NCBI RefSeq assembly: GCF_021190955.1
Contig: NZ_JAIOAO010000002.1
Location: 124,001-188,000, forward strand
Origin: Parachryseolinea silvisoli
Lineage (GTDB): Bacteria; Bacteroidota; Bacteroidia; Cytophagales; Cyclobacteriaceae
Direction: 5' to 3'
DNA length: 64,000 nt
This document shows positions 1 to 64,000 of this stretch, one piece after another. The first letter of the stretch is position 1, and every line of letters begins with the position of its first letter. The notes beneath the pieces were generated by a model. It ran no database searches, had not been told where the DNA came from, and worked only from the letters and a program-made list of their open reading frames with translations. Both the position numbers and the translations under genes were made by a program.

Positions 1-2321
1 AAGGTTATGCCAATCGACATCACGAAGATGTCGGCGCCAATGTCAATTTTATAGGCATATTCGCTTAGGAACTGGTTCATTACCACCCACGCCACGGGTG
101 CGGCGAGTACAAAGCCGATGATGATGAGCCGCACATATTCTTTCGAGAACATCAACACGATGCTTTCCGCAGAAGCGCCCAGCACCTTGCGGATGCCAAT
201 CTCTTTTGTCTTCTGGTTGGTCATGAACGTTGCCAGGCCGAAGAGACCGAGGCAACCGATGAAGATGGCCATGGACGTAAAGATGGAAAGCATGACCGAC
301 ATTTTCTGTTCTTCTTCATAGAACTCGCGAATATCCTGATCCAGGAAAGTATAGGCGAAGATGTGTTCGGGATAGGCGGCCTCCCATTTTGTTTTCATTG
401 TTTCGATGATCTCCTGGCTGCGTGCCATGTCGATCTTTAAGGCCAGTCCGTTATACCCCCGCAGGCTGTTAAACATGACAGCGGCACCCATCGGATCGTG
501 TAGCGACTGCGTGTGAAAGTTTTGAACCACGCCCACCACGGGAAAGGCCTTGCCCCACACTTTGATCTCAGTGCCGATCATGTCCGGCGGATTGTTGAAT
601 CCGGCGAGCTTTGCCGTCTTTTCGTTAACGATATATCCGCGGGCTGTGTCGAGGTCTTGCACATTCTGACCGGCCAGGAGATTGAGCTTATACAGCTCGA
701 TGTAATTACCGTCGATCTGTTTGATCTCGATTTCCACTTTTTTGTCGACACCGTTGATCCTAAGCGTTGTACCCTGTACGTTGCCCGACGACGGCGGGGC
801 ACTGGCCAGACTAGCAATTGTCACCCCCGGCACACGCGCCATCTCGTCGCGCAGCGTGCGCATCTTGCTTGCACCATCACCCTCCCCGGCATTCTCGCGC
901 TCGGGTATCGCCACGTTGATGATGGCATCCTGCACAAAGCCCAGGTCTTTCTTTTGGTAAAAGTCCATTTGCCGGATGATGATAATGGTGCCGATAATAA
1001 AGAGCTGCGAGATACAGAATTGGACTACCACGAGCGTGCGACGCAATGCATAGCTGGAGGAGTTCTTATTGCCCACGAGGTTCTTGAGTGCAAAGGCAGG
1101 ACTATATCCCGACACCACAAAGGCCGGGTAAAGGCCTGAACATACCGACACCACCACGGTTACCGTCAGCAGATAGGCCCACAGCGAAGCAGCTGTTATG
1201 TCAAGTTTGAGCGATATATCGAGGAAGGTATTGATATACCCCAACGCAATCTGCGTGATGACCAGGGAGAGGACCACCGCTACAATTGTCACCAACGATG
1301 TCTCGCCAAGGAACTGCGCGATTAGCTGCGCACGCGTGCTGCCCAGCGATTTGCGCACCCCAACTTCTTTCGATCGCTTAATCGCCTCGGCGGTAGACAG
1401 GTTGATAAAGTTTATACATGCTGTAATGATGAGGATGATACCGATTACCCCCAGGGTGGAAAGGGTTGCACGCGAGATGGTAGAATGCGAATATGTACCG
1501 AAGCGTTTGTCGAAGTGCATTTCCGCCATGGGCTGTAAAAAGAACGTCGTCTTATCGGGATCGTCTTTGCCGAGGTATTTCAGCCCGAAGTCTGGCAGGC
1601 GTTTGTCAATGGCGGCCGCCTGCTGCTCGTCTTTTAACAATATATAACATTGTTGTTCGCTCCAGGTATTGCCCCAGCCGGGTTCTTCGGTTTGTTTCTC
1701 AATCGTACTATAGGAAAGAAACAAGTTGAAGGGAAAGTCGGTTGCCGCGGATGCTTCGTCCACAACAGTGGTGATCTTATAGGTTTGCTTATCAAAGATA
1801 ATTTCTTCACCAATGACGTCTTCACGTCCGAAATATTTGCGCGCCCAGGAAGCGGCGATAACCGCTTCGTTCGGCTCATCCAGGCCTTTGACCGGATCGC
1901 CTTCTACAACGTGACGATCAAACAGGCGAAAGAAACCTGGCTCGGTAAACGTGATGCCCTTTTCTTCCAGATATTTTTTGGATTCACCATGGGCTTGCGG
2001 AATGGTGATCATGTCGTCGCCGCGATTGGATATAAACACCACTTCTTCCACTTCCGGAAAATCGGTGCGAAAGGCATCGGGCAATGCCGGCGGCACCCCC
2101 TCTCCATAGTCTTTCCCTTCGTTACCTTCGGACTGGCTCACCACCCGATAGATGCGATCGCGACGGGACTGGTCGGCGTCAAAGCTGCCCATGAAGTTTA
2201 CCATCAGGAACAGGATGAGTCCGCAGGTGATACCCAGCGTGAGCCCTGAGAGGTTGATAATCGAAATGCCCGCATCCCGAAGCAGGTTTCGAAAGGCTGT
2301 CTTGAAATAGTTTTTCAGCAT
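1..2321 (-). CDS. ABC transporter permease, FtsX/MacB type (C-terminus off the window)
   Basis: Inner-membrane permease of the FtsX/MacB family, which usually pairs with a separate ATPase to move peptides or lipids or to signal across the envelope. The frame is open from the ATG at 2321 to the window edge, giving 773 codons with no stop. The N-terminus (MLKNYFKTAFRNLLRD) is the typical Bacteroidota start, followed by a TM segment (residues 20-42), a periplasmic MacB_PCD-like domain, a central FtsX block (about residues 285-430, with GVRKSLGSTRAQL), a second periplasmic domain and a second FtsX block starting near position 110 (GIRKVLGAS). This duplicated layout is common for about 800-residue Bacteroidota permeases, so only a few dozen residues should be missing. 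No ATPase gene is in view. A possible sigma-54-like promoter lies upstream. Confidence 0.93.
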   Translation of the reverse strand, partial: MLKNYFKTAFRNLLRDAGISIINLSGLTLGITCGLILFLMVNFMGSFDADQSRRDRIYRVVSQSEGNEGKDYGEGVPPALPDAFRTDFPEVEEVVFISNRGDDMITIPQAHGESKKYLEEKGITFTEPGFFRLFDRHVVEGDPVKGLDEPNEAVIAASWARKYFGREDVIGEEIIFDKQTYKITTVVDEASAATDFPFNLFLSYSTIEKQTEEPGWGNTWSEQQCYILLKDEQQAAAIDKRLPDFGLKYLGKDDPDKTTFFLQPMAEMHFDKRFGTYSHSTISRATLSTLGVIGIILIITACINFINLSTAEAIKRSKEVGVRKSLGSTRAQLIAQFLGETSLVTIVAVVLSLVITQIALGYINTFLDISLKLDITAASLWAYLLTVTVVVSVCSGLYPAFVVSGYSPAFALKNLVGNKNSSSYALRRTLVVVQFCISQLFIIGTIIIIRQMDFYQKKDLGFVQDAIINVAIPERENAGEGDGASKMRTLRDEMARVPGVTIASLASAPPSSGNVQGTTLRINGVDKKVEIEIKQIDGNYIELYKLNLLAGQNVQDLDTARGYIVNEKTAKLAGFNNPPDMIGTEIKVWGKAFPVVGVVQNFHTQSLHDPMGAAVMFNSLRGYNGLALKIDMARSQEIIETMKTKWEAAYPEHIFAYTFLDQDIREFYEEEQKMSVMLSIFTSMAIFIGCLGLFGLATFMTNQKTKEIGIRKVLGASAESIVLMFSKEYVRLIIIGFVLAAPVAWVVMNQFLSEYAYKIDIGADIFVMSIGIT

Positions 2322-2348
2322 GGTACGAAGTTATCCGGCGATGGAATA

Positions 2349-2363
2349 CCAAGATCAATGCCA
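2349..2363 (-). promoter_or_regulatory. possible sigma-54-like -24/-12 promoter of the FtsX permease
   Basis: On the minus strand the sequence TGGCATTGATCTTGG ends 27 bp before the permease ATG. It matches the sigma-54 pattern TGGCA-N6-TTG, but the -12 GC is GG here, so the call is weak. Its position would give a leader of about 16 nt. Confidence 0.3.
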
Positions 2364-2436
2364 GCACGGAAAATCCTGTAAAAGGGCTCTCTTAGCTATT
2401 CGAGGGGCATGGACTTGTCCGAATGTGTGTTGGACT

Positions 2437-2450
2437 GTCCGGGACCGGAC
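2437..2450. repeat. GTCCGG-GA-CCGGAC palindrome upstream of the FtsX permease
   Basis: Perfect 6-2-6 inverted repeat about 115 bp upstream of the permease start. A further GGAC-TT-GTCC palindrome lies just beside it (about 2411-2420). The distance fits an upstream activator site. Function is inferred. Confidence 0.5.
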
Positions 2451-2475
2451 GGTTCAACAGTACCTTTGGAAGCTG

Positions 2476-3258
2476 CTAGGGCATTTCTATTTTCTCTTTC
2501 TGCGTAGTGATCACCCGCACCAGTTCATCTGTTTCGTTCTTGCTGAGAGACAATCGCGCGGTAAGCAAGTCTAGAATTTCAATTACAGCTTTTTTAGCAT
2601 CGGCGATCTCCGTGGAGCTTCGTGAGATTGCCCTGCGGTGTTGTTCAATCTCGGCATCAGCAGAATTGTGGCTCGGTTCGTTAATGTTGGCGACAATGCC
2701 CTGTATCCTGTTCAATTTATCAAATACGGTTTTCACGTCATTGGTTAGTGCTACCTTGTTCGTTGGGTCGTTCCATTGATCATCATCCTGTAACTTGGAG
2801 ACGCTTTCATAATAATATTTCATGTCATGCCATGTGGATCGATAGCGGCTGATAATTACTTTCTTTAGGTCGGATGAATTGATGATGGCATTGTGAAGAT
2901 CAGGATCGGTGAGAGCCTGTAGACTGCCAAGCGGATATAGTAACTCCTTGATGTTGGCGTATATCTTCTTCAGCTCGGTCACCTTACCATTGGATTCTTT
3001 AATAGACTTGTTTAAGTTCGTTAGATTGTCGGCGTTGTCTTGCTGCAACTTTTTCAAGGCTTTGTCGACTTCCAGTTGTGTTTTCTCCTTCTGCTTATTT
3101 TTGGCTTCTTTGTTTTCTTTCACCTTGTCAATAACGGCATTGGTACCTTCTACGAGTTTGGGAATGAGTGTGGAGGCAATCAGCGTAATGGGGTCCTGCG
3201 CCTGAATGCGCGTGGCGAATGTCGCCACCAGCATAAACGTGAAGCATGTGAATTTCAT
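2476..3258 (-). CDS. secreted coiled-coil protein of unknown function
   Basis: I do not recognise this 260-residue protein. Residues 1-20 look like a signal peptide with cleavage after Ala-Gln-Ala, so it is probably periplasmic or surface-exposed. Residues 45-105 are rich in Lys, Glu and Gln with heptad-like spacing (KENKEAKNKQKEKTQ), suggesting a coiled coil; the rest is predicted mostly helical and hydrophilic, with no cysteine in the mature part. It is the last gene of a three-gene minus-strand operon, 7 bp after its neighbour, and that neighbour has the same design (signal peptide plus helical body). The operon shares a divergent regulatory region with a two-component system, so it may respond to that system. 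Confidence 0.75.
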   Translation of the reverse strand: MKFTCFTFMLVATFATRIQAQDPITLIASTLIPKLVEGTNAVIDKVKENKEAKNKQKEKTQLEVDKALKKLQQDNADNLTNLNKSIKESNGKVTELKKIYANIKELLYPLGSLQALTDPDLHNAIINSSDLKKVIISRYRSTWHDMKYYYESVSKLQDDDQWNDPTNKVALTNDVKTVFDKLNRIQGIVANINEPSHNSADAEIEQHRRAISRSSTEIADAKKAVIEILDLLTARLSLSKNETDELVRVITTQKEKIEMP

Positions 3259-3265
3259 GGGGATA

Positions 3266-4126
3266 TTATTTTTGGGGTTGTACTGTTTCGGGAACTATTA
3301 GATTTGATTGCAGGATGTTCTGTACAAAAAGATCAACGCAACATTTGCTGAGCGTGCCCGCATTTGGTTTTGATCTCTGGAAATACTGGTACGAGAATCT
3401 TTCTAAAAGATCACGCAATTCTTGAATGCGACTCAAGTCATTCCGCGTGGAGGTAAAATCGACCGGTATCAGGTTATGCACCAAAGAAATTTCATTGCAT
3501 AGTTTGCCCCTGCAGTCGATCACACCCCTGGATAGGTATTTATCTTCCAGGCGGCTGAGTTGATCGCGTAGCGTTGAAATGCGTATCCAGCTATCTCGTA
3601 CGCTCAAAAAAGCGATTTTTACAACGCCGTCATCTATAGACACCGCCGCGCGCTTAACCTGGTCTTCCGTACCAGTGGCACCCAGGAATATAATTTGCTC
3701 GGTGAGATCATTTAGCAGCCGTTGTAAGTTCAGAATCTTTGCGCTACGAATCGCTTGCTCTTCGCTTGTACGGTTCACAAAAGAAAAAGAGATAGATTGT
3801 TCAAGCTCGCCCTTTATCTCAGCTGCTTTCAAAGCAGGATGCAGTGAGTCGAACTTGGTGAGGATCATCTGCTTCACCTGCTCCTTGGCAAGGAGATGCT
3901 GTAATGCGGATCCTTGCAATGCCTGCTTCGCTTCGAAACGCTCAAACTCTTCACGCATGGCTTCGTCTACACCGCGGATTTCCGCCATTTCCAGACGTGC
4001 GTTGTCATATGCCCGCTCAGATCGCTCGCGTGCCTCGCGCGGAGCACTATCGTATTCCCGCTGCTGGGAGGCGCACCGACGTGCGCTAAGCATGATACAG
4101 AAAAACAGCACGATGCGTATTTTCAT
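3266..4126 (-). CDS. secreted helical protein of unknown function
   Basis: Unrecognised 286-residue protein. A short hydrophobic N-terminus (residues 1-20, LFFCIMLSARRCAS) looks like a signal peptide. The next 50 residues are extremely Arg/Glu-rich (REARERSERAYDNARLEMAE), typical of a charged helix or coiled coil. Cysteines appear only in the C-terminal half (CRGKLC and a CC pair near residues 260-262), so a disulfide-bonded C-terminal domain is possible. It is the middle gene of the minus-strand operon: 73 bp after the gene ending at 4200 and 7 bp before the gene starting at 3258. I can assign no function. Confidence 0.72.
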   Translation of the reverse strand: MKIRIVLFFCIMLSARRCASQQREYDSAPREARERSERAYDNARLEMAEIRGVDEAMREEFERFEAKQALQGSALQHLLAKEQVKQMILTKFDSLHPALKAAEIKGELEQSISFSFVNRTSEEQAIRSAKILNLQRLLNDLTEQIIFLGATGTEDQVKRAAVSIDDGVVKIAFLSVRDSWIRISTLRDQLSRLEDKYLSRGVIDCRGKLCNEISLVHNLIPVDFTSTRNDLSRIQELRDLLERFSYQYFQRSKPNAGTLSKCCVDLFVQNILQSNLIVPETVQPQK

Positions 4127-4199
4127 GTTTCAGGTGTTAGATATTTAGTGTTTGTAGTCGTATGCCGTGGCACCCGGAGAGAATACACCACGGCATCTG

Positions 4200-5021
4200 C
4201 TAGTCTCTATTCTTTTGCGTAGCCGGTTTGCTGGCCAACTCAAAAATGTTGTATCCGAGCCCAATTCCCAGCCACGGCGAGTCACGGTAGATCCAATCGC
4301 GACCAACTTTACCCGACGGTATATCGAGACCGCCGGAAATACCCAACTGAAAATTGTCGATAAAAAAGATCACCGACAGCGGAATCGACAGGCAGGCCAC
4401 GTTGGTGGCTTCAGAAAGTGTCCCTTTCGTATCTTCTGTTGTCATGGGAACGGAGGTGATGGAGACGCCCGTCATTGGCGCGACAAAGACATTACCACCG
4501 AGTCTCATGCGATACCCGAAGGACACACCCAGATTCACATTGGACGTGAGATCGAAAAAGCGATCTTTACCGTCACCGAAACGCATTTTGATAGGCGTGG
4601 TAATGGCACCGAGGAGAAACCCTGCCCGTGGCAACTCATCGGCAGGCAGCGCCTTGTTGGCCAGGTTTGCCGCCGAAAGCTTGAAATATAGCCGTTGATT
4701 TTCGTCTGCTTTGGCTACACCCGACACCATTTGTGTAGTATATACATATTTAAGATTACTGTCCGAGCTTTTATCTCCTCTCCATTCGAGGAATGAGATG
4801 ACAACCGCGCTGTGATCGCTCATGATCCTTTCGACTTTAAATTTATAGCCGCTCTTGGCAATCATATTATTTGTACCAGGTGCCACCGTGCCATCCAGGA
4901 CACACGGTGTTATCTCGCTATCTTCAATAAACTGATAGAACAGTTTGAAGTCTTGCGCTGGGGCGTATAGTACACTTCCTGTCAGAAGGGTCGCGATGAG
5001 GAGTAGAACTTGTATTTTCAT
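4200..5021 (-). CDS. secreted protein of unknown function, possible outer-membrane beta-structure
   Basis: Unrecognised 273-residue protein and first gene of the minus-strand operon. Residues 1-22 form a signal peptide ending Ala-Pro-Ala-Gln. The mature N-terminal half (to about residue 125) carries mixed beta-type sequence, with a cysteine in EITPCVLDG. The second half alternates glycine and aromatic residues as in membrane beta-strands (GVSFGYRMRLGGNVFVAP, IFFIDNFQLGISGGLDIP, LGIGLGYNIFEL). It may therefore sit in the outer membrane and hold the two helical proteins encoded downstream, but this is inference. The start at 5021 follows a -7 box TAGCTTTG at 5086-5093 by about 65 bp. Confidence 0.75.
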   Translation of the reverse strand: MKIQVLLLIATLLTGSVLYAPAQDFKLFYQFIEDSEITPCVLDGTVAPGTNNMIAKSGYKFKVERIMSDHSAVVISFLEWRGDKSSDSNLKYVYTTQMVSGVAKADENQRLYFKLSAANLANKALPADELPRAGFLLGAITTPIKMRFGDGKDRFFDLTSNVNLGVSFGYRMRLGGNVFVAPMTGVSITSVPMTTEDTKGTLSEATNVACLSIPLSVIFFIDNFQLGISGGLDIPSGKVGRDWIYRDSPWLGIGLGYNIFELASKPATQKNRD

Positions 5022-5085
5022 ATCTATTAAGATTTAAGCCTGAGGTTATAATAGAGTCTTTTTTGAATTTCTCCGTTGACTACAT

Positions 5086-5117
5086 CAAAGCTAGAGACTA
5101 TACATGGGGATGATCAA
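5086..5117 (-). promoter_or_regulatory. promoter of the secreted-protein operon
   Basis: Minus-strand -33 TTG at 5117-5115 and -7 box TAGCTTTG at 5093-5086, separated by 21 nt. The TTG directly abuts the palindrome at 5116-5135. The predicted transcript starts near 5080, giving a leader of about 58 nt. Confidence 0.65.
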
Positions 5118-5135
5118 TACCTAGCTGGTGGTATT
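5116..5135. repeat. operator-like palindrome 1, AATACC-N8-GGTATT
   Basis: Perfect 6-8-6 inverted repeat overlapping the -33 element of the leftward promoter. It is nearly identical to palindrome 2 at 5200-5219; the spacers are TAGCTGGT and TCCTGGTG. Centre-to-centre distance is 84 bp, which is eight turns of B-DNA. Probably the binding site of a shared dimeric regulator, most simply the response regulator at 7317-7931. Confidence 0.7.
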
Positions 5136-5199
5136 CGAAAAGATAATATGAATACCCAGGGCCACAGTTAAAAAAACAATATCTTGGTAGCAGTGAGAG

Positions 5200-5219
5200 A
5201 ATACCTCCTGGTGGGTATT
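5200..5219. repeat. operator-like palindrome 2, AATACC-N8-GGTATT
   Basis: Second copy of the 6-8-6 palindrome, overlapping the -33 TTG (5218-5220) of the rightward promoter. The two copies are related by symmetry relative to their own promoters: each ends in GGTATTG, whose TTG is the -33 element. A lone half-site, AATACC, also lies at 5151-5156. Confidence 0.7.
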
Positions 5220-5249
5220 GGAGCTGGTATGGGCTAACCATTAATTTCG
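5218..5249 (+). promoter_or_regulatory. promoter of the lipoprotein / two-component operon
   Basis: The -33 TTG at 5218-5220 and the -7 box TAATTTCG at 5242-5249 are 21 nt apart, exactly the spacing of the divergent promoter. TTCG in place of TTTG is also seen before ruvB. The leader to the ATG at 5286 would be about 30 nt. Confidence 0.6.
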
Positions 5250-5285
5250 ATCCCTCTAACAAAAAAACACTAACCCTTATATTTT

Positions 5286-5906
5286 ATGAAACCTACCTTT
5301 CTCGTTCCCTTTGCAAGTTTACTACTGATGGTGACGCTGTCTGCCTGTCCAGGCAAAAAAGAGGACAGTGCCCGTACAACAGCGTCTGCAGGAGGCGATT
5401 CACTGAAAGCCTTGTTCCAGGTACTGCCGCATCCCGACTCTAACAAGGCGTTGCTAAACCGACTTTGCGCCCTACGCGTGATGGATCCGGATCGGGGCGA
5501 GGCAATAGACTCATTACGGGCAGCGCGCAAGATCAGGGCCTATAAAGATTTTATGAGCCAGGCGGCAGAGGAAGCCGGTTATGAATATAGGGCAGAAAAC
5601 GATGCCTATGGTTTTTCATTCGGCATTAACACGCTAAACGAAATGGTACAGGCCATCAACCGATATAACGTTGCTCATCCCAACGACGCTGTTGCGGGCA
5701 TCCGTATCTATATGGGACGCGCCGTACATGAAGGCCAGCAGATGAATGATGTCTTGCTGATGCCCGTACTGAAAAGCGGCCACAACTTCTACAATATAGA
5801 TCCTGATTTTACTAAAGCGAAAATATTTCTTAATGAAAAGATTCACAAAGACATTCCACCGCCCATGTACAACACTTCTGCCCCCTGTCCTAACCGGTGC
5901 CAATAG
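5286..5906 (+). CDS. lipoprotein of unknown function
   Basis: 206-residue protein with an N-terminal signal (residues 1-20) and a clear lipobox, LSAC, so it should be a lipid-anchored envelope protein with its mature N-terminus at Cys21. A short low-complexity linker (KKEDSARTTASAGGDS) precedes a globular domain of about 165 residues that I do not recognise. The last stretch is Pro/Cys-rich (CPNRC near the C-terminus) and could form a disulfide. First gene of the plus-strand operon, 3 bp before the multi-TM gene. It may act as a sensory partner for the membrane protein and kinase, but this rests only on gene order. Confidence 0.75.
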   Translation: MKPTFLVPFASLLLMVTLSACPGKKEDSARTTASAGGDSLKALFQVLPHPDSNKALLNRLCALRVMDPDRGEAIDSLRAARKIRAYKDFMSQAAEEAGYEYRAENDAYGFSFGINTLNEMVQAINRYNVAHPNDAVAGIRIYMGRAVHEGQQMNDVLLMPVLKSGHNFYNIDPDFTKAKIFLNEKIHKDIPPPMYNTSAPCPNRCQ

Positions 5907-5909
5907 CCT

Positions 5910-6554
5910 ATGCTCGACGATGTGTTAATGTATGGCTCCATTTTCTCGCCGTTGCCCGGTCTGTTGATCGGGCAACGGCACTGGCGGGCGTATGCCACGA
6001 TCATCCGCACAATACTATTCGTTGTATTGCTATCCTTTCTCAGTGATGTTGTGATGCTGGCGTTACTCATGAACAGCATCCCCAACATGCCTGTCGCGAA
6101 TATATATGGTCTGACCGAGGGTCTGTTATTCTCCTACTTCTTTTACTTGCGGCTGACGCCGTATCGAAAGTTCATCGTGTCCATCGCCGTGATCTTTGCA
6201 CTTCTCTACCTGGCCGATGTGATCCTCGTAACACACTTGATGTCGTTCAACGCATATTCCCGTACCCTCGAAGCTGGCATCATGATTTTGTTCTCAACCC
6301 TATATTTTTACAGCATCTTCCAGAACGAAACGGATATCTTTATCGATAAAAGCTCGGAGTTTTGGATTGTGGTGGGCATACTCTTCTACTTTTCGGGTGC
6401 ATTCTTTTCTTTTCTACTGTCAACGGATATTTTATCTTTATCTCCGGATCGATTCTATAGTTCCTGGATCCTGCACAACATTTCAAATATTATTAAGAAC
6501 ATCATTTTTACCGCGGCACTATGGAAGGCAGTACCGAACTCAGGCATGAAGTAA
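5910..6554 (+). CDS. multi-pass membrane protein of unknown function
   Basis: 214-residue integral membrane protein with about six or seven hydrophobic segments (roughly residues 25-55, 64-84, 88-113, 122-140, 150-172 and 180-205) and short loops. No catalytic motif is visible. The reading frame overlaps the downstream histidine kinase start by 34 bp, so the two are probably translated together and may form one sensor: the kinase itself has only one TM helix and no sensing domain. Similar membrane proteins are often encoded beside LuxR-type two-component genes in Cytophagales (general recollection, not checked). Confidence 0.75.
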   Translation: MLDDVLMYGSIFSPLPGLLIGQRHWRAYATIIRTILFVVLLSFLSDVVMLALLMNSIPNMPVANIYGLTEGLLFSYFFYLRLTPYRKFIVSIAVIFALLYLADVILVTHLMSFNAYSRTLEAGIMILFSTLYFYSIFQNETDIFIDKSSEFWIVVGILFYFSGAFFSFLLSTDILSLSPDRFYSSWILHNISNIIKNIIFTAALWKAVPNSGMK

Positions 6555-7315
6555 TCCTTATCGCCGGATCGTTTGGAATGTTGTTCCTCACCTCGGCCAT
6601 CACCACGTTCATTTACCTCTACCAACGGAAACTGATCAAACGCAAGCTGGCCTACCAGGAAATCGAGGATCTATTGCGACGTCAGGAACTGCGCTCGGCC
6701 TACGCTTTGTTAGACGGGCAGGATATGGAACGGCAGCGCATCGCCGAAGAGCTGCACGACAACCTCGGCAGCCTGCTGGTAACACTTACCATGTACGTCG
6801 ACACTTCACTTAAAAGTGAAAAAACAGATTTTCAATGGCAGTTTGCAGAATCAATCAGTAAACTCGCCCACCAGGCCAATGAGGAAGTACGAAAGATTTC
6901 ACATCGACTGGACTCGGCGGCACTTAAGCACTTTGGATTTCGGCAGGCTGTGAAAGATCTTGTCCAGGTTGTTAGTGACAGCGGATCGGTTCGTGTGCAC
7001 TGCACACTGGAATTGAATGCCGACGTGCAGACAGAAGTCAGTATAAATTTATACCGAATTCTACAGGAGCTCATCAACAACACGCTCAAGCACGCACGGG
7101 CCACCGAGATCGATGTGACCATCACCCAGGTAAAAACCGAATACCTAAGTGTGATCTATGAAGACAACGGTGTTGGTATCCAGTCCCCACTTACGCAGGC
7201 GAACGGTATCGGCCTGCGTAACATCGCTACACGCGTGGAGAAGATGGGGGGCACACTCCACATCGGCAATAAAGGAAAGAATGGCTTTGCTATGACACTG
7301 GAAATCCCCCTATAA
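6521..7315 (+). CDS. sensor histidine kinase, NarL/DesK type
   Basis: 264-residue kinase. One TM helix (residues 10-33) is followed by a short linker and a HisKA_3 dimerisation domain with phospho-acceptor His in ERQRIAEELHDNLGS (His about residue 79). A HATPase_c domain follows, with N-box ELINNTLKHA, G1 box DNGVGI and GIGLRNIATRVEKMGG. There is no periplasmic or PAS sensing domain, so input probably comes from the overlapping membrane protein or the lipoprotein. The gene ends one base before the response regulator start, as expected for a cognate pair. The ATG at 6521 lies inside the previous gene; no better start exists before the TM helix. Confidence 0.92.
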   Translation: MEGSTELRHEVILIAGSFGMLFLTSAITTFIYLYQRKLIKRKLAYQEIEDLLRRQELRSAYALLDGQDMERQRIAEELHDNLGSLLVTLTMYVDTSLKSEKTDFQWQFAESISKLAHQANEEVRKISHRLDSAALKHFGFRQAVKDLVQVVSDSGSVRVHCTLELNADVQTEVSINLYRILQELINNTLKHARATEIDVTITQVKTEYLSVIYEDNGVGIQSPLTQANGIGLRNIATRVEKMGGTLHIGNKGKNGFAMTLEIPL

Positions 7316-7316
7316 A

Positions 7317-7931
7317 ATGAAAATCAAAGTTCTGTTGGCCGACGATCACGCCATCGTACTAGAGGGGCTACGGGCCGTCCTGAGTGCCCATGACGGTATT
7401 GAAGTATGCGGCGAAGCCAGTAACGGTGAGCAGGTGCTCCAGTTCCTCGCGAGGCAGCACGCTGACATTATCGTGCTCGACATCAATATGCCTGTTATGA
7501 ACGGTATCAAGTGCGCGGAGAAAGTCAAGGCCAAGTACCCCGCGGTAAAAATCTTGATCCTCACGATGTATGCACAAAAATCGTTTCTGGAAGAGATCAT
7601 TCGTATCGGTATTGAAGGCTGTCTGCTGAAAAGTAATACCGGTAAAGAGTTGAGCGACGCAATTATACGTGTAATGGAGGGCAAATCGTACTTCGATTTG
7701 ATCCAGTCATTTTGTACAGATGAAAACGAAACTACCTCTTTCAAGCTTAGCGACCGAGAAATAGAGATCGTGAAACTTCTGTGCGAGGGACTGACCAGCA
7801 CGCAGATCGCTGAAAAGCTTTTCATTGCAGACCAAACTGTCAAGACTCACCGCAAAAACATTCTGCGCAAAATAGGGGCGCACAACACGTCGCAATTGGT
7901 GCAATTTGCGCTGAACAACCGGATTATTTAA
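7317..7931 (+). CDS. response regulator, NarL/LuxR family
   Basis: 204-residue two-domain transcription factor. The receiver domain has the acidic pair Asp9-Asp10, phosphorylatable Asp55 (VLDINMP) and the conserved Lys in CLLKSN. The C-terminal LuxR helix-turn-helix covers about residues 140-200 (LSDREIEIVKLLCEGLTSTQIAEKL; VKTHRKNILRKIG). It is the last gene of the operon, one base after the kinase. NarL-type regulators bind short inverted repeats as dimers, so the paired AATACC-N8-GGTATT sites in front of this operon and of the divergent operon are its natural candidate targets; that link is inferred. Confidence 0.93.
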   Translation: MKIKVLLADDHAIVLEGLRAVLSAHDGIEVCGEASNGEQVLQFLARQHADIIVLDINMPVMNGIKCAEKVKAKYPAVKILILTMYAQKSFLEEIIRIGIEGCLLKSNTGKELSDAIIRVMEGKSYFDLIQSFCTDENETTSFKLSDREIEIVKLLCEGLTSTQIAEKLFIADQTVKTHRKNILRKIGAHNTSQLVQFALNNRII

Positions 7932-8028
7932 TCTTTACCCACGAGGGTTGCGAAGAAAAATGGATACTGGCGAGGAACTGCCCGGCTGACAAGTGTGTTT
8001 GAAAGACGAGATTTTGTACTTTTACGCT

Positions 8029-8208
8029 ATGATCCAAACGATTCTGATCCTGGCGATTTTTGCGGGCGCCGTGGCCTATTTGGGCAGAATGGTGTATCGT
8101 TCGTTCCGTGCCAAGGCGTCGGGCGCAGGTTGCGCCTCGGGGTGTGGCAAGTGTGGCGCGGTGGATTTTAATAAGATCGAACAGCAGCTGCGGCAAAAGG
8201 GCATCTAA
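8029..8208 (+). CDS. FeoB-associated Cys-rich membrane protein-like peptide
   Basis: 59-residue peptide: one N-terminal TM helix (MIQTILILAIFAGAVAYLG), a basic stretch, then a Cys-rich segment C-x3-C-x2-C (CASGCGKC) and a short acidic/basic tail. This matches the small FeoB-associated Cys-rich peptides often found beside ferrous iron transporters. No feoA or feoB is in the window, so it is either an orphan or has another metal-related role. The ATG at 8029 was chosen because the TM helix starts there; the frame extends 12 codons further upstream without a better start. Confidence 0.75.
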   Translation: MIQTILILAIFAGAVAYLGRMVYRSFRAKASGAGCASGCGKCGAVDFNKIEQQLRQKGI

Positions 8209-8210
8209 CG

Positions 8211-9281
8211 TTACGCCCAGACCTTCGCTCCCTCCGTGCAATTTTTACACATCTCTATTTCGCTGCGCGACCGCATGAGCGTTGCGCGGAAGTCCTGATA
8301 GGCAGGTCCCCGCCAGATCTCTTCAAAGCTTTGTTGATTTAGATCGCCCAGCACATGGTGCGCGTCTTTGTCAAAGCAGCACGGCACAATCTTTCCATCC
8401 CACGTGATGACACAACTGTGCCACATTTTCCAGCAATGATTGTCGAGGCTGTTCTTGATGCCATAGGTACCGTCGACCTTCTGATAGTAACGTGCGTATT
8501 TGTCTTGTGTGGGAATGAGGTCAGATCCGTTTTCGTAGTCGTATATCTGCGCGGTTTTGAGCAACACCTGGTCTACGCCTAATTCTTTTGCCAGTGCATA
8601 GACTTCGGGTATCTGATGTTCGTTGGGCTTCACCACCAGGAACTGGAAGATGACGTGTGGTGTCTTTGCTTTTAATTTTTTCTTCCACGCCAATACATTT
8701 CGCGCACCCTCTAACACTTTGTCGAGATTGCCACCGACACGATACGATTGATAGGTGTCCTGGGTGGTGCCGTCGATGGAAATAATCAGGCGATCGAGGC
8801 CCGACTCCACGGTAAGCCTGGCGCGTTCTTCGGTCAGATAATGTGCATTGGTAGATGTAGCGGTATAGATACCTTTGCGCGAAGCATACTGCACCATGTC
8901 CAGAAAGTCGGGATGCAGGTAGGGCTCACCCTGAAAATAAAAGGTGAGGTAGCTGAGCGACGGCGCCAGCTGATCGATGACGTTTTGAAACAAGGCTTTG
9001 CCGAGCATTCCGGTGGGCCGCGTAAATGATCGCAGACCGCTGGGGCATTCGGGGCAGCGCAGATTACACGATGTGGTGGGCTCGAAGGAGATACTGATGG
9101 GAAGTCCCGCCATGTTGGGAGTGCCCGTGAGGCGCGAGCGCTGGTAGCTGGTGTATATCCGGGCTGCATTCCACGCCCGCGTTGCGGTCGTTTTGGAAGC
9201 AAAATTCAGCCGGTCATTCCATCCACCCATCATGCGTGCAAGATAGTCGGTAAAAGGCGCTTTCGGATGGCAGAATGTCAT
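8211..9281 (-). CDS. radical SAM/SPASM domain protein
   Basis: 356-residue iron-sulfur enzyme. The radical SAM motif CNLRCPEC (C-x3-C-x2-C) binds the 4Fe-4S/SAM cluster. The C-terminal region carries a SPASM-type set of cysteines (C-x6-C, a CC pair in IVPCCFDK, then CKNC), expected to hold one or two further clusters. Proteins of this class modify peptides or, in some families, small molecules; no precursor peptide is recognisable nearby, so the substrate is unknown. The ATG at 9281 was chosen because a GGGAAAG lies just before it; the frame extends to 9356, but that would run into the divergent gene starting at 9322. A further ATG at 9233 is possible. Confidence 0.88.
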   Translation of the reverse strand: MTFCHPKAPFTDYLARMMGGWNDRLNFASKTTATRAWNAARIYTSYQRSRLTGTPNMAGLPISISFEPTTSCNLRCPECPSGLRSFTRPTGMLGKALFQNVIDQLAPSLSYLTFYFQGEPYLHPDFLDMVQYASRKGIYTATSTNAHYLTEERARLTVESGLDRLIISIDGTTQDTYQSYRVGGNLDKVLEGARNVLAWKKKLKAKTPHVIFQFLVVKPNEHQIPEVYALAKELGVDQVLLKTAQIYDYENGSDLIPTQDKYARYYQKVDGTYGIKNSLDNHCWKMWHSCVITWDGKIVPCCFDKDAHHVLGDLNQQSFEEIWRGPAYQDFRATLMRSRSEIEMCKNCTEGAKVWA

Positions 9282-9321
9282 TATCTTTCCCGGCGCGTGC
9301 CGCCTTTGCACGCTTCTGTTT

Positions 9322-10491
9322 ATGAAGAAGATCGTATTTCTGTTGTTGGGCTGCATAGCCCTGCAAGGCTACTCCCAACCCCGCCAGTTGTCCGACCGGG
9401 CCACTATTTCGGTCATCACCTGCGCCCCCTGGCAAGGCGAGCTGTACTCGGCATTTGGCCATAGTGCTTTTCGCGTATATGACCCCGCACTCGGGCTCGA
9501 TGACGCCTATAACTACGGCATCTTCGACTTCGACCAACCCAACTTCTACCTGAACTTTGCGCGGGGCTATATGTATTACCAATTGGGTGCCTATTCTTAT
9601 GAACGTTTTAAGCTTCCCTATATTTACCACAACCGGTATATACACGAGCAGGAGCTGAACCTGACACCCGCACAAAAACAAAAAGTATTCGACTACCTGG
9701 AGTGGAACACCTTGCCGGAAAACGAGCACTATCGCTACGACTACTTCTACGACAACTGCGCCACCAAGATGCCGGGTGTGCTGATCAAAGCCCTCGGCGA
9801 CAGCATAGCTTTCGACGATAAACACATTACGACGCACTATTCCATTCGCGAATTGACGGACCTATACCTCCATCAGCAACCGTGGGGTGATCTGGGCATC
9901 GATGTTTGCCTCGGCTCCGAGATAGATCGCGAAGCGCCACCCTTCGACTATATGTTCCTGCCGGAATATGTCGAGCAAGGTCTTGACCATGCTACGATCA
10001 AACACGGCAACAGGTGGGCGCCACTGGTGAAGAAGAAAAATATTGTTTTTGCTCCGCGGGATGAAGATCCTGTGAAGGGTCTCCCCCATCCGCTCTATGT
10101 GTTCAGTGCGCTGGCGCTGGTTGCGATTATACTCTCGGTGGTGGATCTGAAACGGAAAAAATTATCGACGTGGTGGGATGTGTTACTGTTCGGTGCAGCC
10201 GGCCTGATCGGTGTGCTGTTGTTTGTGCTGTGGTTCGCCACGGACCACAAGTCGTCGTATAACTACAATTTATTGTGGGCGCTGCCTTTCCACATTATCG
10301 CCGTGATCGCGTTTATACGCCAGCCACGCTGGCTGACAACCTACTTCCTCGTGACAGCCATCCTCCTGGTCGTGACCCTGGTAAGCTGGCCGGTGTTGCC
10401 GCAGAAGCTCAACACATCACTTATACCCGTAGTCATTGCGCTGGCGGTACGGGCCTTTACGCAGTACCGTGTTCGCAAGGCAAAAGCATAG
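9322..10491 (+). CDS. DUF4105 domain membrane protein
   Basis: 389-residue protein. A signal peptide (residues 1-18) precedes a DUF4105/Lnb N-terminal-type periplasmic domain (about residues 28-190) with the conserved motifs SAFGHSAFRV and DNCATKMP; the His and Cys in these are candidate catalytic residues of a papain-like fold. The C-terminal part has four to five TM helices (about residues 258-380). Members of this family are widespread in Bacteroidota and poorly characterised; a role in envelope or lipoprotein processing has been suggested for related proteins. A strong terminator follows at 10511. Confidence 0.85.
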   Translation: MKKIVFLLLGCIALQGYSQPRQLSDRATISVITCAPWQGELYSAFGHSAFRVYDPALGLDDAYNYGIFDFDQPNFYLNFARGYMYYQLGAYSYERFKLPYIYHNRYIHEQELNLTPAQKQKVFDYLEWNTLPENEHYRYDYFYDNCATKMPGVLIKALGDSIAFDDKHITTHYSIRELTDLYLHQQPWGDLGIDVCLGSEIDREAPPFDYMFLPEYVEQGLDHATIKHGNRWAPLVKKKNIVFAPRDEDPVKGLPHPLYVFSALALVAIILSVVDLKRKKLSTWWDVLLFGAAGLIGVLLFVLWFATDHKSSYNYNLLWALPFHIIAVIAFIRQPRWLTTYFLVTAILLVVTLVSWPVLPQKLNTSLIPVVIALAVRAFTQYRVRKAKA

Positions 10492-10510
10492 GTCAACAAC
10501 ACTCCAACTA

Positions 10511-10550
10511 AAAAAGCCTCCCGAAGATTCTTCAGGAGGCTTTTTTCTTT
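10511..10550. terminator. bidirectional intrinsic terminator
   Basis: Stem AAAAAGCCTCC (10511-10521) pairs with GGAGGCTTTTT (10535-10545), with an inner GAAG/CTTC stem. T-tracts on both strands suit the convergent DUF4105 gene and lpdA. Confidence 0.9.
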
Positions 10551-10574
10551 ATACCCTATCGGGCAGGTACGTCA

Positions 10575-11975
10575 CTACATGTGGATGGCGCGATTTTCTG
10601 TCGCGGCGAGGCAGGCCTCTTTCACGGCTTCCATATACGTCGGGTGGGCGTGCGACATGCGCGCTACATCCTCCGCGGAAGCACGGAACTCCATGGCCGT
10701 AACACCCGCAGCGATCATATCCGCGGCACGTGCACCAATGATGTGTACGCCGAGAATCTCGTCGGTGGCTTTGTCGGCCAGGATCTTTACCAGACCGTCT
10801 GTGTCCATACTCGCCCGTGCACGGCCGAGGGCCTTGTACGGGAAGCTGCCTACTTTGTAGGCACGGCCTTGTTGCTTAAGCTGGTCTTCGGTCTGACCCA
10901 CGCTGGCCACTTCCGGCCAGGTATATACTACACCCGGAATGAGGTTGTAGTTTACGTGCGGCTTCTGACCTGCCAGCTGCTCGGCTACAAATACACCTTC
11001 TTCTTCAGCTTTGTGTGCCAGCATGGCGCCACGTACTACGTCACCGATAGCATAGATATTGTCTATGCTGGTGCGCAGGTGGTTGTCGACGGGGATCTGA
11101 CCTTTCTCGGTCTGAATACCAATTTTGTCGAGGCCGAGGCCATCGGTATAGGGCCGACGGCCGATGCTTACGAGGCAGTAGTCGCCTTTCAGCTCGACGG
11201 CGTTGCCACCATTCTTCGGCTCGGCTTTCACCACCACTTCTTCGCCTTTGTTTTCCACGGCTGTTACCTTGTGGCCCAGGTAGGTTTCAATACCCATCTT
11301 CTTGGCTACACGCGCCAGCTCTTTGCCCAGGGTGTTGTCCATGGTGGGAATGAGGCTGTCGAGGAATTCTACCACGGTAACTTTCGCGCCGATGCGCGCA
11401 TAGACCGAGCCGAGCTCCATACCGATCACACCGCCACCGATCACGATGAGGTGTTTGGGTATTTCTTTCAACTCAAGGGCCTCGGTGCTGGAGATGATCC
11501 GCTTCTTGTCGAAGGGAGCGAACGGCAGCGGCGTAGGCTTCGAACCGGTCGCGATGATCACCTTGTCGGTGGTGATGGTGCTTTCCTTGCCATCAGCCGT
11601 GGTGATCTTGATGGTGTTTTTGTCAACGAACGACCCGGTGCCGGTGTGCACCTCGATCTTGTTCTTCTTCATCAGGTAGGCGATACCGTCTACGTTGGCC
11701 TTCACCACGTCGCCTTTGCGTTTGATCATTTGTCCGAAGTTTACCTTCGGTGCGGGGATGTCGATGCCGTGCTCCGCGAAGTGTTCTTTGGCGTTGCTGA
11801 AGTGCTCGGATGAATCGAGCAGTGCCTTGGAGGGTATGCAGCCTACGTTGAGGCAGGTTCCGCCCAGGGTATTGTATTTTTCTATGATGGCTGTCTTAAA
11901 CCCGAGCTGCGCCGCGCGAATAGCCGCTACGTATCCTCCCGGGCCTGAGCCAATGACCGTGACATTGTATTGCAT
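10575..11975 (-). CDS. lpdA: dihydrolipoyl dehydrogenase (E3)
   Basis: 466-residue flavoprotein that reoxidises dihydrolipoamide using NAD+ in 2-oxo acid dehydrogenase complexes. The FAD-binding GSGPGG (residues 8-13), redox-active disulfide CLNVGC, NAD-binding GGGVIGMELGSVYARIG and C-terminal catalytic His-Glu (HAHPTYMEA) are all present; length is normal. It is the third gene of the sucA-sucB-lpdA operon, 44 bp after sucB, so it is the dedicated E3 of the 2-oxoglutarate dehydrogenase complex, though E3 may also serve other complexes. The terminator at 10511 ends the operon. Confidence 0.97.
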   Translation of the reverse strand: MQYNVTVIGSGPGGYVAAIRAAQLGFKTAIIEKYNTLGGTCLNVGCIPSKALLDSSEHFSNAKEHFAEHGIDIPAPKVNFGQMIKRKGDVVKANVDGIAYLMKKNKIEVHTGTGSFVDKNTIKITTADGKESTITTDKVIIATGSKPTPLPFAPFDKKRIISSTEALELKEIPKHLIVIGGGVIGMELGSVYARIGAKVTVVEFLDSLIPTMDNTLGKELARVAKKMGIETYLGHKVTAVENKGEEVVVKAEPKNGGNAVELKGDYCLVSIGRRPYTDGLGLDKIGIQTEKGQIPVDNHLRTSIDNIYAIGDVVRGAMLAHKAEEEGVFVAEQLAGQKPHVNYNLIPGVVYTWPEVASVGQTEDQLKQQGRAYKVGSFPYKALGRARASMDTDGLVKILADKATDEILGVHIIGARAADMIAAGVTAMEFRASAEDVARMSHAHPTYMEAVKEACLAATENRAIHM

Positions 11976-12019
11976 AAAAGTCTGAATGTCTTTATTAAGT
12001 GATTAATGACGATGTTGGC

Positions 12020-13564
12020 TTATACGCCCAGGATCAACCGGCCCGGATCTTCCAGCAGCTCTTTCACGCGCACCAGGAAGCTAACGGACTCGCGACCGTC
12101 GACAATACGGTGATCGTAAGAAAGTGCCAGGTACATGATCGGACGTACAACGATCTCGCCATTCTTTACCACTGCGCGCTCTACAATGTTGTGCATACCC
12201 AGGATCGCCGACTGCGGCGGGTTGAGGATCGGCGTCGACAGCATCGAACCAAATACACCGCCGTTGGTGATGGAGAATGTGCCCCCCGTCATCTCTTCGA
12301 TGGAGAGTTTACCGTCGCGGCCACGGGTGGCCAGGCGGATCACTTCGCTTTCGATCTGGTTAAAGCTCAGTGCTTCGGCATTGCGTATGACCGGCACGAC
12401 CAGACCACGCGGTGTGGACACGGCAATGGAAACGTCGCAATAGTCGTGGAAAATAACTTCGTCTTTGTCGATCGAAGCATTTACCGCCGGGAATTCTTTC
12501 AGGGCTACGCACACAGCCTTTGTAAAGAAAGACATAAAGCCGAGGCCTACGCCATACTTCTCTTTGAACTGATCTTTATACTTCGAGCGTAGCTCCATGA
12601 TAGGCTTCATGTCCACCTCGTTGAATGTGGTGAGCATAGCGGTCTCGTTCTTCACCGACACGAGGCGCTTCGCAATAGTCTTGCGCAGCGACGTCATTTT
12701 TTCGCGGCGCTCGGTGCGGGCACCCGCTACCGCTGGTACGGCCGGCGCGGCAACAGGCTTGCTTTCGGCAGGCTTCGATGCCGGCGCTTGTGCCTGGGCC
12801 TTCTGTGCATCTTCTTTGGTTACACGACCACCGACACCGGTGCCCGCTACCTGTCCGGCAGGGATGCCTTTTTCGTCGAGGATCTTGCCGGCTGCCGGTG
12901 AAGGATGACCGGCGGCATAGGTCTTATCGCCCGAGGCCTGTGCCGGCGCGGCAGCGGTCTCTTGCTTGGCGGAAACAGCGGCACCGTCGGTAACCTCAAT
13001 GCGGCAGATCAGGCCGCCGATCGGCAAGGTTGTGCCCGCCTGCGCTACGATGCGCAGGATGCCCGTGGCTTCGGCCGGCAGCTCGAATGTTGCCTTGTCG
13101 GATTCCACTTCGGCAATGATATCATCGATTTGTACCGTGTCGCCGTCTTTCTTCAGCCAGGTAGAGATCGTCACTTCCGTGATGGACTCGCCCACGGCCG
13201 GTACTTTCATTTCTTTTACACCACCGGTAGCCTTGGGAGCTGACGGAGCAGGTGCCGGCGTGGCGGCCGGTTTAGACGCTGCCGCAGCAGCTTCTTCTTT
13301 CTTGGGCGCAGGCGCTGCACCAGCCTGGCCGTTGGCGTCGATCTCGCAGATGACCTCACCGATCGGTACGGTCTCGCCTTGTTGTTTTACGATCTTCAGC
13401 ACACCGGCGCTTTCGGCGCGCAGCTCAAAGGTTGCCTTGTCGGACTCCAGTTCGGCGATGATCTCGTCGGCCTGTACGGCCTCGCCATCTTTTTTCAGCC
13501 AGTTGGCAATCGTTACTTCTGTAATCGACTCGCCTACGGCCGGTACTTTTATCTGTAATGCCAT
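12020..13564 (-). CDS. sucB: 2-oxoglutarate dehydrogenase E2, dihydrolipoyl succinyltransferase, with two lipoyl domains
   Basis: 514-residue E2 core of the TCA-cycle 2-oxoglutarate dehydrogenase. Two lipoyl domains (about residues 2-76 and 117-193) each have the lipoylated Lys in ESDKATFEL. Ala/Pro-rich linkers separate them from a peripheral-subunit-binding domain (about 218-257) and a C-terminal catalytic domain (about 285-514) with the His-Asp motif YDHRIVDG. Enterobacterial E2o has a single lipoyl domain and about 405 residues, so the second domain makes this protein about 110 residues longer. It lies 26 bp after sucA in the operon. Confidence 0.96.
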
Positions 13565-13590
13565 TCCGTTATTTTTTGATGATACGTTTA

Positions 13591-16347
13591 TCAGATTTCA
13601 AATGCCTTGTTAACCAGCTTGTCTTGCTCAACCTTGTGTACTTTCACGTAGCCTGTAGCCGGCGACGCGCTGGCTTTGCGGGATACGAACTCGAGGTTGT
13701 ACTTCGGCATCACGCGTACAATATAAGAAAGCGCGCCCATGTTTGCAGGTTCTTCCTGCGCCCATACCAGCTTGGCATCTTTATATTTCTTCAGAACAGC
13801 CTTCAGCTGTTTTTCCGGGAAGGGAGCCAACTGCTCGAGGCGGACAATGGCGGTATCTTTGGTTTTCTTTTTCTGCTGTACCTCCACCAGGTCGTAGTAA
13901 ATCTTGCCACTGCAGAGAATCACGCGGTTTACTTCTTTCGCGGACGAGATTGTCGGATCATCCAACACCTCTGCAAATGCGCCTTCTGTAAACTCCTTCA
14001 GCGGTGAAATCACGGACGGGTGACGCAACAGCGACTTCGGCGAGAACACGACTGCCGGCTTACGAAACGGCCACGCTACCTGACGGCGCAGCAAGTGGAA
14101 GAAGTTGGCCGGTGTGGTCGGGTTGGCAACCACCATGTTGTATTCGGCCGACAGTTGCAGGAAGCGCTCGGGACGACAGCTGGAGTGCTCCGGTCCCTGA
14201 CCTTCGTAACCATGGGGCAGCAGCATAACCATACCGTTCATGCGTTGCCATTTTGACTCGGCGCTCGACAGGAACTGGTCGATTATTACTTGTGCTCCGT
14301 TTACGAAGTCACCAAACTGTGCTTCCCATAACACCAGTGCTGTAGGCGACGACATGGCATAACCATATTCAAAGCCGAGTACGCCAAACTCTGACAACAA
14401 TGAGTTGTAGATGTGGAACTTGGCCTGGCTCTTATCGAGGTTGTTCAGGCCGCAGTAGGGCTCGTTGGTATTGGCATCAAAGAAGTATGCGTGACGGTGC
14501 GAGAATGTGCCGCGCTTTACGTCCTGACCCGACATACGCACAGGAGTCTTGTCGAGCAGCAGCGAGCCATAGGCCAGCAGCTCGGCTTCCGCCCAACCCA
14601 GCACCTTGTCTTCGAAGAATGCGGTTGTGCGATCTTTCAACAATTTTTCGATTTGCTTCAGCGGTTTGAAGCCTTCGGGAATTTGTGTCAGCGCCTTGCC
14701 GACTTTCTCGATCATGCTTTCTTTTATACCGGTGTCGGGCGACTTGTCAAAGTCTTCTGCCTTTGCCCAACGCATTTGCTCCCACTCTTCTTCAATCTTC
14801 TGAGGCTTGTAGGGCAGCGGTTTTTGTTTTACTTCGTTCAGGCGGTCTTGCAGCTGGTTGCGGAAGTTCTTGTCCAGCTCATCGGCCAGGGCACCGTCTA
14901 CGTCAGCGCGATCCACGAGCTTCTTGACATAGATCTCGCGCGGGTTGGGATGCTTGGCAATGATGTTATACAGCTTGGGCTGTGTGAATTTCGGCTCATC
15001 ACTTTCGTTGTGGCCGTGACGACGGTAGCACAGCATGTCAATGAAGATGTCTTTGCCAAACTTGTTGCGATACTCTACCGCCAGTGTGGCTGCAAAGTTT
15101 ACCGCCTCGGCGTCGTCGCCATTGACGTGCAGCACGGGGGCATCAACGATCTTGGCGATGTCGGTACAATAAATACTGGTACGGGCATCGTCGTAGTCGG
15201 TCGTGAAACCTACCTGGTTGTTGATGACAAAGTGAATGGTACCGCCCGTAGTATAGCCCGGCAGACCGGACATCTGTACGACTTCGTATACGATACCCTG
15301 ACCGGCCACGGCGGCGTCACCGTGGATGAGGATAGCCAGGCCTTTGGAAAGCTCACCTTTGTATTCGTCGTCGATCTGACCGCGGGTATAGCCCAACACA
15401 AGCGGATCTACAGCTTCTAAGTGTGAGGGGTTTGGCGTCAGCTTTACATAGATTTTTTGTCCCGAGGGAGTATTGATGTGGCTGGAGTACCCCAGGTGAT
15501 ATTTTACGTCGCCGTCGCCCATGGTGAGGTTCTCGGGCGTTACATTTCCTTCAAACTCGGTAAAGATCTGCTCGTAGGTCTTGCCCAGGATGTTGCACAA
15601 TACGTTAAGGCGACCACGGTGGGCCATTCCGATCACGACTTCCTTTACATCCAGCTCGGCCGCTTTATTGATGATGGTGTTCAGCGCAGGGATGGTGTTC
15701 TCGCCACCTTCCAGCGAGAAGCGTTTCTGCCCGAGGAATTTTGTGTGGAGGAAGTTTTCGAATACGACCGCTTCGTTGAGCTTGCCGAGGATTCGTTTCT
15801 TCTCGTCCTGGCTGGGGTTGTAGGAGTAATACTCCTTTTCGATCTTCTGATACAACCACGCACGGATGTCGTCGTTGCGAATGAAGTTATGTTCGAAGCC
15901 GATCGGACCGAGGTATACAGCCTGCAGCTTTTCGATGATCTTACGCAGTGTTGCACGCGGCATACCGATCTCTGACGCTACGTCAAACTCGGCGTCGAGG
16001 TCCGCGTCGGTCAGGCCTACGCTTTTGTGATCGAGGTATACTGTGTGGTTTCTCCGCTCGCGCACCGGGTTGGTGTTGGACTTGAGGTGGCCGAAGGAGC
16101 GGTATTGGAAGATGAGGTTCCGGACCTGGGTCTCTTTGATCGACATGGAGTCGGAAACCGTGGCGCCCGAGCCAACGGTCGGTACATTCGACCCATTGCC
16201 AGCACCACCGTGCTGCTGCGAGAAGTCGAACCCTTCAAAAAATTTCTGCCAGGTGGGATCTACAGAGGCAGGATCGTTTTTGTAGTTCTGGTAGAGCTGG
16301 TCAACATAACCAACGTCTGCATTGGAGATATATGAATATTTATCCAT
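13591..16347 (-). CDS. sucA: 2-oxoglutarate dehydrogenase E1
   Basis: 918-residue thiamine-diphosphate enzyme that decarboxylates 2-oxoglutarate and loads succinyl onto the E2 lipoyl group. Visible are the N-terminal E2-binding segment (residues 1-40, [18 protein letters not shown]), the ThDP/Mg motif [10 protein letters not shown] and the active-site RRHGHNE segment; length is close to the E. coli enzyme. An ATG-initiated frame continues to 16383, but the -7 box TACATTTG at 16381-16388 would start transcription near 16374, inside that extension; the ATG at 16347 (MDKYSYIS) is therefore chosen. First gene of the sucA-sucB-lpdA operon. Confidence 0.96.
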
Positions 16348-16380
16348 GGTATTTGTGAAAAGCCTTTTAGTAAGAGCGAA

Positions 16381-16388
16381 CAAATGTA
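16381..16388 (-). promoter_or_regulatory. sucA -7 box
   Basis: TACATTTG on the minus strand, a full match to TAnnTTTG, 34 bp before the chosen sucA ATG. It decides the sucA start. Confidence 0.7.
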
Positions 16389-16742
16389 GAGAACGTGTTT
16401 GAGTTTAAAAAACTGAATACTCGCGTAGCCAAATATATGCCCTATGATCCATTAAAACGATTACAAACGGTTTTGAAGATGCCAATCCCGCCCCACGGCG
16501 TCTTCGGTTTTGAGACGTCTTAAAACGGGGCATACAGGCACAAATCCGTGATAAAACGCTGTTTACCAGTTTGATTTGGGCCTAAGGCTTCAAAAAACGA
16601 CATTTACGGGCTAATCAGCACATTTTTCCCAAATATTTGCCCTGCGTAGTCGTTGATTTAGCAGAATCTGCCTTGTTGCAGCATATTGATGATGAGCAAT
16701 ATAGAAAATCGGCGTCGGATATGAATTTATATGAAAAAGGAA
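16389..16742. other. non-coding stretch between sucA and rpsP
   Basis: About 350 bp with no credible gene, flanked by divergent promoters. It contains an imperfect palindrome at 16505-16528 and several AAACGG/CGGTTTT motifs; otherwise I see nothing identifiable. Confidence 0.6.
16505..16528. repeat. 24-bp imperfect palindrome centred on GACGTC
   Basis: CGGTTTT at 16505-16511, core GAGACGTCTT, then AAAACGG at 16522-16528. Ten of twelve base pairs are symmetric. It sits between the sucA and rpsP promoters, far from both -7 boxes. Could be an operator or an RNA hairpin. Confidence 0.5.
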
Positions 16743-16750
16743 TATCTTTG
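16743..16750 (+). promoter_or_regulatory. rpsP -7 box
   Basis: TATCTTTG, matching TAnnTTTG, 49 bp before the rpsP ATG. Probably drives rpsP-rimM-trmD. Confidence 0.7.
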
Positions 16751-16798
16751 CACCCTTTAAAAATTAGGACGAGTTCCATATTTTAAATCTAAACAGTA

Positions 16799-17341
16799 AT
16801 GGTTAAAATTAGATTGGCCCGCAGAGGCCGCAAGAAACTGGCGATGTACGATGTAGTCGTAGCCGACGCCAGAGCTCCACGTGATGGACGGTTTATTGAG
16901 AAAATCGGGACCTACAATCCCCTGACGAACCCTGCTACAATCGACATCAAAGACGATCGCGCATTTCATTGGGTGATGAACGGCGCCCAGCCGAGCGACA
17001 CCGTAAAAGCAATGCTGTCGTATCGTGGTATCCTGATGAAGAAACACCTGCAAATTGGTGTGATCAAAGGTGCCCTGACACAAGAGCAAGCCGATGCTAA
17101 ATTGGCAGCATGGGTAGACGGTAAAGACGCTAAGATCCTGGCTAAACGCGAGACCCTGGCGGAGACGAAACAAGCTGCCGCTAAAGCTCGTAGAGAAGCT
17201 GAAACGAAAGTGAAAGAAGCTCGCGCGGAAGCTATCCGTCAGAAAGCGAAAGTAGCTGAAGAAGCTGCCGTTGCTGCTGCCGCACCTGCTCCTGCAGAAA
17301 GCGAAGCTGCCCCTGCAGAATCTGCAGAGCCGCAAGCTTAA
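16799..17341 (+). CDS. rpsP: 30S ribosomal protein S16 with long C-terminal extension
   Basis: 180 residues. The first 80 or so are S16 ([30 protein letters not shown]), a small-subunit assembly protein. The remainder is an Ala/Glu/Lys-rich helical extension ending in a low-complexity [15 protein letters not shown] tail; typical S16 has 80-90 residues. Longer S16 proteins are usual in Bacteroidota. The gene heads the conserved rpsP-rimM-trmD group but is separated from rimM by a strong hairpin at 17361, which probably reduces read-through so that S16 is made in excess over the two modification/assembly factors. Confidence 0.97.
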
Positions 17342-17360
17342 TCGCACAACACCGAATACC

Positions 17361-17396
17361 AAAAATGCCAATGCTCACCGCATTGGCATTTTTTAT
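17361..17396 (+). terminator. terminator/attenuator between rpsP and rimM
   Basis: Perfect 14-bp stem (17361-17374 with 17380-17393), loop TCACC, followed by a T run. Because rimM has no obvious own promoter in the 11 bp that remain, this probably works as a partial terminator. Confidence 0.88.
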
Positions 17397-17407
17397 TACA
17401 ACACCCT

Positions 17408-17923
17408 ATGGAGTTCAACGACTATTTTAAGATCGGTTATGTGCTCAAGCCTCATGGCCTGAAGGGCGAAGTGACGATCTCCCTGGACGAGGTTGGCCCG
17501 GAGGACCTGGCCGGCATTGGTACCCTGTTCCTGGAAAAGAATAATCGCCTCGAGCCTTATTTTGTCGAATCGCTCTCCGGCGCTGGCAGCAAGGCGTATC
17601 TGAAAGTAGAAGACGTCGACACGCCCGAGTCAGCCCAGAGCATCTCCAAACGCAGCATCTATCTGCCCAAAGCCGCCCGTCCTAAATCGAGCCGCGGCCA
17701 GTTCTACGACGACGAGGTGATAGACTTTGAAGTCACAGATGCCCAGTTGGGCGCCATCGGCAAGGTTGTGGAGGTAATGAAGGCCGGCGCCAACCGCCTG
17801 CTGGTATTGGACTACTACGGCAAGGAGGTGCTGATACCGGTGAACAGCCCGTTTATTAAGAGCATAAACAAGGGTAAAAAACTGATTGCGGTAGAACTTC
17901 CAGAAGGCTTTTTGGATATATAA
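17408..17923 (+). CDS. rimM: ribosome maturation factor RimM
   Basis: 171-residue 30S assembly factor that binds S19 during maturation of the 16S 3' domain. The N-terminal RimM barrel starts [19 protein letters not shown]; the C-terminal PRC-barrel-like domain includes [18 protein letters not shown] and ends [15 protein letters not shown], as expected. It lies between rpsP and trmD, with its stop codon one base before the trmD ATG, so the two are coupled. Confidence 0.96.
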
Positions 17924-17924
17924 T

Positions 17925-18599
17925 ATGCACATCGACATCATTACTACGCTGCCGAAACTTGTCGAGAGCCCATTTTCGGATTCAATCCTGAAACGCGCGC
18001 AAACGAAAGGACTTGTGACTGTAAACGTGGTGGACCTACGGGCCTATTCCACGAACAAACACCGTACGACCGACGACTATGCCTTTGGTGGCGGCGCCGG
18101 CATGGTGATGACGATCGAACCGATTGACAACTGCATTAACGACCTGAAGTCCAAACGTACCTACGACGAGGTGATCTATATGAGCCCCGACGGCGAGCTG
18201 TTTCAACAGTCCATTGCCAACGAGCTTAGCCTGAAGCAAAACCTCATTCTGCTCTGCGGTCATTATAAAGGTGTAGACGAACGCGTACGTGAGCACCTGG
18301 TGACCCGCGAGATCAGCATCGGCGACTATGTATTGTCCGGTGGCGAGCTGGCCGCGGCCGTGGTAGCCGACGCCGTCATCCGCCTGCTGCCGGGGGTGCT
18401 GTCGGACGAAACTTCGGCCCTGTCGGACTCTTTCCAGGCAGGCCTTGTGGCCCCGCCGGTATATACGCGCCCCGCGGAGTACAAAGGCTGGAAGGTGCCC
18501 GATGTATTGCTATCGGGCCACCCGGCGAAAATTGAAGAGTGGCGCCACGACCAGGCCATAGAACGCACCCGTGCCCGCCGGCCCGGACTTTTGGATTAA
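17925..18599 (+). CDS. trmD: tRNA (guanine-N1-)-methyltransferase
   Basis: 224-residue SPOUT methyltransferase making m1G37 in tRNAs, which prevents +1 frameshifting. The trefoil-knot region is clear: [23 protein letters not shown] and [19 protein letters not shown], with Asp/Glu residues in place. It begins one base after rimM. Length is slightly below the 240-255 of enteric enzymes, as is usual in Bacteroidota. Confidence 0.97.
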
Positions 18600-18635
18600 T
18601 GTCTTGTTAGTATATTCAGGGCAAATTCTACTGCC

Positions 18636-19088
18636 ATGCATTTTAGGAAAGCCACGCGGGCTGATCTGCCCGCCATTGTCCACCTGCTGGCCCAGGATAT
18701 ACTCGGCCAGAAGCGTGAAGCCTATCAGGACCCGCTTCCCAACAGCTACTACGAAGCCTTCGACCGGATCGACGCCGACCCCAACCAGGAACTGATCGTG
18801 GCGGAAAACGCCAACCAGGAGGTGATCGGCACCCTGCAGCTTACGATCCTGCCCAGCCTCAGCTACCAGGGCAGCAGCCGGGCGCTGATCGAAGCGGTGC
18901 GGGTGCGCGAGGACCACCGTGGCGGCGGTATCGGCGGAGAGCTTTTGCAGTGGACCATCGGACGGGCTCGCGCGCGTGGCGCGCGCATGCTGCAGCTCAC
19001 TAGCGACAAGCAGCGGGTTGATGCCGTGCGTTTTTATGAAAAACTGGGTTTTAAGGCCTCCCACGAAGGATTAAAAATGTTCCTGTAA
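18636..19088 (+). CDS. GNAT family N-acetyltransferase
   Basis: 150-residue single-domain acetyltransferase. The acetyl-CoA binding loop is visible as [17 protein letters not shown] (motif R-x2-G-x-G/A), with strand 1 [18 protein letters not shown] and the terminal [19 protein letters not shown] segment typical of GNATs. The substrate cannot be told from the sequence; small-molecule amines or an antibiotic-type substrate are possible. It follows trmD by 36 bp and may be co-transcribed with it. Confidence 0.92.
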
Positions 19089-19151
19089 CGCGCTGAAAGG
19101 GCCTGTTTTACAAAATATTGATCCCGACGCTGATATTTTAGATTCTTTCCC

Positions 19152-19159
19152 TACATTTG
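19152..19159 (+). promoter_or_regulatory. rplS -7 box
   Basis: TACATTTG, a full TAnnTTTG match, 27 bp before the rplS ATG. Confidence 0.7.
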
Positions 19160-19185
19160 CAGTCCAATTTTCAAACCATCGAGTT

Positions 19186-19536
19186 ATGGCAGATTTAATT
19201 AAATTAGTTGAGCAGGAGTTCACAGCAATTCGTGAAACACGTCCCAGCTTCAATCCTGGTGACACCATCAACGTTCACGTGAAAATAAAAGAAGGCAATA
19301 AAGAGCGTGTACAGCAGTTCCAGGGCACAGTAATCCAACGCCGTGGCGAAGGTACTGGCGAGACCTTTACTGTTCGGAAAGTATCTAACGGTGTAGGTGT
19401 AGAGCGTATCTTCCCGATCGTATCCCCTTCCATCGACAAGATCGAGGTTCTGAAAAGAGGTAAAGTACGTCGCGCTAAGCTGTACTACATGAAAGGCCGT
19501 CAAGGCAAAGCTGCTCGTATCAAAGAGAAGCTTTAA
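19186..19536 (+). CDS. rplS: 50S ribosomal protein L19
   Basis: 116 residues, normal for L19, which sits at the 30S-50S interface. Signature segments are [28 protein letters not shown] in pieces, with [25 protein letters not shown] and the C-terminal [27 protein letters not shown]. In many bacteria rplS closes the rpsP-rimM-trmD-rplS operon; here a GNAT gene and a separate promoter intervene. Confidence 0.97.
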
Positions 19537-19577
19537 TCGAAAAAAGGTTCTTTTCTTTTTTGATTTTATACAGAATG

Positions 19578-19617
19578 AAAGAAGCTGTTCCTGCTGGAAT
19601 GGCTTCTTCTTTTTTTG
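19578..19617 (+). terminator. rplS terminator
   Basis: AAGAAGC (19579-19585) pairs with GCTTCTT (19602-19608), with an inner TTCC/GGAA stem, followed by CTTTTTTT. Confidence 0.85.
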
Positions 19618-19687
19618 TACCTAACACGTTTGCGCAGAGGCAAAAACCACGAAATTTACGCTCGTTAGCATACTATTAATTATTTAA

Positions 19688-19695
19688 TAACTTTG
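19688..19695 (+). promoter_or_regulatory. aldolase -7 box
   Basis: TAACTTTG, a full TAnnTTTG match, 45 bp before the aldolase ATG. Confidence 0.65.
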
Positions 19696-19739
19696 CCCCG
19701 CTCAATTAAAAACCCAAACAAACCAGACTCATTACCACT

Positions 19740-20810
19740 ATGGCAAAGAACATCGCAGATCTGCTGGGCAAGGATGCCGACTTCCTGCTCAAGCATCAAA
19801 GCAAGACCATCTCGAAGGATCAGCTCCACCTGCCCAGCCCGACTTTTGTTGACGACATCTTCCTGCCATCGAATCGCAACCCCCAGGTTTTAAGAAGCCT
19901 GCAGCAACTGTTTAGTACCGGTCGCCTGAAAGACACCGGCTTCCTGTCGATCCTCCCGATTGATCAGGGCATTGAGCACAGCGCCGGGGCGTCGTTTGCC
20001 AAAAACCCTGCTTATTTCGACCCTGAAAATATTGTGAAGCTGGCCATCGAAGGCGGCTGCAACGGTGTAGCCACTACGTTTGGCGCCCTGTCACTCGTAT
20101 CACGCAAGTATGCTCACCGTATTCCTTTCATTGTAAAGATCAACCACAACGAGCTACTGACCTACCCCAACAAGCATGAACAGATCATGTTCGGCAGCGT
20201 ACGCGACGCCTATAACCTGGGCGCGGTAGCGGTGGGTGCAACGATTTACTTTGGCTCTGACGGTGCCTCGCGCCAGATCATTGAAGTAGCCAAAGCTTTT
20301 GAAGAAGCTCATAGCCTGGGTATGGCCACCATTCTGTGGTGCTATATCCGCAATAACGCCTTCAAGCAAGGCGGCGTCGACTATCACGTATCGGCTGACC
20401 TTACCGGTCAGGCCAACCACCTGGGCGTAACCATCCAGGCGGACATCATTAAGCAGAAGCTGGCGGAGAACACCGGTGGCTACAAAGCCCTCAATACCGG
20501 TGGTAGCAGCTACGGCAAGCTGGATGAGCGAATCTATAGCGAGCTTTCGTCTGAGCACCCTATTGATCTGTGTCGTTACCAGGTAGCAAACTGCTTCATG
20601 GGCCGTGCCGGTCTGATCAACTCGGGTGGCGAATCGAAAGGTACCAGCGACCTGGCAGATGCCGTGCGTACAGCCGTGATTAACAAACGCGCGGGCGGTA
20701 TGGGCCTGATCTCGGGCAGAAAGGCATTCCAACGTCCGCTCAAAGAGGGTGTGGAAATCCTGAATGCCATTCAGGATGTTTACCTTGATAAGTCGATCGA
20801 CATAGCATAA
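19740..20810 (+). CDS. fbaB: class I fructose-bisphosphate aldolase (DhnA/FbaB type)
   Basis: 356-residue Schiff-base aldolase that interconverts fructose 1,6-bisphosphate and the two triose phosphates. It is the archaeal/DhnA-type class I enzyme rather than the zinc-dependent class II form. Recognisable regions are [16 protein letters not shown], the strand with [16 protein letters not shown] (candidate Schiff-base Lys region), [13 protein letters not shown] and the phosphate-binding [16 protein letters not shown] with [12 protein letters not shown]. It is transcribed alone, between its own -7 box and a 13-bp terminator hairpin. The lack of zinc-site histidines argues against class II. Confidence 0.92.
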
Positions 20811-20824
20811 TTGTTTTCCATTAC

Positions 20825-20862
20825 AAGCCGGTGTATCTTCGATACGTCGGCTTTATTTTTTA
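20825..20862 (+). terminator. aldolase terminator
   Basis: AAGCCGGTGTATC pairs with GATACGTCGGCTT around a TTC loop (13 bp with two G-T pairs), followed by ATTTTTTA. A TAtcTTCG inside the stem could also act as an accD promoter. Confidence 0.82.
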
Positions 20863-20876
20863 CTAAATAGAATTAT

Positions 20877-21716
20877 ATGTCCTGGTTCAAGCGTAGTGAT
20901 AAAGGTATTCAGACGCCGACGGAGGCGAAGCGGGAAGTGCCTGATGGCCTCTGGTTCAAATCGCCGGCCGGTAAAATCATTCATACCCGTGAATTGAAGA
21001 ACAACGCCTATGTCGTACCGGATGAAGACTTTCACGTGCGCATTGGTTCGGAAGAGTATTTCGAAATTCTCTTTGACGACGGTCAATTCACCGAGCTCGA
21101 CCCCAACATGGAGTCGGCTGACCCGCTGAATTTCAAAGACACCAAGCCTTATCCGAAGCGGATTAAAGAATCGCAGGAGAAGTCGCAGCTGAAAGACGCC
21201 GTGCGCACGGCGTATGGCAAACTGAACGGCGTCGACATCACCATCGGCTGTATGGACTTCAGCTTTATCGGCGGCTCGATGGGCTCGGTGGTAGGCGAGA
21301 AGATCGCGCGTGCCATGGACCACAGCCTGAAGAACAAAAAGCCTTTTCTGATGATCTCCCGCTCGGGTGGCGCGCGTATGATGGAGGCCGGTATATCGCT
21401 GATGCAGATGGCCAAAACATCGGCCAAGATCTCGCTGCTGGATAAAGCCGGAATACCCTATATCTCGTTGCTGACCGACCCGACCACAGGTGGCGTAACA
21501 GCATCATACGCTATGCTGGGCGACTTCAATATTGCTGAGCCCGGCTCCCTGATCGGCTTTGCCGGTCCCCGCGTAATCCGCGAGACCATAGGCAAAGACC
21601 TGCCCAAAGGCTTCCAAAGCGCCGAGTTCGTTCTCGAGCACGGTTTCCTCGACTTCATCGTCGACCGCCGCAACCTCAAGAGCCGATTGGGTACCCTGCT
21701 TAAAATGCTGCAATAA
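20877..21716 (+). CDS. accD: acetyl-CoA carboxylase carboxyltransferase beta subunit lacking the zinc-finger cysteines
   Basis: 279-residue subunit that, with AccA, transfers CO2 from biotin to acetyl-CoA to make malonyl-CoA. The crotonase-type core is intact ([65 protein letters not shown]). The N-terminus aligns in outline with the usual Cys4 zinc ribbon ([20 protein letters not shown]), but all four zinc cysteines are replaced, so no zinc can be bound there. In E. coli this ribbon helps the enzyme bind DNA and substrate; its loss is probably a lineage trait. accA is not in the window. Confidence 0.95.
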
Positions 21717-21740
21717 GCAGCTAACTATATACTACATATT

Positions 21741-21770
21741 AAAAAAGGGGACGGCTTCGTCCCCTTTTTT
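21741..21770. terminator. bidirectional terminator after accD
   Basis: Perfect 13-bp stem: AAAAAAGGGGACG (21741-21753) with CGTCCCCTTTTTT (21758-21770), loop GCTT. Serves accD and the convergent amine oxidase gene. Confidence 0.92.
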
Positions 21771-21788
21771 ATGCGCTGTCGATAAACT

Positions 21789-23258
21789 TTATACAATCGT
21801 CCCGATTAGCGCAAGTGCCGCCACTTGCGCCGACAACAACGCGCCATTTAGCGTTCCGGCATCACCCGTTGTATCCGTCGCTTCTCCGGCAAAGAATAAC
21901 ACACCGTTCACCGGCGCGGCCAGCTCCACACGATCTTGATTTGATCCATCGGCGGTGCTATACGCCATCCCGCCACGAATATACTCCTCCTTTGTCCAGT
22001 CCATAATCACGGACAGTATATTGTCCGCGGGATCGCGTCGTATGCTCTCTGTAGCCTGCCCGCCAAACATGCCGTCCAGCTCTTGCAAAAGAACCGGCAC
22101 CATGCCTTGTCCCAGCGCCGAGAGCTCTGCCGCCCGCGGCCCCTGGATCGTTATGTCCAATGTCTTGACCTGGTCATCACGCCCGATGCCCGCGTTGAAG
22201 TATTCGGGAGCCTGCACACCACCATAAATGAAGTTCGTCTGCGTGCCCCAGAAGTTTTTTCGGAACTCTAATCGCACACGCAATGCCGCTTCCATGTCCA
22301 TGCGGGACAACGCGGCTGTTTTGGTATCGGGCAGCGGTGGATTGAACGTCATCATGCCCGCTTTCAGGACCGATACCGGGGCGGTTATAATCACACGATC
22401 AACTTCTGCGGTAAAGGGCTCTGCCGCGCTTGCCGCCGTACGTTGCCCTGTTAATATTACTTTGTCACCACTGTATTGTATACCGGTCACGGCGCTGTTC
22501 AGCTCCACCAGGCTCAGCACATTACTGAACCGCGACAAGACCACATCCTGCATCGGGTTTGCCCGCAGCATGGTGCGTTGGGTGTTGCGTGTCAATAGCG
22601 TTGCGGCTTCTGCCACCCCCTTCAAGCCGAGCTTATCATTTACCGTACCGTGGCGGTTGCCGATCCAACCATTGAGAATAGCATGTACGCGCGGATTAAT
22701 ACCGGCGCTGGTGATTGCGCTTTGTACCGTCACTGTTTCCGTGCGCGTCTTCAGCGATTCAAAAAATTCACGGGCTGCCACCACGTCGGCATCGTCAGTT
22801 ACTTCTGTTGCCTGGCGCGGTATACCATCCAGTACGTATACATCTGCCCCCAGCGATGAAAAATCGATCACGGGCACTTTCAACTGGCTGATGATACGCG
22901 CCAGCTCACCATCGGTACCTTCGATGAAGCTAGCACCCAATTCAAACGGGAACTTACTGATGGGTGGGTCGATCGTACTAAACTGAAGCGATGCCGTCGG
23001 CTGATCAAACTGCCGCAGGGTGCGCACTCTGCCGCCGAGTACAGACGACGCTTCGAATATGCGCACCTTCACGCCTTTGCTACGCAAGATGTCGGCGGCA
23101 TGTAGCCCGGCCGCCCCGGCGCCGATGATGCCCACGACACCGTCGTATTGAATCTCGGGCTGAGGATCTTTATCGCTGCAGCCCGCGAGCCATGTGGGGA
23201 GCACCAGCCCTGCCGATACCCCCAGGCCTATCTGTTGCAATGCTTGCCTTCTCTTCAC
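21789..23258 (-). CDS. FAD-dependent amine oxidase, Tat-exported
   Basis: 489-residue flavin monoamine oxidase-like protein. The N-terminus has a twin-arginine signal (MKRRQALQQIGLGVSAGL) that ends in a lipobox-like LAGC, so it is probably exported folded with FAD and may be lipid-anchored. The dinucleotide motif is GIIGAGAAGLHAADIL, followed by the RIFEASSVLGGRVRT segment; the C-terminal FAD contact is FFAGEATDTTGDAGTLNGALLS. The substrate, perhaps an amine or a phytoene-like compound, cannot be deduced. It is transcribed away from the NadR-like gene and shares its upstream region. Confidence 0.88.
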   Translation of the reverse strand: MKRRQALQQIGLGVSAGLVLPTWLAGCSDKDPQPEIQYDGVVGIIGAGAAGLHAADILRSKGVKVRIFEASSVLGGRVRTLRQFDQPTASLQFSTIDPPISKFPFELGASFIEGTDGELARIISQLKVPVIDFSSLGADVYVLDGIPRQATEVTDDADVVAAREFFESLKTRTETVTVQSAITSAGINPRVHAILNGWIGNRHGTVNDKLGLKGVAEAATLLTRNTQRTMLRANPMQDVVLSRFSNVLSLVELNSAVTGIQYSGDKVILTGQRTAASAAEPFTAEVDRVIITAPVSVLKAGMMTFNPPLPDTKTAALSRMDMEAALRVRLEFRKNFWGTQTNFIYGGVQAPEYFNAGIGRDDQVKTLDITIQGPRAAELSALGQGMVPVLLQELDGMFGGQATESIRRDPADNILSVIMDWTKEEYIRGGMAYSTADGSNQDRVELAAPVNGVLFFAGEATDTTGDAGTLNGALLSAQVAALALIGTIV

Positions 23259-23327
23259 CGTGTCATGGATTTTGCGAAAATGATCAGAGACTCTGATTTT
23301 ACGGGAAATATAACCGATTTTCGTTTT

Positions 23328-23876
23328 ATGAATGCTTTCGAGATACCGCCCGTTGCCAAAGTGGCCGTCATCGGCCCTGAGTGCACAGGAAAATCGGCCC
23401 TGTCAGCTTACCTCGCCGACTATTTTAAAACCGCATGGGTACCTGAATATGCGCGTCAGTATATTGGTAACCTGACACGCCCTTATACCGAAGATGACCT
23501 CCTCCCCATTGCCCATGGCCAACTGCGCATAGAAGACGAATGGGCACGCGACGCAAACGGCGTACTGATCTGCGACACCAACCTGTACGTGATCAAAATC
23601 TGGAGCGAGTTTAAGTACGGGCACTGCCACGACGAGATCTTGCGCAACATCGCCTCCCGCCATTACGACTTATACTTGCTCACCTATGTAGACCTGCCGT
23701 GGGAAGAAGACCCACAACGCGAACACCCCCAGCAGCGCGAAGCGCTGTACTCGCTCTACCTGCGTGAAATGCAGCAACAATCTGTACCGTTCGTAGAAAT
23801 CCGAGGCGAACGAGACCAACGCCAGCAGCTGGCGCGCGAAGCCGTCGAGAAAATGCTCGCCACCCGCAAACCCTAA
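23328..23876 (+). CDS. NadR-like P-loop ATPase/nicotinamide ribose kinase domain protein
   Basis: 182-residue P-loop protein resembling the C-terminal kinase domain of NadR, which phosphorylates nicotinamide ribose on the way to NAD. Walker A is VIGPECTGKSALSAYLA (residues 14-30); EYARQYIG and VLICDTNLYVIKIWSEF follow as in stand-alone Bacteroidota NadR-like proteins. The adenylyltransferase domain and the helix-turn-helix of full NadR are absent, and no pnuC transporter is adjacent. The frame extends upstream to 23148 across the divergent gene; ATGs at 23265 and 23328 are possible. I chose 23328 because homologues begin only a dozen residues before Walker A. Confidence 0.8.
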   Translation: MNAFEIPPVAKVAVIGPECTGKSALSAYLADYFKTAWVPEYARQYIGNLTRPYTEDDLLPIAHGQLRIEDEWARDANGVLICDTNLYVIKIWSEFKYGHCHDEILRNIASRHYDLYLLTYVDLPWEEDPQREHPQQREALYSLYLREMQQQSVPFVEIRGERDQRQQLAREAVEKMLATRKP

Positions 23877-23886
23877 TGACCTGACG

Positions 23887-24288
23887 ATGCAGAATATTTC
23901 CATCAACACGCCTGCCCTCTTGTTCCCCGCCATTACCCTATTGATGCTGGCCTACACCAACCGCTTTCTCGCATTGGCCACACTGATCCGGAACTTGCAC
24001 GCCAAATACAAACAAGTACAGGAAGAACGTGACGTGATCAGAGCGCAAATACGCAACCTGAAAAAACGTCTGGTACTCATCAAACAAATGCAGGCCGCGG
24101 GTATCACCAGCTTTTTTTTCTGCGTGCTGAGCATGCTGTCCTTCTTTCTGCAATACGAAGTATGGGCTATTACCATCTTCGGCCTGAGCCTTATCTTCCT
24201 GTTACTGTCGCTGGCGTTATCGCTGAACGAGGTTTATATCAGCACGAAGGCGCTGGAGATTGAGCTAAAAAATATGGAGGAGGAATAG
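23887..24288 (+). CDS. DUF2721 family membrane protein
   Basis: 133 residues. The N-terminal hydrophobic segment carries the family motif PALLFPAITLLMLAYTNRFLALATLIR. A charged, probably coiled helix follows (residues 45-75), then two TM helices (about 76-92 and 95-117) and a short acidic tail. DUF2721 proteins have no established function. It begins 10 bp after the NadR-like gene, so the two are co-transcribed. Confidence 0.85.
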   Translation: MQNISINTPALLFPAITLLMLAYTNRFLALATLIRNLHAKYKQVQEERDVIRAQIRNLKKRLVLIKQMQAAGITSFFFCVLSMLSFFLQYEVWAITIFGLSLIFLLLSLALSLNEVYISTKALEIELKNMEEE

Positions 24289-24291
24289 ACG

Positions 24292-26256
24292 TTATTTCTC
24301 CGTAATCATGAATTCTACGCGACGGTTGCGGGCTCTTCCCTCCGGCGTCTTATTTGAATCAAGGGGCCGGGCAGTACCATAGCCCTTTGCCGTCACCCTG
24401 TTCTTCGGCACTTCTTTTTCTACCAGGTAGTTCATCACGGCCTTTGCCTGGTTCAGTGTCGACACCTTTGTACCGGGGTCGGTATACGCACCGATCTCGA
24501 TCTTCATACGTGGGTTCTTCAGCAAAAATGCCGCGAGGCGGTCCAGCTCGCGATATGACGAAGGATGTACGGTGATAATCTTGCCGGCATTAAACGTAAT
24601 GTTATTCAACGGAATAGATTGGCCGCGTTGCAGGGGTGCAATTACCAGGTCGCGCAAGATCGAGACATCGGCCGTCTCGCGCGTAACGTCAATCGATTCA
24701 TACAGCGGATAGTATCCCTCGGCCTCCGCGCTCAACACGTAGCGCTCTTTGACCGGGAAGCGTAGCTCATATTCGCGCGAAAGCGAATCGACACTCGCCG
24801 TAACCGACGACACACCTTCAACCACCACCTGCACCGGCACATCTGCGCCTACCGGCTTGGCTGTGCGCAGGTCTAAAATCTTACCGCTTACGATCGCCAT
24901 CTTCTCGGCGTCGGCTTGCAGGTCAAGCGTTATTTCTTCGTAACCATCAATGCCCTTGAGGTCTACCAGGTCGGGCAGCGACTCAAAACCACGGGCGCTC
25001 ACTTGTACATAATATACTGTGCCGTGTGGCAAGTGCATGGAATACGTTCCTTTGGCGACGTCTACCGTAGCATAGTCAACCTCGTCACCGTCCACCATAA
25101 TCTTTGCTTTGGCGGAAGCAGGAATTGTGCGTTCAGTATTCTTCACCATCAACTTTCCTTTCAACAAAGCAAAGTCAACCGGCTCTTCTTCCAGATCGAG
25201 TTGGATGTGTTTAAACTGGCGGCCCACCGCATCAACGGGGTATGCTTTTGCACCATATTGAAAGAGCTTAGCCGAAAGCTCGTAGCGGGCGCCCAGCGGC
25301 AACTCTACACGAAAGGTAGCGGAGTCTGCATTTACCGACGACACCGCAGCCTCTTTGCCATCGATCAAAATGGTGATGGCCTTCTTCGTCAGCGGCCGCT
25401 TGCTTTTGGCATTGATTACTTTACCCGTCACGAGTACATACGGACGATCTTCATACAATTTTACTTCGAAGATGTCGGCTTGCTTATCCGCCACAGCGGT
25501 CGAAGCAAAGTATCCCCACGAGCCGTTGGCGTTGGTCTTTAGATCATCTTCGTTGCCCGGAGTATTAATCGTGTCGTTCAACGCTACCGGGGCGGACCAG
25601 GCACTCCAATCGGCGCTCACGCGTTCTGCTTTAAAGAAATCGGATTGTTTTCCTTTGATCGTGCGCGAGAAGTACAGCGTTTTGTTATCTGACAACATAA
25701 AAGGGCTATATACCTTTCCTTCTATGCCTTTTACGGCTTGTGCCTTTTGCCAATGTCCTTCGGCGTTGCGGTCGATGCGATACAGCGCACCACCGCGGCT
25801 AAAGAGTATGTATTTTCCGTCCGCCGACAGCGTTGCTTCCCGGGATGCTTTTACGCTGATTTTCTGCGGTGCCGTCCAGGCGCTTCCTTGCCGTGTAGCC
25901 AGGGAGAGACCTTCGTCGTTGTAGAGTAATAAGCTCAAACCGTCGGCAGAAATACCCAGTGGGTAGGTGCGCTGCCCGATGTTCAGGGAAGTCGAGCGGG
26001 TAGCCTCTTGCCATGAACCGTCAGCAAGGCGTGTAGAGATCCAGATGTCTGCCGTTTTTTTTGCCCCCAGCCCATTCTGGGGATGGTTCTTACGCGTAAA
26101 GAACAGCGTGCTCCGGTCTGCCGAAATCACGGGGTTTACCTCGTCATAAGAAGAATTAACCCCGGCACCGAGCTTTTTAGGAATAAAATCGGATTGGGCT
26201 GACACCCATGTGACAGACGCGATGAACGCAGCTGCGGAAAGGATTATTGACTTCAT
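24292..26256 (-). CDS. PD40 beta-propeller / OmpA family outer-membrane protein
   Basis: 654-residue envelope protein. Signal peptide residues 1-20. The N-terminal half has WD40-like PD40 repeats with motifs such as NPVISADRSTLFFTR, GISADGLSLLLY and ATLSADGKYILFS, forming a beta-propeller. One or more carboxypeptidase-regulatory/Ig-like domains follow (around residues 270-520, with VTGKVINAKSKRPL and VSGKILDLRTAKPV). The C-terminus is an OmpA peptidoglycan-binding domain (about 545-654; IEIGAYTDPG, NRVTAKGYGTARP, GRARNRRVEFM). It likely anchors the outer membrane to peptidoglycan. A paralogue of the same general design is encoded at 52948-55014. It is transcribed alone. Confidence 0.9.
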   Translation of the reverse strand: MKSIILSAAAFIASVTWVSAQSDFIPKKLGAGVNSSYDEVNPVISADRSTLFFTRKNHPQNGLGAKKTADIWISTRLADGSWQEATRSTSLNIGQRTYPLGISADGLSLLLYNDEGLSLATRQGSAWTAPQKISVKASREATLSADGKYILFSRGGALYRIDRNAEGHWQKAQAVKGIEGKVYSPFMLSDNKTLYFSRTIKGKQSDFFKAERVSADWSAWSAPVALNDTINTPGNEDDLKTNANGSWGYFASTAVADKQADIFEVKLYEDRPYVLVTGKVINAKSKRPLTKKAITILIDGKEAAVSSVNADSATFRVELPLGARYELSAKLFQYGAKAYPVDAVGRQFKHIQLDLEEEPVDFALLKGKLMVKNTERTIPASAKAKIMVDGDEVDYATVDVAKGTYSMHLPHGTVYYVQVSARGFESLPDLVDLKGIDGYEEITLDLQADAEKMAIVSGKILDLRTAKPVGADVPVQVVVEGVSSVTASVDSLSREYELRFPVKERYVLSAEAEGYYPLYESIDVTRETADVSILRDLVIAPLQRGQSIPLNNITFNAGKIITVHPSSYRELDRLAAFLLKNPRMKIEIGAYTDPGTKVSTLNQAKAVMNYLVEKEVPKNRVTAKGYGTARPLDSNKTPEGRARNRRVEFMITEK

Positions 26257-26346
26257 GATAATTTCCAGTGGTTTACTGATCCGGGATGAGCGGGGCTAAA
26301 ATTAGAAGGTGTCGCGCACATGGCCCCGCGGATGTAATAAATTCTG

Positions 26347-26380
26347 CAAAAAAAGAAGACCGGTGCGTCCGGTCTTCTTC
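26347..26380 (-). terminator. acs terminator
   Basis: GAAGACCGG (26355-26363) pairs with CCGGTCTTC (26369-26377); on the minus strand a run of seven or more T follows. It ends the acs transcript. Confidence 0.88.
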
Positions 26381-26408
26381 AGGGAAGTTAAAAACCCAAA
26401 TTCGTATG

Positions 26409-28301
26409 TTATAACGCGCCTGCTTTGATCTCTTCCACCACTGCAGGATCAAGTAACGTCGATGTATCGCCCAGGTTAGAGACGTCGCCCTCGGCCACTT
26501 TGCGTAAGATTCTGCGCATGATCTTACCCGAACGTGTTTTTGGCAACCCGCTGACAAATTGGATCTTATCAGGCTTTGCAATAGGACCGATAATGCGCGA
26601 CACGGTGTCACGTATCTCTCCGCGCAGCTTTTCTTCATCCTTCGGCTTTTCATAGCAGATGACAAAGGCGTACACGGCCTGGCCTTTGATGTCGTGCGGG
26701 AAGCCCACTACAGCGGTTTCTGTTACCAGTGGGTGCTCGTCCACGGCGCTCTCGATCTCCGCTGTGCCCAGGTTGTGGCCCGACACGATGATGATGTCGT
26801 CCACCCGGCCCGTAATGCGGTAATAACCGTCTTCGTCACGCTTACAACCGTCGCCTGTAAAATACTTACCGGGAAATGTCGAGAAGTACGTATCCTTAAA
26901 CCGCTGGTGGTCACCATAGATGGTGCGCGCCATACCCGGCCACGGGAATTTGATCGTCAGACGTCCTTCCACCCCGTTGCCATTTACTTCAAGACCGCCT
27001 TCGTTCATCACGGCCGGCTGCACGCCGGGTAATGGCAGCGTGGCAAACGCCGGCTTGAGCGGTGTAACGCGGGCGATAGGCGCAATCATAAAGCCCCCGG
27101 TCTCCGTCTGCCACCACGTGTCGACAATGGCGCACTTACCTTTACCGATATTTTTATCGTACCAGTGCCAGGCCTCTTCATTGATGGGTTCGCCCACGCT
27201 GCCCAGTACACGCAGCGACGAGAGATCATATTTCTCAATGAATTCGATCGGTGCTTGCTGTAACGAGCGAATGGCCGTCGGCGCTGTATAAAAGATATTT
27301 ACCTTGTGGCGTTCAATCGCCTGCCAGAACCGTCCCGGATTGGGCCAGGAAGGAATTCCTTCAAACATGACTGTCGTTGCACCCGCCGACAGCGGCCCAT
27401 ATAAGATATAGGAGTGACCTGTCACCCAGCCGATGTCGGCTGTACACCAGTATACTTGCCCTTCCTGGTATTGAAAAGTCGTGCGGAACGTATAGTTCGT
27501 ATATACCATGTAGCCGCCACAGGTATGGACCATACCCTTGGGCTTACCGGTCGAGCCGGAAGTATATAAAATAAAGAGCAGGTCTTCGGCATCCATCTCC
27601 TCGGCCGGGCAGTCGGCCGATACCTTGGCGATCTCTTCATGCCACCACACGTCGCGCCCCGGTGTAAGGGGCGTGCCCGACTTGATATATTCTTTTACGA
27701 TCACCTTCGATACAGAAGGGCAGCTTTGTACGGCCTCGTCTACAATCTTCTTAAGGTTGATGGTTTTGTCACCGCGGTATGCGCCGTCAGATGTAACAAC
27801 TACACTGGAGCCGGCGTCGTTAATACGGTCGGCAATGGCTTTGGCCGAGAAGCCTGCAAACACCACCGAGTGCACTGCACCAATGCGGGCACACGCCAAT
27901 ACGGCATAGGCCAGCTCGGGTATCATGGGCAGGTAGATGCAAACGCGGTCGCCTTTCCTGACGCCCTGTGCCTTGAGCATATTCGCCGTTTTACATACCT
28001 CTTCGAATAACTGTTGATACGTTATGTGCCGGGCGTCGTCGTCGGGATTGTTAGGTTCCCAGATAATGGCGGTGCGGTTGGCATGGTTGGCCAGGTGCCG
28101 GTCAAGACAGTTCTCGGTAATGTTCAGCTTGCCGCCGATAAACCACTTAACACTCGGTTTGTGAAAATCCCACTCCAGCACTTTGTCCCACTTCTTCCGC
28201 CATGTAAGGCCATTCGCCACATCGCTCCAGAAGTTTTCAGGGTGTTCTATACTTTTTTGATAATGATGCTGATAGTCTTCAAAGGTTCTAATGACGTTCA
28301 T
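26409..28301 (-). CDS. acs: acetyl-CoA synthetase
   Basis: 630-residue AMP-forming enzyme that activates acetate to acetyl-CoA. Adenylate-forming motifs are YTSGSTGKPKG (A3), the substrate-pocket WWQTETGGFM, YRITGRVDDIIIVSGH (A8) and the C-terminal TRSGKIMRRILR, whose Lys is the usual acetylation site for regulation. The N-terminal FEDYQHHYQKSIEHPENFW is typical of this family. Length matches acs (about 650). It is monocistronic, with its own terminator; no acetylase or deacetylase gene is nearby. Start at the ATG at 28301. Confidence 0.97.
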   Translation of the reverse strand: MNVIRTFEDYQHHYQKSIEHPENFWSDVANGLTWRKKWDKVLEWDFHKPSVKWFIGGKLNITENCLDRHLANHANRTAIIWEPNNPDDDARHITYQQLFEEVCKTANMLKAQGVRKGDRVCIYLPMIPELAYAVLACARIGAVHSVVFAGFSAKAIADRINDAGSSVVVTSDGAYRGDKTINLKKIVDEAVQSCPSVSKVIVKEYIKSGTPLTPGRDVWWHEEIAKVSADCPAEEMDAEDLLFILYTSGSTGKPKGMVHTCGGYMVYTNYTFRTTFQYQEGQVYWCTADIGWVTGHSYILYGPLSAGATTVMFEGIPSWPNPGRFWQAIERHKVNIFYTAPTAIRSLQQAPIEFIEKYDLSSLRVLGSVGEPINEEAWHWYDKNIGKGKCAIVDTWWQTETGGFMIAPIARVTPLKPAFATLPLPGVQPAVMNEGGLEVNGNGVEGRLTIKFPWPGMARTIYGDHQRFKDTYFSTFPGKYFTGDGCKRDEDGYYRITGRVDDIIIVSGHNLGTAEIESAVDEHPLVTETAVVGFPHDIKGQAVYAFVICYEKPKDEEKLRGEIRDTVSRIIGPIAKPDKIQFVSGLPKTRSGKIMRRILRKVAEGDVSNLGDTSTLLDPAVVEEIKAGAL

Positions 28302-28529
28302 GGTTGTTTTTTGCCTGGGTAGATTAGGGTTTTACTTTCGTGCTGCACTTCCTAACGGTCGTAATCGTTTTAAAGCCCTACACAGCGATAAAATTCTACT
28401 CTTTTTCGGGAAATTCAAATAATATTCTGCGTGTGTTTGAACACAACGATAACCTACTATCAAAATAGGTCGTGTGCGGCCGGTGTGCGAGGAAACCTTG
28501 CGGGCAAATCTTGCGTCTTAGTTAAAAAG

Positions 28530-29336
28530 ATGAGTGCTCCTTTTGATCATATCGCCGCACCGTACGACGCCGCTTTCCCGCAAGGCGCTGTCGGGCAATT
28601 GCAGCGTAAACACATTTGGGCATACCTGCAGCAAGTCATACACCGGCTGCCGGGCCTCGACATTCTGGAGCTGCACCAGGGCAGCGATGAAGACGCTTTG
28701 CTGTTTGGCTCCCATGGCTTCACGCTGGTGGCAACGGATGTAACCGAAGAAGTGGCGCGTGTCACAGAACCACCGTCGCGCCAATACTCCATGCCCTCGA
28801 AGATCAGCTCGCAGTGCCTCGATCCGTACCACCCCGAAGACATGCTGTTTGACAAACACTACCACCTTATCTTCTCGCACACCGGTGGGCTAAACGCTAT
28901 GGACCCGGCATCGCTACAACGGCTGTTGCACCAGGCCGCCACCCTGCTGGCTCCCGGCGGGCGACTCGTTGCCGTCGTCATGCCCAAGTGGTGTTTGTGG
29001 GAAATGTTTTACTTCCTGGTCACCGGTCGCTTCCGGCGGATCTTCCGGCCATGGTCTGCGCGGCAGTCGGACGGTATCTCCCCTGTCTTACGCGAGTTTT
29101 TTTATACTCCCCGCCAACTGAAACAACTCGCACGGCATGAGTTTGAGGTCGTGGCGATAAAGTCCGTCGGGTTTGCACTGCCTCCGGTATGCTTAGAGAA
29201 TGTTTTTAGTCCGCGCAAGAAACTGCTGAAATTCCTGAACCGGTGGGAAGAACGCCTCAGAAGATTTTCCTTCTTAGCCGGCATGGGCGACCGCTATATC
29301 ATCGACCTGCGTAAACGTGCACCCCGTCAGCGCTAG
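28530..29336 (+). CDS. class I SAM-dependent methyltransferase
   Basis: 268 residues. A Rossmann-type methyltransferase: the N-terminal FDHIAAPYDAAF is typical, then the SAM-binding strand LDILELHQGSDEDALLF (in place of the usual E-x-G-x-G), LVATDVTEEV (acidic residue contacting SAM ribose), and LAPGGRLVAVVMPKW after a degenerate motif region. The C-terminal 60 residues are basic with a possible amphipathic helix. The glycine-rich loop is not canonical (GSDED), so activity is uncertain. The frame starts earlier at 28431, but the ATG at 28530 begins the conserved domain. The substrate is unknown. Confidence 0.8.
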   Translation: MSAPFDHIAAPYDAAFPQGAVGQLQRKHIWAYLQQVIHRLPGLDILELHQGSDEDALLFGSHGFTLVATDVTEEVARVTEPPSRQYSMPSKISSQCLDPYHPEDMLFDKHYHLIFSHTGGLNAMDPASLQRLLHQAATLLAPGGRLVAVVMPKWCLWEMFYFLVTGRFRRIFRPWSARQSDGISPVLREFFYTPRQLKQLARHEFEVVAIKSVGFALPPVCLENVFSPRKKLLKFLNRWEERLRRFSFLAGMGDRYIIDLRKRAPRQR

Positions 29337-29352
29337 CGTTATACGCATCACC

Positions 29353-30126
29353 CTACATCAGTCCATACTCTACCAGCACGGCGACCAGCGAGCCGGCCAT
29401 GGCCACTGTAAGCTTCTTGGCATTGAACCGATGCGCCGGACTGCTCTCAAACACAATGGTTGTAGAGATATGCAGGAAGTTACCACACACCACGGCGTAT
29501 AGAAAGATCATCCCCTCGCCCGTCAGAATTTCATACTCCGCCAACAACGTGCTAATCAAAAGCCCGAACGGCGCCGCCAACGAAAACCCTGCCAGATACG
29601 GTATCGCCCGCTTGCGCGAGCCGAACTGGTGCGCCAGTACCGTCATTAATGCAAAAGCCGCTGGTGCGCGGTGCAACGCAATGCCTAGTAGAATGGCGTG
29701 CACGTCGTACGGCACACCCATGGTCGCGGGTTGCGCCAGCATGCCTCCTTCCAGTAGGGCGTGAATACAAAGCGCCGTTAACAATACAATCGCCGACACC
29801 GACTGATGGGTATGCGTATGGTGTGAATGCCCCTGCTGTCCGGGCGCAATATGCCCGTGCATGTGACCGTGCTCGATACCCGCCGTGAAATACTCCAACA
29901 TTTGTTGTAAAAAGAAACCTGCCAGCACAAAGAGGCCGATATACTCCATTCCCACCGGCTGGTGATATAATTCAGGCAGAATGTGAATGATCGTGATGGC
30001 AAACAGATACGCCCCGGCGAATACCAACAAGAGTTTAAAGCTTGTGCTCTTGCCGCCCGGCACCAGGAAAATGGCCAGGCCCGACAGCAGCGGTGTAAAA
30101 AACAAGACGAGTAATTTTAAGACCAT
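29353..30126 (-). CDS. ZIP family metal transporter
   Basis: 257-residue membrane protein with about eight TM helices. Between TM3 and TM4 lies a His-rich cytoplasmic loop (HGHMHGH and HSHHTHTH at about residues 85-105), the classic ZIP metal-binding loop. The conserved metal pathway in TM4-TM5 shows as ALCIHALLEGGML and GIALHRAPAAFAL (His and Glu/Pro). It likely imports zinc or another divalent metal. It starts 18 bp after apbE and is probably co-transcribed. No zur-type operator was recognised. Confidence 0.88.
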   Translation of the reverse strand: MVLKLLVLFFTPLLSGLAIFLVPGGKSTSFKLLLVFAGAYLFAITIIHILPELYHQPVGMEYIGLFVLAGFFLQQMLEYFTAGIEHGHMHGHIAPGQQGHSHHTHTHQSVSAIVLLTALCIHALLEGGMLAQPATMGVPYDVHAILLGIALHRAPAAFALMTVLAHQFGSRKRAIPYLAGFSLAAPFGLLISTLLAEYEILTGEGMIFLYAVVCGNFLHISTTIVFESSPAHRFNAKKLTVAMAGSLVAVLVEYGLM

Positions 30127-30144
30127 ATATAACGATGTGTGGTT

Positions 30145-31143
30145 TCAGGGTTGGAATGTTACTGCCCGGCGTATGCCCGGCGTGACATAGGTAGCCACCG
30201 TGCCATCGGCCGCGGTATAAAATAAGATCGCATCCAGGCCGGGCAATGTCTTCAACGCCTCGATCGTCTTCTCGTGCCCCATTACCATAAAGGCCGTATC
30301 CCACGCATCGGCCGTCGTGCAGTCAGATGCAAAGACCGATACGGCCAGCAACGGCAGGTCTGCCGGGTAGCCCGACTTTGGGTCGATGGTATGCGAATAT
30401 TTCTTTCCGTTTATCTCCCGATAATTAAAGTAATTGCCCGCCGTCGTAAAGGACCGATTTTTCAGGGCTACATACACCTTGAAGAATTGATCGTCGCGCG
30501 TCGAGTTCGGATCAAGTATGCCGATCTGCCATGCCTTGCGCTTATTTATATTTTTGCCCTGCGCCATACCTTCGCCGCCCAGCTCCACCAACAGATCGCG
30601 CACACCCTTTGCCCGCAGGAAGGCCGTGATTACGTCGGCGCCATAGCCCTGCCCAATGCCGCCAAAGTCAAGTTGCACCCGCGGGTCGGTCTTCAACAGA
30701 CTATCTGTCGTCAACTGAATTTTCTCTACGCCAACAAACGCACGGATCGAATCCACCATGACCTGGTCTGGCACCCGCGACCTGGCCGGCCCAAAGCCCC
30801 ACGCATTGACCAGCGGCATGACGGTTGGATCAAACGCCCCACCTGAATGTCGTGCTGTTACCAACGACTGCTGCAAGACCGCCAGCAGGTGTGGGTCTTG
30901 TAATGCAATGCCCCGCGCGCTCTTGTTAAACTGCGACACGGCCGAGGCGGGATCATACGTATTGATACCCTGGTTCACCGCCCGCAGCAGCGAATCGATG
31001 GGCTCCTGGAAGTTCCGCTGCTGTTTGTCAAAGTAGGTAATATGATAGGTGGTGCCCATCGTGCGGCCCTCTACCCGCAAAGGTTCTTGTGCGGGGCCGG
31101 CACCCCACAACAGGGTAATGTGTGTTACAAACGCGAGGATCAT
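30145..31143 (-). CDS. apbE: FAD:protein FMN transferase
   Basis: 332-residue periplasmic enzyme that covalently attaches FMN to Thr/Ser of target flavoproteins such as Na+-NQR or RnfG. A short hydrophobic N-terminus serves as export signal. Recognisable regions are GTTYHITYF, LDFGGIGQGYGADVI (FAD contact), DLLVELGGEG and the metal-binding SDCTTADAWDTAFMVMG. No target flavoprotein is adjacent. It is divergent from ruvB and is followed by the ZIP gene. A -7-like box TAACTTG lies at 31157-31163, about 14 bp before the ATG, so the leader is very short. Confidence 0.93.
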   Translation of the reverse strand: MILAFVTHITLLWGAGPAQEPLRVEGRTMGTTYHITYFDKQQRNFQEPIDSLLRAVNQGINTYDPASAVSQFNKSARGIALQDPHLLAVLQQSLVTARHSGGAFDPTVMPLVNAWGFGPARSRVPDQVMVDSIRAFVGVEKIQLTTDSLLKTDPRVQLDFGGIGQGYGADVITAFLRAKGVRDLLVELGGEGMAQGKNINKRKAWQIGILDPNSTRDDQFFKVYVALKNRSFTTAGNYFNYREINGKKYSHTIDPKSGYPADLPLLAVSVFASDCTTADAWDTAFMVMGHEKTIEALKTLPGLDAILFYTAADGTVATYVTPGIRRAVTFQP

Positions 31144-31155
31144 GTAGAGTGGCGG

Positions 31156-31163
31156 ACAAGTTA
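31156..31163 (-). promoter_or_regulatory. apbE -7-like box
   Basis: Minus-strand TAACTTGT, with a TTG 18 nt upstream (31184-31182) inside the palindromic CAACGTTG. The match to TAnnTTTG is partial. Confidence 0.4.
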
Positions 31164-31169
31164 CGTAAA

Positions 31170-31195
31170 ATACAATATATGCAACGTTGTTGTAT
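31170..31195. repeat. inverted repeat between apbE and ruvB
   Basis: Outer arms ATACAA (31170-31175) and TTGTAT (31190-31195) enclose a perfect 8-bp palindrome CAACGTTG (31182-31189). The element overlaps the likely -33 region of apbE, so it could be an operator. Confidence 0.45.
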
Positions 31196-31237
31196 ATGAG
31201 AACATCGGTTTGTTGCGGCTGGAGAGCGTAGAATTGC

Positions 31238-31245
31238 TACCTTCG
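31238..31245 (+). promoter_or_regulatory. ruvB -7 box
   Basis: TACCTTCG, one base off TAnnTTTG, 17 bp before the ATG at 31263. Transcription would start near 31251, downstream of the alternative start at 31245. Confidence 0.6.
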
Positions 31246-31262
31246 TGAACACAAACGGTACT

Positions 31263-32303
31263 ATGCGCGAAGATTACCTGAAAAGCGACGGAGGCGGATT
31301 GAATGGAACGGAGAAGGAGTTTGAAAAGGCTTTGCGCCCCCTGTCCTTTGAAGATTTTACCGGCCAGCACAAGGTTGTTGAAAACATAAAGGTCTTTGTA
31401 CAGGCCGCCAAACAACGCGGAGAGCCCCTGGACCACGTCTTGCTGCATGGCCCTCCGGGCCTGGGCAAGACTACCCTTTCCAATATCATCGCCAACGAGC
31501 TGCAGGCCAATATCAAAATCACGTCCGGCCCCGTGCTCGACAAGCCGAGTGACCTGGCCGGTCTGCTGACCAACCTCGATACCAACGACGTACTGTTCAT
31601 TGACGAGATCCACCGGCTCAACCCCGTGGTAGAAGAATACCTTTACTCGGCCATGGAAGATTTCCGGATCGACATCATGCTCGACTCGGGCCCCAATGCG
31701 CGCTCGGTACAAATCGGACTGAGCCCCTTCACACTGATCGGAGCTACAACACGCGCCGGCTTGCTCACCTCACCGTTGCGTGCGCGCTTCGGTATCAATG
31801 CCCGCCTGGAGTACTATGATTCAACGCTGCTAACGCGCATCGTCAACCGCTCGGCACAAATCCTAAAGACCCCCATCGAAGCCGACGCTGCTTTTGAGAT
31901 CGCCCGCCGCAGCCGGGGCACCCCGCGTATTGCCAATACGTTGCTGCGCCGTACCCGTGACTTTGCCCAGATCAAAGGCAACGGGACAATTGATAAAAGC
32001 ATCGCCCAGATCGCCCTCCTGGCACTGGATGTAGACGAGAACGGACTGGACGAAATGGACAACCGGATTCTCCTGACCATCATCGAAAAATTTAAAGGTG
32101 GCCCCGTCGGGCTTACGACCATTGCCACCGCGGTGGGCGAAGAAGCCGAGACCATTGAAGAAGTATACGAACCCTTTCTTATTCAAGAGGGCTACCTCAA
32201 GCGTACTTCGCGCGGTCGCGAAACCACCGAATTGGCATACCGCCACCTCAAGCTGCCGCCCCCCGCCAGCAAAGGCCCCGGACTTTTCGACAGTATAACC
32301 TAA
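31263..32303 (+). CDS. ruvB: Holliday junction branch migration helicase RuvB
   Basis: 346-residue AAA+ motor that, with RuvA, drives branch migration of Holliday junctions. Walker [18 protein letters not shown], Walker [12 protein letters not shown], sensor region [20 protein letters not shown] and the C-terminal winged-helix segment ([23 protein letters not shown]) are all present and the length is normal. A start six codons earlier (31245) is possible but coincides with the -7 box, so the ATG at 31263 (MREDYLKSD) is preferred. Transcribed alone, divergently from apbE. Confidence 0.97.
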
Positions 32304-32328
32304 CCGCTGGCCGTCCTGCACTTTTTAT

Positions 32329-32336
32329 TATATTTG
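32329..32336 (+). promoter_or_regulatory. -7 box before the FMN-binding protein gene
   Basis: TATATTTG, a full TAnnTTTG match, 20 bp before the ATG at 32356. Confidence 0.6.
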
Positions 32337-32355
32337 ATTTATCCTGAGTTTCTAT

Positions 32356-33936
32356 ATGAGAAAGATCTTCATCTATAGCAGCATCGCAGTTACTGCGCTC
32401 CTCCTCCTCTGGGCTTATTTTTGGATTGACGCGCTCTTCGGCTTCCTGCTCGTGGGCCCGCTTATCGTCATGGGCGTACAAGACATTGTACAAAAGAAAC
32501 AATCTATTAAACGCAACTTCCCCTTGCTGGGACGGCTGCGCTATGTCTTCGAAGACATGCGACCGAAAATCCAGCAATATTTTGTAGAGTCAGATACCGA
32601 CGGTGCCCCCATCAACCGCAACGACCGCTCAGTGATCTACCAGCGGGCCAAGCGTCAGGTAGACACTACTCCGTTCGGCACACAAATGAACGTCTATGCC
32701 GAGGGTTATGAGTGGATGAGCCACTCCATTGTACCGCTCGATTTTCACAGCATGGAGCATAGTCCCCGTGTGCTGATCGGCAACCGCGACTGTAAACAAC
32801 CCTACGCCGCCAGCGTACTGAATATATCGGCCATGAGCTTCGGCTCCCTGAGTGCCAATGCCGTCGAGGCATTAAACTCCGGCGCCAAGCTCGGCGGCTT
32901 TGCACACAACACCGGCGAAGGCGGTCTTAGTCCTTATCATCTCAAGAACGGTGGCGATCTGATCTGGCAAATCGGCACCGGCTACTTTAGTGCCCGTGAC
33001 GAGGCCGGCAACTTCTCGCCGGAGGCATTCCGCAAGAATGCCGCTAATCCCGAAGTAAAGATGATTGAGCTAAAGCTCTCGCAAGGGGCCAAGCCCGGCC
33101 ACGGTGGCATCTTGCCCGGTAAAAAGAATACACCTGAAGTCGCCGCCATCCGCATGGTAAAGGCAGGCACTACGGTGTTCTCACCACCCTATCATAGCGC
33201 TTTTAAAACACCTCGTGAGCTGGTGCTGTTTATCCAACAACTGCGCGAGCTATCGGGCGGCAAGCCTGTGGGCTTTAAATTGTGCATCGGTCGCAAGAGC
33301 GAGTTCATTTCCATTTGCAAGGCCATGGTCGCGTTAGACATTTATCCCGACTTCATCACGGTAGACGGTGGCGAAGGGGGTACCGGCGCGGCACCACCGG
33401 AGTTCTCCAACTTCGTAGGCATGCCGTTGCTCGACGGCCTGGCTTTTGTCGACAACATGCTGAAAGGCTTTAACATCCGCCAGCACATTCGCATTGGCGC
33501 CTCCGGAAAAATTCTGACAGGCTTCCAGATCATCCGCGCCATAGCCCTGGGGGCAGACTACTGCAACAGCGCCCGCGCCATGATGATGGCGGTGGGGTGT
33601 ATCCAGGCATTGGAGTGTCATAAAAATACGTGTCCTACCGGCGTGGCGACCCAAGATCCCGAACTGATGAAAGGACTTGACATTGACGACAAGCGCATCC
33701 GGGTGGCTAACTTCCATAAGTATACTGTTGAAAGCTTTGTGGAGCTGCTGGGCGCAGCTGGCCTCGACACTCCGGCCAAACTGAACCGCCACCAGATCAG
33801 CCGCCGTGTATTCACCAACAAGGTGCGCACCCTCGAGCAGATATACCCCTCCGTCAAGGTTGGCTCGATGCTGGAACCGGTCGTGCCGAAGCGCTATCAA
33901 AAGTCTTTCGCCTCCGCCAGCGCCGATAAATTTTAA
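32356..33936 (+). CDS. FMN-binding glutamate synthase family protein
   Basis: 526-residue membrane-anchored relative of the glutamate synthase central domain. Two hydrophobic segments near residues 5-45 probably anchor it. The body holds the FMN-binding barrel (SAMSFGSLSANAVEALN, LSQGAKPGHGGILPGKK, VDGGEGGTGAAPPEFSN), and the 3Fe-4S cysteines are conserved with the family spacing C-x5-C-x4-C (CIQALECHKNTCPTGVATQ). The amidotransferase domain that supplies ammonia in true GltB is missing, so it is not a complete glutamate synthase. Its real electron donor and substrate are unknown. Confidence 0.9.
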   Translation: MRKIFIYSSIAVTALLLLWAYFWIDALFGFLLVGPLIVMGVQDIVQKKQSIKRNFPLLGRLRYVFEDMRPKIQQYFVESDTDGAPINRNDRSVIYQRAKRQVDTTPFGTQMNVYAEGYEWMSHSIVPLDFHSMEHSPRVLIGNRDCKQPYAASVLNISAMSFGSLSANAVEALNSGAKLGGFAHNTGEGGLSPYHLKNGGDLIWQIGTGYFSARDEAGNFSPEAFRKNAANPEVKMIELKLSQGAKPGHGGILPGKKNTPEVAAIRMVKAGTTVFSPPYHSAFKTPRELVLFIQQLRELSGGKPVGFKLCIGRKSEFISICKAMVALDIYPDFITVDGGEGGTGAAPPEFSNFVGMPLLDGLAFVDNMLKGFNIRQHIRIGASGKILTGFQIIRAIALGADYCNSARAMMMAVGCIQALECHKNTCPTGVATQDPELMKGLDIDDKRIRVANFHKYTVESFVELLGAAGLDTPAKLNRHQISRRVFTNKVRTLEQIYPSVKVGSMLEPVVPKRYQKSFASASADKF

Positions 33937-33968
33937 ACGACCTGGTTTTTTGAAGTAAAATATGCCGG

Positions 33969-34532
33969 ATGCCTATAGAAGGCTCGACTGTTTTATTACC
34001 TTTGGGAATTAACCGCCAGTACACCGTGCATCGAAAGTTTTTTCCGCGAGATAAGAATTATGTACTCGAACAAGTACAGGTCTCCCTGGAAAATAACCTC
34101 CTGCAGTACATGGTGGACTACGTCAAGGTAGCCTATCTGTTGCGATTCAACCCCCTGGGTATTGTCGACGATACTACGTTGCGCATCCAGGACCATCCCA
34201 CAAACAATTACGACCACCTGCACGAGTTCTATCTGATCCTGGCGGGCGTATACCGGTTCAAATACTACAGCGACAACCAGTTGGAGTTTATCTTCGACGG
34301 CCGCGACCCACGCGAAAAATACGAAGCAGAGTGGCCCGAAACATTCCGCCAATGGACCAAAGAGTTTTGTCGCCACGAGCAGTTCCTGCGGGCCATTCTT
34401 GAGCTGACCGTATTCTATCCGGAAGACTACACGCCTCAAATGGCAGGCCTGCGCCTAAGCTCCTTCATCACCAAGTTCTTCGAGGTGAAGATCGACTCTC
34501 AAAAAGGCATCCTCCGCATCCGGGTGGCTTAG
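33969..34532 (+). CDS. hypothetical protein
   Basis: Unrecognised 187-residue soluble protein with no signal peptide or TM helix. It is rich in aromatic and acidic residues (YRFKYYSDNQLEFIFDGRDP, EWPETFRQWTKEFCRHEQF) and contains conserved-looking Tyr/Phe-rich helices. It starts 32 bp after the FMN-binding gene and overlaps purN tail-to-tail by 4 bp. A TAccTTTG box lies at 33997-34004 inside the frame; if used, translation could begin at the in-frame TTG at 34002 or further downstream. Function unknown. Confidence 0.65.
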   Translation: MPIEGSTVLLPLGINRQYTVHRKFFPRDKNYVLEQVQVSLENNLLQYMVDYVKVAYLLRFNPLGIVDDTTLRIQDHPTNNYDHLHEFYLILAGVYRFKYYSDNQLEFIFDGRDPREKYEAEWPETFRQWTKEFCRHEQFLRAILELTVFYPEDYTPQMAGLRLSSFITKFFEVKIDSQKGILRIRVA

Positions 34533-35122
34533 CCGTTCCCGCCTCTTTCTCCCAACACCCAGCGCTCGATCTGCCGTGGGTAATGTTCATACTCTAATGC
34601 GTGCACCTTTACCGCAATAGCTTCGGCCGTATCGTCGGATGTTACCCCACAGCGTGCCTGGAACAGCACGGTGCCCTCGTCGTAATGTTCGTTCACTTCG
34701 TGAATGGTAATGCCTGTCTCCGCTTCGCCCGCTTGCTTCACGGCCGTGTGTACGTTCATGCCATACATGCCCTTGCCTCCATATGCCGGAAGAAGCGCCG
34801 GGTGAATGTTGATGATCCGGTCGGGGTACGCCTGTATCAGGTTACCGGGTATCAACCATAGAAAGCCTGCCAGCACCACGTGGGTCACGCCCCGCTCCTG
34901 CAGCCACTGAACCACCTCGGGTGTATTGCGAAACTGCTGGCGGTCAAATACTTTCGCCTCAATACCCGCCCGCCGGGCGCGTTCCAAGGCAAAGGCCGTT
35001 GGGTTGTTGCTCAACAACAGCACGACTTCGATCGTGGGGTGATGCTCGAAATAGGAAAAGAGATTTGCTGCATTGGTGCCGCTGCCTGACGCCAGGATAG
35101 CGATGCGGTATTTTTTTGCCAT
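34529..35122 (-). CDS. purN: phosphoribosylglycinamide formyltransferase
   Basis: 197-residue enzyme of purine synthesis that formylates GAR using 10-formyl-THF. The N-terminal IAILASGSGTNAANLF binds GAR phosphate; NIHPALLPAYGGKGMYG contains the catalytic Asn and His; the HEVNEHYDEGTVLFQARC segment carries the catalytic Asp. Length is slightly under the E. coli enzyme (212). No other pur gene is in the window. Its 3' end overlaps the convergent hypothetical gene by 4 bp. Confidence 0.95.
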   Translation of the reverse strand: MAKKYRIAILASGSGTNAANLFSYFEHHPTIEVVLLLSNNPTAFALERARRAGIEAKVFDRQQFRNTPEVVQWLQERGVTHVVLAGFLWLIPGNLIQAYPDRIINIHPALLPAYGGKGMYGMNVHTAVKQAGEAETGITIHEVNEHYDEGTVLFQARCGVTSDDTAEAIAVKVHALEYEHYPRQIERWVLGERGGNG

Positions 35123-35167
35123 ACGGACTGCAAAAGAAACAAAGACTTACATCTTTTAAAACATTGT

Positions 35168-35175
35168 TACCTTGC
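35168..35175 (+). promoter_or_regulatory. -7-like box before the gene at 35195
   Basis: TACCTTGC, one base off TAnnTTTG, 20 bp before the ATG. Confidence 0.5.
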
Positions 35176-35194
35176 AGCTCAATCCCTACCCTCC

Positions 35195-35614
35195 ATGGAA
35201 CCGCAAACCTTTGGCACCAGCGTGAAACGCACCACGAAAAAAATCTTCCGGATCGTCCTGATCGCCGCCCTTGTGGTGGGCGTCGCGGTCTTCTCTTTTT
35301 ATTATTGGGGAACGTATGAAGAAGGCGTTATGGCCGGCAAAATCCTGCGCGTGAGCGAAAAAGGGGTCATGTTTAAAACCTACGAAGGTAAAATCAACCT
35401 GGAAACGTTCGGGGCTCTGCGCGGCGCCAGTCCCATAGCAGAATCATTTGATTTTTCGGTGGAAAAAGGCGACCAGGAGCTCATTAAGCAATTGCAGGAA
35501 GTAGCCCTGAGTGGCGAACGTGTAAACTTGTACTACATCAAACGTTATGCACGTTTTTCCTGGCGGGGTGACACACCCTATTTTGCGGTACGCGTAGAAC
35601 GACTACGTCAATAA
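35195..35614 (+). CDS. small membrane-anchored protein of unknown function
   Basis: 139 residues: a basic N-terminus, one TM helix (about residues 18-40, IVLIAALVVGVAVFSFYYWG) and an extracytoplasmic domain of about 95 residues. The domain has a beta-rich pattern (GKILRVSEKGVMFKTYEGKINL; VNLYYIKRYARFSWRGDTPYFAV). Similar short proteins in Bacteroidota are sometimes misannotated as 6-phosphogluconate dehydrogenase (recollection, unchecked); no dehydrogenase motif is present. It ends overlapping the convergent XRE-type gene by 7 bp. Confidence 0.75.
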   Translation: MEPQTFGTSVKRTTKKIFRIVLIAALVVGVAVFSFYYWGTYEEGVMAGKILRVSEKGVMFKTYEGKINLETFGALRGASPIAESFDFSVEKGDQELIKQLQEVALSGERVNLYYIKRYARFSWRGDTPYFAVRVERLRQ

Positions 35615-35976
35615 AGCCTTACTTCTTTCGCCTCGAGCTCCTGGATGAGCTGCGATCTCTCTTCCATCAGCTTGATGATCTTATGGAGGTAGTCAATTTC
35701 TTTGCGGGAAAGGGCCAATTGGTCCTCAAAATCAGCCGAAGTGGCGGCAGGTGGAGCAGCCTGGGCGGCGGCATGCGGATCCACATAATATTGAAAAAAA
35801 TTATGTTCCAATACTTGGGATATTTTCAGCAAAAGCCCCGTATCTAAGTGACGCTTACGGAAAATACGATAGACATTCTGGCGGACGGTTCCCAGGGAAT
35901 CCGCAAAATCCGTCAGTTTCATTTGCTTACTGTCAAAGACTTCTTTGACTTTTTGCCCGATTTCGACAGGTACCAT
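35608..35976 (-). CDS. XRE-type helix-turn-helix regulator
   Basis: 122 residues. The N-terminal helix-turn-helix (about residues 5-60, KLTDFADSLGTVRQNVYRIFRKRHLDTGLLLKIS) is of the XRE/HTH_3 class, although the segment before it is shortened. An Ala/Pro-rich linker (residues 68-80) joins it to a C-terminal coiled coil (about 84-120) likely used for dimerisation. No target is evident; it may autoregulate or act on the neighbouring genes at 35195 and 36125. Confidence 0.82.
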   Translation of the reverse strand: MVPVEIGQKVKEVFDSKQMKLTDFADSLGTVRQNVYRIFRKRHLDTGLLLKISQVLEHNFFQYYVDPHAAAQAAPPAATSADFEDQLALSRKEIDYLHKIIKLMEERSQLIQELEAKEVRLY

Positions 35977-36083
35977 AACGTAATAAGTAACCTTTTACAA
36001 ATATATGTAAAAAATTAGTTTACACTCCGACGAAGTTATGGGGTGATTGTCACCAATAATTTTACAACGTCATAAATTGTCGC

Positions 36084-36091
36084 TAAACTTG
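36084..36091 (+). promoter_or_regulatory. -7 box before the gene at 36125
   Basis: TAAACTTG, one base off TAnnTTTG, 34 bp before the ATG. The flanking CGCTAAACTTG is identical to the box before hemH (39742-39751). Confidence 0.6.
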
Positions 36092-36124
36092 TACGCCCGA
36101 AACCCGGCAAAGCCCTTCTACTGT

Positions 36125-36538
36125 ATGTCAAGTCCGTATTACCAGGATGAGTACGCAATCATTGAACTGGATGCCTCCATTCCCTGCATTCAGGTCACGC
36201 TAAACGGCATTCCACGCTTCAGCGAACACTATCAGCTTGTCCAAATAAAGCGGCTGGAGCTAATGCACCGTGAAAGAGCTAATTTTCCCAATCTTCAGAT
36301 GCTGACCGACAGCCGCACAGCGGGCCCGGTACTGGACGAAGACGTACGCTATTTTAAAGACTATGTCTTGCCCTCTATGGCAGAGGCCGGCATACGCTAC
36401 CTGGCCATCGTCATGCCCTCTAATAAATTTACCCAGCTCACGATCCGCGAAATGACCGAGGGCTCCGAGAAAGTATATGTACGGTATTTTGATGTGCTGG
36501 AAGAAGCCAAGCAATGGCTGAAAGAAATGAGCGCATAA
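36125..36538 (+). CDS. hypothetical protein, alpha/beta single domain
   Basis: 137-residue soluble protein. Alternating beta-strand and helix segments (YAIIELDASIPCIQVTLNG; LQMLTDSRTAGPVLDEDVRYFKD; IRYLAIVMPSN; VRYFDVLEEAKQWLKEMSA) suggest a STAS/SpoIIAA-like fold, which is a fold-level guess only. A longer frame begins at 36047, but the -7 box at 36084-36091 shows that the transcript starts later, so the ATG at 36125 is used. It lies between the XRE gene and a PAS-kinase gene and could belong to a stress or signalling circuit. Confidence 0.65.
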   Translation: MSSPYYQDEYAIIELDASIPCIQVTLNGIPRFSEHYQLVQIKRLELMHRERANFPNLQMLTDSRTAGPVLDEDVRYFKDYVLPSMAEAGIRYLAIVMPSNKFTQLTIREMTEGSEKVYVRYFDVLEEAKQWLKEMSA

Positions 36539-36694
36539 CACCACAAAACACCGTTGTTTTGTGTCAAACGTACATTATTTGGAGAAACGCTATATCCACA
36601 TTGTTTTTATAGGGCATAGCATTATCTTGCGGAGTTAATAACCCTCGAACTCCCCCGTAAACCTTTATGTCAATGCGTTTGCCCTCCTAAACCT

Positions 36695-38527
36695 ATGCAG
36701 GACCTCATCAGGAACCTACCCGCTGTTATTTATGAATATGCAGTGTATCCGGATGGAATAAGCCGGTTTACGTTCATGAGTGAATCTGCAGAGCCCATTT
36801 TAGGAGTATCTCCCAAAAAGGTAATGGAAGATGCATCCGTACTGGAAGCTATAATACACGAAGACGATCGTCCCGGTCTTACTGCCTCTGTTGAACAGAG
36901 TTTACAGGAGGGACGCGACTGGCACTGGGAAGGACGTGTACACGTACGCGGCGACATCCTTTGGATTGAAGCCCGCGCCAACCATGCTATAGAACCCGAC
37001 GGCACCATTATTCGCCGCGGTGTAATACAAGATATCACCGGACGCAAAGCCTCCGCACGTGAAACCGAGCTGCGCTATCTCAACCTGGTTGAGCGACTGC
37101 CCATCGGCGTAGTCATTCACAAACAAGGCAAGCTCATCTTCGCCAACGTACAGGCGCACCAAATACTCGGCGCTAGAAAATCGCAAGGGCTGCTCGGCAC
37201 CGATGTATTAAACTTTGTACACCCCGAGTATCATCCGCGCATTATGCGCCGCATGCGCGAAGTAGCCGAAGGTATGCCTTCGCCCATGGTCGAGCAACAA
37301 TATGTACGCATGGATGGCCGCGTGATTGACGTCGAAACAATGGCGTCACCTTTTACCTTCCAGGGCGAGCCCTGTGTACAAGTCATTTTCCGCGATATTA
37401 CTGAGCGCAAACAGACCGAAGAGCGTATCAAGAAAAATGAAACGCTGCTGGCACAGCTGTTCCAGAATGTACCTATGGCCGTGGTGCTATTGACGGAGAC
37501 CGGTAAAGTAGAGCAGGTCAACAAAGGCTTCGAAGAAATGTTTGGCTTTACCCTCGACGAGCTGAGGGGAAAAAGCATAAACGACTTCATCGTGCCCGAA
37601 GAGCTGGTGCACGAAGGTGTTGACCTGAACAACCTTATTACCAGCAGCCGCATTGTGAGCATCGAAACCATTCGCAAGCACCGCAGCGGCAAGTTGGTAA
37701 ATGTGATACTCTACGGCATGCCTGTGATGATGGAGAACCAAACCATCGGCATCTACGGCGTATACGTTGACTTTACCGATCGCAAGAAAGTAGAAGAAGA
37801 GCTCAAGATCAGAAATACCGAGCTTGACAATTTTGTCTATAAAGTATCGCACGACCTGCGCGCGCCGTTGTCGTCCATCCTGGGTCTTGTAAACCTGGCC
37901 CGCCTGCCCGGCAATACCGACAACCCAATGGACTACATTGACATCATCGGCGAAAAGGTGGAGCACCTCGACCATTTTATCGGCGATGTACTCAGCCACT
38001 CCAAAAACCTGAAGATGGACATCACCACCAGTCAGGTAGATTTTGAACAGATCATCGAGCGTACGTTCAAAGACCTGAACTACCTGCAAGGTGCAAAAGA
38101 CATGGAGCGCAGCGTCAAGATTTCGGGTATTGCTTTTTACAGCGACCCATGGCGTATTTCCGAGATCTTCCGCAACCTTATTTCCAACGCCATCAAATAC
38201 CGGCAGCTGAACATCGAGCGGCCCGAGATCCGTATAAAAATACTGATCGACCAGCGCCGCGCCGAGATTAACTTCTCCGACAACGGCATCGGTATTGACG
38301 ACGTCAGCCTGGCGAAGATCTTTGAAATGTTTTACCGCGCCACCGAGCAATCGGATGGCTCGGGTATTGGATTATATATTGTAAAGAACGCGGTCGATAA
38401 ACTGGGTGGACAGATCAACGTTTCCAGCCAGGTGAACCAGGGCACACGGTTCAGCATTATCCTGCCCAACCGCATCAGTAATATTGTCCTGGTGAATACG
38501 CCCCAGGCAGTGGACGATCAATCATGA
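36695..38527 (+). CDS. PAS-domain sensor histidine kinase
   Basis: 610-residue cytoplasmic hybrid-less kinase. Three PAS/PAC units are visible: residues 1-118 (ending GVIQDITGRK), about 120-250 (VIFRDITERK) and about 255-375 (GVYVDFTDRK), each closed by the usual DxTxRK motif. A HisKA domain follows with acceptor His in VYKVSHDLRAPLSS (about residue 385), then HATPase_c with N-box LISNAIKYR, G1 DNGIGID and GSGIGLYIVK. No TM helix is present, so the signal is probably cytoplasmic. No response regulator is adjacent; the ATG of the following gene overlaps the stop codon. Confidence 0.92.
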   Translation: MQDLIRNLPAVIYEYAVYPDGISRFTFMSESAEPILGVSPKKVMEDASVLEAIIHEDDRPGLTASVEQSLQEGRDWHWEGRVHVRGDILWIEARANHAIEPDGTIIRRGVIQDITGRKASARETELRYLNLVERLPIGVVIHKQGKLIFANVQAHQILGARKSQGLLGTDVLNFVHPEYHPRIMRRMREVAEGMPSPMVEQQYVRMDGRVIDVETMASPFTFQGEPCVQVIFRDITERKQTEERIKKNETLLAQLFQNVPMAVVLLTETGKVEQVNKGFEEMFGFTLDELRGKSINDFIVPEELVHEGVDLNNLITSSRIVSIETIRKHRSGKLVNVILYGMPVMMENQTIGIYGVYVDFTDRKKVEEELKIRNTELDNFVYKVSHDLRAPLSSILGLVNLARLPGNTDNPMDYIDIIGEKVEHLDHFIGDVLSHSKNLKMDITTSQVDFEQIIERTFKDLNYLQGAKDMERSVKISGIAFYSDPWRISEIFRNLISNAIKYRQLNIERPEIRIKILIDQRRAEINFSDNGIGIDDVSLAKIFEMFYRATEQSDGSGIGLYIVKNAVDKLGGQINVSSQVNQGTRFSIILPNRISNIVLVNTPQAVDDQS

Positions 38528-39690
38528 AAATCGTAGAAGTAATAACAGCGGCACACGCGCGCGAATTTATTGAGTTTGCAGTAAGGCTTTACAAAGATCA
38601 CCCGGTTTGGATACGTCCCCTCGACGCCGATATAGACAATGTCTTTGATCCCGAAAAGAACAAAACCTTTCGTCATGGCGCATGTATACGCTGGCTGCTG
38701 CAAGACGACGCCGGCCAAACCATCGGCCGCGTAGCCGCCTTCGTTAACGAAAAGATCGTACACAAAGGCAACGACCAGCCTACGGGGGGCATGGGCTTCT
38801 TTGAATGTATTGAAGATCGTGCCGCCGCGTTCGCACTACTCGACCAATGCAAGACCTGGTTACAGGCCAAAGGCATGGAGGCGATGGACGGGCCCATCAA
38901 CTTTGGCAGCCGCGACCGCTGGTGGGGGTTGCTCATCGAGGGGTTTGACCACGAGCCCAACTACCAGTGTAACTATAACTTTCCATACTACCAGCATTTC
39001 TTCGAAGCCTACGGCTTTCAGGTATACTTCTACCAGCTGACCTTCGCACGCGGAGTGCAAGGCCCGCTATCGCCCCGGCTGGACGAAAAAGCTGCGCTCT
39101 GCCGGCGCGACCCGAACTACGACTTCCGCTACCTGAAAAAGCAAGAGCTGGGCAAGTTGGCCGAGTATCTGCTCACCGTATATAACAAGGCGTGGGCCAA
39201 CCGTTCGGAAAACCCCGAGCTCACCATGGCACAAGCCAAGCTGCTTGTGCAGCAGATGAAACCCATTCTCGACCCCAAGCTGCTGTACTTCGGCTTCTAC
39301 AAAGGCGAACCCGTGTCATTCTTTCTGTCGCTGCCCGAGATCAACCAGATTTTTAAATACGTCGACGGCAAAATGAACTGGCTGGGCAAGCTCAAGTTTG
39401 TGTGGCATACACTTTTGAAAACAAACAAGAAGGCCTTTGGCATCCTGTTCGGCGTAGTGCCCGAGCACCAGGGCAAAGGTGTGGACGGGGCCATGATTAC
39501 TTACGCCCGGGACGTGTTGCAGCCCGACGGACGCTATACGCAGTACGAAATGAACTGGATCGGCGACTTTAACCCTAAAATGATCCTGGTCGTAGAGCAA
39601 GTGGGCGGCGAGGTGTCTAAGCGCCACGCCACGTACCGTAAGCTTTTTGACGAGACCAAACCCTTCCGGCGGGCACCAATCCTTAAATGA
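38524..39690 (+). CDS. GNAT-like acetyltransferase, large two-lobed form
   Basis: 388-residue protein. The C-terminal half has the GNAT acetyl-CoA loop VVPEHQGKGVDGAMITYA (consensus Q-x2-G-x-G/A), and the first half (residues 1-190) has GNAT-like features such as IGRVAAFVNE, so it may be a tandem or pseudo-tandem acetyltransferase. Very aromatic segments (YQCNYNFPYYQHFFEAYGFQVYFYQ in pieces) point to a substrate pocket. The ATG overlaps the kinase stop by 4 bp (ATGA), so the proteins are co-translated. The substrate is unknown. Confidence 0.78.
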   Translation: MKIVEVITAAHAREFIEFAVRLYKDHPVWIRPLDADIDNVFDPEKNKTFRHGACIRWLLQDDAGQTIGRVAAFVNEKIVHKGNDQPTGGMGFFECIEDRAAAFALLDQCKTWLQAKGMEAMDGPINFGSRDRWWGLLIEGFDHEPNYQCNYNFPYYQHFFEAYGFQVYFYQLTFARGVQGPLSPRLDEKAALCRRDPNYDFRYLKKQELGKLAEYLLTVYNKAWANRSENPELTMAQAKLLVQQMKPILDPKLLYFGFYKGEPVSFFLSLPEINQIFKYVDGKMNWLGKLKFVWHTLLKTNKKAFGILFGVVPEHQGKGVDGAMITYARDVLQPDGRYTQYEMNWIGDFNPKMILVVEQVGGEVSKRHATYRKLFDETKPFRRAPILK

Positions 39691-39743
39691 CCAGCCCGGG
39701 CGTTTCGCCGTTAAACTTCTTTTCATGGATGCTTGTTTATCGC

Positions 39744-39751
39744 TAAACTTG
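39744..39751 (+). promoter_or_regulatory. hemH -7 box
   Basis: TAAACTTG, one base off TAnnTTTG, 18 bp before the ATG at 39769. It shows that the earlier in-frame start at 39733 is not used. Confidence 0.6.
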
Positions 39752-39768
39752 CAGCCCGAAGAAAACAC

Positions 39769-40779
39769 ATGAAAAGCAAAACCGGAGTCCTCCTGATCAA
39801 TCTGGGTACACCCGACAGCCCCTCGGTAAGCGATGTCCGTTCCTACCTGTCGCAGTTTTTGAACGATCCCCGGGTCATAGACATCCCGTGGCTGCTGCGC
39901 AAAATCCTGGTAAACCTCATCATCGTGCCCTTCCGGGCTCCGAAATCGGCTAAGATCTACCAGAAGCTATGGACTGCCAATGGCTCTCCACTGCTGTACT
40001 ACAGCGAGCGTGTCAAGACCCTGCTCGACGACTCGCTCGGCGACGACTACGAAGTGCACCTGGCGATGCGGTATAAAAATCCGTCGATTCCCGCCGTACT
40101 GGAAACGATGCGCAAAAAGCATTACGAAAAGATCATTGTGCTGCCCATGTTCCCGCAGTACGCTTCGGCCTCCACTGGCTCTGCCCTGGAAGAGGTGATG
40201 CGCGTGCTGCGCACCTGGTGGGTGATTCCTGAAGTGAAATTCATCAGCCAGTACTACGACCACCCGCTCTTTATTGAAGCCTTTGCCGAGCGGGGCCGCA
40301 AATACAACATCGCCGACTACGACCACGTGCTGTTCTCCTACCACGGCCTGCCCGAGCGCCAGGTCGATAAAGTGTATGACGAAGGCGCCTGTAAAGACCA
40401 CGACTGCGAACATTCCATTACCGAAGACAACCAGTACTGTTACAAAGCGACCTGCTATGCCACCACGCGTCTGCTAGCCGCTAAGCTGAACATACCCGCG
40501 GAGAAATACACAGTCTGCTTCCAGTCACGCCTGGACAAAAAATGGCTTATGCCCTTCTCGGACGAAGTAGTGCGCCAATGCGGCGACAAAGGCATGAAAA
40601 AAATCCTGGCCTTCTCCCCGGCCTTCACCGCAGACTGCCTCGAAACCATCATCGAGATCGGCGATGAGTACCAGGAGATCTTCCACGAACACGGCGGAGA
40701 GAAAGTACAGCTGGTGGAAAGTTTGAATGATAGCGCGCTATGGATTGACTGCTTACGCGATCTGGTGAAAGGACATTAA
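39769..40779 (+). CDS. hemH: ferrochelatase
   Basis: 336-residue enzyme that inserts Fe2+ into protoporphyrin IX in the last step of heme synthesis. Signatures are LLINLGTPDSPSVSDVRSYL at the N-terminus and the catalytic-site LFSYHGLPERQ, whose His coordinates the metal. The chain is close to the bacterial norm (about 320-360). Transcribed on its own promoter; no other hem gene lies nearby. Start chosen at ATG 39769 from the position of the -7 box. Confidence 0.96.
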   Translation: MKSKTGVLLINLGTPDSPSVSDVRSYLSQFLNDPRVIDIPWLLRKILVNLIIVPFRAPKSAKIYQKLWTANGSPLLYYSERVKTLLDDSLGDDYEVHLAMRYKNPSIPAVLETMRKKHYEKIIVLPMFPQYASASTGSALEEVMRVLRTWWVIPEVKFISQYYDHPLFIEAFAERGRKYNIADYDHVLFSYHGLPERQVDKVYDEGACKDHDCEHSITEDNQYCYKATCYATTRLLAAKLNIPAEKYTVCFQSRLDKKWLMPFSDEVVRQCGDKGMKKILAFSPAFTADCLETIIEIGDEYQEIFHEHGGEKVQLVESLNDSALWIDCLRDLVKGH

Positions 40780-40810
40780 TAAAGCATAACGCCAATAGCC
40801 TATAGAAACA

Positions 40811-40846
40811 AAAAAGCCCGACCAATTTGGCCGGGCTTCTTCTTTA
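40811..40846. terminator. bidirectional terminator between hemH and nrdA
   Basis: GCCCG (40816-40820) pairs with CGGGC (40832-40836), extended by AA/TT and an inner CCA/TGG. A-tract on one side and T-rich on the other serve both convergent genes. Confidence 0.85.
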
Positions 40847-40859
40847 TAGGCTTTTGCTA

Positions 40860-43328
40860 TTAGCTACCGCAAGCCTCGCACGCATCGGGATTATCGAGCG
40901 AGCAAGCCATGTCAGAAAGCTTTTGATCATAGGCGGACATTGTGTTACCGTAGGCCAGCGTTTGTTGCTGTACATCGGCTATCACCGGCTCGGCAACAGC
41001 CACAGGCGCTTCAACACCTTCATTTACCGGGGCCGTCACGGTTGCCACTTCTGCAGCAGCAACTTTGTCCAGCGTGAACTTGATTGCGTCAGCGGCAGCA
41101 GTAGTACGCAGGTAGTACATGCCGGTCTTCAAACCTTTCTTCCAGGCGTGGAAGTGCATCGACGTCAACTTGCCGAAGTTGGGGTTCGTCAAGTGAATGT
41201 TGAGGCTCTGCGACTGGCAGATATAAGCACCACGGTCTGCAGACATATCGATAATCGACTTCTGGGAGATCTCCCATACAGTCCGGTAGATATCTTTAAT
41301 ATTCTGCGGAATCTCGGGAATGTTTTGGATCGAACCATTGGCAGCGATCAGTTTCTGACGCATGGTTTCGCTCCACAGGCCGAGGCTCATCAGGTCTTTC
41401 ATCAGGTGTTTGTTCGCGATGATGAATTCGCCTGACAGGGTACGACGGGTATAGATGTTCGAAGTATACGGTTCGAAACACTCGTTGTTACCGAGGATCT
41501 GCGACGTAGACGCTGTCGGCATCGGTGCCACCAGCAGCGAGTTGCGCACACCGTGCTGCTTCACTTCGCGTTTCAGGTTTTCCCAATCCCAGCGACCGCT
41601 TTTCGGCGTCACACCCCACATATCGAATTGGAAGATACCTTTCGATACGGGTGAACCTTTGAAGGTTTCGTATGGGCCGTGGACCTTGGATTCCTCCATA
41701 GAAGCTTCCATGGCGGCAAAGTAGATGGTCTCGAAAATATCTTCGTTCAGGCGGCGAGCCTCTTCTGAGTCGAACGGCATGCGCAGCAGGATGAACACGT
41801 CGGCAAGACCTTGTACACCCAGACCGATCGGACGGTGACGCATGTTTGAGTTGCGTGCCTCCGGTACCGGGTAGTAGTTGATGTCGATTACCTTGTTCAG
41901 GTTGCGCGTTGCTACCTTGGTGATTTCGTATAGCTTCTGGTGATCGAAACGACCTTCCTCTGTTACAAACTTCGGCAGGGCAAGCGATGCCAGGTTACAT
42001 ACCGCTACTTCGTCCGGCGCTGTGTACTCGATGATCTCGGTACACAGGTTGCTCGACTTGATCGTACCCAGGTTTTTCTGGTTCGACTTACGGTTGGCGG
42101 CGTCTTTATATAGAATGTATGGCGTACCCGTCTCGATCTGTGACTCCAGCACTTCGAACCACAGGTCTTGTGCTTTCACCTGACGACGGTAGCGTCCTTC
42201 TTTTTCATATTTCTCATACAGGCGCTCGAAGTCCTCGCCCCATACCTCGGCCAGGCCAGGTGCTTCGTTCGGGCAGAACAACGACCACATTTCGTTGTTT
42301 TCCACACGCTTCATGAACAGATCGGAGATCCACAGGGCGTAGAACAGATCGCGCGCACGCATCTCTTCTTTACCATGGTTTTTCTTCATGTCCAGGAAGT
42401 CGAAAATGTCGGCGTGCCACGGCTCCAGGTAAATGGCGAAGCTTCCCTTACGCTTTCCACCACCTTGGTCAACATAACGTGCTGTCATGTCGAAGTTACG
42501 CAGCATCGGCACGATGCCGTTCGAGTTTCCACCCGTTCCTTTGATGTAAGAACCCTTCGCGCGAATGTTGTGGATGCTCAACCCGATTCCACCAGCGGAT
42601 TGAGAGATCTTCGCACATTGCTTCAGGGTGTCATATATACCGTCGATGCTGTCGTCCTGCATGGTCAGCAGGAAACATGAAGACAGCTGCGGCTTCGGCG
42701 TACCGGCGTTGAACAACGTCGGCGTCGCGTGCGTAAACCATTTTTCAGACAGCAGGTTGTAGGTCTCAATGGCCGCGGCGATATCGTCGCCATGGATGCC
42801 TACCGCTACACGCATCAACAAGTGCTGCGGGCGTTCTACGATCTTACCGTCGACCTTCATCAGGTACGAACGCTCCAGGGTCTTGAACCCGAAATAGTCG
42901 TAAGCGAAGTCGCGGTCATAGATGATCGCAGCGTCCAGCTCGGCAGCATGCTCTTTAATCACACGATATGTTTCTTTCGAAACAAGCGGTGCATTTTGGC
43001 CCGTTTTCGGGTCAATGTACGTGTACAGTCGTTTCATCGTGCTGGAGAACGACTTGCTCGTGACCTTGTGCAGGTTTGACACGGCAATACGGGCTGCCAG
43101 CTTGGCAAAATCCGGATGTTTGGTGGTCAACGTCGCCGCGATCTCAGCAGCAAGGTTGTCCAGTTCCTGGGTAGAAACGCCGTCATACAGGCCATTGATC
43201 ACCTTCATGGCCACTTCAACAGGATTGATGAACTTCGGATCTAATCCGTAGCAGAGTTTTTCGATGCGAGCGGTGATTTTGTCAAATTTTACCGACTCTC
43301 TGTGTCCATCGCGTTTTACTACAAGCAT
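40860..43328 (-). CDS. nrdA: class I ribonucleotide reductase alpha subunit
   Basis: 822-residue large subunit that reduces ribonucleotides to deoxyribonucleotides. An ATP-cone domain occupies about residues 1-95 ([21 protein letters not shown]), giving dATP feedback control. The catalytic barrel contains [21 protein letters not shown], the N-L-C-T-E motif (active-site Cys) and [10 protein letters not shown]; the C-terminus ends CEACGS, the swinging Cys pair that reloads the active site. It lies 86 bp after nrdB, the reverse of the enteric gene order. Confidence 0.97.
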
Positions 43329-43386
43329 CGTGGAAAAAGGGGGAGTTAAGGGTTGTTGTGGAAAAAGTTAAAAAAGTGTCTTAAGG

Positions 43387-43425
43387 TAATTAAAAATCTT
43401 GTCTTAATTCTTAATTAAAAATCTT
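43387..43425. repeat. direct repeat TAATTAAAAATCTT spanning the nrdB stop
   Basis: Two copies of a 14-bp AT-rich unit, at 43387-43400 and 43412-43425, 25 bp apart. The right copy includes the last codons and stop of nrdB; the left copy is in the nrdB-nrdA gap. Probably a local duplication. Confidence 0.45.
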
Positions 43426-44407
43426 CGTTTAGCGAAAATTTCGGAGCGGAATGATCCTTTTCACTGCTCTTCAATACACCAGCCTTCTGGTATTCTGCTA
43501 CACGTTTTTCAAAGAAGTTGGTTTTGCCTCTCAGCGAAATCATATCCATAAAATCGAACGGATTCGTCGCATTGTAGATTTTCTTACAACCCAGCTCATC
43601 CAGCAAACGATCGGCAACAAACTCGATGTATTGGCACATCTGGACGGCGTTCATACCGATCAGGTTCACCGGCAATGCATCCGTCACAAATTCTTTCTCA
43701 ATCGCCACAGCGTCACGGATAATGTCCGTAACCGTTTGCTCTGGCAATTTGCTTACAACGTGTTGCGTATACAGGTGGCAAGCGAAGTCGCAGTGTAAAC
43801 CTTCGTCGCGCGAAATTAATTCATTGGAAAAAGTCAGGCCAGGCATCAGACCACGTTTTTTGAGCCAGAAAATGGAGCAAAAAGACCCCGAGAAGAAAAT
43901 GCCTTCTACGGCAGCAAACGCTATCAGACGTTCCTGGAAGTTACCCTGATCAATCCAGCGTAGCGCCCAGTCAGCTTTCTTCTTCACACAGTCCATTGTA
44001 TCAATGGCGTTGAACAACTTGTCCTTCTCGCGGGCGTCTTTTACATAGGTATCGATCAGCAGGGAATAGGTCTCTGAGTGTATGTTTTCAATGGCGATCT
44101 GGAAGCCGTAGAAAAACTTGGCTTCTGTGTATTGTACCTCCGACACAAAGTGCTCGGCCAGGTTCTCATTTACAATGCCATCGCTGGCCGCAAAAAACGC
44201 CAATACATGGCTGATGAAATGACGTTCGCCGTCATTCATAGCCTCCCAGTCGCGCAGATCCTGGCTGAGGTCAATTTCCTCGGCCGTCCAAAAGCTAGCC
44301 TCTGCCTGTTTATAGAACTTCCAGATGTCATGATGACGAATAGGAAACAGTACAAAACGGTCCTTGTTTTCCTTTAAAATAGGCTCATCATGCTCTTTCT
44401 GGCTCAT
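43415..44407 (-). CDS. nrdB: class I ribonucleotide reductase beta subunit
   Basis: 330-residue small subunit that houses the diiron centre and tyrosyl radical. The metal ligands are visible in [20 protein letters not shown] (Glu), [23 protein letters not shown] (Glu and His) and a later [11 protein letters not shown] (Glu-x2-His). Tyr residues in IENIHSETY and neighbours are candidates for the radical site. It is the first gene of the nrdB-nrdA operon; the upstream 480-bp region holds DnaA-box-like sites. Start at the ATG at 44407. Confidence 0.96.
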
Positions 44408-44607
44408 AATAAATAGGGTTTATGGGTCTACCAAAATATCAAAAAAGGCGAGCATCCGTCGGAACGAACACCCCCGTATCAAAACCTGTAAAATGCTTGT
44501 TTGCTTAGAAGTCCGGCGGCTGCCAGACCTTGATCAGCTTCAAGTGTACAAATGAAATAGAACCATTCTAAAAATCAAAACGCGGTTTTTAAGCTGAATT
44601 CAACAAA

Positions 44608-44790
44608 TGTGGATAACTTGTTGATGCATTGTGGACAGATAAGTTCCTGTAAAATAACCGTTTAGTAACTGGATTTTTCAGGTAGATTTAAGGTATATAT
44701 CAGTCCAAAAAAAAACACTTTTTTTTTCGGTCCCGAATGGGGTAAAATGTGGGTAAAAGCCACGATAAACGGCGGAAAAAATGTGGATAG
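44608..44790 (-). promoter_or_regulatory. cluster of DnaA-box-like sites upstream of nrdB
   Basis: 44608-44616 is a perfect match to TTATCCACA (minus strand). 44748-44756 and 44782-44790 each differ from it by one base; 44630-44638 differs by two. All four face the same way, towards nrdB. DnaA control of the nrd operon is known in E. coli, so a similar link between replication initiation and dNTP supply is plausible here. Confidence 0.5.
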
Positions 44791-44857
44791 ATATTCTATC
44801 TCGCAGGCCGTCAGGAAGTATTCTGGCGCCGGGTGTTAAAATTCTCAATTTTTTCTC

Positions 44858-44865
44858 TACCTTTG
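44858..44865 (+). promoter_or_regulatory. rplU -7 box
   Basis: TACCTTTG, a full TAnnTTTG match, 23 bp before the rplU ATG. Drives rplU-rpmA. Confidence 0.72.
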
Positions 44866-44887
44866 CAATCCAATTTTAAAATAGCAT

Positions 44888-45196
44888 ATGTACGCGATTG
44901 TAGACATTGCAGGTAAACAGTTCAAAGTGGCTAAAGATCAATACATCTATGCCCCCAAAATGGACGGAGAGGCCGGAGCTTCTGTAAGCTTTGACCGGGT
45001 TCTTCTCGTTGATAATGGTGGTGATATTTCTATTGGCGCCCCTACTGTAGCAGGAATTACCGTATCCGGTAAGATTCTGGAACACGTGAAAGGCAATAAA
45101 GTTATTGTCTTTAAAAAGAAACGCAGAAAAGGCTATGTCGTGAAGAACGGCCATCGCCAACAGTACACCAAAGTACAAATCGAAAGCATTGGTTAA
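44888..45196 (+). CDS. rplU: 50S ribosomal protein L21
   Basis: 102 residues, normal for L21, which binds 23S rRNA together with L20. Signature segments: MYAIVDIAGKQFKVAKDQ at the N-terminus and the basic FKKKRRKGYVVKNGHRQQYTKVQI at the C-terminus. It is followed by rpmA after 19 bp, the conserved L21-L27 pair. Confidence 0.97.
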   Translation: MYAIVDIAGKQFKVAKDQYIYAPKMDGEAGASVSFDRVLLVDNGGDISIGAPTVAGITVSGKILEHVKGNKVIVFKKKRRKGYVVKNGHRQQYTKVQIESIG

Positions 45197-45215
45197 CCCT
45201 TAACGATCTCTATCC

Positions 45216-45482
45216 ATGGCACATAAGAAAGGCGAAGGTAAAGTAAAGAACGGCCGCGAATCAGAAAGCAAACGCCTTGGCGTTAAAATCTTCGGAGGTC
45301 AGAAAGTTATTGCCGGTAACATTATCGTGCGTCAGCGCGGTACAAAACACCACCCGGGCAAAAACGTAGGTATTGGCAAAGACCACACCCTGTTCGCATT
45401 GACGAACGGCGTAGTAGTCTTCAAAAAGGGCAGAGCTGAAAAGTCTTTCGTTTCAGTTGAGCCTGTTGTTGCTCAAGCATAA
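45216..45482 (+). CDS. rpmA: 50S ribosomal protein L27
   Basis: 88 residues. L27 reaches the peptidyl-transferase centre with its N-terminal tail. Here the mature-type N-terminus [16 protein letters not shown] is encoded directly, so no Prp-type leader cleavage is needed. The signature [28 protein letters not shown] is present. Co-transcribed with rplU; a clear terminator follows. Confidence 0.97.
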
Positions 45483-45508
45483 GACATTGCGCTTTTAATT
45501 TTATAAGC

Positions 45509-45540
45509 AAAAAGGCTCCCAAAAGGAGCCTTTTTCTTTT
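45509..45540. terminator. bidirectional terminator after rpmA
   Basis: AAAAAGGCTCC (45509-45519) pairs with GGAGCCTTTTT (45525-45535); loop CAAAA. Serves rpmA and the convergent Nfu gene. Confidence 0.92.
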
Positions 45541-45564
45541 ATACCTATTTCTTTAAATCCCGGC

Positions 45565-46143
45565 TTACGCCAGGGCTTCCACCGATTTGATCTCGCCCGG
45601 CATCATGCGCGTAAAGAGATTTTCAATACCCGCCTTCAGCGTCACCATCGACGAAGGACAACCGCTGCAAGAACCTTGTAGCTTCACCTTCACCACCCCT
45701 TCATTAAAAGAGTGGTAGGTAATTGCGCCACCATCTTGCTCCACCGCCGGACGAATGTATTCTTCCAGAATCGTTTTGATCTTACGGATTGTGTCGGTCT
45801 CCTCTTCTGCCGGAGCGTCGTCACCTTCCTTAATGTCGATAATATACTTACCCTCTTCCAGGTATTTTTTAATGTGATCCTTGATCGTGTTCTGGATCTC
45901 CAACCATTCTACGTCACCTTGTTTCGTAATGGTAATGAAGTTGCTGGCAAAGAACACCCGGCCTACAAACGGATACGAGAACAGCTCTACTGCAAGCGGC
46001 GAAATAGACGCGCTGGCTACATCCGGAAAATCGAAGCTCATCGTTTCCGGTACCAGCATTTCGTTCACCACAAACTTGAGCGAATTCGGGTTAGGGTTTG
46101 ATTCCAGGTAGATGTGTATGTTTTTGGGCGCAGCCTGTAGCAT
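45565..46143 (-). CDS. Nfu/NifU-type Fe-S cluster carrier
   Basis: 192 residues in two domains. The N-terminal Nfu_N domain (about residues 5-95, ESNPNPNSLKFVVNEMLVPE) is joined to a C-terminal NifU-like domain (about 115-190) with the cluster-binding C-x2-C in GSCSGCPSSMVTLKAGIENLF. The protein would carry 4Fe-4S or 2Fe-2S clusters from the scaffold to target enzymes such as lipoate synthase or aconitase. It is encoded alone, convergent with rpmA. The family is also called NfuA, but the domain order here (Nfu_N first) is the mitochondrial-like type. Confidence 0.92.
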   Translation of the reverse strand: MLQAAPKNIHIYLESNPNPNSLKFVVNEMLVPETMSFDFPDVASASISPLAVELFSYPFVGRVFFASNFITITKQGDVEWLEIQNTIKDHIKKYLEEGKYIIDIKEGDDAPAEEETDTIRKIKTILEEYIRPAVEQDGGAITYHSFNEGVVKVKLQGSCSGCPSSMVTLKAGIENLFTRMMPGEIKSVEALA

Positions 46144-46283
46144 GTTTCTAGTGTTTATACGATGGGAACAAATTTAACGAATTTAAGTTCGCGCCCAGCA
46201 AATCCTTTCGCCGCCGTGCCCCCAACTTTTCCTATATTGCCGGTTCAAAAACAAACGGTTGTTCACCTAAACCATTCGTAATC

Positions 46284-47837
46284 TTGACACAGAAGGGGAT
46301 TTTACGACTCGCAGTTAGCACTGTAAGCATCGCTGCCGCACTACGCATAGCTCATTTTTTAACCTCCGGCATTCCAGATTATGCGCTTCTTGTTACCAGC
46401 TGGCTGGCCCTGGAAGTTGTCCTCCTGGCCGCCATCGACCGGGTAACGTCGTTCAAAACCAACGCCCTACTCGTTTTTGTGCTTTTTACACTTTCGCTGG
46501 CACTGCACCTGGTCCATTCCTACGCCACGCCGATACCCGACCTTGTTCTGGCAGGTTCACGCTGGGTAACGCTGGGCGCCATCGGGTCCCTGGCCTTTAA
46601 GAAAAACTCGATCACCGGTTGGATCATCGCCAGCATGTTCATTGGCTGTGAAGTAGGCTATATATTCCCGACCATTGCGACCAACCTCGATGTACTCAGC
46701 AGCATTTTCCTCCGCCTGATCAAAACCATCATCGCACCGCTTATCTTCTCTACCCTGGTAGTCGGCATTGCCGCACACTCCAACCTCAGGCAGGTAGGGC
46801 GCATGGGGTGGAAAGCCATCCTATATTTTGAGGTCGTCACCACCATTGCCCTTTTCATCGGCCTGGCCGCCATCAACTTGACCCGTGCGGGCGAGGGTGC
46901 CGAGATGAAACCCCAGCAGGCACAGATCGAGCGCGCGGAAAAGCTCAAGGCCCAGGAAAAATCCAAAGACCAACACCACGTTATACTCGATATCTTTCCT
47001 GAAAACATTGCGAAGGCTGTCGCCGAAAACTATGTGTTACAGGTCGTCGTCTTCAGCGTACTCTTCGGCATTGGCCTGGCCAAAGTCACCGACGACGCGA
47101 AGAAAAAACCGATGCTGAATTTTGCCGAGAGCCTATCGGAAATCATGTTTAAGTTCACCGATATGGTCATGTACGTAGCACCTTTCGCCGTGGGTGGTGC
47201 ACTGGCCTACTCCGTCGCGACCTTCGGCTTTGGCATGCTCAAGAATTTGTTCATGCTCGTCGGCACACTATACATGGCATTGATTGCCTTCATAGTACTG
47301 GTGTTAGTACCGATTGGTGTGATCATCAAATTGCCCTTCCGGAAATTTATTCGTGCCATTTCCGAGCCGGTATCGATCGCCTTCGCCACCTCCACCAGCG
47401 AAGCCGCCTTACCCAGCGCCATGGAAAACCTGGGCAAGTTTGGTGTACCCCGTAAAATTATATCGTTCGTATTGCCCACGGGCTACAGCTTTAACCTCGA
47501 CGGCAGCACACTATATTTATCGTTGGCATCTGTATTCATAGCACAGGCCACCGGCGTCGACCTTACGTTTGGACAACAAATATACATGGTGTTTATTCTG
47601 ATGCTGACAAGCAAAGGCGTAGCTGGCGTACGCGGCGCTTCATTCCTCATTCTAGTCTCCACACTGGATACCATGGGTCTGGACTCTCAGAAAGCCACCG
47701 CTATTCTCGCAGTCGATGCTATTATGGATATGGGGCGAACAACCGTGAACGTCATCGGCAACTGCCTGGCAACAGTCGTTGTCGCCAAATGGGAAGGTGA
47801 ATATTCCGCCACCGCAGGCGATGGCACATTTGATTAA
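46284..47837 (+). CDS. dicarboxylate/amino acid:cation symporter with extra N-terminal membrane domain
   Basis: 517-residue DAACS (GltP/DctA) transporter. The usual core begins near residue 109 (WIIASMFIGCEVGYIFP), with LFLRLIK-like FLRLIKTIIAPLIFSTLVVGIA, and contains the re-entrant hairpin with TSTSEAALPSAMENL and the substrate motif GYSFNLDGSTLYL; DAIMDMGRTTVNVIGNCLAT is the conserved TM8 region. Residues 1-105 add about three TM helices not found in standard members (about 420 residues), followed by the normal transporter. Translation starts at a TTG (46284); no ATG precedes the core. It likely imports C4-dicarboxylates, glutamate or aspartate. Confidence 0.88.
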   Translation: MTQKGILRLAVSTVSIAAALRIAHFLTSGIPDYALLVTSWLALEVVLLAAIDRVTSFKTNALLVFVLFTLSLALHLVHSYATPIPDLVLAGSRWVTLGAIGSLAFKKNSITGWIIASMFIGCEVGYIFPTIATNLDVLSSIFLRLIKTIIAPLIFSTLVVGIAAHSNLRQVGRMGWKAILYFEVVTTIALFIGLAAINLTRAGEGAEMKPQQAQIERAEKLKAQEKSKDQHHVILDIFPENIAKAVAENYVLQVVVFSVLFGIGLAKVTDDAKKKPMLNFAESLSEIMFKFTDMVMYVAPFAVGGALAYSVATFGFGMLKNLFMLVGTLYMALIAFIVLVLVPIGVIIKLPFRKFIRAISEPVSIAFATSTSEAALPSAMENLGKFGVPRKIISFVLPTGYSFNLDGSTLYLSLASVFIAQATGVDLTFGQQIYMVFILMLTSKGVAGVRGASFLILVSTLDTMGLDSQKATAILAVDAIMDMGRTTVNVIGNCLATVVVAKWEGEYSATAGDGTFD

Positions 47838-47857
47838 ATAACAACAGCCCAAACACA

Positions 47858-47930
47858 GCGTGAGTATGAGAGCGAAGCATTACGGTTTCTTCGCTCTCAC
47901 TCTCACACTCACACTGTCTCATGCTGTCCG
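47858..47930. repeat. GA/TC-rich hairpin with CTCACACT repeats
   Basis: GAGAGCGAAG (47868-47877) pairs with CTTCGCTCTC (47889-47898); the outer arms are short CTCAC/CACTG tandem-like units. No T-tract follows, so termination is uncertain. Shares the 11-mer CAGTGTGAGTG (minus strand here) with 52228-52238. Confidence 0.5.
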
Positions 47931-48131
47931 GCGACTCGCTACAAAGGCGATAATGCCGGCTGCCAGCAAAATGCCGCCCGTGATCGGCGACCAATAGATC
48001 GGAGTCTTTTCTTCTTTGTTGATTTCTATCGGGCCGAGATCGGCCACTTCTTTTTTCGTGATCAACGTGAAGCCGGTAAAGACTGTCATGATGCCGCCAA
48101 TAACAATCAGGATGATGGCAAATGTTTTCAT
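47919..48131 (-). CDS. small membrane protein of unknown function
   Basis: 70 residues with two TM helices (about 2-24 and 45-66) and a short acidic/basic loop (KKEVADLGPIEINKEEKTPIY). The loop ending PIYWSPI before the second helix is a recurring pattern in small Bacteroidota membrane proteins. A longer frame reaches 48173, but the ATG at 48131 begins directly at TM1, as MKTFAIILIVIGG. It is the last open frame before the divergent aroC region and has no known partner. Confidence 0.65.
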   Translation of the reverse strand: MKTFAIILIVIGGIMTVFTGFTLITKKEVADLGPIEINKEEKTPIYWSPITGGILLAAGIIAFVASRRTA

Positions 48132-48244
48132 GGTAATTGTAAGTTTATTCACACACGCCCATGAAAAAGACATGCCCTCCTATATTCGAGGGCACATCCA
48201 TCCGTATTGCGACGGAAATACATTATTGCTGAAAAAAGTCTACA

Positions 48245-49321
48245 CTATATATTCCGCGTCGCGTTGTTCCGCAACAGGAAGTCGACCAGAACCAGGGCCG
48301 CCATGGCCTCTACAATCGGCACGGCGCGGGGCACTACACAGGGGTCGTGCCGGCCTTTGCCACTGACGGTGGCTTCGTGACCATGCTTGTCGACCGATGC
48401 CTGGTCTTGCATGATCGTAGCCACCGGCTTGAAGGCCACGTTAAAGTAAATATCCTCGCCGTTTGAAATACCGCCTTGTATACCACCCGAGTGGTTCGTA
48501 CGGGTTCTCACCCGGCCTCCCTCGGTATAAAATTCATCGTTGTGCGCCGAGCCGCGCAGGCGTATTCCTTCAAAGCCGCTGCCATATTCAAAGCCCTTCA
48601 CGGCATTGATACTCAACATGGCTTTACCCAGTTCGGCGTGTAACTTGTCGAATACCGGCTCGCCCAGGCCTACCGGTGTATTCTGAATAACACACGTCAC
48701 CAACCCGCCAATGGTATCGCGATCCAGACGTACCTGGTCTATCAAGGCGATCATTTGCCCGGCTACGGCGGCGTCCGGGCACCGTACGATGTTATCTTCG
48801 GTTTTACTAAGGTCCAGTTGTGTATAGTGCGGGGCTTTAATGTCGCCCACCTGGGACACGTAGGCTTGAATGGTTACGCCCAGGCGTTGCAGCAACAGCT
48901 TGGCGACTGCACCCGCAGCCACACGCGCCGCTGTCTCACGGGCTGAGCTGCGTCCACCGCCGCGATAATCGCGTATGCCGTACTTTGCTTCGTAGGTATA
49001 ATCGGCATGCGACGGACGAAACGCCTCCGCGATGTGGCTATAGTCTTTGCTACGTTGGTCCTGATTTTCAATCACGATGGCCAACGGCGTGCCTGTGGTC
49101 TTGCCTTCAAATACACCGCTCAGAATTTTGAATGTATCGTCTTCCTTGCGCTGCGTCGTGATCTTCGACTGACCCGGCTTGCGGCGGTCCAGCTCGGCTT
49201 GAATAAAGGCCTCGTCCAACGTCAGGCCCGGGGGGCAGCCGTCGATAACCACGCCAATGGCAGGACCATGCGACTCGCCAAAGGTGGAGATTTTAAAAAG
49301 AGTTCCGTACGAATTGCTCAT
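48245..49321 (-). CDS. aroC: chorismate synthase
   Basis: 358-residue enzyme that makes chorismate from EPSP with the help of reduced FMN. Signatures are [19 protein letters not shown] near the N-terminus, [20 protein letters not shown] and the C-terminal [15 protein letters not shown] region ([18 protein letters not shown]). Length is normal. It begins 20 bp after the batD gene and is probably transcribed with it, an unusual pairing of shikimate and oxidative-stress genes with no known functional link. Confidence 0.97.
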
Positions 49322-49341
49322 GCGGGGTCGAAGATAGCGGA

Positions 49342-50775
49342 TTACTTCCGGAAAATGATAAAGGCCGCCGCACCGAGTGTAACAACGATGAACGCATTAA
49401 AGACCCACTTCTGCCACCGGTCGTCGGCAATCGTGTGTATGGTATTGTCCGCCGTGTCGATCTTGTCGTAGAAGCTGCCCAGGTCGTTTGCCTGGATCGC
49501 CTCGTTTTTCTTGCTTTCACCCGTCACCGTAAACACCAGCTTGGGCTGCAGGCTGTCATAACGCTGCTTGGCTGGGTTAAAGAACACCCAATAGAAATAA
49601 TCCTTCATCTTGTATTGACCCGGCTCTTTGGGAATCAGGAAGTAGCTGAACGACTTGGTACCCGTCACACGGTTCTTCTGCCGGTTAATATCCTGACGGA
49701 CGTTTGGTTCATAAAACTCAAAGTTGGCGTCCTTCTTCACCAGCGGTTTTTCGACTGCCGAGATATTCCCCTCACCATAGATATTAAACTCATACACTCC
49801 GCTGGCACCTGTCTCCAAATTAGTATTACGGCTGCGCTCATCCAGGCGATAGTCACCCACCGCGACGACGTCGCGCAGCGGATGCGGCGGCAGCTCTTTT
49901 ACCACTACGCGCTTAGCCTTGGCACGAAAGCTCTTAAAATCTTCCTTTCGGTTCTGACCGAAGAATGAAGGGTTCTTGGCCACTTTGTATTTGATCATTT
50001 CCAGGTCAAACGCCGGGAACACAACGGGCTCGGCATTGAGCGGATACAAGGTAGCCTGGTATATCTTATACTGCGAATATCCTTTGCCGTTGACAGTCAC
50101 ACTCTCGGCTTCGATATTTTCAATATTGAAATTCTCCTCCCAGCAGTTAGTAGGTTTAATCTTCTTGAGAATTTCCGACAGCTGTCGGCCTAATTCGTAA
50201 AACTGCAAGGGTGCGCGGTTGTCCTCCGCGACAAAGAAAGAGATGGTCGTATTAAACCCTTCCCCTACGTATACATTGTCTTTGTTGGTCGTAAGGGCCA
50301 GGAAGGCATCTTCATTTACATCCACGAACTCAGTCTCCGTACCACCCTCATCGCCTTCAAAGAAACTGCGGAACGGATCGCGTGTTTGTTGTTGCTGTAC
50401 CGGGGCCCCTACCTTTACTTTTTTACCGGTTACTTGTACAGGCTTGTCATTCACCTTCATGGTAAAAGAAGGAATTGTAACGACCCCTTGCTTGGTGGGT
50501 ACGTACGTCATGATCACGCTCGACGACGACGAGATCTGGCCGTTGATGATGTTGGTAGAGGATTGCGTCGATGTGCCCCGCTTACGGAAGCCAGGTATCT
50601 CCGGAAAATTGTCATAGCTTTTTAAGCGGTCATTTTGCACCGTCACCGTAATCGTCCAGGCCTGATTCTCGCCAATGGCGTCAGGTCCCAGGGTAACGGT
50701 CTGCGCCTGGGCAATGAAGGCCCCCGCTGCCAGCAGCACCAGAAATAACACCCGAAAAGAAAAAACACGTCTCAT
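49342..50775 (-). CDS. BatD-like protein (aerotolerance-type)
   Basis: 477-residue envelope protein: signal peptide (residues 1-25, ending AQAQ), several Ig-like/beta-sandwich BatD domains ([45 protein letters not shown] in pieces) and one C-terminal TM helix (about residues 455-475, [18 protein letters not shown]). In Bacteroides the BatA-E group is linked to aerotolerance. Here BatD stands alone; BatA, BatB, BatC and MoxR are not in the window. The frame extends to 50799, but ATG 50775 ([11 protein letters not shown]) begins the signal peptide. It is followed by aroC. Confidence 0.85.
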
Positions 50776-51007
50776 AATGAAATCGATTTCAAAACTCATC
50801 GTTACAAAAATACGTTAATCGCACACATGAGGTCCGTAAAGCAAGACGAAATCAGCCAGGGTAACCACTTTGTATCTGGTCCAGGGGCGGAAATTACCCT
50901 GCTTTACGGTAGTTCAACGAAAGTTGGACAATCTTCTTTTATTTAAAAGATTATTTTGGTAACTTAACGATTGTTAGGATTAAATTTTTTCAACTGAAAC
51001 ATTTGCC

Positions 51008-51193
51008 ATGCTGAATTATGTCAAAACTATTCTCACAAAAGTGAGTTTTGACGCTCTTCTTTTTGAAAAAGAGCTACGAAAGGCGATAAAATTGATTATC
51101 GCCGATGAATTGAATGACCTCAGAAACTGGTGCTATGCCAGGTTTTCCGGCGAGTACGAAGCCATCCTGAACAGGTGCTTTGTCGTCGCTTAA
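51008..51193 (+). CDS. small protein of unknown function
   Basis: 61-residue protein rich in Leu, Lys and Glu with no TM segment (MLNYVKTILTKVSFDALLFEKELRKAIKLI in pieces, then NDLRNWCYARFSGEYEAILNRCF). It is probably a mainly helical soluble protein. An intrinsic terminator follows at 51239, and the region upstream has promoter-like A/T runs; these support a real gene in a stretch otherwise empty. Family unknown; small helical proteins of this size in Bacteroidota are often uncharacterised. Confidence 0.6.
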   Translation: MLNYVKTILTKVSFDALLFEKELRKAIKLIIADELNDLRNWCYARFSGEYEAILNRCFVVA

Positions 51194-51238
51194 CATCTAA
51201 CTACTTGTTCATCTTTTAAACCAACAAAAGATTGAAGG

Positions 51239-51270
51239 GCCCCTGCTTAGAGACAGCAGGGGCTTTTTTA
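51239..51270 (+). terminator. terminator of the small protein gene
   Basis: GCCCCTGCT (51239-51247) pairs with AGCAGGGGC (51255-51263), followed by TTTTTTA. Supports a transcript from the gene at 51008. Confidence 0.88.
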
Positions 51271-52209
51271 TTTCTGCTCTTCAGGAGGCAATACAAACCT
51301 GATGTTACGCTGCAGCCCTTCCAGCTTGGCCCGCTTCACGGCTGAATGACGAAAAACTTTCTGAAAAACCTCGGCTGTAATCTCTTTCCACTCGTTCGTA
51401 GAAAATTTACTCAGGTCCCCGTGCGGCTCAAAGCTGGCTTCATTGTGTGGCTTGGCAAACCGATTCCACGGGCACACGTCCTGGCAAATGTCACAGCCAA
51501 AAATCCAGTTCTCAAACTTGCCCTGAACATCGGCCGGTATTTGCTCTTTAAGTTCGATGGTAAAATACGATATACATTTGCTGCCATCGACCACAAAAGG
51601 CTGCGGTATCGCATCGGTCGGACACGCATCCATACACGCCGTGCAGGTGCCGCAGTAATCTTTCACCGGCCCATCACAGACCAGCTCCAAATCAATAATT
51701 AGCTCCGCCAGAAAAAAGAAGCTGCCCATCTGACGATTCAACAAGAGACTATTCTTACCAATCCAGCCCAATCCCGCACGTTGCGCCCAGGCGCGCTCCA
51801 TCACCGGCGCCGAGTCGACAAAGACCCTCCCCTGCACGTCGCCCACCTCCTCTTGTATGCGGTCGAGAAATGTCTTTAACTTATCCTTTATGACAAGGTG
51901 GTAATCTTCACCGTAGGCATACTTGGCGATCTTTAAACCACCTTCCGCAGCCAGGTCCTGCTTGGGATAATAATTGTACAACAGGCTCACCACCGACTTC
52001 GCACCCGGCACCAGCAGTGTGGGGTCCAGGCGTTTGTCAAAGTGATTTTCCAGGTAGCTCATCTTGCCCTGGTGGCCCTTTTTCAACCAGGCCTCCAGGC
52101 GTGGGGCCTCGTCCGCCAGAAATTCTGCCTTGGCAATACCGCAGAAGCTGAAGCCCAACCGAGTGGCTTCTGCTTTGATAAAATCGGTATAACGTTGAAT
52201 TGGCAACAC
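51268..52209 (-). CDS. queG: epoxyqueuosine reductase
   Basis: 313-residue cobalamin- and Fe-S-dependent enzyme for the last step of queuosine synthesis in tRNA. Two 4Fe-4S motifs are clear: [12 protein letters not shown] and [11 protein letters not shown]. Residues 1-170 form the cobalamin-type catalytic domain ([37 protein letters not shown]). The frame could begin with TTG at 52224, but the -7 box TACCTTTG occupies 52214-52221, so the transcript starts near 52208 and translation must begin at GTG 52209 or TTG 52206, nearly leaderless. No other que gene is nearby. Confidence 0.94.
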
Positions 52210-52213
52210 CGCC

Positions 52214-52221
52214 CAAAGGTA
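52214..52221 (-). promoter_or_regulatory. queG -7 box
   Basis: TACCTTTG on the minus strand, a full TAnnTTTG match. Its position rules out the upstream TTG start. Confidence 0.65.
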
Positions 52222-52227
52222 CAAAAA

Positions 52228-52295
52228 CAGTGTGAGTGCGAGAAAACAGAGCGAGCGTGAGAGCGAGTGTGAAGGAAAAACACACGCACGCGCGC
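52228..52295. repeat. GTGAG/GCGAG-rich simple repeat upstream of queG
   Basis: Starts CAGTGTGAGTGCGAGA and continues GAGCGAGCGTGAGAGCGAGTG, then a (CA/CG)n microsatellite near 52281-52295. It resembles the element at 47858-47930. It lies between the response-regulator stop and the queG promoter. Confidence 0.55.
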
Positions 52296-52300
52296 TGAAT

Positions 52301-52945
52301 TTAAATGATGCGGTTCTCCGTCGCCCTGCACACGGCCTTCACCTTGTTGCTCACGTGCAGCTTCCTGTAGATGTTCTCAATATGCTTGCGCACCGTGCCC
52401 GTGCTAATAAAAAGATTGTCGCCAATCTGATCGTAGCTCAATCCGTCCTTCAATTGCTCCAGCAGCTCCACCTCGCGTTTGGTAAGACCGGAATCTTCCG
52501 GCGTAGTGACCCTGCCCAGCGGACTGCGGATCAGGTTCAGCGCCTTCAACGCAATGCCCGGCGACATGGCCGCGCCACCATCCATCGCGTCGGCCAACGC
52601 GCATAGAATAGCGTCTGTGGGCTCCTCCTTCAACAGGTAACCCGTGGCACCGGCACAGATGGCCTCAAAGATCGTTTCGTCGTCATCAAAGGTCGTTAGC
52701 ATAATGACCTTGATTTGCGGGTAGCGCTGCCGTACCAAACGCGTCGCGGCAATGCCACCCAACTGGGGCATCTGAATATCCATCAGCACAATGTCGACAT
52801 TCGGGTCCTCGGCCAGCTTGTCCAGCAGGTCTTGACCGTGCTGCGCCGTGACCTTCAGACTGAGATCCGTCTCGAACAGCAACTTTTCGAGAATGACTTT
52901 TAGGGCGAACTCGCTGTCGTCTACGATGGCTAACCGTATCGACAT
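52301..52945 (-). CDS. response regulator, NarL/LuxR family, without adjacent kinase
   Basis: 214-residue regulator. Receiver domain with Asp9-Asp10, phosphorylatable Asp56 (VLMDIQMP), Thr in MLTTFDDDE and a LLKEEPTD segment in place of the usual K-P loop. The C-terminal LuxR helix-turn-helix is intact ([48 protein letters not shown]). It begins 2 bp after the PD40-OmpA gene, so both are co-transcribed; no histidine kinase is within 10 kb. The regulator may act on, or be activated through, envelope sensing. Confidence 0.9.
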
Positions 52946-52947
52946 GC

Positions 52948-55014
52948 CTACTGTTTTAAGAATATAAATTCCACCCGCCGGTTGGTTTGGCGCCCTTCTT
53001 CCGTTTTGTTATCTGCCCGCGGCCTGGACTTACCATAGCCTTTGGCCACCAGCCGGTTCGTATCGATGCCGTTTGCCACCAGATATTCTTTCACAGCGTT
53101 CACGCGATTCTGCGACAATTTCATGTTGGTCGCTTCATCTCCCACATTGTCGGTATGACCCCCTAGCTCGATGGTCATCGTCTGGTGGCCTTTGAGGAAC
53201 TCGATCAAGCGGTTCAGCTCGGCATGCGACTGCGGACGAAGCGTAAACCTGGCAAAGTCAAAGAAGACGTTGTTGAGGCGTATAGCCTGCCCTACTTCAA
53301 TCGGCCCCAGGTATAGGTCACGCGTGATCTCGGTATAGATTTTCACATCGCCCGTGTTGATACTCTGACTTTCGGGGTAATACCCTTCGGCCTGTGCTAG
53401 GAAGCCATACTCCTGCCCCGATACCAGCGCGATCTTATATGCACCATCCACCGGGTTGGTCCGGGCTATCCCCAGCTCCTTCCCTGTGGTAAGCGATTCA
53501 TATTTCACATCCGCTGCCAAGGGCTTGCCCGTCTTGGAATCCAACACCCGACCCGAGATCATCACCACCGGCTTGGGCTTGGCACTCTCCGGCACCTGCA
53601 CACGCACCAGGTTATCCCGCACCGCGGCATCATTGTAAATAGACATATAGGCGTACTCACCGGTAGCCGGCACAACATAATAAAGCTCGCCGTTTACGGA
53701 GTTTACCGCAGGTCCGAGGTTCAATGGTTCCGACCAGTTGAGCCATGTATCGTCGAGGCGCCGTGTGATGAATACGTCATAGCCCCCGTAACCGGTCTTG
53801 CCGTTCGAAGAGAAATACATCGTCACACCGTCACCCGCCACAAAGGCACAAGGCTCGTCACCGGCAGTGTTAAGTGCCCTGCCTAGATTTTTTGGCTCAC
53901 TCCATGTATTGTCAGGCAGTAGAAAGCTTACATACAAATCCTGGTCCGTACGACGGTCGTCCATCTGCAAACACAAGATCAGCGTCTTGCCGTCAGGCGC
54001 AAAGTTGTAGTATACATACTTGGCCTTGTTCTTGAAATTTGTAATCACAACGTCCTGCGGCATAGACCAACCCGACTCTGTGCGGTGGCTGACGGAAAGG
54101 CCCGGTCCTTTCTGCGTGCCATCGGCATTATAGGTATTGCCGATATACAAGGTGTTACCATCGGGTGTCACGCCGATCACAAAGTTATAGCTTATGTTGT
54201 TGAGCGGCTGGCCAATGTCCTGTGCTTTGTTCCACTTGCCGTCGGCCTGGCGTTCAGCAACAAAGATGTCGCTGTTCGTTTCCGTCAGGCTGCGGGCAAA
54301 ATAAAGCGTCTTGCCATCGGCCGATATATTGGGCGCAATCTCGCCCACCTCGGTGTTGATGTTCGGTCCCAGATCTTCTTTGATCAGTTCTTTGGGATAG
54401 TTTTCGATCAACCGAACGCCTTCCTTATCCTGCCGGAACTCAATATAGTCGGTCTGGATCTTCATCGTCCGGGCTACAAATACCCCCAGATCAAAACCCC
54501 ACAGCGCCACAGGCGGCGCCTCGTGCACCCGTTGGTCGTTAATGTAATACGACAGCTTATCGCCTTTTAGGGATATGGTAAGTTTGTTGTACTGACCGGG
54601 CGGTTTGATCGCCGCGCTCTTTGTCCATGGCAGCAGGGAAGTATATTCTTTATTTACGTAACAATAGATCGTGAACATGCCGTTGGAGCTGATGGCAAAA
54701 GAATACGCATTGTCAAACGCGCCCCAGCACATGCCGTAACCATAGTCCTCTACACCGCTTACCTGGCGAATGGAAGCTTCGACGGTATAGTCTTTATCCG
54801 GCTCGTACGCTTGTGTTTTATAGAAATAAAAATTCCCGTCACCTGATGTTTTGTCCACAGTATAAACACCGTCGGCAATGGCGCCGGTGCCCTGCGTAAA
54901 ACCGGTGGACCAGCTGTTGTTGTTATTGTTAAAGTCTTCTCGAAATACAACGTTTTTTTGAGCCATAAGCAAACCGGCCATACACATGGCGCAGATCGTT
55001 AGCAAGTATTTCAT
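52948..55014 (-). CDS. PD40/OmpA outer-membrane protein with N-terminal LamG-like domain
   Basis: 688-residue envelope protein. Signal peptide (residues 1-18), a LamG/concanavalin-like domain (about 20-195, FREDFNNNNNSWSTGF with a poly-Asn run), PD40 propeller blades (about 220-460, APNISADGKTLYFARS, VIGVTPDGNTLYIGN, NFAPDGKTLILC, VAGDGVTMYFSS), a carboxypeptidase-regulatory/CnaB-like domain (about 485-560) and a C-terminal OmpA domain (about 575-688, IELGGHTDNVGDEATN, RLVAKGYGKSRPRA). It anchors to peptidoglycan while exposing carbohydrate- or peptide-binding modules. It is the first gene of an operon with the response regulator downstream. Confidence 0.88.
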   Translation of the reverse strand: MKYLLTICAMCMAGLLMAQKNVVFREDFNNNNNSWSTGFTQGTGAIADGVYTVDKTSGDGNFYFYKTQAYEPDKDYTVEASIRQVSGVEDYGYGMCWGAFDNAYSFAISSNGMFTIYCYVNKEYTSLLPWTKSAAIKPPGQYNKLTISLKGDKLSYYINDQRVHEAPPVALWGFDLGVFVARTMKIQTDYIEFRQDKEGVRLIENYPKELIKEDLGPNINTEVGEIAPNISADGKTLYFARSLTETNSDIFVAERQADGKWNKAQDIGQPLNNISYNFVIGVTPDGNTLYIGNTYNADGTQKGPGLSVSHRTESGWSMPQDVVITNFKNKAKYVYYNFAPDGKTLILCLQMDDRRTDQDLYVSFLLPDNTWSEPKNLGRALNTAGDEPCAFVAGDGVTMYFSSNGKTGYGGYDVFITRRLDDTWLNWSEPLNLGPAVNSVNGELYYVVPATGEYAYMSIYNDAAVRDNLVRVQVPESAKPKPVVMISGRVLDSKTGKPLAADVKYESLTTGKELGIARTNPVDGAYKIALVSGQEYGFLAQAEGYYPESQSINTGDVKIYTEITRDLYLGPIEVGQAIRLNNVFFDFARFTLRPQSHAELNRLIEFLKGHQTMTIELGGHTDNVGDEATNMKLSQNRVNAVKEYLVANGIDTNRLVAKGYGKSRPRADNKTEEGRQTNRRVEFIFLKQ

Positions 55015-55039
55015 ACGGAGGGTATTTTTGGATTTTAAA

Positions 55040-55047
55040 CAAATCTA
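55040..55047 (-). promoter_or_regulatory. -7 box of the PD40-OmpA/regulator operon
   Basis: TAGATTTG on the minus strand, a full TAnnTTTG match, 26 bp before the ATG at 55014. Confidence 0.62.
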
Positions 55048-55150
55048 CCGTAGGAATACCCGGCCGGGCAATACGTAGTTTATCGTATTCACCTGCGTAC
55101 GTCAAAGAACAATGTATTTACAACACGTATCAAAAGCCGGCTATCCGCGG

Positions 55151-55765
55151 CTATAACTTTACCCCTAGCTGATCGAGCTCCTGGCGAAGCTGTGCAGGCG
55201 ATTGAAAATGAATAGCATGCATACCCACATCCCGCGCGCCCACAACGTTCTTGATGTTGTCGTCGATAAAGACAGCCCGTTCAGGGTCTACGCTATAGCG
55301 GTTGAATACAATTTGGTAAATGTCCGGAAAAGGCTTGCGCGTTTTTTCCGCGCCCGATACCACGATGCCTTCAAACCAATGCAGAAAGTCGAAGTTCTCC
55401 AACGCCCACGGAAACGACTCAGCCGACCAATTAGTCAGTGCATACAAGCGATGACCCTTTTGCTCCTTCAGCTGGCGCAGAATAGCAACGGTATCGGGAA
55501 GAGCACCCGCAATAGTCTCTTGCCAACGGCCATACCACGCACGCACCGCCACTTCGTGTTCGGGATATTTTAAGACAAGTTCCTCCGTTGCTTCCGCAAA
55601 GGAACGGCCGGCATCCTGCTCATCATTCCACGCCGGCGTACAGATATTCTCAAAGAACCAGGTGATTTCTTCTTCGGTCTTAAAAATTTTACGATACAGG
55701 TAACGCGGATTCCAGTCGATGAGCACGCCGCCCAGGTCAAAGATGATCGTGTCTACAGTAGTCAT
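55151..55765 (-). CDS. HAD-IA family hydrolase
   Basis: 204-residue haloacid-dehalogenase-type phosphatase. Motif I is DTIIFDLGGVLIDWN (nucleophile Asp), motif III Lys lies in the SGAEKTRKPFPDIY segment, and motif IV is AVFIDDNIKNVVGARDVGM. The pattern matches the epoxide-hydrolase N-terminal-like or beta-phosphoglucomutase-like group, with a small helical cap. Substrate unknown. It is the third gene of an operon with DUF4254 and GT9 genes, so it might dephosphorylate a sugar phosphate used by that pathway. Confidence 0.88.
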   Translation of the reverse strand: MTTVDTIIFDLGGVLIDWNPRYLYRKIFKTEEEITWFFENICTPAWNDEQDAGRSFAEATEELVLKYPEHEVAVRAWYGRWQETIAGALPDTVAILRQLKEQKGHRLYALTNWSAESFPWALENFDFLHWFEGIVVSGAEKTRKPFPDIYQIVFNRYSVDPERAVFIDDNIKNVVGARDVGMHAIHFQSPAQLRQELDQLGVKL

Positions 55766-55792
55766 AAAAAAGGATATCGAATAGCGCGCTGG

Positions 55793-56842
55793 TTAGCGGA
55801 GCAATGTCAGTAATCTTTCTGAAACGGCGGTGGGGGTGATTCGCGTGAGACAAGCAAAGTCGCCGCGCAGGCATTTCTCTACGCCATAGACCGAACATGG
55901 CCGGCAGGGTAATTCTTCGCGGGGTATCTGAATGATATTTTGTGCACCATAGCCATATGGGCCAAAGCCCACATCGGGGTCGGTACCACCCCAGATCGAT
56001 AACAACGGTATACCGGATAGTGCCGCCAGGTGCATGTTCGAAGAGTCTACACACAGCATCAGGTCCAGGTGCCGCATCAGGGCAATCTCCTGGCGCAGCT
56101 TAAGCTGCCCCGCAATCACTTCGCATTTATCAGGAAATTGTTTCTTCAGCGACTCGAAGTATTTTACCTCCTTTTCACCACCACCAAACAAAAAGAACTT
56201 CACATCCGTCTGCTTGCTCACTTCCTCGATCAGCAACGGGTAATTTTCCAATGGCCAGATCTTCGACTTGTGCATGGCAAAAGGCGCCAGGCCCACCCAC
56301 TTCACACCGTCCGCATGTTTTTTATAGGCAAACCATCCGGAAGCCGACTGAATAGATTCGCTTAGCGCGACATACGGCGGCGCCACCATGGCAAACGGAA
56401 ATCCCGCTTTCTCAAACGCCTGCCGGTAACGGTCTATCGTATGCGGCAACGGCGTCGTGACTTTGTTCTCTTTGCGTGTAAAAGCTTTTTTCTCGGGACG
56501 GCCTTTGTCAAATACCACGACCCGGGTGCCGAATATTCGGAACATCGTACGCAACATCATGGTGCGAATATGATCGTGCATATCGATCACGACGTCAAAC
56601 GGACCTTTGCGCAATAGCTTACCAAACAGGTCGCGCGCGCCCAACACTCCCGTATACGTATAATCTACGTCTGCCGGAAAGGTCTGCACACGCTCCATGT
56701 CGAAGAAGAGCGTACAGAACTTCGGACGTGTCACCACTGTCACCTCGATGTCGGGATACGCCGCGGTAACCGATTTCACAACCGGCACCAGCAACGCGAC
56801 ATCGCCCATGGCCGAAAAACGGAGAATCAGGATCTTTTTCAA
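55793..56842 (-). CDS. glycosyltransferase family 9 (heptosyltransferase-like)
   Basis: 349-residue GT-B glycosyltransferase of the LPS heptosyltransferase group. The N-terminal KILILRFSAMGDVALLVPVV is the family signature, and the C-terminal half has VKWVGLAPFAMHKSKIWPLENY, FLFGGGEKE and the sugar-nucleotide-binding LMLCVDSSNMHLAALSGIPLLSIWGGTDP. It likely adds a sugar to lipopolysaccharide or a related glycan at the inner membrane. It begins 9 bp after the DUF4254 gene and is followed by HAD after 27 bp; a link to LPS core synthesis is probable, but no other LPS gene is nearby. Confidence 0.9.
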   Translation of the reverse strand: MKKILILRFSAMGDVALLVPVVKSVTAAYPDIEVTVVTRPKFCTLFFDMERVQTFPADVDYTYTGVLGARDLFGKLLRKGPFDVVIDMHDHIRTMMLRTMFRIFGTRVVVFDKGRPEKKAFTRKENKVTTPLPHTIDRYRQAFEKAGFPFAMVAPPYVALSESIQSASGWFAYKKHADGVKWVGLAPFAMHKSKIWPLENYPLLIEEVSKQTDVKFFLFGGGEKEVKYFESLKKQFPDKCEVIAGQLKLRQEIALMRHLDLMLCVDSSNMHLAALSGIPLLSIWGGTDPDVGFGPYGYGAQNIIQIPREELPCRPCSVYGVEKCLRGDFACLTRITPTAVSERLLTLLR

Positions 56843-56851
56843 CGAGGTCTT

Positions 56852-57496
56852 TTATTTTTTCTGCGCGTACAATACGGGGTTGAGCGATGCATCATTATAC
56901 ATCTTCATTTGACGGTATACTTTGAACCGCCGTGTACCCCGGCCTATATCTTCAATCAGCTCATCAAATGCCAACGCCATATCGTTCTCCTGTTCGAGCA
57001 ACACCGCGAGCTTGGTCTGGCACCGGGCGATGTGATCGGCACTGGCGTCGGTCCGTTCGGTCTGCTCACGCATGTGATAGATCTTTAACATCAGAATGCT
57101 CATGCGGTCCAGCAGCCAGGCCGGTGTCTCGGAGTTGATGCGTGCGCCCGGCTGGGGCGTTACGCCACCGAACTCGGCGACGAACTGGTCGTCGATCTGC
57201 TCCACCATGTCGGTACGGTCCTGGTTGGACTTGTCGATGCGACGCTTCAGCGCCACGGCCTCCACCGGGTTGATCTCCGGCAGGCGGATGATATCTTCCA
57301 GGTGCCACTGCACCGTGTCGATCCAGTTCTTAGCATACAACAGGGCTTCGAATGTGCCGGAAGCATTCGGATTTTTCACCGGAGTGTCTACATCATCGGT
57401 CCGATGATAGTCTGCAATACTGCGGCGGAAAACTTCATAGCACTGACGGGCTGATAGCATACGTTCTTGATTAATGCGCAATTTAATTAATTTCAT
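56852..57496 (-). CDS. DUF4254 domain protein
   Basis: 214-residue soluble, mainly helical protein with the DUF4254 pattern (YEVFRRSIADYHRTDDVDTPVKNP; FEALLYAKNWIDTVQWHLEDIIR; LKRRIDKSNQDRTDMVEQIDD). The function of the family is unknown; in Bacteroidota it is regularly encoded directly before a GT9 gene, as here (9 bp). The frame extends to 57511 with a GTG start (GTGCCTGTAACTGAA), but ATG 57496 (MKLIKLRINQER) is the more likely start. It is first in the operon. Confidence 0.85.
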   Translation of the reverse strand: MKLIKLRINQERMLSARQCYEVFRRSIADYHRTDDVDTPVKNPNASGTFEALLYAKNWIDTVQWHLEDIIRLPEINPVEAVALKRRIDKSNQDRTDMVEQIDDQFVAEFGGVTPQPGARINSETPAWLLDRMSILMLKIYHMREQTERTDASADHIARCQTKLAVLLEQENDMALAFDELIEDIGRGTRRFKVYRQMKMYNDASLNPVLYAQKK

Positions 57497-57550
57497 TTCA
57501 GTTACAGGCACGATAAAAATTTAGCCTGTGGTGTTTACTTTACACCGGTT

Positions 57551-58135
57551 ATGTCATCACATCATTTCGTACGGGAAGGTCAGGAGCCGGCACTACTCAT
57601 CGCCAGCGCGGCCTCGCTACAACAAGCTGAGCCGCTGTTGGAATGGGTACCCCTCGTGATCGTTACCGAGGAGACCCTCGACCATGTCCAGGCATGGGGT
57701 ATCAAAATCGATGCCGTCGTCTGCCTTGCCGCCCACGCCACCGACATCGAGCTGCAGCTCCTCGAACAGATGCCGTTCGTCGTCCTGCCCCACCAACCCG
57801 GTGACGACCCCATCGCCCGTGCCTTGCAACACCTGGCTACCACTCGTCACTCCATGGTGAACATCCTCGCCTCGTCCACTGAAGCGATGTTCCGCCGCGC
57901 GGCCGACTTCCCCGCCCTGCAGATCACGCTGCTGAGCCCCGACGTAAGGTGGTCGCTGTCAACACAGTTCGAGAAATGGCTGCCCGCCGGCAGCCGGCTG
58001 TACCTGCGCCCCGCAGACAGTCATACCCTTACGATGGACGGCCTGGAAACCGTCGAAAATGGCTACCAGGCGACACACGACGGCATTGTCAGAATCTATG
58101 GCAATCCCCCATTTTGGGTCGGCGAGCCGGTTTAA
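57551..58135 (+). CDS. thiamine pyrophosphokinase-like protein with degenerate active site
   Basis: 194 residues. The N-terminus MSSHHFVREGQEPALLIA and the order of strands and helices (LLEWVPLVIVTEETLDHVQAWGIKIDAVVC) match Bacteroidota thiamine pyrophosphokinase-like proteins, as I recall them. The acidic metal-binding motifs expected there (DGA after the third strand and GDFDS) read TEE and CLAAHAT instead, so catalysis of ThDP formation is unlikely. The C-terminal half has LTMDGLETVENGYQATHDGIVRIYG, resembling the thiamine-binding domain. The remaining role may be binding or structural. It is divergent from DUF4254 and precedes a sigma-factor operon by 111 bp. Confidence 0.5.
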   Translation: MSSHHFVREGQEPALLIASAASLQQAEPLLEWVPLVIVTEETLDHVQAWGIKIDAVVCLAAHATDIELQLLEQMPFVVLPHQPGDDPIARALQHLATTRHSMVNILASSTEAMFRRAADFPALQITLLSPDVRWSLSTQFEKWLPAGSRLYLRPADSHTLTMDGLETVENGYQATHDGIVRIYGNPPFWVGEPV

Positions 58136-58246
58136 TTTTTTTCTTTTCGGCGACATGGGGGTAAAACTTTTGTGAATTGTCTTAACCTCAACGGCTTAAA
58201 ACCGTAAATTTCGCTGTTAAACGATTCATTGAAACGATCCTAAGCA

Positions 58247-58825
58247 GTGGAATTTACTGAACAGATAAGCCCAACCTCGCTGAAAACCGGCGACCAACCT
58301 GCTTTTGAGATGCTGTTCCGAACTTATTACCAATCGCTTTGTAATTACGCCTACACGTTCATCCAGGACCGTGATAATGCGGAAGAAGTGGTGCAATCCA
58401 CCTTCTTATCGGTTTGGGAAAAACGGGAGGCCCTCGAAATCCACACCGCCGTAAAACCCTATCTCTATGCAATGGTACGGAACGCGTGTCTGAATTTGCT
58501 CAAGCACGAGAAGATCAAGCAGCGCCACATAGAAGGTGAGCTGGCGGTGGCGGAACGCAGTGTCGAGTCTGTTACCCGCACGGTGATGGCCTCTGAGCTG
58601 GAAGTGCGCATCTGCGAGGCCATGGAGCAACTGCCCGAACAGTGCCGCCTGATCTTTAAGCTCAGCCGCTTCGAAGAATTAAAATACGCCGAGATAGCCG
58701 ACCAACTGGGGCTGTCGATAAAAACGGTAGAGAACCAGATGGGCAAAGCCCTGCGGATTATGCGCGAGCAGCTAAAAGATTACCTGCCCCTGCTGATCCT
58801 TTTCATAAATGGATTTATCAATTGA
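58247..58825 (+). CDS. ECF RNA polymerase sigma factor (Bacteroidota expansion family)
   Basis: 192-residue sigma-70 group 4 factor. Region 2 is FRTYYQSLCNYAYTFIQDRDNAEEVVQSTFLSVWEKRE (in pieces); region 4 is MEQLPEQCRLIFKLSRFEELKYAEIADQLGLSIKTVENQMGKALRIM. The family is the one that pairs with FecR/DUF4974 anti-sigma factors in Bacteroidota. Translation starts at a GTG (58247); no ATG is upstream. It heads a three-gene operon with the FecR gene overlapping its end by 4 bp, and should activate transcription of its own operon or of nearby envelope genes. Confidence 0.92.
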   Translation: MEFTEQISPTSLKTGDQPAFEMLFRTYYQSLCNYAYTFIQDRDNAEEVVQSTFLSVWEKREALEIHTAVKPYLYAMVRNACLNLLKHEKIKQRHIEGELAVAERSVESVTRTVMASELEVRICEAMEQLPEQCRLIFKLSRFEELKYAEIADQLGLSIKTVENQMGKALRIMREQLKDYLPLLILFINGFIN

Positions 58826-59868
58826 CCACCGTGCAACATACCACAGACGATATCGATGAGCTGATCGGCAAGTACCTTGCCGGAGAAGCGACTGCGGAAG
58901 AGGCTGCCCGCATAGAGACATGGGAACATGCCAGCGAAGCCAACGTACGGTATATGCGCCAGTTCAGAACGATCTTTGACAAAGCCTGTACCGTCAAAAC
59001 GCTACAGACCTTTGACACCGACGCCGCCTGGAACAACCTGCAACGCAAAATGCGCGGCCAGCGAGGAACAACCGAGGCGCCCCCGGCAAAAGACAACGTA
59101 CGTCCACTGCATGCACCGGCACACCGCAACCTATACCTGCGCATTGCCGCCAGTGTGCTTATACTGCTCGGCGTGGGCTACCTGGCCTACCGCGTGACCA
59201 ACACCGCCGAAGCCATCCGCCCGGTAACCGTCGTAGCCGATGGACAGACAGTAGCCGACACCCTGCCCGATGGCAGCGATGTATACCTGAACAAACAGAC
59301 CAAGCTGGTCTATGCCTACGACAAGAGGAAACAGACCCACACCGTCAAACTAAAGGGCGAAGCCTACTTCAGCATCAACCACGAAGACACCAAAAAATTT
59401 ATTGTGGATGTGGGCGACGTCTTTATCCGCGATATCGGCACACGGTTTAACGTTACAGCGTACGAAGAGTCCAATACCGTAGAGGTTGTTGTGGTCGAAG
59501 GCGAAGTAGAATTCTTTACCAAAGGCGACTCCGGCGTACGCCTGCAGGCCGGTGGCAAAGGTGTTTATAACCGCGCTACCAAAACCTTCAGCATCGAAAA
59601 GCCCGATAGCAATGTGTTGGCCTATAAGACCCGGTTCTTTAGCTTCAGCAACACACCGCTGGGAGAAGCCGCGGCCATACTCAACGAAGTATACGACCAA
59701 AAGATCGTCATCAGCAAAAATATCGAGAACTGTAACTTTCTCCTAAACGCATCGTTCCCTGATGACGAAATCGATGAAATTGCCGAAGTCATTGCGGATA
59801 CATTCGGCCTTACCGTGAACGAAACGGGCGACACGCTGACCCTAGAGGGCCATGGCTGCAATCCGTAA
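58822..59868 (+). CDS. FecR/DUF4974 anti-sigma factor
   Basis: 348-residue inner-membrane regulator. Cytoplasmic N-terminus with IDELIGKYLAGEATAEEAARIETW (anti-sigma type), one TM helix (about residues 97-115, LYLRIAASVLILLGVGYLAY), a FecR periplasmic domain (about 130-240, VADGQTVADTLPDGSDVYLNKQTKL, FIVDVGDVFIRDIGTRFNVTAYEE) and a DUF4974 STN-like C-terminal domain (about 275-345, RFFSFSNTPLGEAAAILNEVYDQ). It starts at TTG 58822 in the sigma-factor stop (TTGA overlap); GTG 58831 is possible. The next gene overlaps its end by 17 bp. Confidence 0.92.
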   Translation: MTTVQHTTDDIDELIGKYLAGEATAEEAARIETWEHASEANVRYMRQFRTIFDKACTVKTLQTFDTDAAWNNLQRKMRGQRGTTEAPPAKDNVRPLHAPAHRNLYLRIAASVLILLGVGYLAYRVTNTAEAIRPVTVVADGQTVADTLPDGSDVYLNKQTKLVYAYDKRKQTHTVKLKGEAYFSINHEDTKKFIVDVGDVFIRDIGTRFNVTAYEESNTVEVVVVEGEVEFFTKGDSGVRLQAGGKGVYNRATKTFSIEKPDSNVLAYKTRFFSFSNTPLGEAAAILNEVYDQKIVISKNIENCNFLLNASFPDDEIDEIAEVIADTFGLTVNETGDTLTLEGHGCNP

Positions 59869-61831
59869 AGCGGGTATCACGCTCCTGGCCGGGTTGCTCG
59901 TGATGGCGGCGTGGGCCGACGATCTGAAGACTCCGCTGTTGGAGCGCGTCGTTACCCTGCAGTGTCAGAATGAACCCATCGCGGAGGTTCTAAAAAAACT
60001 GGGGCAACAGGCTGGCTGCACATTCTCGTATAGCTCTTCGATCATCGATGGCAACCGCCGCGTCACGCAACAGTTCACTAAAAAGACTGTGCGCCAGGTG
60101 CTGGATCAGATCTTTGTCGGCGGCGTTCAATACCGCGAGCGCAGACGGTATATCATCATCACCGCGCTGCAAGCCAAGCTTACTGACACCCGGCAAATAA
60201 GCGGTTATATCATTGACGAAGCCACCGGCGAGGCGCTCCAGAATGTGAGTGTCTATGACCCGATCACCCTGGAGTCGGCCATCACCAACGCCTACGGATA
60301 CTTCCAACTGGAAGTCCCCAAGCCGTCGAACAAAGAAGTACGACTGGCCGTCAACAAGGCAAACTATACCGACACCCTCATTGCCGTACCGAACCATCGC
60401 GGCCTGCTCAACATTCCGTTGAAAATTAATAAAGAGCGCATCAACGTTATGGCAGATAGTGTCGGCAACAAGTTGAAGCGTTTCTGGATGAGCACGGTTG
60501 CTGCCACGCGGCAAGCCATCAACATGGAAAACATCGACACCACGATGTATCGCCATTTTCAGTTTTCCTTTGTCCCCTTTGTCGGCAGCAACCATGCGTT
60601 GAGCGGTAACATCATTAACGATTATTCGGTCAACTACCTGGGGGGCTATTCGCTAGGTGTTCGAAAGCTGGAAGTGGGGGGCCTCTTCAACGCAGTACAA
60701 GGTGAGGTAAAAGGTGTACAAATGGCGGGGCTTGTCAACGCTGTGGGCGGCCGAACGGATGGGGTACAAATCGCCGGCCTGGCCAACGCCAGCCTGGCAT
60801 CGGTACACGGCGTACAGATTGCGGGGCTCATCAACTTCACGTGGGATACCGCGCATGCCGTCAGCATTGCAGGATTAGTCAACTTCTCGCGACGGAACGC
60901 GCTCGGTCCAAGGCTGGCAGGGCTAGCCAACATCACCCTAGGAAAACAACAAAGTCCGCACATCGCCGGACTTTTTAATTTTTCATTCAGGAATGCCCGG
61001 AGCTTGCAAGTGGCCGGGCTTTACAATTTTGTAACCGACTCCATGACCGGTGTACAGGTAAGCGGCCTGGTAAACTTTACCCTGCGCAGCGCTGAGGGCG
61101 TACAGATCGGTGGCCTGGTCAACGTTACCGGCGGCTACATGAAGGGACCCCAGGTAGCCGGTCTTGTCAACATAGTAGCGGATAGCATGCGCGGCGCACA
61201 AATATCAGGTATTTTGAACGTTGCCACCGGCAACCTGAAAGGTGTCCAGGTAGGCATTGTGAACTTCGCGCGCCGTCTGAAAGGCGTACAGGCAGGCCTG
61301 CTCAACATAACGGGCGAGGTAGGCGGCGTCCCTGTCGGGTTGCTCAGCATTGTCGGCAAAGGTGGCTATCATACCCTGGAGCTCTCGGCCGACGAAGTGT
61401 TTTATACCAACCTGGCCTTCCGCACCGGTGTGCGCAAGTTTTATAACATTATCACCGCCGGTGTACGACCCAATACCCTCGAAAAAAATGAGACCTTTTG
61501 GACCTTCGGCTATGGTATCGGTACTGCGCCACGCATCTCCAACCGCGTGTACCTCAACATCGACCTTACGTGCAGCCGGGTCGTGGCGGGTAACAATTTT
61601 GACGGTGTTAACATGATCAATAAATTGTACCTGGGGGCAGAATATCGCTTGTCGCGCGGCCTCGGTCTCGTGGCAGGTGCCACGCTGAACGGCAACATTA
61701 CCGACACAGATTACGAATATCCCGAGCTGTTCGCCGACTACAAACCGTCGATCGTCTCCCGCCGCACCTTCAGCGATGACAGGCTGCTGCAAATGTGGTG
61801 GGGTGCTAAAATCGGTATTCGGTTCTTTTAA
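59852..61831 (+). CDS. STN / carboxypeptidase-regulatory / 16-residue-repeat surface protein (LA_2272-type repeats)
   Basis: 659-residue envelope protein. Signal peptide (residues 1-22), STN (secretin/TonB N-terminal) domain (about 30-100), carboxypeptidase-regulatory-like domain (about 115-190, ISGYIIDEATGEALQNVSVYDP), a linker, then a very regular repeat array at residues 277-495 (60680-61336) of 16-residue units of type G-L-x-N-x7-G-V-Q-x-A. Eleven consecutive units are exactly 16 residues; the last three shrink to 15, 14 and 14. The remaining C-terminal part (about 500-659) looks like an outer-membrane beta-barrel and ends in Phe-Phe. The repeats resemble LA_2272-type surface repeats. No TonB plug or barrel is present. 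Confidence 0.88.
   Translation: MAAIRKAGITLLAGLLVMAAWADDLKTPLLERVVTLQCQNEPIAEVLKKLGQQAGCTFSYSSSIIDGNRRVTQQFTKKTVRQVLDQIFVGGVQYRERRRYIIITALQAKLTDTRQISGYIIDEATGEALQNVSVYDPITLESAITNAYGYFQLEVPKPSNKEVRLAVNKANYTDTLIAVPNHRGLLNIPLKINKERINVMADSVGNKLKRFWMSTVAATRQAINMENIDTTMYRHFQFSFVPFVGSNHALSGNIINDYSVNYLGGYSLGVRKLEVGGLFNAVQGEVKGVQMAGLVNAVGGRTDGVQIAGLANASLASVHGVQIAGLINFTWDTAHAVSIAGLVNFSRRNALGPRLAGLANITLGKQQSPHIAGLFNFSFRNARSLQVAGLYNFVTDSMTGVQVSGLVNFTLRSAEGVQIGGLVNVTGGYMKGPQVAGLVNIVADSMRGAQISGILNVATGNLKGVQVGIVNFARRLKGVQAGLLNITGEVGGVPVGLLSIVGKGGYHTLELSADEVFYTNLAFRTGVRKFYNIITAGVRPNTLEKNETFWTFGYGIGTAPRISNRVYLNIDLTCSRVVAGNNFDGVNMINKLYLGAEYRLSRGLGLVAGATLNGNITDTDYEYPELFADYKPSIVSRRTFSDDRLLQMWWGAKIGIRFF
60680..61336 (+). 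repeat. tandem 16-residue G-L-x-N repeat array, protein level
   Basis: Encodes about fourteen units of the repeat, 11 of them exactly 48 bp long. Conserved positions are the Gly-Leu-x-Asn at the start and Gly-Val-Gln-x-Ala near the end of each unit. The DNA copies have diverged, so the array looks old rather than recently expanded. Confidence 0.85.
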
Positions 61832-62970
61832 TGCGCTGCCACCGGCGCCACGACCGGTGCTGCATCGGTTGGCACTGTCGCCGGACGACGCCCCAGTTCT
61901 TTCAGCATTTTTGTATGGCCTACCAGTGCATCCCAGAACGTAGGCTCTGATTTGTACGGTATACCGAACTCGATAGCCGTATTCTCTACGATCTTAGAGA
62001 TCTTTCTGTAATGCACATGGCATACGTTCGGAAACAAGTGGTGCTCCACCTGAAAGTTCAGCCCACCGACATACCAGGAAAACCATGTGCTCTTATTCGC
62101 AAAGTTTGTCGTCGTCAGCAACTGGTGAATCGCCCAGCTGTTTTCCATATTGCCGCCATCGTCGGGCAGCGGATATTCGGTACCGTCGATAACGTGCGCC
62201 GGCTGGAAGATCACGGCCAGGATAAAGCCTGCTATATAGTGCATCACCAAAAAGCCGATCAGCCACTGCCCCCAGGTGATGTCAAGCACCAGCATCGGAA
62301 TAGCCAGGATATACACAAAGTATAACACCTTCGTGGCGATCAGCACGATCCACTCTGTGCGAATGTCCGCACGCTGTTTTTTCACCATGCCATCGCGCTG
62401 ATAGCGCACCAGGCGCACAAAGTCTTTTACAAACACCCACACCAGCGTCATCAGGCCATAAAAGAACCACGCATACATATGCTGGAACTGGTGGATGGCC
62501 TTCCACTCGCCGTGCGGCGTCATGCGCAGCACACCACGGGGACTGATGTCCTCGTCCACGTCATGAATGTTGGTATACGTATGGTGCAGCACGTTATGCT
62601 GTACTTTCCAGTTAAAGGCGTTGCCGCCGACAATGTTCAGCGAATAGCCCAGCGCGTTGTTAAGCCAGGGCTTGTTGGAATATGACCCGTGGTTCGCGTC
62701 GTGCATCACCGACAGGCCGATACCGGCCACGCCCACCCCCATGACCATACACATCGCGAGCATACCCAGGGGGGTATGCACAACACCGGTCAGCATTAGG
62801 ATGAACGGCGTGAGATACAGCGCAAACATGAACACCGTCTTGATCTTCATCTCGGTGTTTGCTTGCCGCGGCGTGCCTGTGCTTTTGAAATGTTCGTTTA
62901 CCCGTTGCGTGAGGGTGGTAAAGAAATCTCCTCTGCGGGGAGAGAACTTAATGGGGGATGATCCTTTCAT
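61828..62970 (-). CDS. membrane fatty acid desaturase
   Basis: 380-residue diiron desaturase with four TM helices. The three His boxes are HDANH (about residue 91), HNVLHH (about 126) and the C-terminal QVEHHLFPNV, of the linoleoyl-CoA/front-end desaturase type (Q-x2-H-H). It introduces a double bond into fatty acyl chains, for membrane fluidity. Its 3' end overlaps the repeat-protein gene by 4 bp tail-to-tail. It has its own -7 box at 62996-63003 and is convergent with the sigma-factor operon, so probably not part of it. Confidence 0.9.
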   Translation of the reverse strand: MKGSSPIKFSPRRGDFFTTLTQRVNEHFKSTGTPRQANTEMKIKTVFMFALYLTPFILMLTGVVHTPLGMLAMCMVMGVGVAGIGLSVMHDANHGSYSNKPWLNNALGYSLNIVGGNAFNWKVQHNVLHHTYTNIHDVDEDISPRGVLRMTPHGEWKAIHQFQHMYAWFFYGLMTLVWVFVKDFVRLVRYQRDGMVKKQRADIRTEWIVLIATKVLYFVYILAIPMLVLDITWGQWLIGFLVMHYIAGFILAVIFQPAHVIDGTEYPLPDDGGNMENSWAIHQLLTTTNFANKSTWFSWYVGGLNFQVEHHLFPNVCHVHYRKISKIVENTAIEFGIPYKSEPTFWDALVGHTKMLKELGRRPATVPTDAAPVVAPVAAH

Positions 62971-62995
62971 ATGTTGGTTAGGAAAATGAGCTGCC

Positions 62996-63003
62996 CAAGT
63001 TTA
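62996..63003 (-). promoter_or_regulatory. desaturase -7 box
   Basis: TAAACTTG on the minus strand, one base off TAnnTTTG, 26 bp before the ATG at 62970. Same CTAAACTTG form as the boxes of hemH and the gene at 36125. Confidence 0.6.
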
Positions 63004-63149
63004 GTGGTGAAGTAAAATTAGGCATTACAAGCGTCCTAAAGTTAACGATTACTTTCCTACAACACGTATGTAGTAATCGGGAGGAATTGCAAAAAATATT
63101 ACATGACAGACCCGACCAACAGTAGTTAGCCTGCGCCTATAACTGTATA

Positions 63150-63176
63150 AAAAACAAATGCGGCTCTCGCCGCATT
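63150..63176 (-). terminator. psd terminator
   Basis: AATGCGGC (63157-63164) pairs with GCCGCATT (63169-63176), loop TCTC; a T-rich TTTGTTTTTTAT follows on the minus strand. Confidence 0.85.
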
Positions 63177-63234
63177 GTTATGATATTCTGAAAATATGAT
63201 ATACGTCATATCGACTCCCCACGTGGGCGCATGG

Positions 63235-63894
63235 CTACGGCATTTCGGCAATTATGGTGCGGCCGCCCTTAGTAATGTCACCAATCTTAACTTTTACTTT
63301 TGCATCAAGCGGCAGATAAATGTCTACACGTGAGCCGAATTTGATAAAGCCAAATTCCTGGCCTTGCTCTAAATGCTGACCGGCCGTAACGTAACATTTA
63401 ATGCGCCTCGCCAGTGCGCCGGCAATCTGACGGAACAGTACTTCTACACCGTCTTTTGTTTTCACTACCACGGTTGTACGTTCGTTCTCCGTGCTTGACT
63501 TGGGGTGCCATGCCACCAGGTATTTGCCCGGGTGATATTTATAAAAGCTGATCGTACCCCCTACCGGCATGCGGTTTACGTGCACGTTTACCGGCGACAT
63601 AAAAATGGAGATCTGCTTGCGCCGGCCCTTCAGGTATTCGGTCTCTTCAGTCTCTTCAATCACCACCACCTTGCCGTCGGCCGGGGCCAGTACGGTTTTG
63701 TCACCTTGGGTGATGTCGAAGATAGGATTGCGGAAGAACTGAAGGATCACCAGGTAGAAAATCACACTGACAAAAATGACGCTGTTCTGCACCAGTACGC
63801 TCTGCGGGAAAAAGTACAGGATGGCCCAGTTCAAGCCAAAGAGCAAGATCAGCAGTACAAACAGGAGAAGGCGGCCTTCGCGGTGAATGGTCAT
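63235..63894 (-). CDS. psd: phosphatidylserine decarboxylase, small form
   Basis: 219-residue membrane enzyme that turns phosphatidylserine into phosphatidylethanolamine. Two TM helices (about residues 7-30 and 35-55) are followed by the catalytic domain. The autocleavage/pyruvoyl site is the Gly-Ser in FGSRVDIY, replacing the LGST of the longer E. coli form. VLAPADGKVVV and SIFMSPVNVHVNRMPVGG (catalytic His) are also present. The short Psd of this kind is common in Bacteroidota and some archaea. Its usual partner pssA is not in the window. The start at 63894 is preceded by a terminator of an off-window gene. Confidence 0.92.
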   Translation of the reverse strand: MTIHREGRLLLFVLLILLFGLNWAILYFFPQSVLVQNSVIFVSVIFYLVILQFFRNPIFDITQGDKTVLAPADGKVVVIEETEETEYLKGRRKQISIFMSPVNVHVNRMPVGGTISFYKYHPGKYLVAWHPKSSTENERTTVVVKTKDGVEVLFRQIAGALARRIKCYVTAGQHLEQGQEFGFIKFGSRVDIYLPLDAKVKVKIGDITKGGRTIIAEMP

Positions 63895-63939
63895 AGTCGT
63901 TCGAAAGTTTTAAAATCGGTTAGTTCAATTTCCCGGCAT

Positions 63940-63978
63940 CCTGTAAAAAGAATGCAGCAAGCCCTGACGGCCTGCTGC
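63940..63978 (-). terminator. terminator of an off-window minus-strand gene
   Basis: On the minus strand GCAGCAGGCC pairs with GGCTTGCTGC (one G-T pair), followed by ATTCTTTTTAC. It probably ends a gene lying beyond 64000. Confidence 0.6.
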
Positions 63979-64000
63979 TGCAAAAATATGCGATTCTTGG

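Follow-up and report, generated by a model that had tools for sequence, protein, structure and literature searches.

Within the 64,000 nucleotides of Parachryseolinea silvisoli DNA analysed here (hereafter the window), we identified a two-component operon that probably activates its own transcription through its NarL-type response regulator, and with it that of a divergent leftward gene set, by way of two NarL-like operators that seem to take the place of the -33 promoter element. We interpret the locus as most likely an autoregulating NarL-type switch, a further case of a known kind of system. It supplies a concrete candidate operator, promoter position and regulator for one Bacteroidota two-component system, and a search of the open-licence literature turned up no published description of a motif bound by a NarL-type regulator in this bacterial group, a result that is not proof of absence. 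As we envisage it, a membrane signal, probably sensed with the help of a lipoprotein and a membrane protein, would lead the kinase to phosphorylate the regulator, whose dimer would then bind each palindrome at about -44.5 of each promoter. The palindrome would stand in for the -33 box, with the dimer helping RNA polymerase at the TAnnTTTG -7 box, such that the regulator's own operon would be positively autoregulated and the leftward three-gene set co-activated.

The operator pair consists of two exact matches to AATACC-N8-GGTATT, AATACCTAGCTGGTGGTATT at 5116-5135 and AATACCTCCTGGTGGGTATT at 5200-5219, palindromes that have no strand of their own and lie 84 bp apart between two promoters that face away from each other. 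The left operator is oriented toward the -7 box of the leftward promoter, TAGCTTTG (5093-5086, minus strand), which carries 6 of the 6 fixed bases of TAnnTTTG, and the right operator belongs to the promoter of the rightward lipoprotein-kinase-regulator operon, where the -7 box TAATTTCG (5242-5249, plus strand) carries 5 of the 6. Overlapping the promoter-facing end of each operator is a TTG in the -33 position (5117-5115 on the minus strand and 5218-5220 on the plus strand), and because 21 nt separate the TTG from the box on both sides, each GGTATT lies 22 nt from its own -7 box. The symmetric pair with equidistant, outward-pointing -7 boxes that had been set out in the preliminary description was thus recovered in full. 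An unpaired half-site close to 5151, GAATACCC, was taken as chance.

Four plus-strand ORFs make up the rightward operon: a 206-aa lipoprotein-like protein as its first gene (5286-5906), a 214-aa membrane protein with three hydrophobic stretches above threshold that is a probable sensor partner (5910-6554), a sensor histidine kinase with HisKA_3 and HATPase_c Pfam domains and one membrane helix predicted from hydropathy (6521-7315), and the NarL/LuxR-type response regulator that we propose as the reader of both operators (7317-7931). The first two have no Pfam match. On the minus strand, the leftward set comprises a 273-aa protein with a hydrophobic N-terminus by hydropathy and a weak DUF2715 match below the cut-off (4200-5021), a 286-aa protein with no significant Pfam family (3266-4126) and a 260-aa protein with sub-threshold Pfam matches only, the best being to a coiled-coil family (2476-3258), and these three genes may form one operon. 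The first leftward protein has partial relatives only, in 3 of 6 other genomes of the genus. The lipoprotein-like or membrane-anchored protein, adjoining the membrane protein and kinase, ends in NTSAPCPNRC, and its counterparts make NxSxPCPxxC the C-terminal motif at 18 of 20 loci, L184 and L191 having variants of it; used as a query for related loci it found none, and it had no match in two other members of the genus that were sampled.

Evaluating the rarity of the motif, we found that the exact pattern occurs in the window at these two sites only, where an independent-base model expects 0.0033 exact sites per 64 kb and about 2e-8 pairs no more than 100 bp apart. Allowing two mismatches raised the number of matches in the window to 8 (1.65 expected), a count reached by 0 of 100 shuffles. 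The 7.95 Mb genome contains 5 exact places in all versus 0 for a reversed-pattern control, the other 3 lying within a 345-aa ORF, within a 762-aa ORF and across the start codon of a 128-aa ORF, and 53 places with at most one mismatch versus 13 for the control. When the exact pattern was coupled to a TAnnTT box, one match per strand was left in this genome, namely these two sites, and with the stricter TAnnTTTG the left site alone remained. The motif is therefore not frequent at unrelated sites in its own genome, a point on which the preliminary description had made its reading depend, but related genomes commonly carry it at other promoters, as described below.

We then drew on related genomes, searching 390 genomes of the family for the membrane protein (a match in 108) and comparing 42 loci, made up of 40 listed membrane-protein places, mostly the best-scoring, and the loci of G084 and G141. 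At 19 of the 42 the regulator is 52-68% identical to that of the window and the order membrane protein, kinase, regulator is the same, with the kinase and regulator of L185 lying further downstream than elsewhere; the 23 comparison loci have either a paralogous regulator (17 loci, 29-39% identity) or none that was found (6 loci). The stretch scanned covered positions -900 to -550 relative to the membrane protein gene, about where the lipoprotein gene begins, and revealed a palindrome before the operon at 17 of the 19 orthologous loci with at most two mismatches, at 15 with at most one and at 4 as an exact match, where a Markov model expects 2.4% (up to two mismatches) and 0.1% (up to one). At L178 (G008) and L185 (G256) the orthologous regulator is present with no palindrome in the scanned stretch. 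None of the 23 comparison loci has a palindrome in that stretch (covered at L197 by a short stretch only), nor in a wider interval from 1000 bases before to 50 after the membrane protein gene start. The contrast of 17/19 with 0/23 gives a Fisher p of 7e-10 with loci taken as independent, a value that overstates their independence because they are related by descent. The orthologues were also chosen from the top of a long match list, so that with shared ancestry the tracking of the clade is not independent for each locus. Judged from these sequences, the palindrome constitutes a phylogenetic footprint linked to this clade of regulators, and the conservation in homologous loci that had been put forward as a check was found.

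This distribution among loci supports the earlier proposals that the palindromes are part of the promoters, that one dimeric regulator probably reads both, and that the best candidate for that role is the NarL-type response regulator encoded in the operon itself. The window regulator combines a Response_reg receiver with a C-terminal GerE helix-turn-helix, both above the Pfam curated cut-offs, which places it in the NarL/FixJ group. Five of its residues (D9, D10, D55, T83 and K105), which we take to be the conserved phospho-acceptor aspartate and catalytic residues of response regulators, are invariant in it and in two orthologous regulators. Its recognition helix reads TVKTHRKNIL, and THR[K/R]N at this position is found in 20 of 20 regulators of the window's clade and 0 of 17 paralogous regulators, as well as in 13 of 15 GerE proteins from 14 regions selected around further sites of this type (of the 15, two lie 2 and 4.7 kb from their site); THRKN is a common LuxR-type helix sequence.

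The sites themselves resemble those of NarL. An engineered NarL 7-2-7 site is quoted in an excerpted study as TACCCCTAAAGGGGTA (PMC4549865); TACC-N8-GGTA fits it, and the half-sites and spacing equal those of the 7-2-7 site, with both window sites made of inverted TAC heptamers two bp apart (TAC-N10-GTA). The excerpted descriptions of E. coli NarL operators and promoters (ogt1052, yeaR) share with our locus the TACC half-sites, the TAC-N10-GTA spacing, a NarL-type two-component regulator and an operator centred, here by prediction, in the region of -43 to -45, some 32 bp away from the -10/-7 element, whereas here the promoter has a TAnnTTTG -7 box rather than -10/-35 elements and there is an extra AA/TT outside the NarL core. 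E. coli and Bacteroidota, although their sigma factors differ, may thus have the NarL half-site and an activating position in common. In sequence the regulator is closer to VraR, DesR, ChrA and DevR than to NarL, all five being among its best PDB sequence matches with VraR the best. LiaFSR/VraSR-type systems, in which autoregulation is typical, likewise place a membrane protein, a short-sensor HisKA_3 kinase and a NarL-type regulator in one operon; they differ in that the membrane protein and CPxxC lipoprotein here match no Pfam family.

Beyond these loci, the unit AATACC-N8-GGTATTG-N18-22-TAnnTT occurs in 132 of the 390 family genomes (reversed control in 2, G001 and G132), so the window locus is one case of a wider promoter type; in a sample of the phylum outside the family, 5 of 143 genomes have a match. 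With the inner distance left free between 2 and 14 (108 genomes), it was exactly 8 at 110 of 122 sites among the matches listed, and 96 of those 110 have 21 nt to the -7 box. We examined 83 sites in 79 regions: 66 of the sites are followed on their own strand by the start of an ORF no more than 400 bp away, and 5 fall within an ORF longer than 150 aa. Genes for GerE proteins, identified with a profile built for this analysis, are enriched close to the sites (12 of 223 ORFs within 1 kb versus 8 of 1168 beyond; p = 8e-6), although six of the 12 come from one genus with the same arrangement and counting them once gives p = 0.005. Pfam searches of 62 of the 66 proteins directly downstream (4 were excluded for length) returned a receiver plus GerE in 6 and otherwise mixed families, and these six are presumably the six regulators found by the GerE profile. 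Since 61 of the 79 regions yielded no GerE gene in the profile search, similar sites could also be read by another regulator. In one genus (L067, L072, L074, L076, L081 and L082), the operator sits at the end of the kinase gene, directly 5' of the NarL-type regulator gene.

These family-wide observations bear on the idea that the sites at our locus are read by some other transcription factor, whose gene lies elsewhere and which has the operon among its targets, a view that the number of genomes with the motif and -7 box and the many regions lacking a GerE gene would favour. We consider it rather unlikely, given that the exact promoter-linked motif is confined to this locus in its own genome, that the palindrome accompanies orthologues of the regulator but not paralogues, and that the geometry of the sites fits a NarL-type dimer. 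In a broader view, one that we hold with evenly balanced confidence, several NarL/LuxR-type subfamilies in the family would share a TACC-N8-GGTA operator code whose inner bases vary and which stands in for the -33 element at a fixed distance of about 21 nt from TAnnTTTG, forming a distinct, genome-readable class of activator-dependent promoters, some perhaps driving small RNAs. The pattern yields many candidate activator-dependent promoters in the family that can be read from sequence. A second site type, with AATACCC/GGGTATT halves, a T run and a -7 box at 21 nt, was seen several times per genome in G001, G040, G043, G047, G085, G096 and others, and looks like a separate, larger regulon. Several sites in G268, G279, G205 and G036 share an identical or almost identical inner sequence (AATACCCAAGGTTGGGTATT), which suggests one regulator with many targets in that genus.

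Turning to promoter geometry, we aligned 24 sites from the window and orthologues on GGTATT and found a mean match to TAnnTTTG of 4.58 of 6 at an offset of 21, compared with 1.0-2.9 at all other offsets from 8 to 44; the two window sites, at 22 nt, lie one position from this peak. A -7 box with 5 or 6 of the 6 bases falls 20-22 nt past GGTATT at 17 of the 24 sites, and the remaining 7 have 4 of 6, which is weak alone. As to the -33 element, the preliminary description had assigned this role to the TTG, and while a TTG is present in both window promoters it is not a fixed box, because over the 24 sites GGTATT is followed by G, T or C; what is kept is the end of the palindrome. Compared with the Bacteroidota sigma-A promoter as excerpted sources give it (TAnnTTTG at -7, TTTG near -33), the -7 box is common to both window sites, whereas the -33 element is apparently replaced by the operator end. 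Since the TTG is not conserved, the palindrome seems to replace the -33 element, which argues for activation.

The predicted position of the operators is consistent with activation as well. In promoters of Flavobacterium psychrophilum, an excerpted account places the -7 box at -12 to -5 (PMC9723704), which by analogy predicts starts near 5254 and 5081 and centres both palindromes at -44.5, in the class II-type range near -41 to -45 that overlaps the -35/-33 region; between the operator centre and the first base of the -7 box there are 32.5 bp. A study of the ogt1052 promoter describes a single NarL site at -44.5, 32 bp from the -10 element, as sufficient there, and reports that a single site also worked at -66.5 and -77.5 in sister promoters (PMC9314961). 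The same overlap with the -33 region could instead mean that the regulator binds but represses, blocking polymerase over the -33 region with the signal either relieving or strengthening the block, and NarL itself represses at frdA according to an excerpt (PMC4549865). We regard repression as unlikely: with a -33 TTG that is not conserved, promoters lacking an activator should be weak, and the narrow range of operator-to-box distances is what contact with polymerase would demand.

To place the pairing of operators in context, paired sites were found at 5 of 20 loci, 84 bp apart in the window and 48, 124, 138 and 144 bp apart in G084, G174, G301 and G057, respectively, with the distal sites of G174 and G057 having two mismatches each. 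In the scanned stretch the other 15 show a single site at most (a second two-mismatch match 25 bp away in L181 was not counted as making a pair). Each distal site has its own -7 box pointing outward, leading to the three leftward ORFs in the window and to a similar protein of 129-136 aa in both G174 and G057, with no clear ORF on the distal side in G084 and G301; in G141 a second exact site sits before the upstream neighbour gene. From these comparisons, a nearby second target appears to recur among loci and the eight-turn spacing does not. The 84 bp do amount to 8.0 helical turns by arithmetic, and the preliminary description had given this phasing special meaning, but the spacing is not conserved between loci and we discarded it as a functional signal. 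A DNA loop or helical-phase contact between dimers that locks the two operons together, which could coexist with activation by the operon's own regulator and would draw on those whole turns, is for that reason very unlikely: the spacings of the other pairs are not all whole turns, and most loci show no pair within the scanned stretch.

That the palindromes are RNA hairpins, terminators or chance can be set aside as highly improbable, for although they are inverted repeats and runs of T follow many family sites, a hairpin loop has no need of the nearly constant inner distance of 8, on which ground we rejected hairpins and terminators, the sites lie 5' of the -7 box, outside what their own promoter would transcribe, and chance does not yield a palindrome at 17 of 19 orthologous loci.

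Two of the distal sites lead into short units of another kind. At L100 (G084, about 10019-10144), no clear ORF follows the distal operator and -7 box, but a GC hairpin and T-run resembling a terminator lie no more than about 120 nt on, making this unit a candidate small RNA under the same regulator. At L173 (G301), the distal site (position -829 relative to the membrane protein gene) heads an outward promoter-like unit with no evident ORF, and a strong hairpin lies about 60-90 nt past its -7 box.
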